Shown: piece by piece, positions 1-51,908 of the stretch | Layout of the letters: each line of letters starts with the position of its first letter | How positions within the stretch are numbered: the stretch's first letter is position 1 | Source: Candidatus Krumholzibacteriota bacterium | GTDB taxonomy: Bacteria > Krumholzibacteriota > Krumholzibacteriia > Krumholzibacteriales > Krumholzibacteriaceae | Assembly (NCBI GenBank): GCA_030609325.1 | Contig: JAUWCL010000024.1 | Span: 1 to 51,908, forward strand | Direction of reading: 5' to 3' | Length of the DNA: 51,908 bases | Program-made: the position numbers and the translations under genes | Notes under the pieces: model-generated | Databases searched by the model: none | What the model was told of the DNA's origin: nothing | Seen by the model: only the letters and a program-made list of their open reading frames with translations

Positions 1-1
1 A

Positions 2-118
2 CAGGTGTTTTTACCGGATGACAAGATTGAGAGTTATAAAAACCTGATAGAACCGCTTTTTGGGAAGGAAAGTATTTTATCGTTGAAAATCAGATCCCAG
101 GGAACATTGCACTTGTAG
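2..118 (+). CDS. C-terminal end of an upstream gene (possibly GHMP-type sugar kinase)
   Basis: The window opens inside a coding frame that reads 38 codons and stops at TAG 116-118. The tail includes PDDKIESYKNLIEPLFGK and ends IRSQGTLHL. The pattern of a short helix, FG, then a beta-strand with IRxxG resembles the extreme C-terminus of galactokinase-like GHMP kinases. That assignment is a weak family resemblance only. It lies 59 bases before the GH127 gene on the same strand, so a shared sugar-catabolism unit is plausible. Confidence 0.35.
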   Translation, partial: QVFLPDDKIESYKNLIEPLFGKESILSLKIRSQGTLHL

Positions 119-177
119 AAGTAGCAGGTTGTCACAACCGCTGATCAATATTCATCGTATAAACGAAAGGATGAATT

Positions 178-2592
178 ATGAGGTTATTGGTCGTAATCAT
201 GGCTGCAGCGATAATGATCATCTCGTGCGCCACCGGTTCCGGTAATAATTATCAAGTCCGACCGGTGCCGTTTACGGATGTAAGTATTGACGACGATTTC
301 TGGGCGCCGCGAATGGAAACCAATCGCAAGGTGACAATCCCCTATGATTTCAAAAAGTGCGAGGAAACGGGACGTATTGACAACTTCGCCCGGGCCGGCG
401 GATTGATGGATGGGGAATTTATTGGAATCCGTTACAACGATTCGGATGTTTACAAGGTTATCGAAGGTGCTTCGTACTCGTTGAGCCTTCATCCCGATCC
501 GGAACTGGAAAAATATCTGGACGGTCTGATAGCAAAGATTGCCGCCGCCCAGGAAGATGATGGATATTTATATACAACACGCACAATCGATCCTGATAAT
601 CCAGCTCGGGCGGCGGGAGACAAGCGCTGGTCATACCTGATAAGCAGTCATGAACTCTACAATGTGGGGCACATGTACGAAGCGGCAGTGGCTTACTATC
701 AAGCAACCGGCAAGCGTTCGCTGCTGGATGTTGCGATCAGGAACGCCGATCTTATCGATAGTGTTTTCGGACCCGGTAAAAAACACGATCCACCAGGTCA
801 TCAGGAAATAGAAATCGGCCTCGTCAAACTCTACAAGGTAACCGGTGACGATAAATACTTGAGGCTGGCAAAGTTTTTTCTTGATCAGCGCGGCACGTAT
901 ATCGGCCGCGAGCCGTATATCGCTTATGACAACGCTGAATATACCCAGGATCACAAACCGGTTATCGAGCAGGATGAAGCCGTTGGCCATGCTGTCCGGG
1001 CCGGTTATCTGTATTCCGGCATGGCGGACGTTGCGGCATTGACCGGAGATGTCGATTATGTAAATGCGATCGATCGAATCTGGGAAAATGTTGTATCGAA
1101 GAAATTGTACATCACAGGTGGTATCGGCGCGCGCCATAAAGGTGAAGCATTTGGCGATAATTATGAATTACCAAATCGAACGGCCTATAATGAAACATGT
1201 GCAGCCATTGCAAATATGATGTGGAATCATCGGCTGTTTTTACTCCATGGCGACGCAAAATACATCGATGTTCTGGAAAGAACGCTTTATAACGGGTTCC
1301 TTTCGGGAGTATCCATGAACGGGGATGAATTCTTCTATCCCAATCCTCTGGAGTCGGTCGGGAATCACAAGCGCAGCCCCTGGTTCAATTGTGCATGCTG
1401 TCCAGTAAACGTTGTCCGTTTTTTGCCTTCACTTCCGGGTTATGTTTATTGTCTGCGGGATGATATCGTATACATCAACCTTTTCATCAAGGGTAATGCA
1501 TCAATTAAAATAGAAGGCAATAATGTGCGAATCGAGCAGGAGTCGCAGTATCCATGGGACGGTAGTGTGAAAGTAACGGTCAATCCGGAGCGTTCAATGA
1601 AATTTGCCGTTTATGTGCGAATTCCAGGCTGGGCACGGGAACGGCCTGTGCCGGGTGATCTGTACCGGTACATGAATAAAAGCGATGAAAAAGCATCCAT
1701 GAGGGTTAACGGTGATGCGGTTGATCTTGACGTGGATCAAGGCTTTGCCCGAATCCAGCGTACCTGGAAGAAAGGTGATGTGATCGAACTGGATCTGCCC
1801 ATGCCGATCAGGAAGGTATTGTGTAATGAAAATGTGGAGGGAAACAGGGGTAGATTTGCACTGGAACGCGGTCCGATCGTTTACTGCGCGGAATGGCCGG
1901 ATAACGGTGGTAACGTGCTTAATCTGCTGTTGAATAAAAACACCGGTTTGAGCGCCGAATACAAACAGGATTTACTTAACGGCGTGACTGTAATCAGCGG
2001 CAATGCCGCCGGTTTCTATCGTAAAAAAGATGGAAAGTCCGTTGAGATGAGAAAGCAGAGCTTCATCGCTATTCCCTACTATTCCTGGGCGCATCGGGGC
2101 CAGGGGGAAATGACAGTCTGGCTGCCTTTTGAAGAATCCGTCGCAAAGCCCCTGGCACCTCCAACTCCTGCTTCCACAGCTCGGGCCAGCGCATCACATG
2201 CCTGGCAAACCGATAGTGAAAAGGCGTTGAACGACGGAATCGATCCTGCCGATTCCAACGATCAATCGATCCCCCGTTTCACCTGGTGGGATCATAAAGG
2301 CACCGGGGAATGGGTGCAGTTTGATTTCCAGGACACACAGAAGATCTCCTCTGCCTCTGTCTATTGGTTCGATGATACCGGTGAAGGTGAATGCAGGGTG
2401 CCGGAAACGTGGAAATTGCTGTACAAAGTCGGCGATGAATGGAAGGAAGTGTCCAGCGCCGGCGGGTATGGAACAGAGAAAGACAGGTACAACAAGGTTG
2501 CCTTCGATTCCGTTGAAACGACAGGATTACGCATTGAGGTTCAACTCGAGCCCGGGTTTTCCGGCGGTATACTGGAGTGGCGGGTGGATTGA
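178..2592 (+). CDS. GH127 beta-L-arabinofuranosidase-like lipoprotein with C-terminal carbohydrate-binding-like domain
   Basis: This 804-residue protein matches glycoside hydrolase family 127 (formerly DUF1680), retaining enzymes that release L-arabinofuranose from plant glycans. A signal peptide ends in a lipobox-like ISCA, so it is probably lipid-anchored and exported. Residues about 30-650 form the (alpha/alpha)6 barrel plus beta domains. E339 and C341 (YNETC) and C407-C408 (within FNCACCPVN) correspond to the zinc-binding and nucleophile cysteine set known for this family. Residues about 665-804 look like a discoidin/F5-8C-type domain. The start is the ATG preceded by AAAGG. Its AT-richer composition matches the iron genes next to it and differs from the rest of the window, which suggests separate ancestry. 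The exact glycan is not readable from sequence. Confidence 0.88.
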   Translation: MRLLVVIMAAAIMIISCATGSGNNYQVRPVPFTDVSIDDDFWAPRMETNRKVTIPYDFKKCEETGRIDNFARAGGLMDGEFIGIRYNDSDVYKVIEGASYSLSLHPDPELEKYLDGLIAKIAAAQEDDGYLYTTRTIDPDNPARAAGDKRWSYLISSHELYNVGHMYEAAVAYYQATGKRSLLDVAIRNADLIDSVFGPGKKHDPPGHQEIEIGLVKLYKVTGDDKYLRLAKFFLDQRGTYIGREPYIAYDNAEYTQDHKPVIEQDEAVGHAVRAGYLYSGMADVAALTGDVDYVNAIDRIWENVVSKKLYITGGIGARHKGEAFGDNYELPNRTAYNETCAAIANMMWNHRLFLLHGDAKYIDVLERTLYNGFLSGVSMNGDEFFYPNPLESVGNHKRSPWFNCACCPVNVVRFLPSLPGYVYCLRDDIVYINLFIKGNASIKIEGNNVRIEQESQYPWDGSVKVTVNPERSMKFAVYVRIPGWARERPVPGDLYRYMNKSDEKASMRVNGDAVDLDVDQGFARIQRTWKKGDVIELDLPMPIRKVLCNENVEGNRGRFALERGPIVYCAEWPDNGGNVLNLLLNKNTGLSAEYKQDLLNGVTVISGNAAGFYRKKDGKSVEMRKQSFIAIPYYSWAHRGQGEMTVWLPFEESVAKPLAPPTPASTARASASHAWQTDSEKALNDGIDPADSNDQSIPRFTWWDHKGTGEWVQFDFQDTQKISSASVYWFDDTGEGECRVPETWKLLYKVGDEWKEVSSAGGYGTEKDRYNKVAFDSVETTGLRIEVQLEPGFSGGILEWRVD

Positions 2593-2681
2593 GCCGAATG
2601 ACAGATTCAAGACAGGTTCGACGCTGAAGGCTATTATAGGCAACACCGGCTGGCTGGCGGTGCTCCGGTTGCTTACTTGAA

Positions 2682-3485
2682 TCATTTCACCTCAAAGGCC
2701 AAAGTCGCAGTGTAGCTGAGTTTATCGCATTTATCCTCAAGTTCATCGGGAGCCGGGATTACTACTCTTGCCTTGAGCATCCAGGGTCCATGGTGAAGGA
2801 TCCTTATCTTCGCCTTACCTTCACTATCGGTCATCGTTGCAAAAGCAAAGTCATCGCCGGTAGAAAACCCGGCGTATGTTCCATACACCGTGCAGAATCT
2901 TGCCGGTCTGCCTTTGAACAGCACTTGAACCGGCAGGTAATCTCCGACTTTCAAGCCGGACGTATTCTCCAGTTGAATAATCTCCAGGGTATGCCCGACA
3001 GGTTCACCGGATACCTCGCTGGAGACCCCCACGGTGATAAGCGCCTTGGCATACTGCTCAAAACGGCGGCTCATGATTACCCGGCTCAGTCCTGTCTTGG
3101 GTGCCCCTTTATGATGCATTTCACCCTTTTCCATGTACATCGTGTAAAATCCGGGGTTCAGAGAAGCAGAAACGATGTATGTTCCCTTTTCAGAGAAAGT
3201 CAGCTCTGTGGCCAGAAAACCGCCCTGGCCGGGCTGCAATCGCTTGATTTCGCCTTTTGGTGTAATCAAATTGAATTCGCCAAGCTCCTCTGCCGATAGA
3301 AAATCAGACACCGGGTAGTCGTGTCCCCAGCCAAAATAGACCTTTGTTCTCGATCCATACTCTGAAGAATAGAATTCCGGATAATAATCCGTGGCATTCA
3401 GCCACAGAGCATGTGGCGACGCCACGTTTGAAAGGCTTAAACAAAAGGCTGCTGACAGAACCAGTACAAGGTGCATTTTTCTCAT
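2682..3485 (-). CDS. DUF4198 (NikM-like) exported protein in the feo unit
   Basis: This 267-aa protein has a signal peptide followed by a mature N-terminus near HALWLNATDYYP, the typical opening of DUF4198 proteins, which resemble NikM-type accessory components of metal uptake. The rest is predicted beta-rich, with a C-terminal immunoglobulin-like segment. It lies 52 bases after feoB on the same strand, making it the last gene of fur-feoA-feoB-DUF4198, and it converges on the GH127 gene. A periplasmic role in delivering ferrous iron is inferred from context; no transport activity is shown by the sequence itself. The ATG start follows a GGGGGTG ribosome-binding site. Confidence 0.72.
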   Translation of the reverse strand: MRKMHLVLVLSAAFCLSLSNVASPHALWLNATDYYPEFYSSEYGSRTKVYFGWGHDYPVSDFLSAEELGEFNLITPKGEIKRLQPGQGGFLATELTFSEKGTYIVSASLNPGFYTMYMEKGEMHHKGAPKTGLSRVIMSRRFEQYAKALITVGVSSEVSGEPVGHTLEIIQLENTSGLKVGDYLPVQVLFKGRPARFCTVYGTYAGFSTGDDFAFATMTDSEGKAKIRILHHGPWMLKARVVIPAPDELEDKCDKLSYTATLAFEVK

Positions 3486-3537
3486 TTATGCACACCCCCA
3501 TTTCTTAACCGGGATCGTCATTAAATTCCGATCCTGT

Positions 3538-5295
3538 TCAAATGCAATTAAGCAAAAGATTGAGTATTCCCCCTACAGTCAGTGCGGAAACGACCATGAT
3601 AGCCGCGGATTTGATCATATCCACAACACCCAGCTCCCTGGTCATTACCGCGAAGGTCGCAACACAGGGGAAATACATCGCAAGGACAACACATGCCACA
3701 ATAAGCTGATTCAGTGTCAAACCGAGTGGAGAGAGCATCCCCACGGCAACGTCTTTACGCAGGAACCCGATGATCAATGCGCCCACTGCATCTTTGGGAA
3801 GTCCGAGGATCCCGGTCACGACCGGGGCCGTGAACCTGCCGATGAACTGGATGATCCGAAGTGAATAGAGGATATTTACGACAAGGACTCCCAGAAGTAC
3901 AAAAGGAACAGCTTCCTGTAAAAACCACCTTATTCTCATCCACAATTTTTTCAGCAACGCCCTGAAATAGGGAATGCGATAAGGCGGAATCTCTACAAAT
4001 ATCTCCGGGCTTTCTCCCTTTAGAACCAGGTTCAATAATATCCCCAGGACCAGCCAAACGAGGAACAAAGTTCCAAAGACCAGGCCCAGCCCCCTGGCCC
4101 CATGCTTGCCGACAAGTCCCACGATCATTGCTATCTGTGCCAGGCAGGGGACCGCTATGGCCATAAGCGTGGCGGTGATAAACTTTTCTCTCCTCGTTTC
4201 GAGCACCCTGGTAGCCAGGGCGCCGGGGACATTGCAGCCGATACCCAGCATCATCGGGATTATGGCCAGACCGTGCAGTCCCAACCTGTGCATTATATTA
4301 TCAACGAGAACCCCGAGGCGCGGAAGATAGCCCGAATCCTCCGCGAAACTCAATACCAGGTAGAAAGCAACGACATAAGGAAGAACCATGGCAAGCGGGA
4401 CAAACAGCCCTGTGGTCAAAAGCCCCAGGGATTCCACAAAATCGATCTCTCCATCCACCAATCTTCCAATCAGAATGTCGTGAATAAAACCCCCTGAGCC
4501 CAGAACGACAGAAAGTCTCATCACCACCGGCGCCCACAATTTGTCAAACAGAGGTTCAAAAAGATAGCCGATGAGACCTTCACCGATGAATCTGATAATC
4601 GTAAACATCAGATATATAAGAATCAGTGCAATGGGGATACCCGTTACAGGCTGTAACGAGGCATCGCTCAGCCTTTCCAAAAGCGTGTGATGGCGATGTG
4701 TGACCCGTTGCACCTGTTCGACGATTTTGCCCACTTCATGCCATCGATCGACCGGGTGTTTATAATTCCCAACTTTCGCCTCGGGAAATCTTGTCACCAA
4801 TTTCTTGATTCCCTCGCCGCTTATTGCGCACGTCGGAACGACCGGCACGCCAAGGATTGTCTCGAGTTCCTCTTTTTCTATCGAGATTCCGATATGCCTG
4901 GCCTCATCCGAGAGATTAAGAGCAACGATCAAAGGAATATTCCGCTCGAGTAACTGAAGGGTGAGATTGAGATTCCTTTCCAGGTTGGTAGCATCCACAA
5001 CATTGATTACCAGGTCTCTCCGTCCACTGTCAGTGACGGATTCGAGCAGCATTTCCACAGCTACCTCTTCAGCTTTTGAGGTCGGTTCGAGTGTGTAGGT
5101 TCCAGGCACATCGATGACTTCGGCCTTTTCATCGCCGAGTTTCATGTACCCTTTGGTGAACTCAACCGTAGTTCCCGGATAGTTGGAAGCAATAACGTGT
5201 GCTCCTGTAAGCCTGGAAAACACAACGCTTTTGCCGACATTAGGATTGCCCATCAAGAGCACTCTTCGGATTGTCCCGGAACTGCCATTCTTCAT
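3538..5295 (-). CDS. feoB: Ferrous iron transporter FeoB
   Basis: This is a 585-residue inner-membrane ferrous iron permease with an N-terminal GTPase domain. The G1 loop is GNPNVGKS at 16-23, G3 is DVPGTY and G4 is NLSD. A helical spacer follows, then a polytopic membrane region containing both Gate motifs (GIGCNVPG and the later FPCVATF). It is shorter than the E. coli protein (about 773 aa) mainly in the spacer and tail, which is common outside enterics. Its start overlaps the feoA stop by four bases, so the two are translationally coupled. Control by the upstream Fur-type site is expected. Confidence 0.95.
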   Translation of the reverse strand: MKNGSSGTIRRVLLMGNPNVGKSVVFSRLTGAHVIASNYPGTTVEFTKGYMKLGDEKAEVIDVPGTYTLEPTSKAEEVAVEMLLESVTDSGRRDLVINVVDATNLERNLNLTLQLLERNIPLIVALNLSDEARHIGISIEKEELETILGVPVVPTCAISGEGIKKLVTRFPEAKVGNYKHPVDRWHEVGKIVEQVQRVTHRHHTLLERLSDASLQPVTGIPIALILIYLMFTIIRFIGEGLIGYLFEPLFDKLWAPVVMRLSVVLGSGGFIHDILIGRLVDGEIDFVESLGLLTTGLFVPLAMVLPYVVAFYLVLSFAEDSGYLPRLGVLVDNIMHRLGLHGLAIIPMMLGIGCNVPGALATRVLETRREKFITATLMAIAVPCLAQIAMIVGLVGKHGARGLGLVFGTLFLVWLVLGILLNLVLKGESPEIFVEIPPYRIPYFRALLKKLWMRIRWFLQEAVPFVLLGVLVVNILYSLRIIQFIGRFTAPVVTGILGLPKDAVGALIIGFLRKDVAVGMLSPLGLTLNQLIVACVVLAMYFPCVATFAVMTRELGVVDMIKSAAIMVVSALTVGGILNLLLNCI

Positions 5296-5531
5296 GTCTT
5301 CACAATGACCTTTCTCGCTATGCCGAAGCCAAGGGCAATCTGGGTATTGCCCAGTTGAATAGTGATAGGACCCCTCATGAGCTGTGATGAAACCTTGGTT
5401 ATCGGAACACCTGGTCTCACACCAAGAGCTTCCAACCTTCCGGTCACACCATGCCCCCCGAGAATTTCATGAACAACTCCGCTTTCCCCACTGTTCATTT
5501 GAGTTAAATTTGTGCTCTTGGCGACCAACAC
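5292..5531 (-). CDS. feoA: FeoA family protein
   Basis: This 79-residue SH3-like cytosolic partner of FeoB has the characteristic GVTGRLEALGVRPG segment and a C-terminal strand pattern ending in GFGIARKVIVKT. The likely start is GTG after an AGAGGGTG ribosome-binding site. It lies between fur and feoB and overlaps feoB by four bases. FeoA is thought to modulate the FeoB GTPase or complex assembly. Confidence 0.9.
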   Translation of the reverse strand: MLVAKSTNLTQMNSGESGVVHEILGGHGVTGRLEALGVRPGVPITKVSSQLMRGPITIQLGNTQIALGFGIARKVIVKT

Positions 5532-5558
5532 ACACCCTCTATAAGCCAGGATAAAAAA

Positions 5559-5981
5559 TCACTTCTTGCACCTGCTGCAGTACCCGTAGATCTCATATTT
5601 ACTGTCTTTTATCTTGAAATTGTGTTTCTTTGCTACTTCCTCCTGAAGTTTCTCGATTCTGTCATTTGTAAATTCAATGATCCTGCCGCATTTAATGCAG
5701 ATCAGATGATCGTGATGCTTTCCTCTATGCACCAGCTCGAATCGCGTGACCTCCCCGCTGAATTGGCGTTCCTCTGCCAGGCCCGCCTCCACGAGTAACT
5801 TCAATGTTCGGTAGACAGTTGAGTAACCAATTCGCTTATCTTCCCTTTGAGCTACGCGGTAAAGGTCTTCAACGCTGTAATGCTGGTCCGCCTGCAGAAA
5901 CAGTTCAACGACAACTTCCCTCTGGCGGGTTATTTTAAGCCCTCTACTGCGAAGATAGTCTCGAAAGCGCTTGTTCATCAC
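5559..5981 (-). CDS. fur: Fur-family ferric uptake regulator
   Basis: This 140-aa metal-dependent repressor has an N-terminal winged helix (KITRQREVVVE, then GYSTVYRTLKLL) and a C-terminal dimerisation domain with HHDHLIC. Two CxxC pairs (CIKC and CSRC) provide the structural zinc site. The start may be the GTG at 5981 or the ATG immediately after it. It is the first gene of the iron unit. A palindrome at the transcription start of its own promoter suggests autoregulation and iron repression of feoAB. Zur or PerR specificity cannot be excluded from motifs, but linkage to feoAB strongly favours iron. Confidence 0.9.
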   Translation of the reverse strand: MMNKRFRDYLRSRGLKITRQREVVVELFLQADQHYSVEDLYRVAQREDKRIGYSTVYRTLKLLVEAGLAEERQFSGEVTRFELVHRGKHHDHLICIKCGRIIEFTNDRIEKLQEEVAKKHNFKIKDSKYEIYGYCSRCKK

Positions 5982-6060
5982 ATCTTGCCGTTACTGCTTA
6001 TCTGTACAAGATCACCTTATTTGTAGAAACCTCATGATCTGCGCATGATTTCTTGTCGTG

Positions 6061-6083
6061 TTGAAACTGAATTTCAGGTTCAA
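6061..6083 (-). promoter_or_regulatory. Fur-type operator (23-bp palindrome)
   Basis: A 23-bp dyad has half-sites TTGAAxCTGAA and TTCAGxTTCAA around one central base, with a single mismatched pair. It can be read as two overlapping 7-1-7 Fur sites. It sits just downstream of the -10 element of the fur-feoA-feoB promoter, covering the expected start of transcription, which is an ideal position for repression. Confidence 0.75.
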
Positions 6084-6085
6084 TT

Positions 6086-6114
6086 AATATAGTATCGATC
6101 CGCTTTCCTGTCAA
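6086..6114 (-). promoter_or_regulatory. Sigma70-type promoter of fur-feoA-feoB-DUF4198
   Basis: Read on the minus strand, TTGACA (6109-6114) is followed after 17 bases by TATATT (6086-6091). This is near-consensus and directly abuts the Fur-type palindrome. Confidence 0.75.
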
Positions 6115-6155
6115 CTATTCATTTTCCTAGATCCAAAGTAGTTTTTTCTTGTAAT

Positions 6156-6186
6156 AAAGAGCCCGGGTTCAGAACCCGGGCTCTTT
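6156..6186 (-). terminator. Strong intrinsic terminator hairpin after the transketolase gene
   Basis: A perfect 15-bp inverted repeat (AAAGAGCCCGGGTTC and its complement around one central base) lies 26 bases past the transketolase stop. The arms start and end in A/T runs, so it could act in both directions. It also sits at the border between the AT-richer left end and the GC-rich remainder. Confidence 0.85.
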
Positions 6187-6211
6187 GTTTATAGCGGGAT
6201 GTCGCGGAGCG

Positions 6212-8566
6212 CTATTTGCCCGCCATCCAGTCGGCGTATTCCTTGACCGCTTTCCACTGGCCCTCTCCGTGGAGCTCCGCCTCCTCGAAGACCTTGTGGG
6301 CCTGGCCGCTGCCGAGGTAGTGGCCCTTGCGGAAGGCATGGACCGTCCTGCGGCGCCCTTCCTCCGAGGTGACCCAGCGCATCATCGTCGGGAGGGTCAG
6401 CCCGGTCATCCCCATCGCCTCGAGCGCGCACTCCTCGGGGTAGATCTCGTGCTGCTGTTCGATCGGCAGCATGTCGAAGAGCTCGGCGCTGGAGACGTAG
6501 AAGATGTTCATGTTGAGGTCGGCCTCGATGATCCTCGGGAGGACCTCATCGACGAACGTGTTGGTGATGCCGCTTCCCTGCAGAACAAGTGTGCCGTGGT
6601 ACGGCTTCTTCGTTCGGTCGCCCCTGCGCATCGCGTAGATGCCCGTCACTGCTGCCGTCGCCGGCGGGAGGCCGAGGGCTGCGCGATCGAAGATCTTCTC
6701 GTTCGGACGCGTCACGAACGGAGCGATGACCGCCGGCCTCTTCTTCAGGGCCGTTATGAGCATCGGGTAGACCTCCTGCGGATCCCACGGCGTAAGCGTG
6801 ATCAGGATGCCCTGCGGGAAGTTCTCCTGCAGTAGCTGCAGCGCCTGGGGATCGGCGTGGGTCGGTCCGTCCTCGCCCGTCTTCAGTCCGGCGTGGGCGC
6901 AGACGAGCAGCCAGGGGTTGAACGGCTCGCCGTTGTACGCGTACTTCATCTGCTGGCCGATGCCGTGGAGCCTCGCCGTGATGTGCTGGAGCGCTGCGAT
7001 GAACGCGCCGTACGACGATCCGGCCCCGATGTGTGAGCCGTAGGTCGAAAGACCCGCCATGATCCCGCCTATCGCGTCTTCGCAGATCCCCCCGATCGAA
7101 AGGAGTCTCGAGCCCGGATTCGATACGGCGTTGTAGAATCCCTCGGGAAAACCGTCGCCCGCCTTGTTGATGCTCGTCGAGCCGATCAGGTCGGCAGAGG
7201 CGACTAGTATCGCGCCGTTCGTCTTTTTGTTCAGGTAGTTGAGGGCCTCGCCGAGCGCTGCGCGCAGTGTCTGCGAGCTTCCCTGCGCGTAGGTGCACTC
7301 GGCAGGGATCTCTTCGGCGGAGATGTCGCCGGCGTAGATGGCGCTGATATCGGGCGCGCCGTCGCGTTTTTTCCTCGCGACTTTTGTGAGATTCTCGTCC
7401 GCTTCCTTCAGGCGGTCGCCGAAGAAGGCGGAGATCCCGTTGTCCGCCTTGAGGATCTTCCTGATCGTAACGAGGTAGTCGAAGAAATTGCTCTCGATGC
7501 TCGTCGGAGTCTTGTCGCCGCACCAGGCGGGGAACTCGACTCCGAACCTCTTTTCGAGAGGCACGAGCGTCTTGCGGAATTCCTCGGAGCAGAAGTCGTG
7601 GCCCGCGCCGTGCGACTTCCTGCCCTCGATCCCGTACTGCCACCCCTTGATCGTGCGGTAGACGATCGCGGTCGGCTGCTCGTTCAGGTTGTCCATCGCG
7701 TACTTCTGCGCGGCGAGGACCTGGCGGATGTCCTTGCCGTCCTCGACGGCGATGACGTTCCAGTCGTGGAGGTAGCAGAACTCGGCCGGCGTCCACTGTA
7801 CATACTCGCCAGGCTCGGCGCCGTCGCGGCAGACATGGTTCGAATCGATCGACGCCTGGTTCCAGTCGATGTGCATCATGATGTTCCACATCTGCGCCGT
7901 TGCTGCCGCGGCCATCGCCTCGGCGACCCTGCCCGGCGTCATGCCGCCTTCGCCCTCGATAAGGTGGATGAACGGAGCGTCCTTGCCGAAGGTGTCCATC
8001 GCGCCGAATCCCAGGCCGAAGCTCGTCGGTACTCCTACGCCCGAGGCGCCGGTGGAGAGCTTGACGAACGGGGTAAGCGGGGTCGGGTGCCCGTCGAGGG
8101 GCTTGGCATTGTATTTTTTGAACAGGGGGGTCTCCTGCGTCGGGTTGCGGCGGAAGCCGAGAAGGTCCTCGAGCCTCAGCTGTCTCTCTGGGCCGGGGAG
8201 CATTTCGGGGTGCGAGATGTGGCAGCACTCGTTCCTCAGCGCCCACATCGCGTAGAGCCCCATTGCCTTGTGACCGGCGGCGTAAGAGATGATGTCCGCT
8301 TCCCTGCACTCGGGATCGCCCATGCGGTAGTTCATCATCGAGAACAGGACTCCCTCGACCATCCTTCCCGAGGAGATGCTGCCGCCGGGATGCCCCGACT
8401 TCGGGACGAAGTTGTAGAGGATGCCGCACAGCGTCCTGTAGATGAGGTCGTAATCGTCGAACATCTTCGCCCACTCGTCGGAAACGACGCCCTCGGCCTC
8501 CTTCGGGCCGATCTCGGCGTAGTATCCCCGCCTGGGAGCGAAGCCGAACTTTTTACTTGAAGACAA
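6212..8566 (-). CDS. Transketolase-family thiamine-diphosphate enzyme
   Basis: This thiamine-diphosphate enzyme of the transketolase superfamily probably transfers two-carbon ketol units in the pentose phosphate pathway. SGHPGGSISS near the N-terminus, HLIEGEGGMTPG (part of the cofactor site) and a C-terminal pyrimidine-binding half are visible. At about 784 aa it is longer than classical transketolases (about 660) and near phosphoketolase length. It lacks an obvious phosphoketolase signature, so the exact reaction is uncertain. The start chosen is TTG at 8566 because AGGAGG lies seven bases upstream; the frame stays open for 20 more codons upstream without a comparable site. It is monocistronic, with its own promoter and terminator. 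Confidence 0.82.
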   Translation of the reverse strand: MSSSKKFGFAPRRGYYAEIGPKEAEGVVSDEWAKMFDDYDLIYRTLCGILYNFVPKSGHPGGSISSGRMVEGVLFSMMNYRMGDPECREADIISYAAGHKAMGLYAMWALRNECCHISHPEMLPGPERQLRLEDLLGFRRNPTQETPLFKKYNAKPLDGHPTPLTPFVKLSTGASGVGVPTSFGLGFGAMDTFGKDAPFIHLIEGEGGMTPGRVAEAMAAAATAQMWNIMMHIDWNQASIDSNHVCRDGAEPGEYVQWTPAEFCYLHDWNVIAVEDGKDIRQVLAAQKYAMDNLNEQPTAIVYRTIKGWQYGIEGRKSHGAGHDFCSEEFRKTLVPLEKRFGVEFPAWCGDKTPTSIESNFFDYLVTIRKILKADNGISAFFGDRLKEADENLTKVARKKRDGAPDISAIYAGDISAEEIPAECTYAQGSSQTLRAALGEALNYLNKKTNGAILVASADLIGSTSINKAGDGFPEGFYNAVSNPGSRLLSIGGICEDAIGGIMAGLSTYGSHIGAGSSYGAFIAALQHITARLHGIGQQMKYAYNGEPFNPWLLVCAHAGLKTGEDGPTHADPQALQLLQENFPQGILITLTPWDPQEVYPMLITALKKRPAVIAPFVTRPNEKIFDRAALGLPPATAAVTGIYAMRRGDRTKKPYHGTLVLQGSGITNTFVDEVLPRIIEADLNMNIFYVSSAELFDMLPIEQQHEIYPEECALEAMGMTGLTLPTMMRWVTSEEGRRRTVHAFRKGHYLGSGQAHKVFEEAELHGEGQWKAVKEYADWMAGK

Positions 8567-8652
8567 GTCGGAGCCTCCTGTTCTGCGGTTTTCCGGCCGG
8601 CGTCCGAAAAGGCTTGCCGGCGACACAGGGATTAAAATATAAACGGGGAGTA

Positions 8653-8682
8653 ACTATATATCATACGGCTCGCCGTTGTCAA
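8653..8682 (-). promoter_or_regulatory. Promoter of the transketolase gene
   Basis: On the minus strand TTGACA (8677-8682) is followed by overlapping -10 candidates TATATA (8655-8660, 16-base spacer) or TATAGT (8653-8658, 18-base spacer). It lies in the divergent gap before the N-acetyltransferase-like gene. Confidence 0.6.
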
Positions 8683-8705
8683 CACCACCCCGCGAGGAGA
8701 TGGAT

Positions 8706-9542
8706 TTGACGAACGAAAGCACCGGAGCGGACAGTATATTTTTCGACCATTTCAGCATTGCCACGGGTGATTCCGACATCGACATGCTCAGGGCGATCGT
8801 TTCGAGCTACGCGCAGGTCCCGTACGAGAACGTCACGAAGATCATCCGCAAGTTCAACGAGCCCGACCCCGCCCTGCGTCTCCGCGGGCCGGAGGAAGTC
8901 ATGCGGGGATTCGTCGAGGACCATACGGGAGGGACCTGCTTCTCCCTGACGTGGTGCCTCGGGTCGATACTTTCCTCGGCGGGGTTCAGGTGCTATCCGG
9001 CGATGGCAGACATGAAGAGGCGCAATGTCCACTGCGCCCTCGTGGTCCGTATCGGCGTGAGAAAGTACCTCGTCGATCCAGGGTATCTTCTCGGCGACCC
9101 GGTAGAGCTGACCGGCAGACCCGTCACTGTTCCCACCTCGTTCGGGAAGGTAGAGATACGGTCGAGGGGGGCAGCGAGCTACGACCTGTTCACCGTGGCG
9201 GGAGGCGAGAAGAGCTGGCGCTACAGGCTGAGGACTACGCCCGTCTCGAAAGCGAATTTCTTAAGGCACTGGCAGGCCTCGTTCTCCCTGCCTATGATGA
9301 ACTCGCTGCAGCTGACGAAGCTGACACCCGGCGGGCACCTCTACATACGCGACTACCACCTGAGGCTGCGCCGCGAGGACACGAAGATAAACGAGAACAT
9401 CCGCGCCGATCTAGAGAAGCGCATAGAGGCGGAGTTCGGCATCCCGGGGGATATCACCGCCGAGGCGCGGAGACTGATAGAAAGGATGAAGGAAGGATGG
9501 CGCATCCAAAAGCAGGCAGACCGGGCGAGGGCGCGCCGGTAA
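8706..9542 (+). CDS. Arylamine N-acetyltransferase-like protein
   Basis: This 278-aa protein has the cysteine-histidine-aspartate triad order of the arylamine N-acetyltransferase/transglutaminase fold. The residues are Cys78 in GGTCFSL, His109 in NVHCALVV and Asp124 in YLVDPGYL. The N-terminal VPYENVTKII also matches the family. It would use acetyl-CoA to acylate an amine or hydrazine, but the natural substrate is unknown and the lineage is divergent. The start chosen is TTG at 8706, six bases after GAGGAG; the ATG at 8700 touches that site. Its 3' end overlaps the DUF4416 gene by 46 bases. Confidence 0.75.
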   Translation: MTNESTGADSIFFDHFSIATGDSDIDMLRAIVSSYAQVPYENVTKIIRKFNEPDPALRLRGPEEVMRGFVEDHTGGTCFSLTWCLGSILSSAGFRCYPAMADMKRRNVHCALVVRIGVRKYLVDPGYLLGDPVELTGRPVTVPTSFGKVEIRSRGAASYDLFTVAGGEKSWRYRLRTTPVSKANFLRHWQASFSLPMMNSLQLTKLTPGGHLYIRDYHLRLRREDTKINENIRADLEKRIEAEFGIPGDITAEARRLIERMKEGWRIQKQADRARARR

Positions 9543-10042
9543 AGTATTTCGCCGCGCTCCTTCTCTCGAGCGGCGTCGATACGCAGGGAGTGCTCGACGG
9601 CGGCCTGGGCGACATCCTCGGCGAGGCCGACTTCATCGGGCCGCCGCGGCCGTTCGACATGACCGACTACTACGAGGACGAGATGGGACCGGGCCTCAGC
9701 AGGGTGATCGTATCCTTCTCGAGGCTGGGGGAAGCGCCGGACCTGGTAGACGTAAAACTGTCTGCCGACCGGCTCGAGGAGAAACTGTCGGGCGCAGCCG
9801 GCCGCACGGTCAACATCGATCCGGGGTACAGCGATTACTTCAAGGTCGTCCTTGCCTCTTTCAAGGAGGGGCCTCAGAAGATATACCTCGGCCGCGGAGT
9901 CTACGCCGATCCCGTGCTGATGTTCGAGGACGGCGGGTGGAGGATCCTCCCGTGGTCGTTCCCAGATTTCCGCGAGGGGCTCTACATGGAGGAGTTCGGG
10001 GAGATAAGGCGCATCTACAGGGAGCAGCGCCGCGGGGGATGA
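9497..10042 (+). CDS. DUF4416 family protein
   Basis: This 181-aa protein has DUF4416 hallmarks: FDMTDYYEDEMG, VNIDPGYSDYFKVVLAS, KIYLGRGVYADPVL and LPWSFPDF. The family is found mainly in Deltaproteobacteria and candidate phyla and has no established function. The ATG at 9497 has an AAGGAAGG site directly upstream and lies inside the end of the preceding gene, so the two are probably co-translated. A two-component pair follows after about 60 bases. Confidence 0.85.
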   Translation: MAHPKAGRPGEGAPVKYFAALLLSSGVDTQGVLDGGLGDILGEADFIGPPRPFDMTDYYEDEMGPGLSRVIVSFSRLGEAPDLVDVKLSADRLEEKLSGAAGRTVNIDPGYSDYFKVVLASFKEGPQKIYLGRGVYADPVLMFEDGGWRILPWSFPDFREGLYMEEFGEIRRIYREQRRGG

Positions 10043-10103
10043 ACACTTGCCTGCCCCCCCTCCCGGCCGTTATAATCGCTGATAATCACCCGGGAGAACG
10101 CTT

Positions 10104-11405
10104 TTGACACGGATCACCCTCACAGGCGACCAGTACGTACTCTTCCTCCTCTTCCTGAGGTTGGGTATCATGGCGAGCATCGCCGGTGTGCTCGTCACCT
10201 CGAACTACTTCAAGAGGCTTATATTCATACAGACGAGGACGCGGAGGGAAGACTGGTGGTTCGCCCTGATATTCGGGGCGATAATCACGGCGGGGACCGC
10301 CGTGAGGGTGATGGTCGGTTACGACGGGGTCGACATCACGATGCCGGGAGTTTTCCTCATCGGCCTTCTCTGCGGGACCGCGCCGGGAGTGATGGCGGGC
10401 CTGCTCGTCTCTGTCCCCGCCGTGCTGGGCGGCGAATGGCTCACGCCATTTTATCTTGCAGCCTGTGCCGCGGCGGGCGGTGCGATCGGCATGAGGCCCG
10501 AGAGGAGCGAGGAGATCTGGGGATTCACGCCCTTCTTCTACAGGGGGCTCTCCCGCTCGCTGAAAGTTTTCAGGAAAGAGCGGCGGTTCGACGCGAGCGC
10601 GATGGTATTCGTCGCTGTGCTCGCCCTCGACGTCTCGAGGACGATCGTTGCGGGTTACGCCGGGAAGCGGATCCTCTTCGCCTTCACGCCCGACCATTAC
10701 TGGATGAACATTCTCGTATGGTTTTCCACCCTCGCGTGCGTTGGTATCCCGCTCAAGATATGGAACAACACGAGGGTCGAGATGCTCCTCGAGGAGCAGA
10801 GGGCCGTGGCGGCACAGGCGAAGTTCGATGCGCTGAGGCGCCAGATCAATCCCCACTTCTTCTTTAACACCCTCAATACCGCGACCTCGTGCATATGGTC
10901 GGAGCCGGACAAGACGAGATGGATACTCGTCAAGCTCGCCGGCATCCTGAGAAAGCTCCTCCACGGCACGGAAGATTTCGTTCCGCTGAGCAGCGAGCTC
11001 GAGTTCATCGACGATTATCTCAGCCTCGAGCAGGCGAGGTTCGGACCCGAGAGGATCATGGTCGAAAAGGAGATCGATCCGAGGGCGCTCGATGTCCCCG
11101 TTCCGTCGATGCTCCTCCAGCCGCTCGTCGAGAACGCAGTCAGGCACGGGATATCGGGCCGCGTCGACGGCGGGACTATCCGCATCGAGGCGGAGAGCGA
11201 CGGAGAGAAGATCCTCATCGTTGTGAGGGACGACGGCGAGGGTTTCTCCGGCGAGGCAGGCGAGGGTATCGGGCTGAGGAACGTGCGCGAGAGGCTGGCG
11301 GTTGCATACGGCCTTGCGCAGTCGATGACGATAGAGTCGGTCCCCGGCGAGGGTACCGAGATAAGGATAGAGCTTCCCGTCGAAAGGGGGCGGCAGGTTG
11401 AGTGA
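10104..11405 (+). CDS. LytS-type sensor histidine kinase
   Basis: This 433-aa membrane kinase has several N-terminal transmembrane helices (about residues 10-30, 50-75, 80-115 and 165-210). The last half carries the HisKA_7TM/His_kinase type phosphoacceptor segment RRQINPHFFFNTLNT, with His251, then the ATPase N-box (LLQPLVENAVRHGI) and a G-box (GEGIGLRNVRERL). This architecture pairs with LytTR regulators. The start is a TTG seven bases after GGGAG. The stop overlaps the regulator start. The signal sensed is unknown; the fold of the membrane part resembles cell-wall or small-molecule sensors of the Lyt class. Confidence 0.88.
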   Translation: MTRITLTGDQYVLFLLFLRLGIMASIAGVLVTSNYFKRLIFIQTRTRREDWWFALIFGAIITAGTAVRVMVGYDGVDITMPGVFLIGLLCGTAPGVMAGLLVSVPAVLGGEWLTPFYLAACAAAGGAIGMRPERSEEIWGFTPFFYRGLSRSLKVFRKERRFDASAMVFVAVLALDVSRTIVAGYAGKRILFAFTPDHYWMNILVWFSTLACVGIPLKIWNNTRVEMLLEEQRAVAAQAKFDALRRQINPHFFFNTLNTATSCIWSEPDKTRWILVKLAGILRKLLHGTEDFVPLSSELEFIDDYLSLEQARFGPERIMVEKEIDPRALDVPVPSMLLQPLVENAVRHGISGRVDGGTIRIEAESDGEKILIVVRDDGEGFSGEAGEGIGLRNVRERLAVAYGLAQSMTIESVPGEGTEIRIELPVERGRQVE

Positions 11406-12159
11406 GACTCTGAAGGTGCTGATAGTCGATGACGAGCGGCCGGCGAGAAAGGACCTGACGAGGATCCTCGGCAAGATCGAGGGGTTCGTGAAGGTCGGGG
11501 AGGCGAGCGATGGTCTCAAGGCGGTCGAGATGATCCGCACCGGCGCCCCCGACATCGTCCTGCTCGACATCCAGATGCCCGGCCTCGACGGGTTCCAGGT
11601 CCTCGGCAGGCTGGGAGAGACGGGCGACATCCCCCCCGTGATCTTCATCACGGCGTACGACCAGTACGCGATGCGCGCCTTCAACGTCCACGCCGTTGAC
11701 TACATCCTCAAGCCTGTCGACGAGGACAGGCTCCGAGAGGCCCTCATCCGGGCCAGGGAGAGAGCGGCGGGAACGGCCCCGCGCCAGAATCTCGACGAGC
11801 TGCTCCGCAGCGTCGGGGCGCTCGCGCAGAGGGTGCCTGTCAGGCGTGGAAGCGGCGTCGTAATGGTCGATGTTCAGGAGATCCTCTACGCCTGTGTCTC
11901 CGACGGAGAGGTCTCGATCGTAACGGACGATCTTGAGGGTATCTCCTCGCGCCGGTCCCTCGACGAACTGCAGTCCGAGCTGCCGGCCGGGATGTTCATG
12001 AGGGTCCACAGGGCCTACCTCGCCAACGTCTACAGGATCCACGAGATCATCCCCTGGGAGAGCAACTCGTTCAGGATTCGGATGGGGAGCGACGAGGGGC
12101 CCGTCATACCTGTCAGCCGCGCAAACGCCCGCGAACTCAAGAGGCGGTTACATCTGTGA
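11398..12159 (+). CDS. LytTR-type response regulator
   Basis: This 253-aa regulator has an N-terminal receiver domain (phosphoacceptor Asp57 in LLDIQMPG, acidic pair DDE at 11-13, and K in ILKPVDE). Its C-terminal LytTR DNA-binding domain (about 150-253) contains FMRVHRAYLANVYRI. It begins with a TTG that overlaps the kinase stop by eight bases, so the two are coupled. LytTR regulators bind paired direct repeats; none was recognised nearby, so the targets probably lie elsewhere. Confidence 0.92.
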   Translation: MSETLKVLIVDDERPARKDLTRILGKIEGFVKVGEASDGLKAVEMIRTGAPDIVLLDIQMPGLDGFQVLGRLGETGDIPPVIFITAYDQYAMRAFNVHAVDYILKPVDEDRLREALIRARERAAGTAPRQNLDELLRSVGALAQRVPVRRGSGVVMVDVQEILYACVSDGEVSIVTDDLEGISSRRSLDELQSELPAGMFMRVHRAYLANVYRIHEIIPWESNSFRIRMGSDEGPVIPVSRANARELKRRLHL

Positions 12160-12185
12160 TGCCGCGACCTTGCTCAGGTTCACTT

Positions 12186-13067
12186 TTAAACCTGTCCGGC
12201 TATTGAGGGGAAAAGTTCCTGAAGGACTGACATGAACTCTTCAATCTGATAATCGTTCCGATAGTAAGGACTTTCCCTTAAGCGGATCATACCCATACCT
12301 TCTGGATCAGCAAAATATTCCAAGACCAGCTTTCCTGCCTCCATTACATAAGGATGGGTATTATGCTTAACTATCAAATCAGGAGCAGAGCTCCATTCCT
12401 CTTCGGTTGTTGTTGCAATAATCGAATATAAATCCAGGGCATGGTATCGACCGAATTCCTTGTCTTCATCGTTGAACCTATCCTTGAAAGCAAAGAGCTT
12501 CATCATTGAATACGTGTATGGATGTGGTAAAAATACCTCTGTCTTCCAAAACTCGCCGGAACTCAGTTTTCCCTCCAGCGGCACAGATATAATGCCCTCC
12601 TCTAAGGTAGGTGCCTCGTCCACAGGGTGAGCGTGGATGCCCATGGAAGGGTCAGGCCGCGCGCGGCGAGAGTCCACCTTTACACTTGTAGATAAAAAAC
12701 TGGCCTTCGGGCCGGTAAGGAAGTCTATCTTAACGCCCCCCTTATCTGAGCCTTCTGGTCCGGGTTTTACAAACTGGTATTTTTCAGCACCGGGAACAAC
12801 CTCGTATCCCAGTTTAGCAAGGGCTTCTGCCAGGGGTTTTAATCTGGTCGATTCAATAAGGAGTTCCGGACATAGAAACAAGTCGAGGTCGATAGTGGAG
12901 CGTGGCTCTGGATATGCCACAAGTCGCGTGCGAAGATGGTTGCGCCGCACATAATCGACCTTGAGATAAATGCCAAATCCCCCACCAATAATGAGTTTGA
13001 TGTCAGAGCCATCTATCGCAAAGACTAAATCCAACAGCGATGTCTGGAGGTTAGGCATAGTAATCAT
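12186..13067 (-). CDS. Nucleotidyltransferase-fold protein (AbiEii-like toxin candidate)
   Basis: This 293-aa protein carries the nucleotidyltransferase signature of AbiEii-like proteins. GGG lies at 28-30, then RSTIDLDLF supplies Asp60 and Asp62, with a third acid Asp115 in VKIDFL. Such enzymes in type IV toxin-antitoxin systems can add nucleotides to tRNA ends. The gene overlaps its upstream partner by four bases (ATGA), so they are coupled. Composition is AT-richer than the chromosomal genes around it, consistent with acquisition. The gene is complete and all catalytic acids are present. It converges on the LytTR regulator with a small gap. Toxicity is inferred, not shown. Confidence 0.7.
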   Translation of the reverse strand: MITMPNLQTSLLDLVFAIDGSDIKLIIGGGFGIYLKVDYVRRNHLRTRLVAYPEPRSTIDLDLFLCPELLIESTRLKPLAEALAKLGYEVVPGAEKYQFVKPGPEGSDKGGVKIDFLTGPKASFLSTSVKVDSRRARPDPSMGIHAHPVDEAPTLEEGIISVPLEGKLSSGEFWKTEVFLPHPYTYSMMKLFAFKDRFNDEDKEFGRYHALDLYSIIATTTEEEWSSAPDLIVKHNTHPYVMEAGKLVLEYFADPEGMGMIRLRESPYYRNDYQIEEFMSVLQELFPSIAGQV

Positions 13068-14215
13068 GGATACGCCTTCTGAAGATTGTCAAAGATGTAC
13101 GATTTCACCTGGGTTGCGGTCTCCCGGTCACGTTTGTCGCCAGCCATCAACTCCAGGTACACCTGGACAGGGGAAGCCCACCAGAAGCAGTCCTCATACC
13201 GACCGCCAAAGTAAACCGTTTCATCCGCTGTCTCAATAAGTTCGAGGTTTGGGAAATGACGATCCTCACTACCGGATAATCTTTGAAGCAAAGCGTCTAT
13301 GCGGGGACAATATATTGATAAAAGATCTCCCCGTTGCATCAAGGCATATCGATTAACAGATGACATGCCCGTAGCCACAATGGGTAAGCTTAAAGCCTGC
13401 GATTCATTGCTTAACGATTCCAGGATATTCGTGAAATCTGCTGGAACCTTAAAACTAATCCGTTTCTTGATTTCTGGCGGTGTATAGTTCTCACCCAATT
13501 TTTGTAGCAGCTTGTCTGGTTGTAGCAGGCTGATGCCCTCTTTACGCGATATGATCAGGTCTTCTTCCAATGTTTTCAGTGCCTTCGAAACCGTGGAGAG
13601 ACTCATGGCTTTCTTGTTCGAGTAGTTCACAAGTAGATTTCGTCGGTTGATTTCTTCGTTGATATTCTGGACGGTTTCGTATCGAGAGCGAAAGAGGAAG
13701 ATCCGGCCCACCATGGAACTGTTCTTTCGATAGATATTCTTGATCGATGCAGAGGAGGTAAAGCGATTCTTTCCACCGGTGCGGTATATTGAAAATGCTC
13801 TGGGTGCTATCACCACACCATTACCGCACAGATCGATACCGCTGATCTCTTCTCGCTCCAACTCCTGCAATTGTTGTTCATTGAGGAAGGGTACGAACAG
13901 CATTGGCAGGTAGTTCATGGGGAGTGCTGTTGCTTTAAGCCGGTTGATTCCGGCTTGAAAAGCTTTAGGCGTCGAGAGCGATTTGCACTCGAGGACGAAT
14001 ATTGCTCTGCTATCACCCCAGGACACCTCGAGCAGCGCATCAGCACTGAGGTTTCCCGCTGTATTCGGCTCATATTTCATCACACGAAAAGAGAGTGGAG
14101 GTAGAGATACCTCTCCCCTTTGCAACTGTTTCAACATCTCTTTTTCTGCAGGCATTTTCCTGTTAACTCCCATATTCCTGTTCAAGAAAATAGCATTATT
14201 CAGGAAATTAAGCAA
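13064..14215 (-). CDS. AbiEi-like partner with PD-(D/E)XK nuclease-like N-terminus
   Basis: This 383-aa protein is the upstream partner of the nucleotidyltransferase. Residues about 40-130 resemble a restriction-endonuclease fold, with Asp59 (SADALLEV), then Glu76 and Lys78 in FVLECKS, and a following Gln87, the classic D-ExK arrangement. Residues 160-235 look like a winged helix (ISRK and LSTVSKALKTLEED). A C-terminal region of about 250-383 resembles the AbiEi-type effector-binding part. The start is uncertain: TTG 14215 is the longest, while ATG 14173 or 14155 are alternatives with AGGA nearby. Its role is probably antitoxin and autorepressor, but the nuclease-like domain could add its own activity. 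Low-GC codon use suggests transfer. Confidence 0.65.
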   Translation of the reverse strand: MLNFLNNAIFLNRNMGVNRKMPAEKEMLKQLQRGEVSLPPLSFRVMKYEPNTAGNLSADALLEVSWGDSRAIFVLECKSLSTPKAFQAGINRLKATALPMNYLPMLFVPFLNEQQLQELEREEISGIDLCGNGVVIAPRAFSIYRTGGKNRFTSSASIKNIYRKNSSMVGRIFLFRSRYETVQNINEEINRRNLLVNYSNKKAMSLSTVSKALKTLEEDLIISRKEGISLLQPDKLLQKLGENYTPPEIKKRISFKVPADFTNILESLSNESQALSLPIVATGMSSVNRYALMQRGDLLSIYCPRIDALLQRLSGSEDRHFPNLELIETADETVYFGGRYEDCFWWASPVQVYLELMAGDKRDRETATQVKSYIFDNLQKAYP

Positions 14216-14245
14216 GCATCATTCCACAAAACACTCCCAATCACT

Positions 14246-14251
14246 ATTATA
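14246..14251 (-). promoter_or_regulatory. Probable -10 element of the nuclease-like AbiE variant operon
   Basis: A perfect TATAAT on the minus strand lies about 31 bases before TTG 14215. No good -35 hexamer is visible at 16-18 bases. The gap 14252-14418 otherwise holds no gene that I can support. Confidence 0.4.
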
Positions 14252-14418
14252 ACCTCATATTTGTCCCGGTGTTGAAAGTTTCTACTTAATATGGATCTTC
14301 CAGCCCATGGGCTATAGCGATGAAGCAATCCTCATGGGATATAAAAAAATACAGCGAGGGACCGGGATCTCTCCCGGCCCCCCGCTTTCCCTGTCTGCTG
14401 CCGGTCGGCCTTCTGTCG

Positions 14419-14892
14419 TCATCTCCTGTATTCGCGGCCGTTGTAGTAGGTCACCCTGTGATTGCGTTTGCCGTAGAGCCTCGCATGCCTCCGTTCCTCG
14501 CGGAGGAACCGGTTCCAGCTCTTCTGGTTCATCGCAGCGCGGACGACCGGACGGGGTACGTGCAGCCAGCGTCCGATCTCGACCCAGCGGTAGCCGTGGC
14601 GCCTGAGCCGGAGCAGTTTTCCGAACGGTACGCCAGTGTACCAGGTCAGGCGGCGCGCGATCATGCGGTCACGTCTGGTAATCTCGTAGCGCATGTACCT
14701 GCGGGCCGGGAGGCGCCTGTCCGAGTGGATATAGTAGTAACCGGAGGGATTGTTGCCTACACGTACGCTCACGTTGGGCGTATGCACGACCGCACTGATG
14801 CGGATCTCAGCCCGGGCGTCCTGTGCGATGCCGATCCCGACGACCATGGTCAGGGCGGTAAGGGTCAGCAGGCTCATCAGCGTCTTCTTCAT
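14419..14892 (-). CDS. Small, basic secreted protein of unknown function
   Basis: This 157-aa protein has a clear signal peptide (MKKTLMSLLTLTALTM, ending near AQDARA). The mature part is strongly basic, rich in arginine and tyrosine, with repeated RR pairs and a tail YYNGREYRR. The start at ATG 14892 is set by AGGAGG six bases upstream; the open frame reaches 26 codons further but without a site. I do not recognise a family. The middle segment (YTGVPFGKLLRLRRHGYRWVEIGRWL) has a helix-turn-helix-like or packing pattern, but it would be exported. It lies between two AbiE-like modules on the same strand, separated from each by about 170-200 bases, so it is probably an independent gene. Confidence 0.65.
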   Translation of the reverse strand: MKKTLMSLLTLTALTMVVGIGIAQDARAEIRISAVVHTPNVSVRVGNNPSGYYYIHSDRRLPARRYMRYEITRRDRMIARRLTWYTGVPFGKLLRLRRHGYRWVEIGRWLHVPRPVVRAAMNQKSWNRFLREERRHARLYGKRNHRVTYYNGREYRR

Positions 14893-15065
14893 GAGACACC
14901 TCCTGTTACAGCCACCCGAATCGGTGACTCGGTCATATGGTATTGCATACGGTGTTCCTGAATCGGACATGTATCGTAATTAGCTATAATACTATGAGTT
15001 GCGGAGATGTGGCTAGCCCCGGACACGATACCGGACTGGACTAACCGTGGGATGAGATGTCCTGA

Positions 15066-15979
15066 TCAGAGGACACTCCAGGGGCCGGGAGCGTTCCAGA
15101 TACATCGGAAGGGCTGATGATCCGCAAGAACGGTTACGACGGGTCTGAGGAAGGCTTCGATGGATGCGACGGTCTCGCTGAAGATCTCGGGGGCATCATT
15201 CAGCCCGGCCTTGTTGATGTATCCCATTGAATGTTCTTGTCGCTGTCCTCCGCGAATGAAGGATCAAAGACCGTCTGGTCCGCACTGACAGACGTCTTCC
15301 GGTTCCTGAATGTTTTCTCGACTGCTTCCGCCAGTGTTTCACCCTTGAAATCGAAGGTGTTCGACAGCATCCAGATATCGTAGAAATCCTTCATGCGGCT
15401 GTTCGGAACGTCGAGCTTTACCATGGCATGGAATTTCTCAGCGATAGTGCTTTCCATTGTATAGCCCTTCAGCTTCGCCCGCGGGAAATCGAGAAGCCCG
15501 GGATATTCGATTTTGCATGGGCACGGAACGATCACATCCCCGAATCCAATATCCATCTGGATGGAAATGCATGCATTCCCCAGGTTTCCCCGGAGCCTGA
15601 CACGTACGCCTTCGTACCCGGCAGTCTCTGCGATCCTGGCTGCCGTCACCGAGTTTGCGTCGAACGACATACCGGCTGGAACGACGGGCATATTGCAGAT
15701 ATCCTTTGCGGCGGAGGCAATCGCGCCGAGGCTGTTGTCGATCATTCCGAGGCAGTCGATATCCATGGTGGGGCGTGACGCGGATCCACTCCACACCGGG
15801 AGCATCAAGGCCCCCTTTAGGATGAACCTGTTCGCATGGGGGCTTTTAGACAGTCTGTAGATAAATCTCTCTATTGCGAATTTCTGTAGGAGTTCGTTGA
15901 AAGGGCGGTATGTTTCCCTGGCCGTGTTGAGGAGGCGTTGATGCACTGATGCGGCGATGTCCCTGATTTCCCGATGCAT
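15066..15979 (-). pseudogene. AbiEii-like nucleotidyltransferase toxin gene with 3' frameshift
   Basis: The open frame (15979 to 15200, 259 aa) starts one base into the upstream antitoxin stop (TAATG). It contains the AbiEii core: KGALML, then RPTMDIDCLG with Asp73 and Asp75, and later KFHAMVKLD and SRMKDFYDIW. The frame ends early at TGA 15200. Reading -1 from the GGG at 15223-15225 restores a typical AbiEii tail of about 50 residues, with GYINKAGLNDAPEIF, then AFLRP, ending in APGPWSVL at TGA 15066. One G appears to be missing from a GGGG run. The gene is therefore either recently inactivated, read by -1 slippage, or affected by a base-call error. The catalytic core is intact. Confidence 0.75.
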
Positions 15980-16605
15980 TACAGAACTGCCTCGAGATAG
16001 GGGCGGATGATCTTCTCTACCCGGCAGATCGATGAACAGCGCATGATGTCGTTCACCCTGACGTCTCCGCGATTGCGATAAGCGCGGATTGCTTCTACTG
16101 CCGTATCGAGGCCGATCCTGTTGCGGAATTTGAAGCAGTCGGCGAGTGTCTTTTCCGGACTGTAGATACGCACGCCGACTCCGTCGAGCTCGTGAATCTC
16201 CACGCCCTCCATAAATGCTTCGCCGGAGAAACGATACGTCCGGACCGGCGGGTAATCGAGCCTTGGTTCCTCGGCGCCGCGTGGAAGTGCCACATGAACT
16301 TCGTGCGGTATCTGTGTGGTGAGCTCATGGAACGACAGCGCAGAGATGAGGCATATCACGCCAGCAGGGATCCGGATCGAGACAGTCACCAGATCGGGAT
16401 TGCCCAGCGGGCTGCTGTCGGCAAGCCGGTATACTCCGCGGCTCACCTTCACCAGGATCCCCGAGTCCCTCATGGTATAAAGGGTGTCGGGGTGGATGCC
16501 CTCGCTAAGGACCTGGCTCGTGCGGAGCATGCCGCCATGCTTTCTGAAGACGGCCTCGGCCCGGCCAAATCTGGTGCTGCCGGTATTCCTGTCTTTCATC
16601 ACCAT
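15979..16605 (-). CDS. AbiEi-family antitoxin / transcriptional repressor
   Basis: This protein of about 208 aa has an N-terminal winged helix (FRKHGGMLRTSQVL, then GIHPDTLYTMRDSGILVK and GVYRL). Its C-terminal AbiEi antitoxin domain includes ISALSFHEL, a segment typical of the family, and VRIYSPEKTLADCFKFRN. In known AbiE systems this protein both neutralises AbiEii and represses the operon by binding inverted repeats. The ATG 16605 is chosen because the longer TTG start at 16632 would lie on the operator, almost at the transcription start; AGGTG precedes the ATG by about ten bases. The stop overlaps the toxin start by one base. Confidence 0.85.
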   Translation of the reverse strand: MVMKDRNTGSTRFGRAEAVFRKHGGMLRTSQVLSEGIHPDTLYTMRDSGILVKVSRGVYRLADSSPLGNPDLVTVSIRIPAGVICLISALSFHELTTQIPHEVHVALPRGAEEPRLDYPPVRTYRFSGEAFMEGVEIHELDGVGVRIYSPEKTLADCFKFRNRIGLDTAVEAIRAYRNRGDVRVNDIMRCSSICRVEKIIRPYLEAVL

Positions 16606-16614
16606 GATAATAAC

Positions 16615-16640
16615 ACCTACACATGTATACAACTGTAGGT
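16615..16640 (-). promoter_or_regulatory. Palindromic operator of the AbiE operon
   Basis: A 26-bp dyad has outer arms ACCTACA and TGTAGGT and a core TGTATACA, with 22 of 26 positions symmetric. It lies directly after the -10 element, covering the transcription start and leader. This matches the negative autoregulation known for AbiEi proteins. Confidence 0.7.
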
Positions 16641-16641
16641 A

Positions 16642-16669
16642 ATTATATCATTATGGTGAATGTTGTCAA
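16642..16669 (-). promoter_or_regulatory. Consensus promoter of the AbiE operon
   Basis: On the minus strand TTGACA (16664-16669) and TATAAT (16642-16647) are both perfect, with a 16-base spacer. Such a strong promoter implies tight repression through the adjoining palindrome. Confidence 0.8.
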
Positions 16670-16907
16670 GGGGCATCATCCGGGATGTTCATGAAGCGCG
16701 ATAAATTTCCCGATTCCGTTCGGCCCCTTTATAGTGCATTTCACCCATAAAATTCGACCGTTCGCTGTTTTTGGCTTGCAGCAACCTCGTATCGCCGTAG
16801 GATTTACTCTGTCTTATAACGGGGCTGTAATACGAATACGACATCTTTGCTTCTCTGATATGGCGCGGCCCGTCATCGGGCTGGCAAGTGTGCGGAAGGA
16901 ATATCGA

Positions 16908-19900
16908 ATGGGAATCACTCTCGGAATAGATGTCGGAACCGTCAGCACGAAGTGCGCCCTTTTCGGGGCGGGCGAGCGGCTCAGGGAGATCGCCGCCTCG
17001 GGCGACGCCGTCAGCAGCGTCTTCGACTACGCGCCCGAGCCCGGCAAGGCCGTGGCCGTCTCCGGATATCGCCGTATCCAGGGCAGGCCGATCGACGTGG
17101 TGGTCGAGCAGGTCCGCGGCATTACCGGACTGCTAGAGCCGGGCGAGCTGAAGAGTGTGATAATCACAGGATCATCCGGCAAGCTCGTCGGCGAGCTGCT
17201 GGGCATCCCGGTCGAGAACGAGTTCAAGGCGGCAGCCACCGGCATCGGGATGATATATCCAGACGTCGAGAACATATTCGAGATGGGCGGGGAGAACTCG
17301 AAGTTCATCCGCGTCTCGTGCGAGGATGCTGTTACGGGGATCGTCGACTACGAGACGAACGGCGACTGCGCCGCCGGCACCGGGTCGTTCATGGACCAGC
17401 AGTCGAGCCGCCTGCGCTTCGGGATAGAGGAGGTCGGCGACCTCGTCCTCTCGACCGAGCGCAGCCCGAAGATCGCCGGCCGCTGCAGCGTGTTCGCCAA
17501 GTCCGACATGATCCACGCCCAGCAGAAGGGGTACAAACCCGAAGAGGTCCTCAAGGGGCTCTGCGAGGCGGTGGCGAGGAACTTCAAGAGCAATATCGTC
17601 AAGGGGAAGGATGTGAAGGGGAAAACGGCCTTCATCGGCGGCGTTGCCATGAACAAGGGCGTCGCGAGCGCGGTGCGCGAGGTCTTCGAGCTCGGCGAGG
17701 ACGACTTCTTCGTCCCCGAGGAAGGGGTCTATGCAGGAGCCATAGGCGCGGCGTTCATCGCCTCGGGAAACGGCGACGGTTTCGACGAGGAAGAGTTTCT
17801 CCGCGTTCTTGAGAGCGGCGGGAAATCGGCCGGCAGATCGTTTCCGTCGTGGAAGGCCCTCACCCGAGACAAGGTCAGCTTTCTGCGCGACCGCGTGAAG
17901 GAATACTCGTTCGAGGGCAGGACCCTGCCCATCGACGCCTACCTCGGGATAGACGTCGGCTCTGTCAGCACCAACCTTGTCCTCGTCGACGACAACGGCG
18001 ACGTGGTAAAGGAGATCTACCTGCGCACGCAGGCGCGCCCGATAGAGGTCGTCACCAACGGGCTCCACGAGATCCGCGACGATGTCGGCGACAGGGTATG
18101 CATCAGGGGCGTCGGGACGACGGGCTCGGGAAGGGAACTCATAGGCGAGCTGACAGGCGCCGACACGATAAACGACGAGATCACCGCCCACAAGACCGGT
18201 GCTACCTTCATCGGCGACAGCCTGCTCCAGAGGAAGGTCGACACGATATTCGAAATCGGCGGGCAGGATTCCAAATATATCAGGATAGACGACGGGATCG
18301 TCACCGACTTCACGATGAACGAGGCATGCGCCGCCGGCACCGGCTCGTTCCTCGAGGAGCAGGCCGAGAAGCTCGACATCAACATCATCGGCGAGTTCGC
18401 CGAAAGGGCGTTAGCCTCCGGGAAGCCCCTGCGTCTCGGCGAGAGGTGCACCGTCTACATGGAGCAGGACGTCTCGGCCTACATGAAGCGCGGGGCGGAA
18501 AAGGACGACATCATCGCCGGGCTGGCCTACTCTGTCGTGCAGAACTACCTCAACAGGGTCGTGCGCGGCCGCAGGATCGGCAACGTGATCTTCTTCCAGG
18601 GCGGCACCGCGTACAACGACGCCGTCGCCGCCGCATTCAGCGAGGTCGTCGGGCGCGAGATCATCGTACCGCCGCACAACGGCGGCATCGGCGCCGTCGG
18701 GGCCGCGCTGCTGGCTAAGGAGAAGGTCAAATCACTCGGCATCCAGACCTCGTTCCGCGGGTACGAGCTGGAAAACGTCGACTTCAGCATCCGCGAGTTC
18801 ACATGCCGCGGGTGCACGAACTACTGCGACATCCAGGAGTTCACCGTCGAGGGGGAGCGCACCTACTGGGGAGACAAGTGCAGCGACAAGTACCGCAAGC
18901 GCGCCAAGGTGCCGAAGAAACCGGTCATCACCGACCTCATGGCGATTTACGACGAGCTGCTCGAGCGCGACTACCTTCCCGAGGCCGCCGCTGCGGCGGG
19001 GCTCGATCTGCCCGCCGGGACAGGCTCGTATCGGATAGGCTTCCCCCGGGCGATGTACTTCTTCGACCGTTACCCTTTCTGGAACACATACCTGCGTGCG
19101 ATGGGGATCGAGGTCGTTACCTCAAAGGCGACGAACAAGAGGATCATTCACCAGGGGCTCGAGGCGGTCGTCGCCGAGCCGTGCTTCCCGATACAGGTGG
19201 CCCACGGCCATGTCGAGTCGCTCCTCGAGGAGGAGGGCCTCGACAGCATCCTCATACCGAACGTGATCGACGCGGAGACCGACATCCCCGAGGTCAACTC
19301 GTACGTCTGTCCGTGGGGACAGACACTGCCCTTCGTCGTAAGGAGCATGCCCTCGCTCCGCGGCCGCGAGGAGTTCATCTCGGCGCCGCTCGTCCACTTC
19401 CGCGAGGGCGAGAAGTACGTAGAGAAGGAGCTGCGCGGGTTCGCCGCGAAGTTCGGGATCGGCACGCGCCATCATAAAAAGGCAGTGAAGGCGGCTTACG
19501 GGGCGCAGAGGATGTTCCGCGAGGCGGTGCGCGAGAATGGGGCAAAGGCTCTCAAGACCCTCGACGAGACTGGCGAGCAGGGGATCATCATCGTAGGGCG
19601 CCCGTACAACATCGTAGACCGCGAGGTCAATCTCAACGTTCCCGGCAAGCTGAGGGACTACTACGGCGCAAACGTCATTCCGATCTTCTTCGTCGACATC
19701 GACGGGATCGGGATACGCGACCTCGGCCAGAACATGTTCTGGAACTACGGCAGGAAGATCCTCCAGGCCTCGCGATACGCGGCCCAGAGGGAGAACCTGC
19801 ACATGATATACATTACGAACTTCAAGTGCGGCCCCGACTCGTACGTGAAGCACTTCACGGGCAGTGCGGCGGTCCGCCCCTATCTCACGCTTCAGTTTGA

Positions 19901-20078
19901 CGCGCACGGCAACGACGCCGGCATAATGACGCGCTGCGAGGCATACCTCGACAGCAAAGGAGTCCTCAGATGGTGGAAAGCAAAGGAAACCCCCTCGCGG
20001 GAAGGACCCTCTACGTCCCGAGAATGTCTTCCGGAGGAGCAGAGGCCTTCTCTGCAGCCTTCAGGTACCTCGGGATAG
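16908..20078 (+). CDS. Fused double 2-hydroxyacyl-CoA dehydratase activase (BcrA/BadF-type) with DUF2229 region
   Basis: This 1056-aa protein belongs to the acyl-CoA dehydratase activase-related family. Two ASKHA ATPase modules lie in tandem: residues 1-310 open with GITLGIDVGTVST, and about 345-640 with YLGIDVGSVST. Each carries the iron-sulfur motif CAAGTGSF plus a second cysteine (GRCSVF and GERCTVY). In known activases two subunits share one [4Fe-4S] cluster, so this chain could build that site by itself. A cysteine-rich linker (CRGCTNYC, later DKC) precedes a DUF2229-type region with a further conserved part (about 700-1000). ATG 16908 is preceded by GGAAGGAA; upstream codons lack family similarity. 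It overlaps the 425-aa partner by 109 bases. Confidence 0.88.
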   Translation: MGITLGIDVGTVSTKCALFGAGERLREIAASGDAVSSVFDYAPEPGKAVAVSGYRRIQGRPIDVVVEQVRGITGLLEPGELKSVIITGSSGKLVGELLGIPVENEFKAAATGIGMIYPDVENIFEMGGENSKFIRVSCEDAVTGIVDYETNGDCAAGTGSFMDQQSSRLRFGIEEVGDLVLSTERSPKIAGRCSVFAKSDMIHAQQKGYKPEEVLKGLCEAVARNFKSNIVKGKDVKGKTAFIGGVAMNKGVASAVREVFELGEDDFFVPEEGVYAGAIGAAFIASGNGDGFDEEEFLRVLESGGKSAGRSFPSWKALTRDKVSFLRDRVKEYSFEGRTLPIDAYLGIDVGSVSTNLVLVDDNGDVVKEIYLRTQARPIEVVTNGLHEIRDDVGDRVCIRGVGTTGSGRELIGELTGADTINDEITAHKTGATFIGDSLLQRKVDTIFEIGGQDSKYIRIDDGIVTDFTMNEACAAGTGSFLEEQAEKLDINIIGEFAERALASGKPLRLGERCTVYMEQDVSAYMKRGAEKDDIIAGLAYSVVQNYLNRVVRGRRIGNVIFFQGGTAYNDAVAAAFSEVVGREIIVPPHNGGIGAVGAALLAKEKVKSLGIQTSFRGYELENVDFSIREFTCRGCTNYCDIQEFTVEGERTYWGDKCSDKYRKRAKVPKKPVITDLMAIYDELLERDYLPEAAAAAGLDLPAGTGSYRIGFPRAMYFFDRYPFWNTYLRAMGIEVVTSKATNKRIIHQGLEAVVAEPCFPIQVAHGHVESLLEEEGLDSILIPNVIDAETDIPEVNSYVCPWGQTLPFVVRSMPSLRGREEFISAPLVHFREGEKYVEKELRGFAAKFGIGTRHHKKAVKAAYGAQRMFREAVRENGAKALKTLDETGEQGIIIVGRPYNIVDREVNLNVPGKLRDYYGANVIPIFFVDIDGIGIRDLGQNMFWNYGRKILQASRYAAQRENLHMIYITNFKCGPDSYVKHFTGSAAVRPYLTLQFDAHGNDAGIMTRCEAYLDSKGVLRWWKAKETPSREGPSTSRECLPEEQRPSLQPSGTSG

Positions 20079-21247
20079 AGACCCGGCCCACGCCGGAGGG
20101 TAACGAGAGGACATATGAGTTGGCCGGAAAGTGCACATCGGGCGACGAGTGCCTCCCCGCGCGCGTCACGATCGGCAATTTCCTCCGTGTGATCGAGCAG
20201 CCCGGGTTCGACCCGTCGAAGACGGCGTTCTTCCTGCCTACGGCCGGCGGCCCGTGCCGGTTCGGGCAGTACGCGCCGTTTGCGCGGCAGGTCATGGACG
20301 AGATGGGCCACGGAGAGGTCCTGATCGTCTCGCCGACCAGCGCCGACGGATACGCGAGCCTCGGCGAGAGCGCCGGCGATCTCCTCAAGCTCGGCTGGTG
20401 GGGGCTCGTGGCGAGCGACGCCTTCCGCAAGATACTCCACATCTACAGGCCGTACGAGACAGAGCCGGGCACCGCAGACAAGGCGCACGCGAAATCCCTG
20501 AAACTGTTCTGCGACGCCCTGGCCGACCGGTCCGAGTCCCTCGACAGGAAGCTTGATTCGCTCGTCGGCGTGATGGAGGAGGCGAGAGATATCTTCCGCG
20601 CCGTACCGGCCGATTTCGGGAAGGATGTGATGCTCGTCGGAGTGGTCGGCGAGATCTTCTGTCGTCTCAGCACCTTCAGCAACGAGGACCTGATCAGGCG
20701 CCTCGAGCCGTTCGGGGCCCAGGCGTGGCTCTCGGACATCACCGAGTGGGTCCACTACACCGACAGCGACAACATCAGGAACCTCAAGAGGCTGGGTAAG
20801 GTCTTCACGACCGGAATGCTCGGCGCGCTGATCAAGCGGCGCGTCCAGCACGGATACGAGAAGAAGCTGCTCGCCCCGCTGCAGGGCGAGTTCGTCGGCG
20901 TCGAGGAGCCCCGCAGCGTGGGCGAGGTCCTCGACCTTGCCGCGCCTTACCTCCCCGTGGCGGGCTCGCTCGGCGAGATGGTCCTGAGCGTCGGCAAATC
21001 GATATACATGTACGGGAAGGGCGCGGACGGCATCATCGACATCAGCCCGTTCACCTGCATGAACGGGATCATCTCCGAGTCGATCTACCCGAGGTTAAGC
21101 GCCGACCACGATAACATCCCCATCAGGAACTTCTACTTCGACGGGACGCAGACCGACCTCGAGAACGATCTCGGGATTTTCATGGAACTCGTCCGCAATT
21201 ACCACCGTAAGAAAACAAGGAAGCGGATCAGGCGAAAGGTGGCCTGA
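19970..21247 (+). CDS. 2-hydroxyacyl-CoA dehydratase-like partner of the double activase
   Basis: This 425-aa protein is related to the region found C-terminally in single-chain activase/dehydratase proteins. Conserved cysteines occur in GKCTSGDECLPARV, GGPCRFGQY and FTCMNGI, suggesting iron-sulfur binding. It starts at ATG 19970, preceded by AAAGGAG, inside the end of the activase gene (109-base overlap in another frame), so the two are certainly co-expressed. Close relatives accompany or are fused to double activases in anaerobes. The substrate is unknown: no classical HgdA/HgdB-type subunits or CoA transferase lie nearby. A double-cubane-like reductase is one alternative. Confidence 0.78.
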   Translation: MVESKGNPLAGRTLYVPRMSSGGAEAFSAAFRYLGIETRPTPEGNERTYELAGKCTSGDECLPARVTIGNFLRVIEQPGFDPSKTAFFLPTAGGPCRFGQYAPFARQVMDEMGHGEVLIVSPTSADGYASLGESAGDLLKLGWWGLVASDAFRKILHIYRPYETEPGTADKAHAKSLKLFCDALADRSESLDRKLDSLVGVMEEARDIFRAVPADFGKDVMLVGVVGEIFCRLSTFSNEDLIRRLEPFGAQAWLSDITEWVHYTDSDNIRNLKRLGKVFTTGMLGALIKRRVQHGYEKKLLAPLQGEFVGVEEPRSVGEVLDLAAPYLPVAGSLGEMVLSVGKSIYMYGKGADGIIDISPFTCMNGIISESIYPRLSADHDNIPIRNFYFDGTQTDLENDLGIFMELVRNYHRKKTRKRIRRKVA

Positions 21248-21275
21248 CGCCTCGCTTTTCGTTATCTTTCAATGT

Positions 21276-21301
21276 CCCGGCGGCCGCAGGGGCCGGCCGG
21301 G
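21276..21301 (+). terminator. GC-rich hairpin between activase unit and M16 genes
   Basis: CCCGGCGGCC pairs with GGCCGGCCGGG with one bulge around a short loop. There is no clear T-run after it, so it may be an attenuator, mRNA-stability hairpin or factor-assisted terminator. Confidence 0.4.
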
Positions 21302-21330
21302 AATGCCTGTTTCACCACATTGGAGGAGAG

Positions 21331-22674
21331 ATGAGGAGAATCATTCCGGCGGCTGCCGTAGCGGCTGCCGTCCTGCTCGTCCTTTCCGCCGGGGCGGCCC
21401 CCGCGGCCGCCGGCGAAAAGATCGAGGTGGCGATCGACGCCACCGTGGAGACCCTCGACAACGGCCTCAAGGTGATCCTCGTCGAGGACCACTCCGTTCC
21501 GGTCATCAGCTACCAGACATTCTTCCGCGTGGGGGCGCGCAACGAACGCGCAGGCATCACGGGGATCTCGCATTTCATGGAACACATGATGTTCAACGGC
21601 GCCGACAAGTACGGCCCGAAGGAGTTCGACGCCGTCCTCGAGGCGAACGGCGGCTATTCCAACGCTTTTACCTCGGCCGATATGACAGCATACTATGAGG
21701 ACATCTCGAGCGACGGTCTCGAGCTCTGCATCGACCTCGACTCGGACAGGATGAAGTCGCTCAAGCTCGATCCGAAGTTCATCGTCAGCGAGATGGACGT
21801 CGTCAAGGAGGAGCGCCGCCTGAGGATCGACAACTCGGTTCAGGGGCAGATGCGGGAGGACCTCGACGCCCTCGCGTTCAAGGCCCATTCGTACAAATGG
21901 CCCGTCATCGGCTGGATGTCCGATCTCGAGGCGATCGACCGCGATGACTGCGTCGAGTACTTCAGGACGTTCTACGCCCCCAACAACGCGATCCTCATAG
22001 TCGCCGGCGACTTCGACACGAAGAAGGCGATGAAGCTGATACACGAATACTACGACGACATACCGGCCCGGGAGCCGTCGCAGGCTGTCCGTACGGTCGA
22101 GCCGGAGCAGATGGGCGAGCGCCGTGGAGAGGTTCACAGGAAGGCGGAGCTGCCCGCCGTGATGATCTCCTATCATACCCCCGACATCGCGAGCGGCGAT
22201 ATCTACGCGCTCGACGTCCTCCAGAAGATCCTCACCGGCGGCCGCAGCTCCAGGCTCTACCGCAAGCTCGTCCGCGAGACCGGGGCCGCGATGTCGGTGC
22301 GTGCCTCCTTCCCGTGGAGGATCGATCCGTACCTCTTCTCGTTCAACATCAAGATGAAGCCGGGTCGCGAGACGGCGGAGGCCGAGGAGGCCGTCTACGC
22401 CGCGCTGATCGACATCGCGGAGAACGGCGTCCTCGATGAGGAGCTCTCGCGGGCGAAGAATGTTCTCGAGGCCGATTTCGTGAGGAGCATGCAGAAGGTC
22501 AACGGCAGGGCGAGCAAGATCGGCAGGTACGAGATCCTCTTCGGCGACTACCGCGAGATCATGAATGTGCCGGGCCGCTACAGGGCCGTGACGAACGACG
22601 AAGTGCGCGGGGCGGCGAAGAAATATTTCTCGAGCAGGAACAGGACCGTGGTGACACTGGTGCCCGAGGCATAG
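21331..22674 (+). CDS. M16 family zinc peptidase (active subunit)
   Basis: This 447-aa exported protein has a signal peptide ending near APAAA. The inverzincin zinc motif HxxEH is HFMEH at 81-85, with the distal glutamate region after ELCIDLDSDRM. Two M16 halves (PF00675 and PF05193) are present. ATG 21331 follows GGAGGAG. The gene directly precedes a second M16 gene whose ribosome-binding site overlaps this stop. Together they match bacterial M16B heterodimers with one catalytic subunit, probably a periplasmic processing peptidase degrading short peptides. Confidence 0.92.
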   Translation: MRRIIPAAAVAAAVLLVLSAGAAPAAAGEKIEVAIDATVETLDNGLKVILVEDHSVPVISYQTFFRVGARNERAGITGISHFMEHMMFNGADKYGPKEFDAVLEANGGYSNAFTSADMTAYYEDISSDGLELCIDLDSDRMKSLKLDPKFIVSEMDVVKEERRLRIDNSVQGQMREDLDALAFKAHSYKWPVIGWMSDLEAIDRDDCVEYFRTFYAPNNAILIVAGDFDTKKAMKLIHEYYDDIPAREPSQAVRTVEPEQMGERRGEVHRKAELPAVMISYHTPDIASGDIYALDVLQKILTGGRSSRLYRKLVRETGAAMSVRASFPWRIDPYLFSFNIKMKPGRETAEAEEAVYAALIDIAENGVLDEELSRAKNVLEADFVRSMQKVNGRASKIGRYEILFGDYREIMNVPGRYRAVTNDEVRGAAKKYFSSRNRTVVTLVPEA

Positions 22675-22686
22675 GAGGATCATGCT

Positions 22687-24081
22687 ATGAGACGGATATT
22701 ATCAGTGCTGATCGCGGCGGCCGTGATCGCCGCCTCCGTGCCCGCTGTGTCGGGCACCAGGGACGTCAAGCTCCCCGACTACGAGGAGCACGTCATGAAA
22801 AACGGCCTGAAGGTCTTCGTCGTCGAGACGAGCGAGGTCCCGCTCGTGACGATGAGGCTCCTCATCCCCGCCGGCTCGTGCAGCGACGGGCCGGGCAGCG
22901 AGGGTCTGGCCGGCATGACCGCCAGGCTCCTGCTCAAGGGCGCCGGCGGCAAGGGCGCCGACGAGATCTCCTCGTCGGTCGAGGGAGTCGGCGGCAGGCT
23001 CGACGCCTGGGCCGGACGTGACTACGCCGTTATTACGGGCGATTTTCTCTCCCGCGACGTCGAGCTCGGTCTCGATCATCTCGCCCGCGTCGTGACAAAG
23101 CCTGATTTCCTCGCCGAAGAGTTCGAGCGCGAGAAGTCGATCGTCCTTGCAGAGGCGATGAGTGTGAAGGAGAACCCCTGCTCGCTCGCGAACAGGGAGT
23201 TCCTCAGGCTCCTTCTCGCCCCGCATCCGTACGGCAACCCGGTCGACGGCTACCCGTCGAGCGTAAGGGAGATGACGCGCGATGACGTCGTCGGTTTCCA
23301 CAGAAGCCGCTATGTGCCCGGGGGTGCCGTGCTCGCCGTCGTCGGCGACGTCGACGCCGGAAAGGCCAGGAAGCTCATAGAGGAGAAATTCGGCGGATGG
23401 AAGGGCTCACCTCCCGCGGACAGCCGTGTCGCCGCCCTCGAGAAGCGGCCGGCGAAGACCCGCAGGGTGATCGTCATCGACAAGCCCGACCTCACGCAGA
23501 GCCAGATCAGGATCGGGAATATCGCCGTCGGCAGGGACACGCCCGACCATTTCGAACTGACAGTCGCGAACAGCGTGCTCGGCGGAGGATTCACCTCGAG
23601 ATTGATGGACGAGATCAGGGTCAACAGGGGCCTTTCGTACGGCGCGAGTAGCGGGCTCGGTCAGTATCGCTACGGCGGCTTCTTCGGCGTCTACACCTAT
23701 ACGAAGAACGCCACCCTGCGAGAGACGATCGACGTCGCCCTCGAGCAGATCATGCTGATCCGCGACGAGAAGGTGGGCGAGGAGGAGCTCGCAGGGTGCA
23801 GGCGCTACATATCGGGTCTCTTCCCTTTCGACATAGAGACGAACTCCGACATCGCACAGTGGATGACCGACCTCGAGTTCTATAGTCTCGGCGGTGATTT
23901 CATCGAGAAGTACCGCAGCAGGATAGGGGCCGTCTCATCAGACGGCGTCATGCGCGTAGCGAGGGAGCATTTCGGCTGCGACGGGAACCTCATCGTCGTG
24001 ATAACGAACTACGAGGAGACGAAGGACCAACTCGAGGGCCTCGGCGAGACAGAGGTCATATCGATAAAGGAGATAGAGTAA
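22687..24081 (+). CDS. M16 family peptidase-like protein (non-catalytic subunit)
   Basis: This 464-aa protein has a signal peptide and the M16 fold, but at the zinc-motif position it reads EGLAGMTARLLLKGAG, so HxxEH is absent. The C-terminal half keeps the arginine-tyrosine pair region seen in non-catalytic partners (LMDEIRVNRGLSYGASSG). The gene starts 12 bases after the catalytic subunit, with AGGAGG spanning the previous stop. A role as the substrate-binding partner of the preceding enzyme is expected from characterised M16B pairs. Confidence 0.9.
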   Translation: MRRILSVLIAAAVIAASVPAVSGTRDVKLPDYEEHVMKNGLKVFVVETSEVPLVTMRLLIPAGSCSDGPGSEGLAGMTARLLLKGAGGKGADEISSSVEGVGGRLDAWAGRDYAVITGDFLSRDVELGLDHLARVVTKPDFLAEEFEREKSIVLAEAMSVKENPCSLANREFLRLLLAPHPYGNPVDGYPSSVREMTRDDVVGFHRSRYVPGGAVLAVVGDVDAGKARKLIEEKFGGWKGSPPADSRVAALEKRPAKTRRVIVIDKPDLTQSQIRIGNIAVGRDTPDHFELTVANSVLGGGFTSRLMDEIRVNRGLSYGASSGLGQYRYGGFFGVYTYTKNATLRETIDVALEQIMLIRDEKVGEEELAGCRRYISGLFPFDIETNSDIAQWMTDLEFYSLGGDFIEKYRSRIGAVSSDGVMRVAREHFGCDGNLIVVITNYEETKDQLEGLGETEVISIKEIE

Positions 24082-24960
24082 TCAGCGGGGGAGCAGCCCC
24101 ATCAGATCTATCTGGCGCCTGAGCCCTTCCTCGAGGAAGACAGGCGAGAAGCCGAGGTCGGCCGCGGCGGCCGAATGGTCGAAGACCTTGTCCTCGAGCA
24201 GGCGCAACACCTGCGCCGGCCTGACGGGCGTCGACGGGAGTATTCTCTCAGCGATCCTGAGGACGGCCACGGAGGCACGGAGCGGGACGGGGAACATCTT
24301 GACCCCGGTGCCCAGCAATCCCGCGATCATCTTGACGATCTCCCGGAGCGTGTGGACGCTCCTGCCGGAGATCTCGTAACTTTTCCCGGCCGCTGCCGGA
24401 GATATCAGCGCCGCTGTGATACATGAGGCGAGATCGAAAGCCGAGACTGGCTGGAACAGCGACTTTCCTCCGCCGGGCATGGGGATCACACTCCTGCGCG
24501 ATATGTAGGTGATCAGCTTCGACATGTTCCGGTCGAGAGGCGTGCCGTAGATCATCGTCGGCCGCAGTATCGTCCAGGGGATTCCCGAGGAGGTCACGAT
24601 CTTCTCTGAGGCCTCGATCCTGGACACCTCGTCCCGGTAGCGCGAAAAGATCCCAGTCGAGCTGACCGCGACGATGCTCCTCGCCCCGGGGCATCCCTTC
24701 AGTATCGCTTCCGAATGATATATCGACGAGATGTTGACTAACGACCGGTCGCCGTCCCACAAGCGGGCTGTCGAATCGGCGTCGCGGGCGTTTCCATCGA
24801 CAGTCCTGACGGGCCAGGCGGAGAGATCGCCGAGCGGGTCGCCGGGCAGCGTCAGGCATACGACGTCGGCGTCGCGGGCGAGCGGAGACCGGAAGAGATC
24901 GTCGAGGAAGGCACGGCCAGTGTTACCCGAAGCGCCGGTTATGAACAGTCTCATCTGCAT
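24082..24960 (-). CDS. NAD(P)-binding atypical SDR / NAD-dependent epimerase-like protein
   Basis: This 292-aa Rossmann protein opens with LFITGASGNTGR (dinucleotide-binding glycine motif). It has VSSTGIFSRY for the catalytic-serine strand and TILRPTMIYGTPLDRN typical of extended/atypical SDRs (NmrA or complex I subunit NDUFA9-like). The usual YxxxK is not obvious. The substrate is unknown; relatives act on lipid or nucleotide-sugar-like compounds. Its stop directly abuts the stop of the convergent M16 gene, with no base between them. Confidence 0.78.
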   Translation of the reverse strand: MQMRLFITGASGNTGRAFLDDLFRSPLARDADVVCLTLPGDPLGDLSAWPVRTVDGNARDADSTARLWDGDRSLVNISSIYHSEAILKGCPGARSIVAVSSTGIFSRYRDEVSRIEASEKIVTSSGIPWTILRPTMIYGTPLDRNMSKLITYISRRSVIPMPGGGKSLFQPVSAFDLASCITAALISPAAAGKSYEISGRSVHTLREIVKMIAGLLGTGVKMFPVPLRASVAVLRIAERILPSTPVRPAQVLRLLEDKVFDHSAAAADLGFSPVFLEEGLRRQIDLMGLLPR

Positions 24961-24993
24961 AGCTGTATCAGGGGCAGGCCCGCTGACAAAGCG

Positions 24994-25392
24994 TCAGCCG
25001 GCCGTCACGGTCTTGACATCGAACTCGGGCGGGTCGAGCATCGTCTTCTTGACGGTGCAGAGGTCGACGGTGTGGAGAAGCGCCTTCCTGTACTTATCGG
25101 GGAAGTCGGCGGGCAGTTCGATCTCGATCGTGATCCTCGTCACTTTGTGCGTCTCCGGATCGCGCTCGTCGCTCTGGATGACCTTGATATTGCTGACCGG
25201 GATACCTCTCTTCTCGCAGAAGTACACGACGTAGATGCCCGCGCATGAAGCGAGCGAGGTGAGGAAGAGGGTAAAAGGCGCCGGGGCCGTTCCATCGCCG
25301 CCGGACATGACCGACTGGTCGGTCAGGACGGTGTGACTTCCTGCCTGAGCGCTGGTCAGTTTGTTTCCCGGGAAAGTAACCGTGATCTCCAT
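24994..25392 (-). CDS. OsmC family peroxiredoxin-like protein
   Basis: This 132-aa OsmC/Ohr-fold protein has the two active-site cysteines Cys50 (LASCAGIYV) and Cys112 (VDLCTVKK), with the internal LxSLAxC pattern. It probably reduces organic hydroperoxides or binds sulfur/thiol compounds. ATG 25392 is set by AAGGAG upstream. The frame continues 35 codons further, but that part is the tRNA-Leu gene read through, not protein. It ends 34 bases from the SDR gene start, so co-transcription with that gene is possible. Confidence 0.88.
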   Translation of the reverse strand: MEITVTFPGNKLTSAQAGSHTVLTDQSVMSGGDGTAPAPFTLFLTSLASCAGIYVVYFCEKRGIPVSNIKVIQSDERDPETHKVTRITIEIELPADFPDKYRKALLHTVDLCTVKKTMLDPPEFDVKTVTAG

Positions 25393-25420
25393 CTTCGTCT
25401 CCTTGATAGAAAAGAAAAAT

Positions 25421-25503
25421 GCCTGAGGGGGGAGTCGAACCCCCACGAGGTTACCCTCACTGCGCCCTGAACGCAGCGCGTCTACCAGTTCCACCACTCA
25501 GGC
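25421..25503 (-). tRNA. tRNA-Leu (anticodon CAG)
   Basis: The 83-base gene pairs GCCTGAG with CTCAGGC in the acceptor stem. It has the class II long variable arm, a T arm with GGTTCGA, and an anticodon loop TTCAGGG giving CAG. The CCA end is not encoded. It lies 28 bases before the osmC-like start and uses the promoter at 25523-25551. Confidence 0.95.
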
Positions 25504-25522
25504 ATCTTCTTTGCAGGTAAGT

Positions 25523-25551
25523 ACAATAATTAACGCCGGATAGTTTGTCAA
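25523..25551 (-). promoter_or_regulatory. Promoter of tRNA-Leu
   Basis: Minus strand TTGACA (25546-25551), then 17 bases, then TATTGT (25523-25528), about 20 bases before the tRNA. Confidence 0.7.
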
Positions 25552-25574
25552 GACCGCCCTGATGGCGGAGATAC

Positions 25575-25603
25575 TTGCACAATCGGGCGTATGGGCGTAG
25601 TAT
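25575..25603 (+). promoter_or_regulatory. Promoter of lpoB-like unit
   Basis: TTGCAC (25575-25580), 17-base spacer and TAGTAT (25598-25603), 44 bases before the lipoprotein start. It is arranged back-to-back with the tRNA promoter. Confidence 0.55.
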
Positions 25604-25646
25604 ATCGCCAGTATTATTGTCAGTGGCCTGAAAAGAGGAGGAAACG

Positions 25647-26246
25647 ATGACCAGATTGTCCGTGGCGCTTCTGTGCGTGCTGTTTCTGGCAGGATGCGCA
25701 CAGGAGTATACAAAGGAGATCGATCTCTCGACCGACACGGCGGAGGACGCCGATTACACAAGCTCCGACCTGCTACTGATATCCGACGAGATGATCACTT
25801 CGATAATGACCAACGGGTTCCACCACCAGTACGCCGCCGCGCACAACGGCCAGAGGCCGGTCATGATCCTCGCCAGAGCACTCGAGAACAACACCGACGA
25901 GCACATCGACACGAGGATGATACTCGACAAGATCCGTACCGCCCTGATCAAGGACGGAGTCGCTCAGTTCGTCGACGACAAGGCTTTCGATCAGGCCCTC
26001 GACCAGCTCAACATGCAGGCCACAGATCTCTACGATGATACGAAGGCCGCGAAGCTCGGCCGTTTCGTCGGAGCGCACTACATCATGCGAGGATCGATCG
26101 GCAACATCCGCAAGATGGACGGCAGGGAGACGAGGAACTACTTCCTCATCACGATGACGATCGTCGACATCGAGACCCTCCTGATCACCTGGATCGACGA
26201 GGTCGAGTATAAGCGGGCCAGCACTAAGGGCTCGGTGCGCTGGTAG
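25647..26246 (+). CDS. LpoB-like penicillin-binding-protein activator lipoprotein
   Basis: This 199-aa lipoprotein has a signal peptide and lipobox LAGC. The mature domain has the LpoB/TolB-N-like fold pattern: PVMILARALENNTDEHIDT, the segment LGRFVGAHYIMRGSIGNI, and an end VDIETLLITWIDEVEYKR. In Proteobacteria LpoB activates the bifunctional synthase PBP1B from the outer membrane. AGGAGG precedes the ATG. A COG3014-like lipoprotein follows after 18 bases, a neighbour pairing known elsewhere. No PBP gene lies in the window. Confidence 0.85.
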   Translation: MTRLSVALLCVLFLAGCAQEYTKEIDLSTDTAEDADYTSSDLLLISDEMITSIMTNGFHHQYAAAHNGQRPVMILARALENNTDEHIDTRMILDKIRTALIKDGVAQFVDDKAFDQALDQLNMQATDLYDDTKAAKLGRFVGAHYIMRGSIGNIRKMDGRETRNYFLITMTIVDIETLLITWIDEVEYKRASTKGSVRW

Positions 26247-26264
26247 TTTACGAAAGCCGACGAT

Positions 26265-27542
26265 ATGATCAGGAAAGCCGTCATCACGGCCCTCGCGGTC
26301 CTCGCAGTTGTGCCGGGCTGCACTACTTATACCGCCCGTATGAACGATACCGGCGTCTACTACTATGACGGCGAGTACGACCGCGCGATGGACGAGCTCG
26401 ACGAGCTGGTCCTCTCCTCATCGAACGAGGACTGCTGCCTCTTCATGCTCGAGAGAGGCAAGGTGCGTCTCGCCGCCGGCATGTACGACTCGGCGATCGT
26501 CGACATGCAGGGGGCAGAGCGGCGCTTCGACGAGATCGAGGGGACGGCCTCGGTCGGGGAGATGCTCTCCACCTCGATCGTCAGCGAGGGAAGCAAGGAG
26601 TACCACCCCGAACCGCACGAGAAGATCCTCCTCAACACATACCTGCTCCTCTCGTACTGGGAGTCGGGCGACCGCGGGGGCGCCTACGTAGAGAGGAACC
26701 GCGTGGTGAGGCGCCTGAGGGAGTATGTCGGCAATTTCACGGCCAAAGATGATCCGCCTCTCGACGTGCCGTTCGCGCGGTATGTCACGGCCGTCCTCTA
26801 CGAGAACGAGGGGATGCTCGACGACGCGAGGATCGAATACGACAGGATCGCGAAGATCTATCCGGATGCCGTGCCCTGGACCCCCAACTCCCACCTGACC
26901 GAGATCGCCGTCCTCGCCGAGATGGGGAGGGCGCCGGTGAAGGTCTCGCGTGAGATCAGGGGGTACTTCGAGAAGGTGAACGGCAGGACCTTCGGCTGTT
27001 TCAATCTCCCCGGAAGCGCCGGGCAGCAGGTCTATCCGGTAACGTCGTCCTTTCTCCCGGGCGACGCCGGGTTGGGGACCGTCTTCACCTTCGCCTTTCC
27101 CGAGTACGTCCGACTGCCGAGGGTCGCCGCCTACTGCCGGCCCGTCATCGACGGGGTCGAGGCGGGCACGGCCGTAACCCTCGACGATCTCGAAGAAACG
27201 GCGATGGAGGAGTTCAGGAGGGACATCGGGACGATCCTGCTCAAATCAGCGATGCGGACCTATCTGCAGCTCCTCGCGCAGAACAAGCTCGACGGCGACG
27301 CGGGGAAGATCGCCGCAGTCGTGGCGAAGGTTTTCTCCGCCGTCGAACGGGCCGATACGAGGTCGTGGCAGACGCTGCCGGCGGAGATCGCCGTCTTCAG
27401 GATGGAGGTCGAGCCTGGATCCCACGAGGTATCGTTGAGATACTACGACGCAAGCGACAGGCTCGTCGGTGAATCTGCAGGCCGGCAGGTGTGGGTGGGT
27501 AAAGGAAAGAAGCAGATCGCCTGGATGCCGGGCCCTCCGTAA
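26265..27542 (+). CDS. COG3014-like lipoprotein associated with LpoB
   Basis: This 425-aa protein has a lipobox VPGC. It has an N-terminal tetratricopeptide-like part (YYYDGEYDRAMDELDELV, GMYDSAIVDMQ, GMLDDARIEYDRI) and a beta-rich C-terminal half ending in a segment that resembles surface lipoproteins of the COG3014 group. That group commonly neighbours lpoB genes. The function is unknown; an envelope or peptidoglycan-synthesis role is inferred from linkage. It is expressed with the LpoB-like gene and converges on the TPR protein, with four bases between their stops. Confidence 0.7.
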   Translation: MIRKAVITALAVLAVVPGCTTYTARMNDTGVYYYDGEYDRAMDELDELVLSSSNEDCCLFMLERGKVRLAAGMYDSAIVDMQGAERRFDEIEGTASVGEMLSTSIVSEGSKEYHPEPHEKILLNTYLLLSYWESGDRGGAYVERNRVVRRLREYVGNFTAKDDPPLDVPFARYVTAVLYENEGMLDDARIEYDRIAKIYPDAVPWTPNSHLTEIAVLAEMGRAPVKVSREIRGYFEKVNGRTFGCFNLPGSAGQQVYPVTSSFLPGDAGLGTVFTFAFPEYVRLPRVAAYCRPVIDGVEAGTAVTLDDLEETAMEEFRRDIGTILLKSAMRTYLQLLAQNKLDGDAGKIAAVVAKVFSAVERADTRSWQTLPAEIAVFRMEVEPGSHEVSLRYYDASDRLVGESAGRQVWVGKGKKQIAWMPGPP

Positions 27543-27546
27543 GCCG

Positions 27547-28104
27547 TCACATCTCCTCGAGCATCGTCTTCGAGGAATCCGAATAGATCCCCCCCAGGGC
27601 CGCGGTCCTCTCGAAATACTTTCTCGCATCCTTTTTATTTCCCTCGGAGAGATGCATCAGGCCGAGGTACCACGCGTACGTCTCGTTCTGCGGCTCCACC
27701 TCGGCCGCGCTCGTAACGAAGAGGATCCCCTTGAGTGGATATCCCCGGTAGAACTCGGATAGGCCGAGGATCAGCTCGAGGTTGCGGGGCACGCCGCCGA
27801 ACCTGCCCTCGCTTATGCCGGAATGGATGAAGAACCGCGCCCGGGAGAGGAGGCGCGCCGACTCCTTGTAGTCCCTCTTTTCGAACGCCTCGGTCGCGCC
27901 GGCGATGATCGAGTCTATCTCGGCGAAGCCGACGGACGATATTCCGGCCGGGGTGGGGGGGCTGACCTCGACGCCGCTGCCCCGGTCACCGTCTGCCCCG
28001 AAGAACAGGAGGGCGGCGATGACGGCCAGCGCTGCCAGGGGGACTCCCCAGGACAGCGCGCGGAATGCGGGATGGTATCGTTTCTGCGCGTTATCGCCTG
28101 TCAT
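27547..28104 (-). CDS. Membrane-anchored TPR-like protein
   Basis: This 185-aa protein has one transmembrane helix near residues 18-36 (VPLAALAVIAALLFF), a proline-rich linker, then TPR-like helices. These include AFEKRDYKESARLLSRA and the pair AWYLGLMHLSEGN and DARKYFERTAALGG. The topology suggests a cytosolic N-terminus and an extracytoplasmic repeat domain for protein interaction. I recognise no specific family. It is divergent from smpB; the gap of about 150 bases holds no clear element. Confidence 0.65.
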   Translation of the reverse strand: MTGDNAQKRYHPAFRALSWGVPLAALAVIAALLFFGADGDRGSGVEVSPPTPAGISSVGFAEIDSIIAGATEAFEKRDYKESARLLSRARFFIHSGISEGRFGGVPRNLELILGLSEFYRGYPLKGILFVTSAAEVEPQNETYAWYLGLMHLSEGNKKDARKYFERTAALGGIYSDSSKTMLEEM

Positions 28105-28255
28105 CTTATGCCTTGCGAACGGTTATTCTCTCTGGTACTTTTCGCCTGACCGAGTCTGGCCGAAAAAAGGCGGCCCGTCAACGATGTTGTGTGTCGTTTT
28201 CGCCGTTTTCGCCCGAATGAGCGAACGGCGGGCTCGGCGGCGGTGTATCAACGAC

Positions 28256-28711
28256 ATGAAGATAGTAACTACGAACAGGAAGGCAAGGCGGGATTACGAG
28301 ATCCTCGAGACGATGGAGGCGGGTATCGTCCTGTGGGGGACCGAGGTGAAAAGCCTCCGCGCCGGCGGCGCCCATCTGAAGGACGCGTACGCCGCCGTCG
28401 AGAGGGAGGAGCTCTTCCTGTACAATGCCCACATCAGCCCCTACGAGCAGGGGAACAGATTCAACCACGAGCCGACAAGGACGAGAAAGCTCCTCATGCA
28501 CGCGAGGGAGATCAGGCGGCTTCTTGGAAAGATTCAGGAGAAGGGGCTTACCCTCATCCCGCTGAAGCTCTATTTCAACGACGCGGGGAAGGTCAAGGTA
28601 GAGCTGGGACTGGCGAAGGGCCGCCGCGCCTATGACAAGAGGCGCGAGATAGCCGAGCGCGACGCGAAGAGGGAGATGCAGAGAGCGCTGAAAGACGAGG
28701 AGCGCAAGTAG
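28256..28711 (+). CDS. smpB: SsrA-binding protein SmpB
   Basis: This 151-aa tmRNA partner is required for trans-translation rescue of stalled ribosomes. The family signature is clear: NRKARRDYEILETMEAGIVL, GTEVKSLRAGGAHLKDAY, and a C-terminal basic tail KGRRAYDKRREIAERDAKR. The start at ATG 28256 fits the family length; upstream in-frame codons do not. A weak ribosome-binding site is present. The amidase gene begins six bases after the stop. No ssrA gene is seen in the window. Confidence 0.95.
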   Translation: MKIVTTNRKARRDYEILETMEAGIVLWGTEVKSLRAGGAHLKDAYAAVEREELFLYNAHISPYEQGNRFNHEPTRTRKLLMHAREIRRLLGKIQEKGLTLIPLKLYFNDAGKVKVELGLAKGRRAYDKRREIAERDAKREMQRALKDEERK

Positions 28712-28716
28712 AGGTT

Positions 28717-30303
28717 ATGAAGCGACACATACTGACGATATCGGCACTGGTGATGATCGCGGCGGTCCTGGCGGTCGCCGCGCGGGCGAACGATCCCGAG
28801 ACGGTCGACCCCGACCGCACGCTCGGAGTGGTCTACGGCGACGAACGGGCGACCGAGGACGTTCCCCTCTACCGTCTCGCCAGGCCGAGCGAGGAGCTCT
28901 TCATCTCGGCCTACGACCTCGCGAGGATATTCAGGGCGACGAGATACTGGAACACGGACGCGAGGAAGCTCGTCCTGCGCATCGAGAGCCATTCATTCAT
29001 GCTCACGATCGACACCCGCGTGGTAGTCGTCGACGACGAGCCGGTCCTGATGAGGATCCCCGTCGCGTACGCGAACGGCTCTGTGATGATACCGCTCGAG
29101 TTCGTATCGAACATCCTCGCACCGATGACTCTCGAAGAGGTCGAGCTCGACGAGGAGAGGCTCGTGCTGACGATCGGCTCGCCCCGCTACAATATCACGT
29201 CGGTTGATTTCGAAGAGGGCACGAGGGCCGTCATGACCCTTACCGAGGAACTTCTCTACCATGTGGACAGCGAGACGCCCGGCCTGCTGAGGCTGAAGGT
29301 CTACGGCGGGAGGCTCAACGCGCTGAAGATAAACGCCACGGAGGGCCTCGGTCTCTTCAACCGCGTCAGGGCCGAGCAGACCGAGCACGACTCGTACCTC
29401 TTCTTCGATGTCGAGAAAACGGCGGAGAGCTTCCGAGTCGAGTTCATCGGCCCGGGCCGATCCGGGGGCGACGAGAGGAAGCTCGTGATCCACCTTGAGA
29501 AAGGCGAACTGCCAGAGATACCGGAGGTCGACTTCGCCGGCCGCAGGATGACCGAGATCCTCGACGACTCCCGGAGGAGGGGCAGGCGCGACATCGTAAG
29601 GGTCGCGATCGACGCCGGTCACGGAGGCATCGACAAGGGCAAGGTCGGCCCCACCGGGCTGATGGAGAAGGAAGTGAACCTCGATATCGCGATGAGGCTG
29701 CGCGACCTTCTCGTGAGCGATTACGACATGGAAGTAGTCATGACGCGGACCGAGGACGTCCTCATCCCCCTGATGAGGAGGGCCGAGATCGCCAACTCGG
29801 AGAGGGCCGATATATTCGTCAGCCTCCACTGCAACGGCTGGTTCCATCCCGACGCGAGCGGCTACGAGACATTCTTCCTCTCGCAGGCGAAGACCGAGGA
29901 GGCGGCGAGGCTTGCCATGGAGGAGAACGCATCGATACAGTTCGAGGGAGCGGGCGTGAGCCCCGAGGAGCTCGATGACCTCGGGTTCATGCTGTGGGAC
30001 ATGGTGCAGAACGAGTTCGTCACCGAGAGCAGCGAGCTCGCCGAGCTAATCCAGAGAGAACTCGGGGAGGTCATCAACATACGGAACAGGGGCGTGAAGC
30101 AGGCCGGCCTGATTGTTCTGAAGGGATGCAGGATGCCGGCCGTGCTGGTCGAGGCGGCCTTCCTCTCCAATCCCGGCGAGGAGAGGCTGCTGGCCGACAA
30201 GCGGTTCCGCGAGGAGGTCGCCCGCGGGATCGCAGAGGCGATAAGGAAATACCGCGCCAGGTACTCAGGAGCCGGCGCCCGGGAGATACGGGGCATCGAG
30301 TAG
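28717..30303 (+). CDS. N-acetylmuramoyl-L-alanine amidase (Amidase_3) with N-terminal copper-amine-oxidase-N-like/AMIN region
   Basis: This 528-aa exported cell-wall hydrolase has a signal peptide to about residue 24. A copper-amine-oxidase-N/stalk-like domain (about 50-150) and an AMIN-like beta domain (about 160-265) follow. The Amidase_3 zinc domain (about 298-515) has the ligand set visible as DAGHGG, EKEVNL and SLHCNG, with the catalytic glutamate in LVEAAFLSN. It cleaves peptide stems from MurNAc during cell separation. It lies in a run smpB-amidase-GerMN-murI. Confidence 0.92.
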   Translation: MKRHILTISALVMIAAVLAVAARANDPETVDPDRTLGVVYGDERATEDVPLYRLARPSEELFISAYDLARIFRATRYWNTDARKLVLRIESHSFMLTIDTRVVVVDDEPVLMRIPVAYANGSVMIPLEFVSNILAPMTLEEVELDEERLVLTIGSPRYNITSVDFEEGTRAVMTLTEELLYHVDSETPGLLRLKVYGGRLNALKINATEGLGLFNRVRAEQTEHDSYLFFDVEKTAESFRVEFIGPGRSGGDERKLVIHLEKGELPEIPEVDFAGRRMTEILDDSRRRGRRDIVRVAIDAGHGGIDKGKVGPTGLMEKEVNLDIAMRLRDLLVSDYDMEVVMTRTEDVLIPLMRRAEIANSERADIFVSLHCNGWFHPDASGYETFFLSQAKTEEAARLAMEENASIQFEGAGVSPEELDDLGFMLWDMVQNEFVTESSELAELIQRELGEVINIRNRGVKQAGLIVLKGCRMPAVLVEAAFLSNPGEERLLADKRFREEVARGIAEAIRKYRARYSGAGAREIRGIE

Positions 30304-30331
30304 GCGCACGGCTGGAAGGCCGCGCGAAGGG

Positions 30332-30886
30332 GTGAGAGTCACGGATCTCGGCAGAAAGATAGTGGTCGCGATCATCGTTCTGGCCGTAGTGATCGTCACG
30401 ATCTACGCGGTAAGGCGGTGGACCGCGGGCGAGGATGAGGCGCCCCCCGGGATCCAGGAGGTCGCCGAGGAGACGAGGAGCGTAACGCTCTATTTCGCGG
30501 GGCGCGACGCCGATGGCCTCGTGGCCGAGACACGGGAGATCCCCGTCAGGGAGGGGATCGAGAGCGAGGCGAAGGCCGTCATGGCCGCCCTGCTCGCCGG
30601 GCCTGAGGACAGGGACGGGATCTCCGCGATACCGGCCGGGACGAGGATCCTCCAGGTCTTCTGGGTCGAGGAGACCGGGACGCTCTGCCTCGACTTCAAC
30701 AGGGGGATAACGACCGGCGACGGCAGCACGGGCGAGTATTACACGATTACCACGATAATCAGGACGATAGGCGCGAACTTCCCGCAGGCGGGCAGGCTCC
30801 AGTTCCTCGTCGAGGGATACCCCGTCGAGACCCTCGCGGGACACTACGGCGTCAGCAAGCCTCTCGACATCAGGAAATGGAGGTAG
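30332..30886 (+). CDS. GerMN-domain membrane protein
   Basis: This 184-aa protein has one N-terminal transmembrane helix (about residues 8-26), then a linker, then a GerMN domain. The domain includes VTLYFAGRDADGLV, AVMAALLAGPEDR, TRILQVFWVEETGTLCLDFN and RLQFLVEGYPVETLAGH. GerMN domains occur in spore proteins but also in non-sporulating bacteria beside amidases, where an envelope or peptidoglycan role is likely. The start is GTG 30332; the nearest GGAAGG lies 13 bases upstream, so the start is not secure. The gene follows the amidase by 28 bases. Confidence 0.82.
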   Translation: MRVTDLGRKIVVAIIVLAVVIVTIYAVRRWTAGEDEAPPGIQEVAEETRSVTLYFAGRDADGLVAETREIPVREGIESEAKAVMAALLAGPEDRDGISAIPAGTRILQVFWVEETGTLCLDFNRGITTGDGSTGEYYTITTIIRTIGANFPQAGRLQFLVEGYPVETLAGHYGVSKPLDIRKWR

Positions 30887-30917
30887 CCCGGCGTCAGCCC
30901 GGCGCCGGCAGCGATAG

Positions 30918-31793
30918 ATGGACGGCAGCAGGGACAGGCCGATTGGCGTATTCGACTCGGGGGTCGGCGGGCTTACCGTCGTCAGGGAGCTGATCGAAAG
31001 ACTCCCGGGCGAGGACATCGTCTATTTCGGCGATACGGCGAGGGTGCCCTACGGCACGAAGAGCGCCGAGACTGTGATGAAGTTCGCCCGCGAGGACCTC
31101 GGATTCCTCAAGAGCAGGGACGTCAAGCTCATAGTCATTGCCTGCAACACGGCATCCTCGGTCGCCATCCCCCGGCTGGCAGACGAGGAGGAGATCCCCG
31201 TCATCGGAGTGCTCCTTCCCGGGGCGAGGGGCGCTGCCGCGGCGACACGCAACCGCCGCATAGCCGTCATCGGCACGACCGCGACTGTCAACTCGGGGGC
31301 CTACGAGAAGGCACTCAACGATATATACGACGGGCTCGAGATCATGTCGCACCCTTGCCCTCTTTTCGTCTCCCTCGCCGAGGAAGGCTGGGTCGACGAC
31401 GAGGTGGCCTTCATGATCGCGAGGCGCTATCTCGAGCCTCTCACAGGATTCGGGGCCGACACGCTCGTGCTCGGCTGCACGCATTACCCGCTGCTCAAGG
31501 GCGTCATCTCGAGGGTGATGGGCGACGGCGTCGTCCTCGTCGATTCAGCGACGGAGACGGCGGCTGACGTGGAGGAGACGCTCGCTTCGGCCGGCCTCCT
31601 CTCGGGCCGCAACTCGGGGGGAAGGATAGAGGTATTCCTCAGCGACATCCCCTACAGGTTCAGGGAGATCGGCGAGAGATTTCTCGGGAGGCCGATCGAG
31701 AGCGTAGAGCAGGTGACCGGCCCGGGCGGCGAAGAAAGCGAGGAACAATGCCGAGGCATGGCGGCAGGAAGAGCGGCGAGCTCAGACAGATAA
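30918..31793 (+). CDS. murI: Glutamate racemase
   Basis: This 291-aa racemase supplies D-glutamate for peptidoglycan. The glutamate racemase motifs are complete: GVFDSGVGGLTV at the N-terminus, catalytic Cys in VIACNTASS, and the second catalytic Cys in VLGCTHYPLL. The tail is somewhat extended because the rph gene starts inside it (46-base overlap). It is preceded by the amidase and GerMN genes, giving a wall-synthesis context. Confidence 0.95.
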   Translation: MDGSRDRPIGVFDSGVGGLTVVRELIERLPGEDIVYFGDTARVPYGTKSAETVMKFAREDLGFLKSRDVKLIVIACNTASSVAIPRLADEEEIPVIGVLLPGARGAAAATRNRRIAVIGTTATVNSGAYEKALNDIYDGLEIMSHPCPLFVSLAEEGWVDDEVAFMIARRYLEPLTGFGADTLVLGCTHYPLLKGVISRVMGDGVVLVDSATETAADVEETLASAGLLSGRNSGGRIEVFLSDIPYRFREIGERFLGRPIESVEQVTGPGGEESEEQCRGMAAGRAASSDR

Positions 31794-32458
31794 AGATCAA
31801 AAGGAAGTTCATCAGCAGTGCCGACGACTCGGTCCTCTTCGAGATGGGACGAACGAGGGTGCTCTGCACGGCTACCGTCGAGGACACGGTTCCGCCCTTT
31901 CTCAGGGGCACCGGCAGGGGCTGGATAACGGCCGAGTACAGCATGCTCCCCCGCTCGAGCCCGCGGCGGATTCCGCGCGAGTCGATCAAGGGAAGAGTGA
32001 AGGGGAGGACGCAGGAGATACAGAGGCTCATCGGACGCTCGATACGCGCCGGGGTCGATCTCGAGAAGATCGGCGAGAGGACGATAATCGTAGACTGCGA
32101 TGTCCTCGAAGCGGATGGCGGCACGCGCACAGCATCGGTCAGCGGCGGCTTCATGGCGGTCGCCTCGGCCCTGCGCCGCCTCCGGATCGCGGCGGACGCG
32201 CTCGACAGCTTTGTCGCTGCGGTGAGCGTCGGGATCGTCGGCGGAAAAGTTACCCTCGATCTCGACTACGAGGAGGATTCGACCACCGAGGTCGACATGA
32301 ACATAGTGATGAACGAGCGTGGAGAGCTGATAGAGATACAGGGGACGGCCGAGGACGGCACCTTCACCGAGGAGGACCTCACCAGGATGCTCCGGGCCGC
32401 CCGCACGGGGATCCGCGGGATCGTGAGGAAACAGAAGAAGGAACTCCGCTGGAAATGA
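31748..32458 (+). CDS. rph: Ribonuclease PH
   Basis: This 236-aa phosphorolytic exoribonuclease trims tRNA 3' ends. The signatures are GRTRVLCTATVED, GRGWITAEYSMLPRSSPRR, GRTQEIQRLIGRSIRAG and DCDVLEADGGTRTASVSGG. The protein is about family length. The ATG lies inside the end of murI in another frame, and the stop overlaps rdgB by four bases, so murI, rph and rdgB form one coupled unit. The rph-rdgB pairing is widely conserved. Confidence 0.96.
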   Translation: MPRHGGRKSGELRQIKIKRKFISSADDSVLFEMGRTRVLCTATVEDTVPPFLRGTGRGWITAEYSMLPRSSPRRIPRESIKGRVKGRTQEIQRLIGRSIRAGVDLEKIGERTIIVDCDVLEADGGTRTASVSGGFMAVASALRRLRIAADALDSFVAAVSVGIVGGKVTLDLDYEEDSTTEVDMNIVMNERGELIEIQGTAEDGTFTEEDLTRMLRAARTGIRGIVRKQKKELRWK

Positions 32459-33066
32459 GGATAGTGGTCGCCTCGCATAACGCCGGCAAGATCGCCGAGA
32501 TCTCCGGTATCCTCTCCGGCTCGGGGATTGAGCTTGCCGGGCTCGACGATTTCGCCCCGTATCCCGAGCCCGAAGAGAACGGGGAGACCTTTCTCGAGAA
32601 CGCGATGATAAAGGCCGGGGCGGCGCACGAGGCGACGGGGCTTCCCGCCCTCGCCGACGACTCCGGCATAGAGGTCGATTCCCTCAGCGGGGCGCCCGGT
32701 ATCCGTTCGGCGAGGTACGGTGGAGAGGGGCTTGACGACCCGAAACGTTATACCAGGCTCCTCGAGGCGCTCGAGGGGACGCCCGATGAAGAGAGGACGG
32801 CGCGGTTCAGGTGCGTCATGGTCCTCTATCCGGCGCCGGGATCCAAAGACGACGCGCTGGTCACCGAGGGGATCCTCGAGGGACTCATCGCGCGGGAGCC
32901 GGCGGGAGAGAACGGCTTTGGCTACGACCCGGTATTCTACGTCCCGGAGGCGGGGAAGACAACGGCCGAGATGGAACCGGCCGAGAAGAACCGGGTCAGC
33001 CACAGGTACAGGGCGCTCGTCGAGATGAAGGCGATGCTCGAGCGCGGCGGGGAGTCTCTCGAATAA
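32455..33066 (+). CDS. rdgB: RdgB/HAM1 non-canonical purine NTP pyrophosphatase
   Basis: This 203-aa XTP/dITP pyrophosphohydrolase removes deaminated purine nucleotides. The N-terminal VVASHNAGKIAEI, ENGETFLENAMIKA, ALADDSGIEVDSL and GFGYDPVFYVPEAGKT are diagnostic. The start overlaps the rph stop (ATGA). The ABC transporter gene follows after 76 bases, in which I see no other gene. Confidence 0.95.
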   Translation: MRIVVASHNAGKIAEISGILSGSGIELAGLDDFAPYPEPEENGETFLENAMIKAGAAHEATGLPALADDSGIEVDSLSGAPGIRSARYGGEGLDDPKRYTRLLEALEGTPDEERTARFRCVMVLYPAPGSKDDALVTEGILEGLIAREPAGENGFGYDPVFYVPEAGKTTAEMEPAEKNRVSHRYRALVEMKAMLERGGESLE

Positions 33067-33142
33067 TCGCTCGCCCTGCCGTGTAGGCCATCTGGCAGTA
33101 CGAAGAAGAGTCTACGCAAACATAGTTCAAGGAGGAAGCGGT

Positions 33143-34075
33143 TTGCTCTCGATAGAGAATGTCACGAAGAGGTATGAAGGCCATACCGCCGTCGACGATT
33201 TCTCCCTCACGATAGAGCCGGGCGTGATATACGGCCTGCTCGGGCCGAACGGCGCGGGTAAGACGACGACGATCAGGATGGCTATGGGCATAATCCAGCC
33301 CGACGAGGGGAAGATAGAGATCTTCGGCGAGCCTTTAAGCGAGTCGCTCAAGGAGAGGATCGGGTACCTGCCCGAGGAGAGAGGGCTCTACCGCAAGATG
33401 AAGATCCTCGACCACATCATCTTTCTGGCGGAGATAAAGGGCCTCTCCTCGAAGACCGCTGCCGAGCGCGCCGGCCGCTGGCTCGAGCGCGTCGACCTGG
33501 CCGGCTGGGAGGACAAGCCCGTCGAGGCCCTGTCGAAGGGGATGCAGCAGAAGATCCAGTTCGTTTCGACGATAATCCATGAGCCGCAGATGGTCATCCT
33601 CGACGAGCCGTTCGCCGGGCTCGATCCGATCAACACCCAGCTTCTCAAGGACATCATCGTAGAGATGAAGGACGAGGGGTGCACGGTGATCCTCTCGACC
33701 CACCTGATGGAACAGGTCGAGAAGCTCTGCGAGAGGATATGCCTGATAAACAGGGGCAGGAAGGTCCTCGAAGGCGGCCTTGCCGACATCAAGATGAGGT
33801 TCAGCAAGAACGTCGTGTCGATGAGGTTCTCCGGCGACGCCCGTGAGCTCGAGGCCCATCCCGACGTCGAGAAGGTAAGCGAGTTCGGGCAGGACCTCTC
33901 GGTGACGCTCGCCGAGGGTGCCGATCCGGGCGTCATGCTGCGCCACGCGCTCGACGGGGGAAGGGTCGACAGGTTCGAGATCGGGGAGATGTCCCTGCAC
34001 GACATATTCATTGCCCAGGTCAGGGAGGAGGGGGGTGAGCTCGATGAAGAAGATGCTGATAGTGGTCAGGCGTGA
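33143..34075 (+). CDS. ABC transporter ATP-binding protein (NatA-like)
   Basis: This 310-aa ATPase has Walker A GPNGAGKTTT, signature LSKGMQQKI, Walker B MVILDEPFAGLD and the switch histidine in STHLMEQ. A C-terminal extension of about 90 residues is typical of DrrA/NatA exporters. TTG 33143 is chosen from GGAGGAAG upstream. The membrane partner begins before this stop (32-base overlap). It is probably an exporter of sodium, a lipid or a small hydrophobic compound; the substrate is not readable. Confidence 0.9.
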   Translation: MLSIENVTKRYEGHTAVDDFSLTIEPGVIYGLLGPNGAGKTTTIRMAMGIIQPDEGKIEIFGEPLSESLKERIGYLPEERGLYRKMKILDHIIFLAEIKGLSSKTAAERAGRWLERVDLAGWEDKPVEALSKGMQQKIQFVSTIIHEPQMVILDEPFAGLDPINTQLLKDIIVEMKDEGCTVILSTHLMEQVEKLCERICLINRGRKVLEGGLADIKMRFSKNVVSMRFSGDARELEAHPDVEKVSEFGQDLSVTLAEGADPGVMLRHALDGGRVDRFEIGEMSLHDIFIAQVREEGGELDEEDADSGQA

Positions 34076-35312
34076 GTACCTCGACCGGGTAAAGAAGAAG
34101 AGCTTCCTCATCGGGACGATCCTCGGCCCCATCCTAATGGGCCTGCTGATATTCGCGCCGGCCCTGCTCTTCAAGCTCTCCCCGGAGACGCAGACGACCA
34201 TCACCGTCATCGACCTGGCCGGCGACGTCTACGCCCAGATGGAAACGTCGCTCGCCGACACCCTCGACGACGGGACGCCGAAGTTCATCATCAGGGAGGT
34301 CGAGGTCGACGTGACAGGCCTCGAGGAGGCGAAACGGGTCCTGAACCTCGAGGTCGAGAACGACGCCATCGACGGTTACGTCGTCATCCCGGCCGACATC
34401 CCCGATGAGGGCAAGGCGGTCTTCTACGGGAAGCGCATCGGCGACATAAAGACCCTCGAGCGTATCGAGAGGGCGCTGAGCAACGTCGTCATCGGGATGA
34501 GGCTCTTCTCGAGGGGACTCGACTACAGCGAGGTAAAGGGGCTGGTCAAGGGCGTCGACCTCGAGACGATGCAGGTCACCGATAAGGGCGCCGAGAAGCG
34601 CGGAGGGTTCGATTTCATTTTCATGTCAAGCCTCCTCTTCATAATGATGCTCTACATGACGATCCTGATGTGGGGCGTCGCGGTCCAGAGATCGATCATC
34701 GAGGAGAAGAACAACCGCGTGATCGAGGTGCTCCTCTCCTCGCTCAGGCCCGAGGACCTGCTCTTCGGGAAGATTTTCGGAGTGGGGGCCGTCGGGCTGA
34801 CCCAGTACGCCATCTGGGGGCTGTTCGGTACGATCATGACCGCATACGGCCTGACGATGGGCGGCCCCGTGGCCGAGCTCGCCGGGAACCTCTCTTTCGC
34901 GACCCTCGGCTTCTTCATCCTCTACTACGTGCTCGGCTTCCTCTTCTACGCGACGATGTTCGCCGGTATCGGCTCGGTGTGCAACACCGACCAGGAGGCC
35001 CAGCAGATGCAGACGCCGATCGTCCTCTGCCTCGTCTTCACGATCCTCGTCCCGATGATGGTCATCCAGAGGCCCGACAGCCTCTTCGCCACGGTAATCA
35101 GCCTGGTCCCCTTCTTCACCCCGATAGTGATGTTCATGAGGATCAATGTGCTGATGCCGCCCGCCTGGCAGATAGCGTTGAGCGTTGTTATAATGATCCT
35201 CGCCATCAGGTTCGCCGGGAAGCTGTCGGCCAGGATATTCCGGACGGGCATATTGATGTACGGAAAGAAACCCGACGCGAGGGAGATCCTCAAGTGGCTG
35301 AAGAGAGCGTGA
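34044..35312 (+). CDS. ABC-2 type permease (NatB-like)
   Basis: This 422-aa membrane protein has an N-terminal helix (SFLIGTILGPILMGLLIFA), a large extracytoplasmic domain (about 45-185), then five or six helices with EEKNNRVIEVLLSSLRPEDLLFGK between them. That segment is characteristic of NatB/ABC-2 permeases. Both ATG 34044 and GTG 34035 are reachable from the GGAGG tract; the ATG is used here. It forms an exporter with the preceding ATPase. Confidence 0.88.
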   Translation: MKKMLIVVRREYLDRVKKKSFLIGTILGPILMGLLIFAPALLFKLSPETQTTITVIDLAGDVYAQMETSLADTLDDGTPKFIIREVEVDVTGLEEAKRVLNLEVENDAIDGYVVIPADIPDEGKAVFYGKRIGDIKTLERIERALSNVVIGMRLFSRGLDYSEVKGLVKGVDLETMQVTDKGAEKRGGFDFIFMSSLLFIMMLYMTILMWGVAVQRSIIEEKNNRVIEVLLSSLRPEDLLFGKIFGVGAVGLTQYAIWGLFGTIMTAYGLTMGGPVAELAGNLSFATLGFFILYYVLGFLFYATMFAGIGSVCNTDQEAQQMQTPIVLCLVFTILVPMMVIQRPDSLFATVISLVPFFTPIVMFMRINVLMPPAWQIALSVVIMILAIRFAGKLSARIFRTGILMYGKKPDAREILKWLKRA

Positions 35313-35330
35313 CAGGATTTGTCATAATTC

Positions 35331-36413
35331 TTGCTGGATTTACCGGGACTGAGCCCGTTTATTGAGCCTGAGATTCCAGTATTTACGGAGGGGAATGACG
35401 GGGAAGCGGAAACGCCAATGGAATGTGCCATCATCACCACCTACAGGTGCAACGCCAGGTGCCGCATGTGCAACGCCTGGAAGAATCCCTCGAAGGTGTC
35501 CGAGGAGTTCGACCCCGAGATCCTCAGGAAGATCCCCGGGGGGATGCAGCGCCTCAACATCACCGGCGGCGAGCCGATGCTCCGCGGCGACATACGCCGC
35601 ATCGTCGAGATCCTCGATACGAAGACGAACCGTCTCGAGATAAGCACCAACGGCTGGTTCACAGACCGCATCGTGGACATTGCCCGTGAATTCCCGAAGA
35701 TCACCGTCAGGGCCAGCGTTGAGGGCCTGCCGGCGCTGAACGACGAGCTGCGCGGCCTCGAGGACGGTTTCGACCGCGCGATGAGGACGATCCTGCGCCT
35801 CAAGCGGATGGGCGTGAAGGACATCGGGTTCGCCATGACTATCTCCGGCGAGAATTGCCGCGACCTCATAGATCTCTACACCCTCGTCGCGGCGATGGAC
35901 GTCGAGTTCGCCAACGCCGTCGTCCACAACTCTTTCTACTTCTTCAAGCAGGACAACCTCCTCGAGGAGCATGGCGACGTCGAGGAGAAGATGAAGGAGT
36001 TCATCACGGTCCTGCTGAGGTCGCCGCGAGAATCGAAGAAGATGCGGGTCAAGGACTGGTTCCGCGCCTACCTCAACCTCGGGCTCCTGCACCACGTGCA
36101 GGGCAAGCCCCGCCCGATAGCGTGCAACGCCGGAACCGACACATTTTTCGTCGATCCCTGGGGGAAAGTCCTCGCCTGCAACGGCTCACGTGAGCCCTGG
36201 ATCATGGGAGATCTCAACACGCAGTCGTTCGACGAGATCTGGAACAGCGAGCGGGCCGAAGAGGTCCGCAGGATGGTAAGGGAGTGCACGCAGCACTGCT
36301 GGATGACCGGCACCGCCGTCCCGGCTATGCGCAGGGAGCTGTGGAAGCCGATGCTATGGGTCCTTCGCAACAGGCTCCGCCTCATGAGTGGCGGCGAGGT
36401 CTGTTTTGACTGA
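35331..36413 (+). CDS. Radical SAM protein with SPASM-like C-terminus
   Basis: This protein of about 360 aa has the radical SAM cluster motif CNARCRMC (Cys40, 44 and 47 from the TTG start). The glycine-rich SAM segment is NITGGEPML, and a C-terminal cysteine set (IACNAG, VLACNGSREP, ECTQHCW) suggests a SPASM-type auxiliary cluster. Its start is uncertain: TTG 35331 gives the full frame, and ATG 35418 lies just before the cluster motif. Neither has a good ribosome-binding site. It lies between an ABC exporter and a glycosyltransferase on the same strand. A role in modifying a peptide or a surface-polymer precursor is possible but not shown. Confidence 0.82.
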   Translation: MLDLPGLSPFIEPEIPVFTEGNDGEAETPMECAIITTYRCNARCRMCNAWKNPSKVSEEFDPEILRKIPGGMQRLNITGGEPMLRGDIRRIVEILDTKTNRLEISTNGWFTDRIVDIAREFPKITVRASVEGLPALNDELRGLEDGFDRAMRTILRLKRMGVKDIGFAMTISGENCRDLIDLYTLVAAMDVEFANAVVHNSFYFFKQDNLLEEHGDVEEKMKEFITVLLRSPRESKKMRVKDWFRAYLNLGLLHHVQGKPRPIACNAGTDTFFVDPWGKVLACNGSREPWIMGDLNTQSFDEIWNSERAEEVRRMVRECTQHCWMTGTAVPAMRRELWKPMLWVLRNRLRLMSGGEVCFD

Positions 36414-36431
36414 TCCTGCCGGAGCCCGCCG

Positions 36432-37571
36432 ATGAAGATCGCGATCCTCGGAATAAAAGGAGTGCCCGGCCACCACGGCGTGGAGGTCGTCGTCGATTCT
36501 CTCCTTCCCCACCTGACAGCGATGGGACATGAGATCACCGTATACGGGTACGACAGTTACTGCGAGCCCTCCGGCGACTACCGCGGTGCCGTCGTGCTGC
36601 CGGTGAGGGGGAGCGGGCGCAGGAACATCGAGATGTTTTCCCACATGTGGCATTCCTCGATCGATACACGCAGGCATGACTACGACATCGTGCACATACA
36701 CAGCGCCGACCCGTGCATACTCGCCCTGGTCCCCCGTGCGCGGCACGGGATCATGGCCACCTCGCACGGCCAGGCGTATATCCGGAAGAAATGGAACATG
36801 GCGGCGAGGTCGATGTCGAAGATCGCAGAGCGTTTCTTCATCCGCATCCCACGGATCAGGACATCCGTCTCGAAGCCGCTCGCCGATTACTACAATTCGA
36901 AATACGGGGCGGGCGTGAGGTACATTCCCAACGGGATCGTCTTCCGCGAAAAGCCGCCAGCTCACCTGCTCGAGAAATGGTCTCTGAGGGAAGGGGGTTA
37001 CCTCTTCTGCTCGGCCGGCAGGATCGAGAGGACAAAGGGTCTGAGTACCCTCGTGGAGGCATACCGGAAGCTGGATCCGGGGATGCCCCTCGTCGTGGCG
37101 GGCGGCGGCTCCGCGACCGACGAGGCATATTTCGAGGAGCTCAAGCGGAACAGCCCGGAGGGGGTACGGTTCGTAGGATTCCTCACGGGCGATGAGTTCT
37201 TCGCCCTCTACGCCCATGCGAAGGTCTTCGTTTTCCCGTCGGAGTACGAGGCGATGTCGATGGCTCTGCTCGAGGGCCTCTCGTTCGGCACGCCGACTGT
37301 CTTCAGCGACATACCGGAGAACAGGGCGGTGGCGGACGGTATAGGATTTGCATTCCGGGTCTCCGACGCGGATTCGCTCGCGAAGCAGCTCGATTTCGTG
37401 CTCGGTCATCCCGACGAGGCGGCCCGGGCGGGGGAGAAAGCCGCGGCGCACGTACGGGCCGAGCACAGCTGGGAAGCCGCTGCGCGGCTGTACGACGCGA
37501 TCTATAATGAGATGGCCGGCGATAAGGGACAGGGCCGGTCCGGCGGTTGGCAGGAACGAATGAGCGGCTGA
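36432..37571 (+). CDS. Glycosyltransferase family 4 protein
   Basis: This 379-aa GT-B fold enzyme has an N-terminal IAILGIKGVPGHHGVEVVV acceptor domain and a C-terminal donor domain. The donor half has SAGRIERTKGLSTLVEAY and the retaining E-x7-E region PSEYEAMSMALLEGLSFG. It probably adds a sugar to a surface polysaccharide or glycolipid. It starts 18 bases after the radical SAM stop, and its stop overlaps the prmC start (TGATG). Confidence 0.88.
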   Translation: MKIAILGIKGVPGHHGVEVVVDSLLPHLTAMGHEITVYGYDSYCEPSGDYRGAVVLPVRGSGRRNIEMFSHMWHSSIDTRRHDYDIVHIHSADPCILALVPRARHGIMATSHGQAYIRKKWNMAARSMSKIAERFFIRIPRIRTSVSKPLADYYNSKYGAGVRYIPNGIVFREKPPAHLLEKWSLREGGYLFCSAGRIERTKGLSTLVEAYRKLDPGMPLVVAGGGSATDEAYFEELKRNSPEGVRFVGFLTGDEFFALYAHAKVFVFPSEYEAMSMALLEGLSFGTPTVFSDIPENRAVADGIGFAFRVSDADSLAKQLDFVLGHPDEAARAGEKAAAHVRAEHSWEAAARLYDAIYNEMAGDKGQGRSGGWQERMSG

Positions 37572-38440
37572 TGATCGAAAGGCTTGCAGAGATATACGCC
37601 GAGTTCAGGAAGCAGGGGGTCGAAGACCCTCTCCTCGAGACGCTCCGCTTCGCCGACCTTGTCTCGGGCGGGGCCCTGAGAAGGGCCGACCTCTCCATCC
37701 TCGGCGGGGAGCCCGATCTGGCCGATATCGCGAGGCAGAGGGCCGAGGGGAGGCCGCTCGAATACATCCTCGGAGTGGCCCCGTTCCTCGGGGAGATGCT
37801 CGAATGCCGTCAGGGCGCGCTTATCCCCCGTGAGGAGACTGAGCTACTGACCCTCACATGCCTCGGGTTCATCGAGAAACAGCAGGCGGCCGGCGTGCAG
37901 GTACCGAAGATCATCGAGCTCGGCACGGGCAGCGGCAACATCGCCGTCCTTCTCGCGCTGAGGACCGAGAACGCGGAGATCTACGCCTCGGACATCAGCG
38001 AGGAAGCGGTCGGAGTGGCGGCTGCCAATGTCGAGAAATGCGGGGTCACCGGCAGGGTGACCCTTCTGAGCGGCGACATGTTCGAGCCGTTCAGGGGAAA
38101 GGGGCTCGAGGGAGCGACAGACCTCGTAGTCTGTAACCCGCCGTACATCCCATCCACGTCTGTCGACAAGTTAGACAATCAGATTATCGATCACGAGCCG
38201 AGGGTGGCCCTCGACGCGGGCGCGTACGGGATGGACATTTTCAGGCGGCTGATTACGGGGGCTCCCGAGTTCCTCAGGCCGGGCGGGATGCTGGCCTTCG
38301 AGATCGGCGCGGGACAGGAGAAGTTTGTGTCGAGGCTATTCCGCAAGGCCGGAGAGGTGTACGGACCTGTCGAGCAGGTCGACGACGGCGCCGAGATACG
38401 GGTGCTCACCGTCATCCGAAGATTTTTCCCTAGAACTTGA
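37571..38440 (+). CDS. prmC: Release factor glutamine methyltransferase PrmC
   Basis: This 289-aa enzyme methylates the GGQ glutamine of release factors. The N-terminal helical domain includes DIARQRAEGRPLEYILG, and the SAM-binding motif is ELGTGSGNIAVLLAL. The catalytic NPPY lies in VVCNPPYIPS. ATG 37571 overlaps the previous stop in TGATG, indicating coupled translation; an upstream TTG frame extension is not needed. The 3' end overlaps the convergent beta-barrel gene by 11 bases. Confidence 0.93.
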   Translation: MIERLAEIYAEFRKQGVEDPLLETLRFADLVSGGALRRADLSILGGEPDLADIARQRAEGRPLEYILGVAPFLGEMLECRQGALIPREETELLTLTCLGFIEKQQAAGVQVPKIIELGTGSGNIAVLLALRTENAEIYASDISEEAVGVAAANVEKCGVTGRVTLLSGDMFEPFRGKGLEGATDLVVCNPPYIPSTSVDKLDNQIIDHEPRVALDAGAYGMDIFRRLITGAPEFLRPGGMLAFEIGAGQEKFVSRLFRKAGEVYGPVEQVDDGAEIRVLTVIRRFFPRT

Positions 38441-39038
38441 TGATCCCGTAGTCGACGCGGGCCTGCCAGAACTTGAACACGGTTCCGCCGCCGGGCATCG
38501 TGAACGCGTGGTACTCGAACTCGAAGCTCACTCCCGTGGTGAGGAGGAACCAGTAATCGAAGGCAATGCCGATCGAGCCTCCGGGACGGGTCTCGTTGCC
38601 GCTGATCCTGCCGACCGAGTTTCCTCCGAGTCTGGAGATCGTTTTGTAGACTCCGGCGCCCGCCTGGACGTTGACCTGCATCATCCGGTTGATCGAGAAG
38701 TAGTACCTTGCCTTTAACAGGACCGGGATGACGCTGAGCGTCTCGGTGAAGTCGCCGCCGCCTTTGTCCGGATCGGACGAAACCGTGTACTTGTAGTTGT
38801 GCACGATGTCGTAACCGGAAGAGATTCCGAGGCAGAGCTCGTTGGTGATCATCTTGCCGGCGAACATGTCGATCCCGAAGAATCCGTTCTGGGCGTCGTC
38901 CACCATCGCCTTGTTGTACGAACCGCCGATGTAGATGACCGCTTTACCGCTGTTCGCCTGACCGAGGACCGGTACGGCAAAGAGCATTACGGACATAGAC
39001 AGTAACAGCATACGAGAGACAAATTTCCTCGATTTCAA
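38430..39038 (-). CDS. Small outer-membrane beta-barrel protein
   Basis: This 202-aa protein has a signal peptide ending near VLGQA. It has alternating beta-strands (KAVIYIGGSYNKAM, LLKARYYFSIN, IGIAFDYWFLLTTGVSFEFEYHAF) and a final residue Phe, the insertion signal of outer-membrane barrels. The size suits an eight-stranded OmpX/OmpW-like barrel. The function is unknown. It has its own promoter at 39083-39111. Confidence 0.75.
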   Translation of the reverse strand: MKSRKFVSRMLLLSMSVMLFAVPVLGQANSGKAVIYIGGSYNKAMVDDAQNGFFGIDMFAGKMITNELCLGISSGYDIVHNYKYTVSSDPDKGGGDFTETLSVIPVLLKARYYFSINRMMQVNVQAGAGVYKTISRLGGNSVGRISGNETRPGGSIGIAFDYWFLLTTGVSFEFEYHAFTMPGGGTVFKFWQARVDYGIIKF

Positions 39039-39082
39039 CTCAATCCTCCGATCAGAGCGGCAGATACTGATAGTATAAGATT

Positions 39083-39111
39083 TTTATAATAAAACGATGC
39101 CCTCCAGTCAA
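39083..39111 (-). promoter_or_regulatory. Promoter of the beta-barrel gene
   Basis: Minus strand TTGACT (39106-39111), 17-base spacer, TATAAA (39083-39088), about 45 bases before the start codon. Confidence 0.7.
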
Positions 39112-39244
39112 GCGGTTTTACCTCGACGGGCCGAGATGTACCGGGGCGCATTTTCTTTGATATCAAGGCACTATTTGGGTTACATTCGGAGTCCGGGCGG
39201 CCGGCAGGCCGCCTGGAAGTCCGTTCGAACGAGGAGGAGCTCCT

Positions 39245-40483
39245 TTGAGAGTGCTGATGGTCCAGACATTTCATTTCCGCCGCGGCGGGGATTCGACTCA
39301 CATGTTCAACCTCAGCGAGCTTCTCGCGGAGAACGGCCACGAGGTCGTTCACTTCGCGATGAAGCACCCGCGGAACCTCCCCTCGCCCCATTCGGAGTAT
39401 TTCTCGAGCGAGATCGACTTCCCCTCCCTCCTGGAAAGCTCCTCTCCGGCATCGGCGTGGAAGGTTCTCACGAAGTCTATGTACAACGGCGAGGCGAGGA
39501 GGAACATCGCCCGGCTGGCCGACGATACGAAACCCGATATCGCCCATTTCCACAACATCCACAGCCACCTGACGACGTCGATAATCGAGCCGCTGAGAAA
39601 GCGCGGGATCCCGATCGTCTGGACCTGCCACGATTTCAGGCTCGTCTGCCCCAACACCTCCTTTCTCAGCCGCGGCGAGGTGTGCGAGAGGTGCCTGCCG
39701 ACGAGATACTGGAACGCTCCACTGCAGAGATGCAAGAAGGGGAGTTTCCCGGCGAGCGTGGTCGCGATGCTCACCTCGTGCTGGGACCGCATGACCGGCG
39801 TGCCGCGGCGCGTCGACAGGTTCATAACGCCGAGCCGCTTCCTTCGGGGGAAGCTGATCGAGGGACGGATAGACGGCGATAAAGTCACGGCGATCCCGAA
39901 CTTTACCGACCTAGATATACAGACGCACGCCGAAGAGGGAGATTATTTCATATACACCGGCCGCCTCCTCCACGAGAAGGGGATCGACATACTGATCAGG
40001 GCTGCCGGCTCCCTCGAAGGGGCAAGGCTGCTTCTCGTCGGCGAGGGCCCTGTGGAATGCGAGTTGAAGAGGGAGGCGGAGAAGTACGGCAGCGGCCGTG
40101 TCGAGTTCACCGGCTTCCTCAGCGGAGAGGATTTCGAGAGGACCGTCGCCGGGGCCCGCTTTATCGTCCTGCCGTCGCGCTGGTATGAGAACCTCCCCTT
40201 CTCGATCATGGAGGCGATGGCGGCCGGCAAGCCTGTCGTAGCCACCGACATCGGCGGCATCCCGGAGATGGTAGACGACGGCGAGACGGGCCTGCTCTTC
40301 CCTGTCGGGGACGAGGAGGCGCTGCGCGGATGCCTCGCCCGCATGAACTCCGATCCGGAGCTGAGGCGCGAGATGGGACAGAAGGGCAGGGAAAAGGCCG
40401 AACGGCTCTACGGCAGGGGCAGGCATTACGAGAGCGTCATGGAAGTCTATGACGCGGTTCTTGCGGCGCGGCGCGGGAACTGA
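39245..40483 (+). CDS. Glycosyltransferase family 4 protein with cysteine-rich insertion
   Basis: This 412-aa GT-B enzyme starts at a TTG after GAGGAGGAG. The acceptor half begins RVLMVQTFHFRRGGDSTHMF. The donor half has YTGRLLHEKGIDILIRAAG and the PSRWYENLPFSIMEAMAAGKPV motif. Between them lies a segment with five cysteines (CPNTSF, VCERCLPT, RCKKG, LTSCWDR), typical of a subgroup of surface-polysaccharide GT4 enzymes. A GGCGGCC/GGCCGCC hairpin at about 39195-39216 lies in the leader. Its acceptor is unknown. Confidence 0.88.
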   Translation: MRVLMVQTFHFRRGGDSTHMFNLSELLAENGHEVVHFAMKHPRNLPSPHSEYFSSEIDFPSLLESSSPASAWKVLTKSMYNGEARRNIARLADDTKPDIAHFHNIHSHLTTSIIEPLRKRGIPIVWTCHDFRLVCPNTSFLSRGEVCERCLPTRYWNAPLQRCKKGSFPASVVAMLTSCWDRMTGVPRRVDRFITPSRFLRGKLIEGRIDGDKVTAIPNFTDLDIQTHAEEGDYFIYTGRLLHEKGIDILIRAAGSLEGARLLLVGEGPVECELKREAEKYGSGRVEFTGFLSGEDFERTVAGARFIVLPSRWYENLPFSIMEAMAAGKPVVATDIGGIPEMVDDGETGLLFPVGDEEALRGCLARMNSDPELRREMGQKGREKAERLYGRGRHYESVMEVYDAVLAARRGN

Positions 40484-40569
40484 CGGCCGGGCGCGGAAAC
40501 CGGCGGTCTGGCGCGGACAGTAACAGGCGGGCTTGCCACCGCGCCTCAGATAGATATCTTTACCGGGGT

Positions 40570-40647
40570 CGGGGTGTGGCGCAGCCTGGTTAGCGCGCCT
40601 GCTTTGGGAGCAGGAAGTCGCCGGTTCGAATCCGGCCACCCCGACCA
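40570..40647 (+). tRNA. tRNA-Pro (anticodon TGG)
   Basis: The acceptor stem pairs CGGGGTG with CACCCCG, followed by an encoded ACCA. The anticodon loop TTTGGGA gives TGG. The T arm is GGTTCGAATCC. It is followed by a degraded region, but I find no repeat of the tRNA 3' end within 1.4 kb downstream. Confidence 0.96.
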
Positions 40648-40690
40648 TCTCTTTGCCTGTATATCAATAATTTTCCGGCATTAAGGTGAG

Positions 40691-40719
40691 TTGAAATTCC
40701 GCGCTAACTGTGATATACT
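40691..40719 (+). promoter_or_regulatory. Promoter of the interrupted secreted-protein gene
   Basis: TTGAAA (40691-40696), 17-base spacer and TATACT (40714-40719), followed by a leader and GGAGG before the ATG 40796. The promoter looks intact although the gene is interrupted. Confidence 0.65.
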
Positions 40720-40795
40720 GCATTCGGAATATCAGGCAAGGAGGGTATATCGGTTAATAGCTAACTAATCCCACTTACAATATGGAGGTCTCGAT

Positions 40796-41341
40796 ATGAA
40801 GCTGTGCGGAGCCATAGTCAGTGTGCTGTGTATCGGTTTGTGCCTGAACATTGTTTAAACTGATGCATCTGCTCAGGCGTGGCTGGCAGTCCTCGATGAA
40901 TATCAACACTGGTTTTGCGATGGTTATGAAGATCAGTACGATGTATATGTTTGGGTATACCCCGATACAGCCGGAGTCGTATGCGCCGAATATCAGTTTA
41001 TCCTTCCGGAATACATGATAGCCCTTTCCACAGAGATCAATCCCGCCCACTCTACTGTCTACGGAGCACTTGAGGGGCCGCCGGGAGTGACAATCTGCTT
41101 CCAGGACTGCAGAATGGAACCTGTCTGGACAGTAAAGTATCATTGTGCCATCAATGAGGGATGCTGCGCCCCATTCGAGATTATCGGGCATGAGGTCAGC
41201 GGCGACGCCCGAGTCACCACCTGCTCTGAGCCCGACTCGTATCAAAGTGCGATTGCCTGTTGGTACAATCCTTCCCCTTGCTGTACGTGTCCCGGTAACG
41301 AAGAATCCAGTTGGGGGGCTATTAAAAGTCAATACAAGTAA
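40796..41341 (+). pseudogene. Secreted protein gene with in-frame stop in its signal peptide
   Basis: ATG 40796 is preceded by GGAGG and encodes the start of a signal peptide (MKLCGAIVSVLCIGLCLNIV), then TAA at 40856-40858. The same frame stays open for a further 160 codons. The mature part has YDVYVWVYPDTAGVVCAEY, eleven or more cysteines, and a tail NEESSWGAIKSQYK. This matches a family of cysteine-bearing exported proteins that I associate with FCB-group candidate phyla. No in-frame start follows the stop closely, so without readthrough only fragments without a signal would be made. Function unknown. Confidence 0.7.
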
Positions 41342-41361
41342 GGAGGGTCTGTAAACATATC

Positions 41362-41565
41362 ATGGTGGCTACTACACTGGACCCCGGCCACTATGAACTC
41401 TTGCCCCACGTGCATACCCAGTTTCTGGGCATCGCGATCTGTCCCGACCCACATCCACTAGCAGAAGCCTATGTACACCACAGGATTAACTACAATAGTC
41501 CAACCGCAAACGAAGAGTCCAGCGGGGGAGCGATAAAGGATATGTACGGGGACGGGAATCATTGA
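41362..41565 (+). pseudogene. C-terminal remnant of a paralogous secreted protein
   Basis: A 67-codon frame begins at ATG 41362. Its tail NEESSGGAIKDMYGDGNH parallels the end of the preceding gene (NEESSWGAIKSQYK), and a few upstream positions also align (IAICPDPH against VTTCSEPD). There is no signal peptide and no N-terminal domain. This looks like the end of a tandem duplicate whose front was deleted. Confidence 0.55.
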
Positions 41566-41612
41566 TCTGAGAGAGGCCGGCCTCGAGCCTTCCCGAGCCT
41601 GTATTTTCATAC

Positions 41613-41954
41613 ATGTATTACGTCGAGAGTGTCGAGACGAGGGTCGGCCCGCAGAGACAGAAGTTCAGCCTGAGGCAGGCCTTCCCGTGGTTCGGCACCC
41701 TCGGCGCGCGCGAAGCTGTCGCCGAGCAGGAGGCCTGGGCCGCCTACAGGCGTTTCCAGGCTGAGAAACTGAAGCTCGCTTTCGATGTGAGGAAGGCGTA
41801 CAGCGAATATTATCTCCTCGGAAGGCGTATCGAGATCGCGATGTCAACGCTCGATCTGCTCCACGGTTGGGAGTCGATAGGCAGGACGAGGTTCGAGACG
41901 GGGCAGAGCGGGCGGACGACCCTCCTCGTAATCTTTATGTTCCGTGCGGGATAA
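41613..41954 (+). pseudogene. TolC-family outer-membrane efflux protein fragment
   Basis: This 113-codon frame matches the N-terminal coiled-coil part of TolC/CusC-like proteins: TRVGPQRQKFSLRQAFPWFG, AVAEQEAWAAYRRFQ, AFDVRKAYSEYYLLGRRI and RTRFETGQ. It lacks a signal peptide and everything after the first helical hairpin; the last 15 codons (after GQSG) are unrelated. The fragment is therefore truncated at both ends and cannot make a channel. Its deletion joint lies about 25-40 bases before the phoB control region. Confidence 0.7.
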
Positions 41955-41978
41955 GGGATTGCTATTATTTTCACCGGA

Positions 41979-42007
41979 TTCTAACATTCTCTTAACAGTC
42001 AGCTCAC
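41979..42007 (+). promoter_or_regulatory. Putative Pho box before phoB
   Basis: Repeats TTCTAAC, TCTTAAC and a weaker AGCTCAC are spaced by four bases, an 11-base period like that of the E. coli Pho box, but with a different heptamer. A -10-like TATTAC follows at 42015-42020. Confidence 0.6.
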
Positions 42008-42069
42008 GAAGGCGTATTACTAGTTAACCGGTAGTTCGCTTCTATCGGTTACCCTGCGGAAGGTGAGCC

Positions 42070-42759
42070 ATGGCGCATGAACATATTCTCGTCGTCGACG
42101 ACGAAGAGGACATCCAGGAACTGGTGAGGTACAACCTCGTCAGGAACGGCCTCGACGTGACGGTAGTCGGAACGGGCGAGGCGGCCGTCGACACTGCCAG
42201 GTCGAAGCTTCCCGACATGATCCTCCTCGACCTCATGCTGCCCGGGATCGACGGGCTCGAAGTCTGCAACATTCTGAAGCACGACCAGAAGACCTCGCAT
42301 ATCCCCATCGTGATGCTCACCGCACGCGGTGAGGAGGCCGACGTGGTGGCTGGGCTCGAGCTCGGAGCGGACGACTACATCACCAAGCCGTTCAGCCCCC
42401 GCGTGCTGGTCGCCAGGGTCAAGGCGGTCCTGAGGCGCAAGGCTGAGGCCCCATTAGACCGTGCCGCCGTCCTGAAAAGAAAGGATCTCGTCGTACATCC
42501 AGGCAGGCACGAGGCCCTCATCAAGGGTAAGCCCGTGGATCTCACATCGACCGAGTTCGAGATCCTCTATTACCTCGCCAGGCGCCCCGGTTGGGTCTTC
42601 ACGAGGCACCAGATCATCGACGCCGCCAGGGGCGAGGAGTACCCGGTGACCGACAGGTCGGTCGATGTCCATATTGTCGGTCTGCGCAGGAAGCTCGGCC
42701 CGGTCGGAAAGCTCATCGAGACGGTCAGGGGCGTCGGATACAGGTTCAGGGAGAGTTAA
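42070..42759 (+). CDS. phoB: Phosphate regulon response regulator PhoB
   Basis: This 229-aa OmpR/PhoB-type regulator has a receiver domain with DDEED acidic residues, Asp54 in LLDLMLPG and Lys in ITKPFSP. Its C-terminal winged helix (about 130-229) has LTSTEFEILYYLARRPG and a final VRGVGYRFRES. The kinase gene phoR starts at the very next base, and pst genes follow, so the Pho assignment is firm. It probably binds the heptamer repeats found here. Confidence 0.93.
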   Translation: MAHEHILVVDDEEDIQELVRYNLVRNGLDVTVVGTGEAAVDTARSKLPDMILLDLMLPGIDGLEVCNILKHDQKTSHIPIVMLTARGEEADVVAGLELGADDYITKPFSPRVLVARVKAVLRRKAEAPLDRAAVLKRKDLVVHPGRHEALIKGKPVDLTSTEFEILYYLARRPGWVFTRHQIIDAARGEEYPVTDRSVDVHIVGLRRKLGPVGKLIETVRGVGYRFRES

Positions 42760-44535
42760 ATGCATCCGAAACGCCTCGTCTGGCACATATTCCCCTGGTA
42801 CCTGATCATCATCATAGTCTCGCTGACCATCGTCACGGTCTACTCCACCCGTGCCGTAAAGGACTTCCACTTCACAACGACCTCGGACGACCTTGAAGCG
42901 AGGGCCGTTCTATTCGAAAAGACGATATCGGGAAAGATCGACGCCCCCTACTCCGTAGTGGACGGTCTGTGCAAGGAGCTCGGGTCGGCAACCGCTACGC
43001 GAATTACGGTCGTGCTGCCCGACGGAGGCGTCATAGGCGATTCCGACGGTAATCCCGGCGAGATGGAGAACCACGGCGACAGGCCCGAGTTCATCAGGGC
43101 TCTGGCCGGTATGGCCGGCTCTTCGGTCAGGTACAGCGATACGCTGAGGAAGAGGTTCATGTACGTCGCTGTCCCGGTCAGGGTCGATGGCAGGATAGTC
43201 GGGGCGGTGCGTGCTTCCATGCCGCTGACGGCCCTCGACGAGAGCCTCGGCGGCATGTACGTTAAAATAACGATATCGGGGCTGCTCGTCGCGATAGCGG
43301 CCGCCGTGCTCAGTATGCTCGTTGCCAGGCGAATCAGCCGCCCCGTCGAGGAGATCAAACGAGGCGTCGTCCATTTCGCGAACAACGACCTCAGCTACCG
43401 CCTTCCCGTCCACGAGCTCGAGGAGATAGGCGAGCTGGCCAAAGTCATCAACGCGATGGCCGGGCGCCTCGAGGACAGGATAGAGACGGTCGAGCGGCAG
43501 AGAAACGAGCAGGAGGCGGTCTTTGCCGGCATGGTCGAAGGCCTAATCGTGGTCGACGAGAACGAGAGGGTCGTCAGGATCAATCCCGCCGTATCATCGT
43601 TCCTCGGTGTCGATATCTCCGACGCTGAGGGCAGGACGATCCAGGAGGTAGTCCGCAATCCGTACCTCCAGAAGTTCGTCGCGAAGACGCTTGGCTCGGC
43701 GATCACGGTCGAGGAGGATTTCACTCTCAGGAACGGCAGGGGCGAGCTGTACGTCCAGGCCCATGGGGCCCAGCTCCTGAATCAGGACGGCAGTCTGAGA
43801 GGCGGCGTAATCGTCCTCAACAACGTCACGAGGCTGAGGAAGCTGGAGAACCTCAGGCGGGATTTCGTGGCGAACGTGTCACACGAGCTCAGGACCCCGA
43901 TTACCTCGATAAAGGGATTCGTCGAGACTCTTCTCGACGGCGCCCTGCGTAATTCCGACGACGCAGCGCACTTTCTCGATATCATCGCCAGGCAGGCAGA
44001 CAGGATGGATAACATCATCGAGGACCTGCTCCTTCTCTCCGGCATCGAGCGCGGGATCGAGAAGCGCGAGGTCAGGGTCGAGAAGGGAAAGATCATAGAT
44101 GTAATCCGCGACGCCGTTGAGGTATGCGAGTACAAGGCGGAAAAAAAGAAGATCGGGATAAAGATCGACTGCGCCGCCGATCTCGAGGCGTCTGTCAACG
44201 AGCCTCTCCTCGAGCAGGCGGTGATCAATCTGCTCGACAACGCGATAAAGTACAGCGACGAGAAAGGCTCGGTCGAGATAACCGCTTCGCGGCATGCCGA
44301 TAAGGTCGCGATAGAGGTACGGGACGAAGGGTGCGGTATAGACGAAGAGGATATCCCGAGATTGTTCGAGAGGTTCTACCGCGTCGACATGGCGAGGAGC
44401 CGCAAGCTCGGCGGAACGGGGCTCGGGCTTGCGATAGTGAAGCATATCATGCAGGCACACGGCGGTTCGGTCACCGTCGCGAGCACCCCCGGCGAGGGCT
44501 CCGCGTTCACGCTTCATCTGCCGAATAACCTGTAA
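42760..44535 (+). CDS. phoR: Phosphate regulon sensor histidine kinase PhoR
   Basis: This 591-aa membrane kinase has TM1 at about residues 10-30, a periplasmic domain, TM2 at about 170-190, HAMP, a PAS domain (about 245-345), then HisKA with phosphoacceptor His375 in NVSHELRTPITSIKGF. The HATPase_c domain has LLDNAIKYSD, DEGCGIDEEDIPRLF and GTGLGLAIVKHI. The extended periplasmic domain is larger than in E. coli PhoR and more like PhoR of Gram-positives. Its start abuts the phoB stop. Confidence 0.93.
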   Translation: MHPKRLVWHIFPWYLIIIIVSLTIVTVYSTRAVKDFHFTTTSDDLEARAVLFEKTISGKIDAPYSVVDGLCKELGSATATRITVVLPDGGVIGDSDGNPGEMENHGDRPEFIRALAGMAGSSVRYSDTLRKRFMYVAVPVRVDGRIVGAVRASMPLTALDESLGGMYVKITISGLLVAIAAAVLSMLVARRISRPVEEIKRGVVHFANNDLSYRLPVHELEEIGELAKVINAMAGRLEDRIETVERQRNEQEAVFAGMVEGLIVVDENERVVRINPAVSSFLGVDISDAEGRTIQEVVRNPYLQKFVAKTLGSAITVEEDFTLRNGRGELYVQAHGAQLLNQDGSLRGGVIVLNNVTRLRKLENLRRDFVANVSHELRTPITSIKGFVETLLDGALRNSDDAAHFLDIIARQADRMDNIIEDLLLLSGIERGIEKREVRVEKGKIIDVIRDAVEVCEYKAEKKKIGIKIDCAADLEASVNEPLLEQAVINLLDNAIKYSDEKGSVEITASRHADKVAIEVRDEGCGIDEEDIPRLFERFYRVDMARSRKLGGTGLGLAIVKHIMQAHGGSVTVASTPGEGSAFTLHLPNNL

Positions 44536-44561
44536 TAACAGGCGATACGACACTCACCACA

Positions 44562-44590
44562 TTCTAACTTGTCCTTAATAATCCCCTAAC
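44562..44590 (+). promoter_or_regulatory. Putative Pho box before the porin gene
   Basis: Three heptamers TTCTAAC, CCTTAAT and CCCTAAC, each separated by four bases, precede a long leader of the porin gene. Confidence 0.6.
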
Positions 44591-44756
44591 AGCGCTGAAT
44601 TACGTTTTCGCCATGACGGGAGACCGTCTGTGTCATCCCGAATTGAGCGAAACGGAAAAGATATGCAGAACGAACCAGAGACCGGCGCTGATATCACAAC
44701 ACACGAGCGAGCATGTGCCGACGACAAGGGGGTGGTCAAGAAACCTGGCAGACCGG

Positions 44757-44811
44757 CCGGGACCTTAGGTCCCGGAACCTTCGCAACGGGTCAGGCGGGC
44801 AAGGGCCCGCC
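44757..44811 (+). promoter_or_regulatory. Two stable leader hairpins of the porin mRNA
   Basis: The first hairpin is CCGGGACCT/AGGTCCCGG (44757-44775), the second GGCGGGC/GCCCGCC (44794-44811). Both lie in the last 75 bases of a leader of about 240 bases, just before AGAAAGGA and ATG 44832. I could not match them to a known riboswitch. They could be a mRNA-stability or translation-control element. Confidence 0.45.
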
Positions 44812-44831
44812 GGAAATGGGAGAAAGGACAT

Positions 44832-45926
44832 ATGAAAAAGATAGTGATTCTCGCGATTCTCGCCGCCGTGCTCGCCTCGGGCGCCGCACAGGCGGGAGAG
44901 TGGTACGAAAAGGTAAAGCTGGGCGGAGATTTCAGGGACCGTTACGACGGCGTCTGGGATGAGACGAAGGATTACGACAGGCACAGGAACCGCATCCGCG
45001 CGCGACTGTCCCTCAAGGCGATTATTACGGATGATTTCACCTTTGTCAGTCGTTTCGTTACGGGAATCAACGATCCCGCTTCCACCAACCGGACGCTGAC
45101 CGACGCCTTCACCACAAAGGGATACTGGCTCGACCTCGCCTGCTTCGATTTCCATCCTGTCAAGGTTCCCGGGCTTCACATCTACGGTGGAAAGATGAAG
45201 AATTCCTTCTACAAGCCGGGTAATAACCAGCTCGTCTGGGACGGCGACGTCACCCCGGAAGGTATTGCCGTGAATTTCGGCAGGAATGCCGGCGAGAAGG
45301 TCTCGTACTTCCTTGTCGGATCATGGTACTCGGTCATGGAAAGGAAGGCCGATCCGGACATTTACATGCTGGGAGCGCAGGGGGGGCTGAAGGTCAAGGC
45401 TTCCGAAAAGGTCTACGTCCTTTTCGTCGCCGACTACTTCGGTTACGAGAACATCAAGGGCTCTCCTGCTCTGTTCGATGGTGCATTCTTCGGTAATACC
45501 TCGGTCGACGACGACGGCACAGATGTCTATGCCAACGATTTCAGGATGGCCGAGGCCTTCGCTGAAATCGGCGGCAAGTCTGGTAAGACTTCCTGGGTCG
45601 CCTTCGGAGGCTATGTCAATAACACCGCCGCGGACAGCTTCAATACGGGGTGGATCGCCGGCCTGGGCTTCAAGAGCGGCAAGGGCCGCGGAGCCTGGAA
45701 GCTCGGCGGCTTCTACAAATGGGTCGAGACAGACGCAGTGATAGGTCTCTTCGCCGATTCCGATTTCGGCAGCGGCACTACTGACGTCAAGGGTTTTGCC
45801 ATCTCGGGCGGCTACAGCCTTGCCGACAAGGTGGAGCTTGCCTCGACGCTGTTCATCAACAAGAGAGGTGTCGAGGAGGGGACCGACTATACCCGATTCT
45901 TCATCGATCTGAAGATGAAGTTCTAG
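44832..45926 (+). CDS. Putative porin of the Pho regulon
   Basis: This 364-aa exported protein has a signal peptide ending near AAQA and a run of amphipathic beta-strands. The signature opening WYEKVKLGGDFRDRYDGVW is followed by DRHRNRIRARLSLKA, and the final residue is Phe, the mark of barrel insertion. Length suits a 16-18-stranded porin. Placement between phoR and pstS behind a Pho-box-like array suggests phosphate passage across the outer membrane, as OprP or PhoE do in other lineages; that selectivity is inferred. Confidence 0.8.
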   Translation: MKKIVILAILAAVLASGAAQAGEWYEKVKLGGDFRDRYDGVWDETKDYDRHRNRIRARLSLKAIITDDFTFVSRFVTGINDPASTNRTLTDAFTTKGYWLDLACFDFHPVKVPGLHIYGGKMKNSFYKPGNNQLVWDGDVTPEGIAVNFGRNAGEKVSYFLVGSWYSVMERKADPDIYMLGAQGGLKVKASEKVYVLFVADYFGYENIKGSPALFDGAFFGNTSVDDDGTDVYANDFRMAEAFAEIGGKSGKTSWVAFGGYVNNTAADSFNTGWIAGLGFKSGKGRGAWKLGGFYKWVETDAVIGLFADSDFGSGTTDVKGFAISGGYSLADKVELASTLFINKRGVEEGTDYTRFFIDLKMKF

Positions 45927-45943
45927 TAAATACGTTTGATGGG

Positions 45944-45983
45944 CCTTAACGGTAATTTAACGATTCCTTAACAACAGCCTGAC
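45944..45983 (+). promoter_or_regulatory. Putative Pho box before pstS (four repeats)
   Basis: Four heptamers CCTTAAC, ATTTAAC, CCTTAAC and GCCTGAC are spaced exactly four bases apart. A -10-like TAGATT follows about ten bases later at 45994-45999. The array is the strongest of the three control regions. Confidence 0.7.
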
Positions 45984-46026
45984 ACAAGACCTGTAGATTT
46001 CGGGTAGAAGGCTAAGGGAGGTCAAG

Positions 46027-46866
46027 ATGAAAGGTTCGAAGCTTATCGCAATGATATCGGTATTCGCTCTCGTTGGCTTGGTAGTCGCCCCCGGCTCGGC
46101 AGTAGCCGAGGAGAGGATCATCATCGACGGTTCTACGACCGTCGGCCCGATTGCCAAGGCGTTCGCCGAGTACTACATGTCGAAGAACAAGGACGTAAAC
46201 ATCACCGTGAGCGAGTCGGGCAGCGGCAACGGCGCCAAGAGCCTGATCAACGGGATGTGCCACGTCGCCGACATGTCCCGTTTCATGAAGGACAAGGAAT
46301 TCGCCGCGGCGGTCAAGAAGGGCCGTACTCCCGTGGCGCACGTAGTCGCCATCGACGGCATCGTGATGGTCGTGCACCCCAGCAATCCGGTCAAGGGTTT
46401 CACCGTAGCGCAGGTACGTGACATCTACATGGGCAGGATCACGAACTGGAAGGACCTCGGCGGCCCTAACGTCGAGATAGTCATGATCAGCCGCGACACG
46501 AACAGCGGTACCTACGAGACCTTCGAGAAGCTTGTGATGAAGAAAAAGAAGATCTACGAGAAGGCCGAGTATGTCGGCAGCAACGGCGCCATCCGCCAGC
46601 GCGTGCAGAGCACGCCTGCCTCGATCGGCTATATCGGTCTCGGATTCGTCGACCGCAGCGTCAAGGCGCTCGAGATCGACGGTATCGTCCCCGACATGAA
46701 CACGATCTCCTCGGGCATCTACCCGATCGCGAGGCCGCTGTTCATGTTCACCGACGGTTATCCGAAGCTCGGAACCCATCTCCATCGTTTCATCACGCTT
46801 CACCTTTCCCCCAGGGGCCAGGAGATCATCGAGGAGATCGGTTTCATTCCGGTGACGAGGTACTAG
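46027..46866 (+). CDS. pstS: Phosphate ABC transporter substrate-binding protein PstS
   Basis: This 279-aa periplasmic phosphate binder has a signal peptide (end near AVAEE) and the family features IIIDGSTTVGPIAKAF, SESGSGNGAKSLING, VVHPSNPVKGFT and ISRDTNSGTYETFEKLV, the last including phosphate contacts. AGGGAGG precedes the ATG. It heads the pstSCAB-phoU unit behind a four-repeat Pho box. Confidence 0.93.
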   Translation: MKGSKLIAMISVFALVGLVVAPGSAVAEERIIIDGSTTVGPIAKAFAEYYMSKNKDVNITVSESGSGNGAKSLINGMCHVADMSRFMKDKEFAAAVKKGRTPVAHVVAIDGIVMVVHPSNPVKGFTVAQVRDIYMGRITNWKDLGGPNVEIVMISRDTNSGTYETFEKLVMKKKKIYEKAEYVGSNGAIRQRVQSTPASIGYIGLGFVDRSVKALEIDGIVPDMNTISSGIYPIARPLFMFTDGYPKLGTHLHRFITLHLSPRGQEIIEEIGFIPVTRY

Positions 46867-46905
46867 TCGAAAGGGATGCAAGGTCCATGCGGGGAACCGG
46901 CTGTT

Positions 46906-48066
46906 ATGAACGACAGAATCTACGAACACACCGAATCTGATCTTCGCAGCCGGTTGCTTATGAGCAGGGGCACCCGGCGTCACAGGCGACTGGGTGCCCT
47001 TGCCGGTGATACCGTCCTGATCGTGATCGCGTCGAGCTCGCTGATCGCGCTTCTCTTTATCTTCTATTTCATCATCAAGGACGCCATTCCGTTTTTTCAA
47101 ATCGAAGGGGTCAGGGAGTTCTTTACGAGTACGAGATGGTACCCATCCAGGGAAGACGCGGAGTTCGGAGCCCTGTCTATCCTGGTGGGAAGTACGCTCG
47201 TGACGACAGGGGCGGTTGTGGTGGCGGTGCCGATGGGCGTGCTGGCCGCGCTCTGTCTCAGTGATATCCTCCCCTTCTCGATGCGGCAGGTCGTCAAGCC
47301 GGTAATCGAGATGCTCGCCGCGATCCCCTCGGTCGTCTACGGGTTCTTCGCACTAGTCGTATTCGCGCCGCTTCTCCAGGAAAAGGGGGGGAGCCTGCTC
47401 TCCGTCGGGGCGCTGATAGTACTCGTCCCTGTTTCCATAATAGGAGTGGGTGTGGCGAGCGACCTCATAGGCGCGAGATTCAGCGAAGGATCGAGAGGGG
47501 TTGCAAGGATCGCGTCCGCCGCGGTCCTGTCCATAGCCGTCATCCTCGTATTGTACCAGCTCAACAGGTTCCTCGGCGGCCTCCGGATCGTCAGCGGCAC
47601 GAACGCTCTCAACGCCTCGATAATCCTCGGAATCATGGCACTGCCCACAGTGGTCAGCGTCTCGGAGGACGCGCTAAACGCGGTCGGAAGGGAGCTCCGC
47701 GAGGGAAGCTACGCCCTCGGAGCCACGCGGGCGGAGACCCTTCTGCGTGTCGTCATACCGGCGGCAAAGAGCGGGATACTCGCGGCGGTGATTCTCGGCG
47801 TCATGCGGGCCGTCGGCGAGACGATGGTCGTCTGGATGGCTTCAGGCAATGCCGCCAGGATCCCGCAGCCGATATTCAACTACCTCGAGCCGATAAGGAC
47901 CCTCACAGCAACGATCGCCGGAGATATGGGCGAAGCCGATCATGTGACCGGCTCGGCGAGGTATCACGTGCTCTTCGCGATGGCGTTCTGCCTGCTCGTC
48001 TTCGCGTTCGTATCAAATTTCGTCAGCGAGATGATCCTGAGAAGATCGAGAAAGCAGCTGGGCTGA
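46906..48066 (+). CDS. pstC: Phosphate ABC transporter permease PstC
   Basis: This protein of about 386 aa has six or more helices. The permease loop EAA motif is EGSYALGATRAETLLRVVIPAAKSG in the last third. AAIPSVVYGFF is typical of Pst permeases, and a further helix near residues 205-225 (VARIASAAVLSIAVILVLY) makes it longer than usual. ATG 46906 is preferred to 46876 because GGGGAA lies about ten bases upstream. It pairs with PstA to form the inner-membrane channel. Confidence 0.9.
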   Translation: MNDRIYEHTESDLRSRLLMSRGTRRHRRLGALAGDTVLIVIASSSLIALLFIFYFIIKDAIPFFQIEGVREFFTSTRWYPSREDAEFGALSILVGSTLVTTGAVVVAVPMGVLAALCLSDILPFSMRQVVKPVIEMLAAIPSVVYGFFALVVFAPLLQEKGGSLLSVGALIVLVPVSIIGVGVASDLIGARFSEGSRGVARIASAAVLSIAVILVLYQLNRFLGGLRIVSGTNALNASIILGIMALPTVVSVSEDALNAVGRELREGSYALGATRAETLLRVVIPAAKSGILAAVILGVMRAVGETMVVWMASGNAARIPQPIFNYLEPIRTLTATIAGDMGEADHVTGSARYHVLFAMAFCLLVFAFVSNFVSEMILRRSRKQLG

Positions 48067-48071
48067 GAAAG

Positions 48072-49418
48072 ATGGAGCTGAAGACACGCAGGATGCTCGA
48101 CCGGTCGTTTACCACTATAGGCGTATTCGCCATAGTGCTGATGGCCGTCTCTCTTGTGATACTTCTCCAGCCGATCGTCTGGCGGGGAGCGGGCGCCTTC
48201 ATCTTCAGGGAGACGGTTGAGAACAGGAAGCTCAACCTCGAGCTCCTCGGCCGCGGAAGCCGGGCTAAGGTCGAAATCGAGATAACCGAGACTGAGGCTG
48301 CCAGGAAGCCCGTCTACGACATGATGGCGGCATTCGAGGCGGAGATGGAGGAGGGTGGCTCCGCCTTCAGGAAACAGTACGGGCGCGAGTACTCCGAGCT
48401 CCGCGACATGCTCTCCGAGCTGCTCGGTCCCCTTCCCGGCGAGAAAAACCCCGTCCTGATCCGTGCCCAGTATGGCCGGACACGCTGGGACAGGGCGCAG
48501 GTGAAGTTTCACCAGATACGTTACGTCGAGAAATACGATTACTCCGACCCGGACCGTATGGGAGTGAAGATAGAAAAACCGCGTTCCGCTCTGTTCGAGT
48601 CGACTTCGATCGAGCCGCTCTTCGGATATCTCGAGGAAAACATTGAGCAGATGATGCTCCCGAAGTTGACATTTTACTGGCGCTTTCTCTTCGATAGATC
48701 TTTCGATGCGCATTTCTTTGGAGGCATCTGGCCCGAGGTGCTCGGAACGTTCTATCTTGCCCTGGGCGCGATGCTCTTCGCCGTCCCTCTCGGGATAGTC
48801 ACGGCGATCTACCTCGCCGAGTACGCCGGCGAGAGCAGGTTCGTGAGCCTCCTGAGGACATGCATCAGCTCGCTGGCCGGTGTGCCGAGCATCGTGTTCG
48901 GTCTCTTCGGGCTGGCGTTTTTCATAAACACGATGAAGATATCGAACGGAAAGAGTGTCCTCGCTGGCTCTCTGACCCTGGCCTTTCTCGTCCTCCCGAC
49001 GGTCATACGCGCGTCCGAGGAAGCGATCCTCGCCGTTCCCCGCACGTATAAGGAGGCAGCGATGAGCCTCGGGGCGGGTAAATGGCATACGATAATCTCG
49101 GTGATACTTCCGGCCGCGCTCACGGGGATACTTACCAGCATAATCATCAGCCTCGGAAGGGCGGCGGGCGAGACGGCGCCGATCATATTTACCGCCGCCG
49201 TTAGTGTCGGAAGGCCGCTTGCCATCTGGCAGACGCTCAGTCAGCCCTCACCGGCGCTCTCGTGGAACATCTACAACCTGGCCACCGAACACGAAGCCGT
49301 CGACGAGATTCGTCACGTCCAGTACGGGATGGTGCTCACACTCGTCGCGATGGTCCTTCTGCTCAACCTGACGGCGATTATAATAAGAGCCCGCATATCG
49401 AAGAAATTGAGAGGCTGA
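48072..49418 (+). CDS. pstA: Phosphate ABC transporter permease PstA with a large extracytoplasmic insertion
   Basis: This 448-aa permease is much longer than typical PstA (about 280-300). TM1 lies at about residues 15-36. Residues about 46-205 form a hydrophilic, glutamate-rich insertion with coiled-coil-like stretches (TEAARKPVYDMMAAFEAEM). The permease core follows from about residue 217, with AGVPSIVFGLFG and the EAA loop TYKEAAMSLGAGKWHTIISVI. The insertion would lie in the periplasm, where it could contact PstS or another protein. It starts five bases after pstC. Confidence 0.9.
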   Translation: MELKTRRMLDRSFTTIGVFAIVLMAVSLVILLQPIVWRGAGAFIFRETVENRKLNLELLGRGSRAKVEIEITETEAARKPVYDMMAAFEAEMEEGGSAFRKQYGREYSELRDMLSELLGPLPGEKNPVLIRAQYGRTRWDRAQVKFHQIRYVEKYDYSDPDRMGVKIEKPRSALFESTSIEPLFGYLEENIEQMMLPKLTFYWRFLFDRSFDAHFFGGIWPEVLGTFYLALGAMLFAVPLGIVTAIYLAEYAGESRFVSLLRTCISSLAGVPSIVFGLFGLAFFINTMKISNGKSVLAGSLTLAFLVLPTVIRASEEAILAVPRTYKEAAMSLGAGKWHTIISVILPAALTGILTSIIISLGRAAGETAPIIFTAAVSVGRPLAIWQTLSQPSPALSWNIYNLATEHEAVDEIRHVQYGMVLTLVAMVLLLNLTAIIIRARISKKLRG

Positions 49419-49503
49419 AATAATATTTTATACCTATTGAAACAGCGATCGAGAGTCGAGAGTAATGCATGTTGTATCGGCGATCAATAATCGGGAGGAA
49501 ATT

Positions 49504-50340
49504 TTGACGACAGCGGATGCAACGGACAGGCCTGCCGGAATCGCTCTCGGGATTATAGAATTCCGGAAGGATATGCAGCTGGAGAGGCGTCCGTTGATCG
49601 GATCGAATGGATTCTATGTCTATTACGGCGACAACGCCGCTGTGAAGAACGTTTCGTTCGATATTCCCGAGGGACTGGTCACGGCGATAATCGGACCGAG
49701 CGGGTGTGGCAAGAGCACTTTTCTGAGGGCGATCAACAGGATGAACGATCTCATTCCGGGCTGCCGCGTCGACGGCGAGCTGACCCTCGACGGGCAGAAC
49801 CTCTACGCACCGCAGGTCGACGTCGTGTCTCTGAGGAAAATGGTCGGCATGGTCTTCCAGAAGCCGAATCCCTTCCCGAAGAGCATATTCGACAATGTCG
49901 CCTACGGACCGAAGATCCACGGGCTGACCGACCGGCGAAAGCTCGGCGAGATAGTAGAGCATAGTCTCAGGCAGGCGGCCCTCTGGAACGAAGTAAAGGA
50001 CAGGCTTGGTGACAACGCCCTCGGTCTCTCGGGCGGGCAGCAGCAGAGACTGTGCCTGGCGCGGGCGGTCGCGGTGAACCCGAAGGTCCTGCTGATGGAC
50101 GAGCCCGCCTCCGCCCTGGATCCGCGTTCCACCTCGAGAATCGAGGATCTCATATCGGAGCTGCGCGGCGAGTATACGATCGTGATTGTCACACACAACA
50201 TGCAGCAGGCGGCGCGTGTCTCCGACCTGACTGCATTTTTATACGAGGGCAACCTGATTGAGTTCGGCGAGACGAAACAGATATTCACCAAACCTGGAGA
50301 GAAACAGACCGAGGATTATATAACCGGGAGATTCGGCTAA
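49504..50340 (+). CDS. pstB: Phosphate ABC transporter ATP-binding protein PstB
   Basis: This 278-aa ATPase has Walker [10 protein letters not shown], the Pst-specific [13 protein letters not shown]-loop [11 protein letters not shown], signature [10 protein letters not shown] and Walker [13 protein letters not shown] with the switch in [11 protein letters not shown] 49504 is chosen because GGGAGG stands just upstream; an ATG at 49465 has no good site. The N-terminus has about 25 more residues before the ATPase core than usual. It is followed by phoU after 12 bases. Confidence 0.93.
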
Positions 50341-50352
50341 AGGAGCGAGGAA

Positions 50353-51018
50353 GTGTCCAAACACATACGCAGGGAGATCGCCACTTTGAAGAAGGAGATA
50401 CTCGCGCTGGGAGCGGCGGTCGAGGAGATCCTGTACAAGGCGATGAAATCACTCGAGGAGAGAGACAAGGCTCTCGCGGAGCAGGTCATGGAGGAAGATA
50501 CGGTCATCGACCAGATGGAGGTCGAGATCGAGGAGGACTGCCTCAAGGTCCTTGCCCTTCACCAGCCGGTGGCGATCGACCTGCGCCTCATCATAGCGAT
50601 CCTGAAGATCAACACCGATCTCGAGAGGGTCGGCGACCTGGCGGTCAATATCGCCGAGCGGGCGGCTTTCCTCGCGACGAGAGAGAAGATCGACATCCCC
50701 CTGGATTTCATGAAGATGGCCGACATCTCGAAGGACATGCTCAAGAAGAGCCTCGACGCGCTGGTCTCGGAGGACTCGGCCCTCGCACACAAGGTCTGCG
50801 GGATGGACGATGCCGTCGACGCGATCAACCGCGAGATGTACATAACGATCCAGGAGGCGATCAGGAACGATCCGACCCGGATGGAGAGCCTGATTCACCT
50901 GCTGTCGGTCTCGAGGCATCTCGAGAGGGTCGCCGACCTGGCGACGAACATTGCGGAGGATGTCATCTACATGATCGAGGGCGAGATCGTCCGTCACAAT
51001 GTGGAGAAGTACATGTAA
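50353..51018 (+). CDS. phoU: PhoU phosphate signalling protein
   Basis: This 221-aa all-helical protein has two three-helix repeats. The metal-binding E/DxxxD-type motifs appear twice: TDLERVGDLAVNIAERA and RHLERVADLATNIAEDV. It connects Pst to PhoR and limits activation when phosphate is plentiful. GTG 50353 follows AGGAGCGAGG. It ends the operon; a strong hairpin lies 118 bases downstream. Confidence 0.94.
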   Translation: MSKHIRREIATLKKEILALGAAVEEILYKAMKSLEERDKALAEQVMEEDTVIDQMEVEIEEDCLKVLALHQPVAIDLRLIIAILKINTDLERVGDLAVNIAERAAFLATREKIDIPLDFMKMADISKDMLKKSLDALVSEDSALAHKVCGMDDAVDAINREMYITIQEAIRNDPTRMESLIHLLSVSRHLERVADLATNIAEDVIYMIEGEIVRHNVEKYM

Positions 51019-51135
51019 AGGCAGAGTGCTATACGTAGTAGTGTACGGAGTAATATATGGACCGGTCAGAAACCCTGTCCTGGTCTCGACCCTGTGATGG
51101 CCGGAAGATCATACTGATCCAGACGGTAATGACAT

Positions 51136-51180
51136 GAGAAAGAGGGGAAGCGATTTTAGAGGTCGTTTCCCCTCTTTCTC
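51136..51180 (+). terminator. Hairpin terminator after phoU
   Basis: An 18-bp stem (arms GAGAAAGAGGGGAAGCGA and its near complement, one G-T pair) surrounds a nine-base loop. A pyrimidine tract of CT repeats follows instead of a T-run. The stretch 51181-51434 has no gene I can support. Confidence 0.6.
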
Positions 51181-51434
51181 TTTCTCTTTCTCTCTCTGCT
51201 CCTGACTGCACGGATGATCCTGAAAATATCTTCCAGAAATAGCGATTTTTCGAAGATTTCCCTTGACGCGATTTTCAGCCCCTTTTCGCGAAAGTCCGTG
51301 GCCCGCCCTGATTTGCGCGCTGTGCGAACCTCAGGGCCCATTCCTGCGCGCCTATCGAATATTCCGGCTTCAACCTTGCCTCGGCCTGAGTTCTCGCCAT
51401 ATACGCGATCTGAGAGCCTGCCGAAAACCCGTGT

Positions 51435-51440
51435 TATAAT
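51435..51440 (+). promoter_or_regulatory. -10 element before the HNH-family gene
   Basis: A perfect TATAAT lies 45 bases before ATG 51486; no clear -35 hexamer at the usual spacing. Confidence 0.4.
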
Positions 51441-51485
51441 ACTCCCTGAGGGGGCAGATAAGACTTCTAACCAGAGGTAGTGACG

Positions 51486-51908
51486 ATGACGACGATGAAG
51501 AAGCCCTGCAGCCAGTCTTGTGTATCCGGCATCAGGACCCTTGCCGGCATCTCCGACAATGAGCTTATCGGCAGGATCAGAAAGCTCTCCTTGAGAGAGA
51601 GAAAGACGGTGCTCTCGATACTCTCCTGTCTGATCGAGATAGACAGGCGAAGACTCTACCTGCCCCGCGGGTACAGCTCTCTCTTTGAGTTCTGCGTAAA
51701 ACACCTGGGATACTCAGAGTCCACAGCCGGCAGGAGGATCAGCATAGCCAGATGCATCAGGGACTTTCCGAGAGTCTATCGCCTGCTCGCCTCAGGCAGA
51801 ACGAACCTGACCAATGTGGCGAAGATAACCGGGATCATCACTCCCGGAAACGCCGAGAGGCTTCTTGCCGGTATCGAGGGCAGATCGGGCCGTGAGGTCG
51901 ACCTGATA
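51486..51908 (+). CDS. DUF222-like HNH endonuclease-family protein, N-terminal part
   Basis: The gene starts at ATG 51486 after GAGG and runs off the window with 141 codons read. The visible part includes LAGISDNELIGRIRKL, LPRGYSSLFEFCVKHLGYSE and SGRTNLTNVAKITGIITPGN. This helical pattern is the N-terminal region of a family whose C-terminus normally carries an HNH nuclease motif. The HNH part would lie beyond the window, so it is not seen. Members are often present in many copies per genome and may move as selfish genes. Confidence 0.7.
   Translation, partial: MTTMKKPCSQSCVSGIRTLAGISDNELIGRIRKLSLRERKTVLSILSCLIEIDRRRLYLPRGYSSLFEFCVKHLGYSESTAGRRISIARCIRDFPRVYRLLASGRTNLTNVAKITGIITPGNAERLLAGIEGRSGREVDLI

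Follow-up and report, generated by a model that had tools for sequence, protein, structure and literature searches.

A divergent AbiEi_2-AbiEii-like gene pair in a Krumholzibacteriota genome and the predicted nuclease fold of its antitoxin-like protein

The window, by which we mean the whole stretch of 51,908 nucleotides of Candidatus Krumholzibacteriota DNA that was analysed (contig JAUWCL010000024.1), carries on its minus strand two overlapping genes, one for an antitoxin-like protein and one for a putative nucleotidyltransferase (NTase) toxin (Table 1). The coordinates of the genes and their four-base overlap, as well as the positions of D59-x16-E76-x-K78 and Q87 in the antitoxin-like protein, agree with the preliminary description of this DNA. 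The TTG start of the antitoxin-like ORF is probably unused; ATG 14173 (M15) or ATG 14155 (M21) is likelier, since the starts of the relatives fit these better (a methionine stands at the position of M15 in 72 of the 90 sequences of the family alignment) and residues 1-20 have very low confidence (pLDDT < 50) in the AlphaFold2 model. The promoter-like site upstream of the pair and the terminator-like stem-loop behind the preceding gene, both being consensus matches, suggest that the pair is an independent transcription unit; 4 promoter-like consensus matches were found versus 2.9 expected. The search for an operator near the promoter of the pair revealed no convincing inverted repeat.

Table 1 Features of the gene pair and its surroundings, in window coordinates
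Feature	Position	Strand	Remarks
Antitoxin-like protein	13064..14215	minus	383 aa from TTG 14215
PD-(D/E)XK-like domain, residues 23-150	13766..14149	minus	AlphaFold2 secondary structure, Foldseek, profile match, conservation
D59	14039-14041	minus	
E76	13988-13990	minus	
K78	13982-13984	minus	
DLxGN motif, D128-N132	13820-13834	minus	
Winged helix, residues 164-230	13526..13726	minus	
AbiEi_2 C-terminal domain, residues 233-381	13073..13519	minus	presumed residue assignment
ATGA stop/start overlap of the two genes	13064..13067	minus	
AbiEii/MenT-like NTase, putative toxin	12186..13067	minus	293 aa
Promoter-like TCAACA-18-TATAAT, upstream of the pair	14246..14275	minus	consensus match only
Terminator-like stem-loop and T run, after the upstream gene (14419-14970)	14353..14386	minus	consensus match only

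The D...E-x-K motif, from which a PD-(D/E)XK-like N-terminus had been proposed, is weak by itself. Its looser form, D-x(8-30)-[DE]-x-K, is not significant (22% of shuffled versions of residues 1-150 contain it, as do 76% of whole-protein shuffles), while the exact D-x16-E-x-K arises in 0.6% and 5.9% of these shuffles, respectively. The claim of a nuclease fold therefore rests on fold and family evidence, which bears it out. The AlphaFold2 model of the antitoxin-like protein, based on 81 sequences (pLDDT 83.5, pTM 0.68), has an N-terminal part composed of helix 23-33, strands 42-48, 60-66 and 69-77, helix 83-100, strand 103-108, helix 113-121 and strand 125-128; this includes the alpha-beta-beta-beta-alpha-beta order of the PD-(D/E)XK fold, in which D lies at strand 2 and E-x-K ends strand 3. 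Because a two-residue turn connects strands 60-66 and 69-77, D59 should face E76, followed by K78; as far as this strand register (used in place of coordinates) shows, the Asp, Glu and Lys residues should cluster, and the earlier proposal is not refuted on this point. Foldseek comparison of the model with the PDB identified PaqCI (E 1.9e-4) and NucS (2vld, E 1.6e-3), and further matches comprised EndoMS (5gkj/5gke), MspJI, FokI and Hjc. The family profile matched NucS 2vld weakly in the N-terminal part (E=0.034), and in the profile alignment with a NucS_C-like protein the D residues coincide, as do the E-x-K motifs (E 0.0011, with a probability of only 21%); direct phmmer searches of the window proteins against the PDB gave nothing meaningful. 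In topology and in the placement of D...E-x-K, the N-domain resembles NucS/EndoMS and other PD-(D/E)XK nucleases.

The winged helix of the preliminary description was recovered by an HTH_Crp_2 match in the window antitoxin (E=0.0014), by MarR/HTH matches in 8 of the 11 aligned family members and in the AlphaFold2 model (helices 187-202 and 206-217 with a two-strand wing); the protein thus has the wHTH DNA-binding domain of AbiEi_2/COG4861 antitoxins. The AbiEi-like tail is weak in the window protein (AbiEi_2, PF09952, E=0.029 and 15.1 bits versus a curated cut-off of 21) and clear in its relatives: the profile matches 11 of 11 aligned family members, 8 of 8 relatives examined singly exceed the cut-off, in their C-terminal 140-150 residues only, and the full-length relatives that the window protein matches (E 1e-11 to 1e-20) score above it, with 23-50 bits. 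Foldseek matched the antitoxin model separately to the NTases MenT1, ANT(2'')-Ia, TM1012 and LnuA; its NTase matches include 5KQJ, 4FO1 and 5UVD, three NTases that DALI gave for classical AbiEi (Beck et al., PMC7319586). Since the same three NTases are matched by both, the AbiEi_2 domain probably shares the NTase-like antitoxin fold of AbiEi, here without the acidic DxD. The Foldseek output for this model gave no residue ranges, and residues 233-381 were assigned to the NTase matches by elimination. A duplication of the toxin that would still be recognisable in the sequence of the C-domain was considered and rejected, as the profiles show no homology, and only a similarity of fold was retained. 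For neutralisation of the toxin by classical AbiEi the C-domain suffices, while repression needs the full-length protein (PMC3985639; PMC7319586).

The NTase partner had been described as intact, and its key residues (GG29-30, T58 at 12894-12896, D60, D62, K190, D202 and D212) are indeed present; apart from T58, they belong to the hG[G/S]...DhD and later Lys/Asp motifs of DUF1814/AbiEii, which the family keeps with little or no variation. The AbiEii profile PF08843 matches 11 of 11 aligned partners, and in the window NTase it scores E=0.13 and 12.6 bits versus a cut-off of 22.5, hence the placement of this protein in DUF1814/AbiEii is based on pairing, motifs, fold and relatives and not on the PF08843 score. 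The AlphaFold2 model of the NTase (pLDDT 80.8) resembles TglT/MenT3 (Rv1045) and ANT(2''). Both MenT1 and MenT3 extend the 3' ends of tRNAs with pyrimidines (PMC11375011). T58, which precedes D60-x-D62, is T or S in 81 of 81 partners covering the position and aligns with the Thr of the FTRDVD of MenT1, which we take to be T39, the residue phosphorylated under antitoxin control (PMC11375011).

Single-sequence searches detected no close relative of the antitoxin in genome contigs, viral contigs or phages and none of the NTase in plasmids, and neither window protein was matched by PADLOC and PHROGs. Distant full-length relatives of the antitoxin (19-26% identity) occur in plasmids, genomes and viral contigs, including three genomes of the same class, nine plasmids and three viral contigs; the query with a relative found 76 plasmids. 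RefSeq names the relatives mostly as type IV toxin-antitoxin AbiEi-family antitoxins, beside an AbiEii/AbiGii NTase or toxin. Antitoxin relatives were found on 202 genome stretches, and among the best 80 of the 202, which were kept (L016-L095), 76 carry an NTase ORF, whole or partial, downstream in the same orientation. It is missing from L031, L035, L046 and L053; since the contigs of L046 and L053 stop no more than about 0.5 kb from the antitoxin, only L031 and L035 are clearly without an NTase. L055 and L075 have only a partial NTase, 268-286 bases downstream of the antitoxin, and at several other loci the NTase is a fragment or runs off the contig. The two genes mostly overlap, by 4 to 19 bases, and the DUF1814 NTase of the window is likewise adjacent and downstream, through its ATGA overlap. 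Both the RefSeq names and the pairing support the toxin-antitoxin reading put forward earlier.

A PD-(D/E)XK-like N-domain is present throughout the sampled AbiEi_2 relatives. That the window protein is an odd variant, as had been suggested, is not supported: nuclease fold, winged helix and AbiEi_2 tail together are the normal form of the widespread AbiEi_2/PF09952 family. The contrast with a classical antitoxin that has no nuclease core applies to the COG5340-type AbiEi only. PF09952 is given as COG4861 in PMC7251935, COG4861-COG4849 is a linked pair (Dy et al., PMC3985639), and Rv0837c-Rv0836c is an example of it from M. tuberculosis (PMC3968373). The window pair resembles such COG4861-COG4849, or AbiEi_2 (PF09952)-AbiEii (PF08843), pairs, e.g., Rv0837c-Rv0836c (MenA2-MenT2), in its wHTH and AbiEi_2 domains, in the overlapping DUF1814 NTase downstream and in gene order, and differs from them by its strong divergence (≤26% identity to any relative found); on the tree, the window antitoxin forms a long branch of 3.7 changes per site. 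The type IV system AbiEi-AbiEii (COG5340-COG2253) similarly has a wHTH, a C-domain fold matching the same NTases and an NTase toxin; classical AbiEi, however, lacks the N-terminal nuclease-fold domain. MenAT3/TakA-TglT (Rv1044-Rv1045) shares the NTase toxin fold and the active-site Ser/Thr before DxD; its antitoxin MenA3, unlike that of the window, is of the COG5340 type, and phosphorylation of the window toxin is hypothetical.

The N-domain triad was followed in 90 sequences; these represent the top-scoring relatives and do not amount to a random census. D59 is kept in 82/90, E76 in 67/90 (with D in 7 more), K78 in 66/90 (with R in 8 more) and Q87 in 7/90, thus Q87, included in the catalytic pattern of the preliminary description, is rejected as a catalytic feature of the family. 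The strict D-E-K triad occurs in 50/90 and a functional-like triad, which we define as [DE]-[DE]-[KR], in 61/90; the 29 sequences without one are scattered over the tree. This tree, from which the triad columns were left out, requires 20 changes between the two triad states (versus 25 in shuffles), and at least 11 of these are forced by well-supported branches. The window copy has the triad; the family as a whole does not show the conservation of it that is expected of active PD-(D/E)XK nucleases, and cleavage by the N-domain is conjectural. In contrast, all 78 complete partners, the window NTase included, retain the NTase core (GG, T/S, DxD, K), and 23 of these sit beside a degenerate triad. 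Two catalytic activities, as proposed earlier, are hypothetical, given the 29 of 90 members devoid of a functional-like triad. The conservation of the triad positions (0.91, 0.74 and 0.73, ranking 5th, 12th and 13th in the N-domain) is far above the N-domain median of 0.37, hence the site is often selected and some function is kept in many members. Ahead of the triad, the most conserved N-domain residues are G131 (1.00, 90/90), D128 (0.99, 89/90) and N132 (0.93, 84/90) of the DLxGN motif, and P109. Read economically, the N-domain would descend from a nuclease and serve in binding or sensing, cleavage being optional or lost. A sensor role has been proposed for inactive REase domains of BREX helicases (PMC12839542).

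The pair lies in DNA of foreign composition, with a G+C content of 44-50% over 12.2-14.25 kb versus 59-66% on the side of the histidine kinase and LytTR genes. In two sister species, the DNA similarity to the window ends right after the LytTR gene, at window position 12157, where a methyltransferase and another gene stand instead of the pair; the methyltransferase stretch was not found in the genome of the window. None of the 2 other members of the genus and 17 other members of the taxonomic family that were searched has the antitoxin. The low-GC stretch together with the break of synteny argues for horizontal acquisition.

We propose, as the probable explanation, that the locus is a divergent, horizontally acquired AbiEi_2 (COG4861)-AbiEii (DUF1814) toxin-antitoxin pair, with the NTase as toxin and a neutralising C-domain in the antitoxin, where cleavage by the N-domain is not required. 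The NTase would be a toxin of the MenT/AbiEii type, acting by the addition of nucleotides to tRNA, and the antitoxin would neutralise the toxin via an NTase-like C-terminal domain, either by binding it, by causing its active-site Thr58 to be phosphorylated, or by both, while the winged helix would repress the promoter of the operon. The PD-(D/E)XK domain would be a nuclease-derived nucleic-acid-binding or sensing part, which may serve the family without cleavage; the nuclease fold is probably regulatory. Cleavage is probably dispensable because the triad has been lost repeatedly while the pairing with an intact NTase persists. Several points count against this explanation: the window proteins on their own fall below the AbiEi_2 and AbiEii cut-offs, the branch is long, the C-domain shows no sequence homology to the toxin, MenT2 had no detectable activity in one study (PMC11375011), the promoter has no clear inverted repeat nearby, and the triad is intact in the window and lies within the 13 most conserved N-domain positions.

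The presence of D59, E76 and K78, with D59 opposite E76 by the hairpin register, the strict or functional-like triads of many members and their high conservation ranks, and the fact that the Foldseek neighbours are active nucleases and that some relatives adjoin BREX or other defence genes would all suit an active metal-dependent nuclease in the window copy, i.e., two effectors acting as a two-layer defence or as a toxin-antitoxin system with a nuclease arm. If so, members with an intact triad, the window copy among them, would combine DNA or RNA cleavage with nucleotidyl transfer, the cleavage arm being lost repeatedly elsewhere. The window copy may be active as a nuclease; nonetheless, the repeated loss of the triad with retention of the NTase pair, the absence of a conserved Q and the conservation of G131, D128, N132 and P109 above the triad make this account unlikely. 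Much the same loss, in a third of the sampled family, would hardly be expected of a toxin, which speaks against a reversal of roles in which the NTase modifies and silences a nuclease-fold toxin, as MntA AMPylates HepT. An NTase antitoxin has a precedent in HEPN/MNT (PMC7641770) and the NTase is invariant in the family, but the relatives tested have DUF1814 toxins and AbiEi-type antitoxins (PMC3985639; PMC11375011), and we regard this reversal as highly improbable.

A regulator-enzyme pair with a housekeeping role, or one in decay, in either case without toxin-antitoxin activity, would agree with MenT2, the M. tuberculosis toxin of an AbiEi_2-type pair, which was omitted from one study as it had no detectable activity (PMC11375011), and with the frameshifted appearance of the neighbouring abiEii. 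We consider it quite unlikely, since both window frames are intact and keep their key residues, and the sporadic distribution, the low GC and the plasmid carriage of relatives fit a mobile toxin-antitoxin system better.

Under the preferred reading of an AbiEi_2-AbiEii toxin-antitoxin pair, the locus adds one further member to a family that is widespread and already annotated, and the more useful point is family-wide: AbiEi_2 antitoxins appear to have three domains, a nuclease fold, a winged helix and an NTase-like domain. No description of the nuclease-fold domain of AbiEi_2 was found in the partly covered open literature, nor did term searches of Makarova 2009 (PMC2701414) and of the 2026 BREX survey (PMC12839542) turn up a mention of the antitoxin-NTase pair. 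This raises the experimental question of whether the nuclease fold senses, binds or cuts nucleic acid upon release of the toxin.

Defence-gene neighbours of the relatives were noted without a baseline. At three loci from Armatimonadota and Verrucomicrobia (L027 2384-9000, L034 3875-7931 and L051 4348-8266) the pair is followed by BrxL with a 4-base overlap, and in L027 a PglX-like methyltransferase precedes it; these pairs are embedded in BREX-type operons. In Croceicoccus (L074 2945-4609), the gene upstream of the relative gave a match to PD-T7-1, a defence protein. A relative of the pair on a viral contig (L014 1148-5448) adjoins a long ORF that by eye is phage tail tape measure-like, consistent with prophage carriage. 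A stretch from Thermoanaerobaculia (L032 2964-8361) bears two tandem antitoxin-NTase copies of the AbiEi_2 family, the neighbour NTase (4015-4878) coming directly after the matched antitoxin copy.

The window itself has a second pair, of the classical AbiEi-AbiEii type, at 15200-16632 on the minus strand, about 1 kb upstream of the first. Its abiEii ORF ends early with an odd tail, and its probable continuation occupies another frame, open from ~15225; judged from the reading frames, the gene looks frameshifted near the C-terminus, or the assembly is in error. Six AbiEii (PF08843) matches, besides the divergent NTase, are found in the genome of the window (contigs C7, C9, C16 and C35).

Follow-up and report, generated by a model that had tools for sequence, protein, structure and literature searches.

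The window analysed here, a stretch of 51,908 nucleotides, is contig 16 of a 95%-complete Candidatus Krumholzibacteriota genome of 2.63 Mb. At positions 16908-21247, coordinates that the original prediction had placed correctly, it carries two overlapping genes, ORF1 and ORF2 (Table 1). ORF1 matched PF01869 twice and PF09989 (DUF2229) once, while no Pfam or NCBIfam family reached its cut-off in ORF2. A Shine-Dalgarno-like GGAAGGA precedes the ATG of ORF1 at 16908, and homology starts there; a longer mechanical reading frame from 16734 was unsupported, as homologues start only at its residue 59.

Table 1. Coordinates of the ORF1/ORF2 pair and its modules within the window
Feature	Position	Strand	Basis
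ORF1, 1056 aa: double activase, four-cysteine linker and DUF2229	16908..20078	+	Pfam/NCBIfam; start from 80 homologues and GGAAGGA
Activase module D1, residues 1-295; cysteine codons C154 (17367), C193 (17484)	16908..17792	+	PF01869; conservation; DCCP-R fold, Z 22.5
Activase module D2, residues 343-612; cysteine codons C474 (18327), C514 (18447)	17934..18743	+	PF01869; MbdQ, Z 29.2
Linker, invariant CxxCxxxC-X17-C (C633, C636, C640, C658)	18744..18932	+	Conservation; Monoglobus activase tail
DUF2229 module, residues 700-1020, predicted first catalytic subunit; C759, C801, C974	19005..19967	+	PF09989; paralogy with ORF2
Gene overlap, 109 nt, out of frame	19970..20078	+	Retained in same-genus genomes
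ORF2, 425 aa, predicted second catalytic subunit; C61, C96, C363	19970..21247	+	AlphaFold2, Foldseek, VIA

The HgdC-type activase models (PF01869/TIGR00241) scored 236.9 against 31.5 bits and 266.2 against 125.4 bits, above the curated cut-off, and the sequence and fold matches of D1 and D2 were HgdC, HadI, MbdQ/P and DCCP-R. In the predicted model of ORF1 (pLDDT 84.8), D2 superposed on MbdQ over 259 residues with an rmsd of 1.9 and D1 superposed on DCCP-R (7yyl_E) over 242 residues, with the Z scores given in Table 1. Each module carries the two ligand cysteines of HgdC-type activases, and all four are 100% conserved among 81 aligned homologues of ORF1 (80 or 81 of them with a residue at each position), in agreement with the original prediction of two activase modules, both cysteines in each, within one chain; C474 of D2 was aligned to C127 of 1hux. 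A shared [4Fe-4S] cluster is the natural reading, as both cysteine pairs line up with the residues that ligate the cluster in HgdC-type activases and D2 matches MbdQ in fold. Because all four activase cysteines are invariant, a single cluster bridging D1 and D2 within one chain is plausible. The four cysteines of the linker are likewise 100% conserved (80-81 homologues), which bears out the earlier description of a cysteine-rich linker followed by an overlapping partner.

The two activase modules differ in a conserved manner, with a GGENSK-like motif in D1 versus GGQDSK in D2, and in a tree they formed separate clades of 21 sequences each. Given this GGENSK instead of GGQDSK, D1 could be non-hydrolysing, and the asymmetry recalls the unlike-subunit activases of benzoyl-CoA reductases (BCR). 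It had been stated that known activases are homodimers; this does not hold for the class I benzoyl-CoA reductases, where two unlike subunits (BzdPQ, MbdPQ) pair to form the activase and share a bridging cluster (PMC11971306). We also considered D1 as an orthologue of the delta subunit MbdP, but D1 matches HadI and MbdQ better. The likeness to the BCR activases would accordingly lie in the arrangement, direct descent not being supported by the D1 matches.

The AlphaFold2 model of ORF2 (pLDDT 89.9) folds like the 2-hydroxyacyl-CoA dehydratases, benzoyl-CoA reductases and double-cubane proteins. Foldseek returned nine matches at E < 1e-3, every one a chain of DCCP, HadBC or MbdON, with the DCCP chains 7yyl/6eno as the best (TM ~0.44); the match that followed had an E-value of only 0.06. 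In VIA, HadBC, BzdNO, MbdON and DCCP filled ranks 1-9 (Z 9.2-13.5), the HAD chain 3o3n_B being the top match, and the comparison with the BCR-I/HAD/DCCP superfamily gave Z scores of 8.7-13.5 over 269-292 residues. The modest TM score makes the kinship of ORF2 to this superfamily a distant one, and no relative was found when ORF2 was searched against PDB chains as a single sequence or as a profile. With the whole of ORF1, the Foldseek and VIA matches were filled by the ATPase folds of the activase part; DUF2229 would share the catalytic-subunit fold by way of its paralogy with ORF2. PF09989 was weakly matched by 33 of 48 ORF2 relatives (best E 1.2e-6), and the ORF2 and DUF2229 profiles matched at 86%, their first two cysteines falling into register; the two are paralogues with matching cysteine triads.

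Both triads are 100% conserved, that of DUF2229 in 81 aligned homologues and that of ORF2 in 64 ORF2 sequences, and they resemble the triad 95/128/380 of BzdO (PMC11971306); by their number and spacing, the invariant cysteines would supply three ligands per catalytic [4Fe-4S] subunit. ORF2 C231 and ORF1 C1010 are conserved at 97%, and the conserved cysteines number at most four in DUF2229 and at most four in ORF2, against six per subunit for the double cubane [8Fe-9S] of DCCP. In hhalign comparisons with classical subunits from relatives, ORF2 scored 30.4 (shuffled maximum 25.2) and DUF2229 21.7 (shuffled 21.4); as these values are barely above the shuffled controls, our argument is built on fold and paralogy. 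PF06050 (HGD-D) gave no match in ORF1 or ORF2, and the curated BCR subunit models TIGR02259, TIGR03192 and TIGR02261 scored far under their cut-offs. Taken as a whole, DUF2229 and ORF2 are very probably the catalytic pair.

Relatives present the same modules in several layouts. In two genomes from the same class, D1, D2, the linker, DUF2229 and ORF2 form a single chain, of 1460 and 1471 aa. With modules assigned by profile, single fused five-module chains were found in Collinsella (1479 aa) and Listeria (1475 aa), the two-gene layout of the window in Fusobacterium, and three genes in Monoglobus (L152:4010-7227), which encode a one-module activase with the four-cysteine linker as its C-terminal tail, a DUF2229 protein and an ORF2-like protein. 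On the strength of the Monoglobus layout, which is possibly the form before fusion, the linker is best read as belonging to the activase, and the window version as a three-part enzyme that was duplicated and fused. A pattern scan retrieved 297 relatives across many phyla, and RefSeq names relatives of the pair 'acyl-CoA dehydratase activase', 'activase-related protein' or '2-hydroxyacyl-CoA dehydratase'. Of 58 genomes searched for PF09989, 31 have it, among them 21 of the 25 belonging to the same family or order; PF06050 occurs in one of these 25. PF09989 was also matched in a Lactococcus lactis control genome.

The locus is thus not a lone activase; it is a well-conserved system of a kind already named in RefSeq. 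The suggestion that the catalytic subunits are missing is not supported, given the predicted dehydratase/BCR/DCCP fold of ORF2, the paralogy of DUF2229 and the relatives that fuse everything in one chain. The statement that no classical dehydratase subunits lie nearby holds in the literal sense, the 95%-complete genome having yielded no PF06050 match, but it misleads, since divergent subunits, which DUF2229 and ORF2 very probably are, belong to the locus itself. We consider it probable that ORF1 and ORF2 together make up a single ATP-driven reductase belonging to the BCR-I/HAD/DCCP superfamily, in which activase and catalytic half are built together. The superfamily carries out some of biology's hardest reductions and this branch of it is common in bacteria; with DUF2229 and ORF2 as the catalytic pair, a partnerless activase would become a complete enzyme made from one to three genes.

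For the mechanism we used HAD, BCR-I and DCCP as models (PMC11574389, PMC11971306), and every step past the sequence anatomy is one that we infer. Reduced ferredoxin would be the likely electron source, reducing the D1-D2 cluster. D1 and D2 would pair within the chain as a pseudo-dimer, with one [4Fe-4S] cluster bound by their four cysteines, and ATP binding and hydrolysis, as in HgdC, BCR and DCCP-R, would move this cluster and bring single electrons to very low potential. The electron, perhaps passing a second cluster on the linker, would reach two clusters with three cysteines each, that of DUF2229 and that of ORF2, and the substrate would be reduced radically at one of them. The genome contains four ferredoxin-oxidoreductase (POR) gamma genes and gave no match to heme-copper oxidase (COX1), a gene content in keeping with an anaerobic host that has reduced ferredoxin. 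The system is single-copy, no further PF01869 gene being found in the 95%-complete genome.

Among the scanned neighbours there was no CoA transferase, 2-hydroxyacid dehydrogenase or acyl-CoA gene and no benzoate genes were seen, nor is a fermentation-type gene conserved beside the pair in 80 relatives. The gene-neighbourhood check named in the original prediction revealed no pathway: conservation of neighbouring genes is confined to close relatives, and PF06050 is not found elsewhere in the genome. The commonest neighbour family is that of the M16 peptidases (9 of 81 loci, each from a close relative); two such genes lie directly 3' of the pair at 21331-24081 (+), and M16 genes lie downstream in eight related loci. 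Directly upstream, and divergent to ORF1, is an AbiEi/AbiEii type IV toxin-antitoxin-like pair (PF08843, PF13338) at 15200-16632 (-). A divergent transketolase-like protein, far under the curated cut-offs, is encoded at 6212-8626 (-), and five related loci have transketolase-like genes upstream of the pair. A tRNA-Leu (CAG) at 25419-25504 (-) lies inside the GTG-extended reading frame of an OsmC-like gene, so that the N-terminus of this frame is translated tRNA; a similar layout occurs in another genome (L042).

Literature searches returned almost nothing on DUF2229/COG3580/COG3581 and no described reaction for this branch, in agreement with the original prediction, which named no substrate. 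If ORF1 and ORF2 are one reductase, there is roughly an even chance of a DCCP-like or general reductase whose target is a small molecule, a metabolite or another metalloprotein, in a stand-alone housekeeping or repair role. The single copy, the spread over many phyla, the lack of conserved pathway neighbours and the DCCP chains at the head of the Foldseek matches all point this way, although each catalytic module has too few conserved cysteines for the double cubane of DCCP/BzdN (six), unless the linker cysteines contribute. Somewhat tentatively, the pair might represent a widespread branch of ATP-driven reductases in which activase, four-cysteine cluster module and catalytic subunit are covalently joined, so that the electrons would follow a single polypeptide to a non-catabolic substrate. 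A true 2-hydroxyacyl-CoA dehydratase, in which a single injected electron would be recycled as a CoA thioester loses water, is suggested by the RefSeq name '2-hydroxyacyl-CoA dehydratase' on ORF2 relatives, by the three invariant cysteines per catalytic subunit, as in HAD, and by the top VIA match of ORF2; we regard it as unlikely, given the weak sequence link to the classical subunits and the absence of the CoA and 2-hydroxyacid genes listed above among the scanned neighbours and of a conserved fermentation-type gene beside the pair in 80 relatives.

Two further readings concern how the chains are put together. Two ORF1 chains could dimerise, D1 with D1' and D2 with D2', so that there would be two bridging clusters and no in-chain pairing, much as the one-module activase of Monoglobus would need to dimerise; we find this improbable, as the split of D1 and D2 into separate clades predates the spread of the family, which is expected of unlike partners such as BzdPQ and MbdPQ. 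That ORF1 and ORF2 are a single fused gene split by a sequencing frameshift is hardly credible and was rejected: five-module fusions do exist in relatives, but the same overlap in two same-genus genomes (L033 and L051) means that it is real and no assembly frameshift, overlaps of varied length occur in other relatives of the pair, and ORF2 has its own start, ATG 19970, with an AAAGGAG site upstream.

The preferred reading, one reductase with activase and catalytic half built together, can be set beside three known systems. With the 2-hydroxyacyl-CoA dehydratases and HgdC/HadI, the pair shares the activase motifs, the cysteine pairs, the predicted catalytic fold and three cysteines per catalytic subunit; it differs in that their activase is homodimeric and separable, and in having neither a PF06050 match nor pathway genes. 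DCCP and DCCP-R resemble it in the predicted folds of ORF2 (7yyl/6eno) and D1 (7yyl_E), and the physiological role of DCCP is not established, as for ORF1/ORF2; DCCP is, however, a homodimer with double-cubane clusters, whereas ORF1 and ORF2 provide two unlike catalytic modules with three or four conserved cysteines each. BzdNOPQ/MbdONPQ combine an activase dimer of unlike partners and a bridging [4Fe-4S] cluster with two homologous catalytic subunits; MbdQ has the closest fold to D2, and BzdO uses three cysteines, as ORF2 appears to do. These systems are encoded by separate genes, whereas ORF1 joins the activase modules and the predicted first catalytic subunit in one chain, with an extra four-cysteine linker and without the double-cubane cysteine set.
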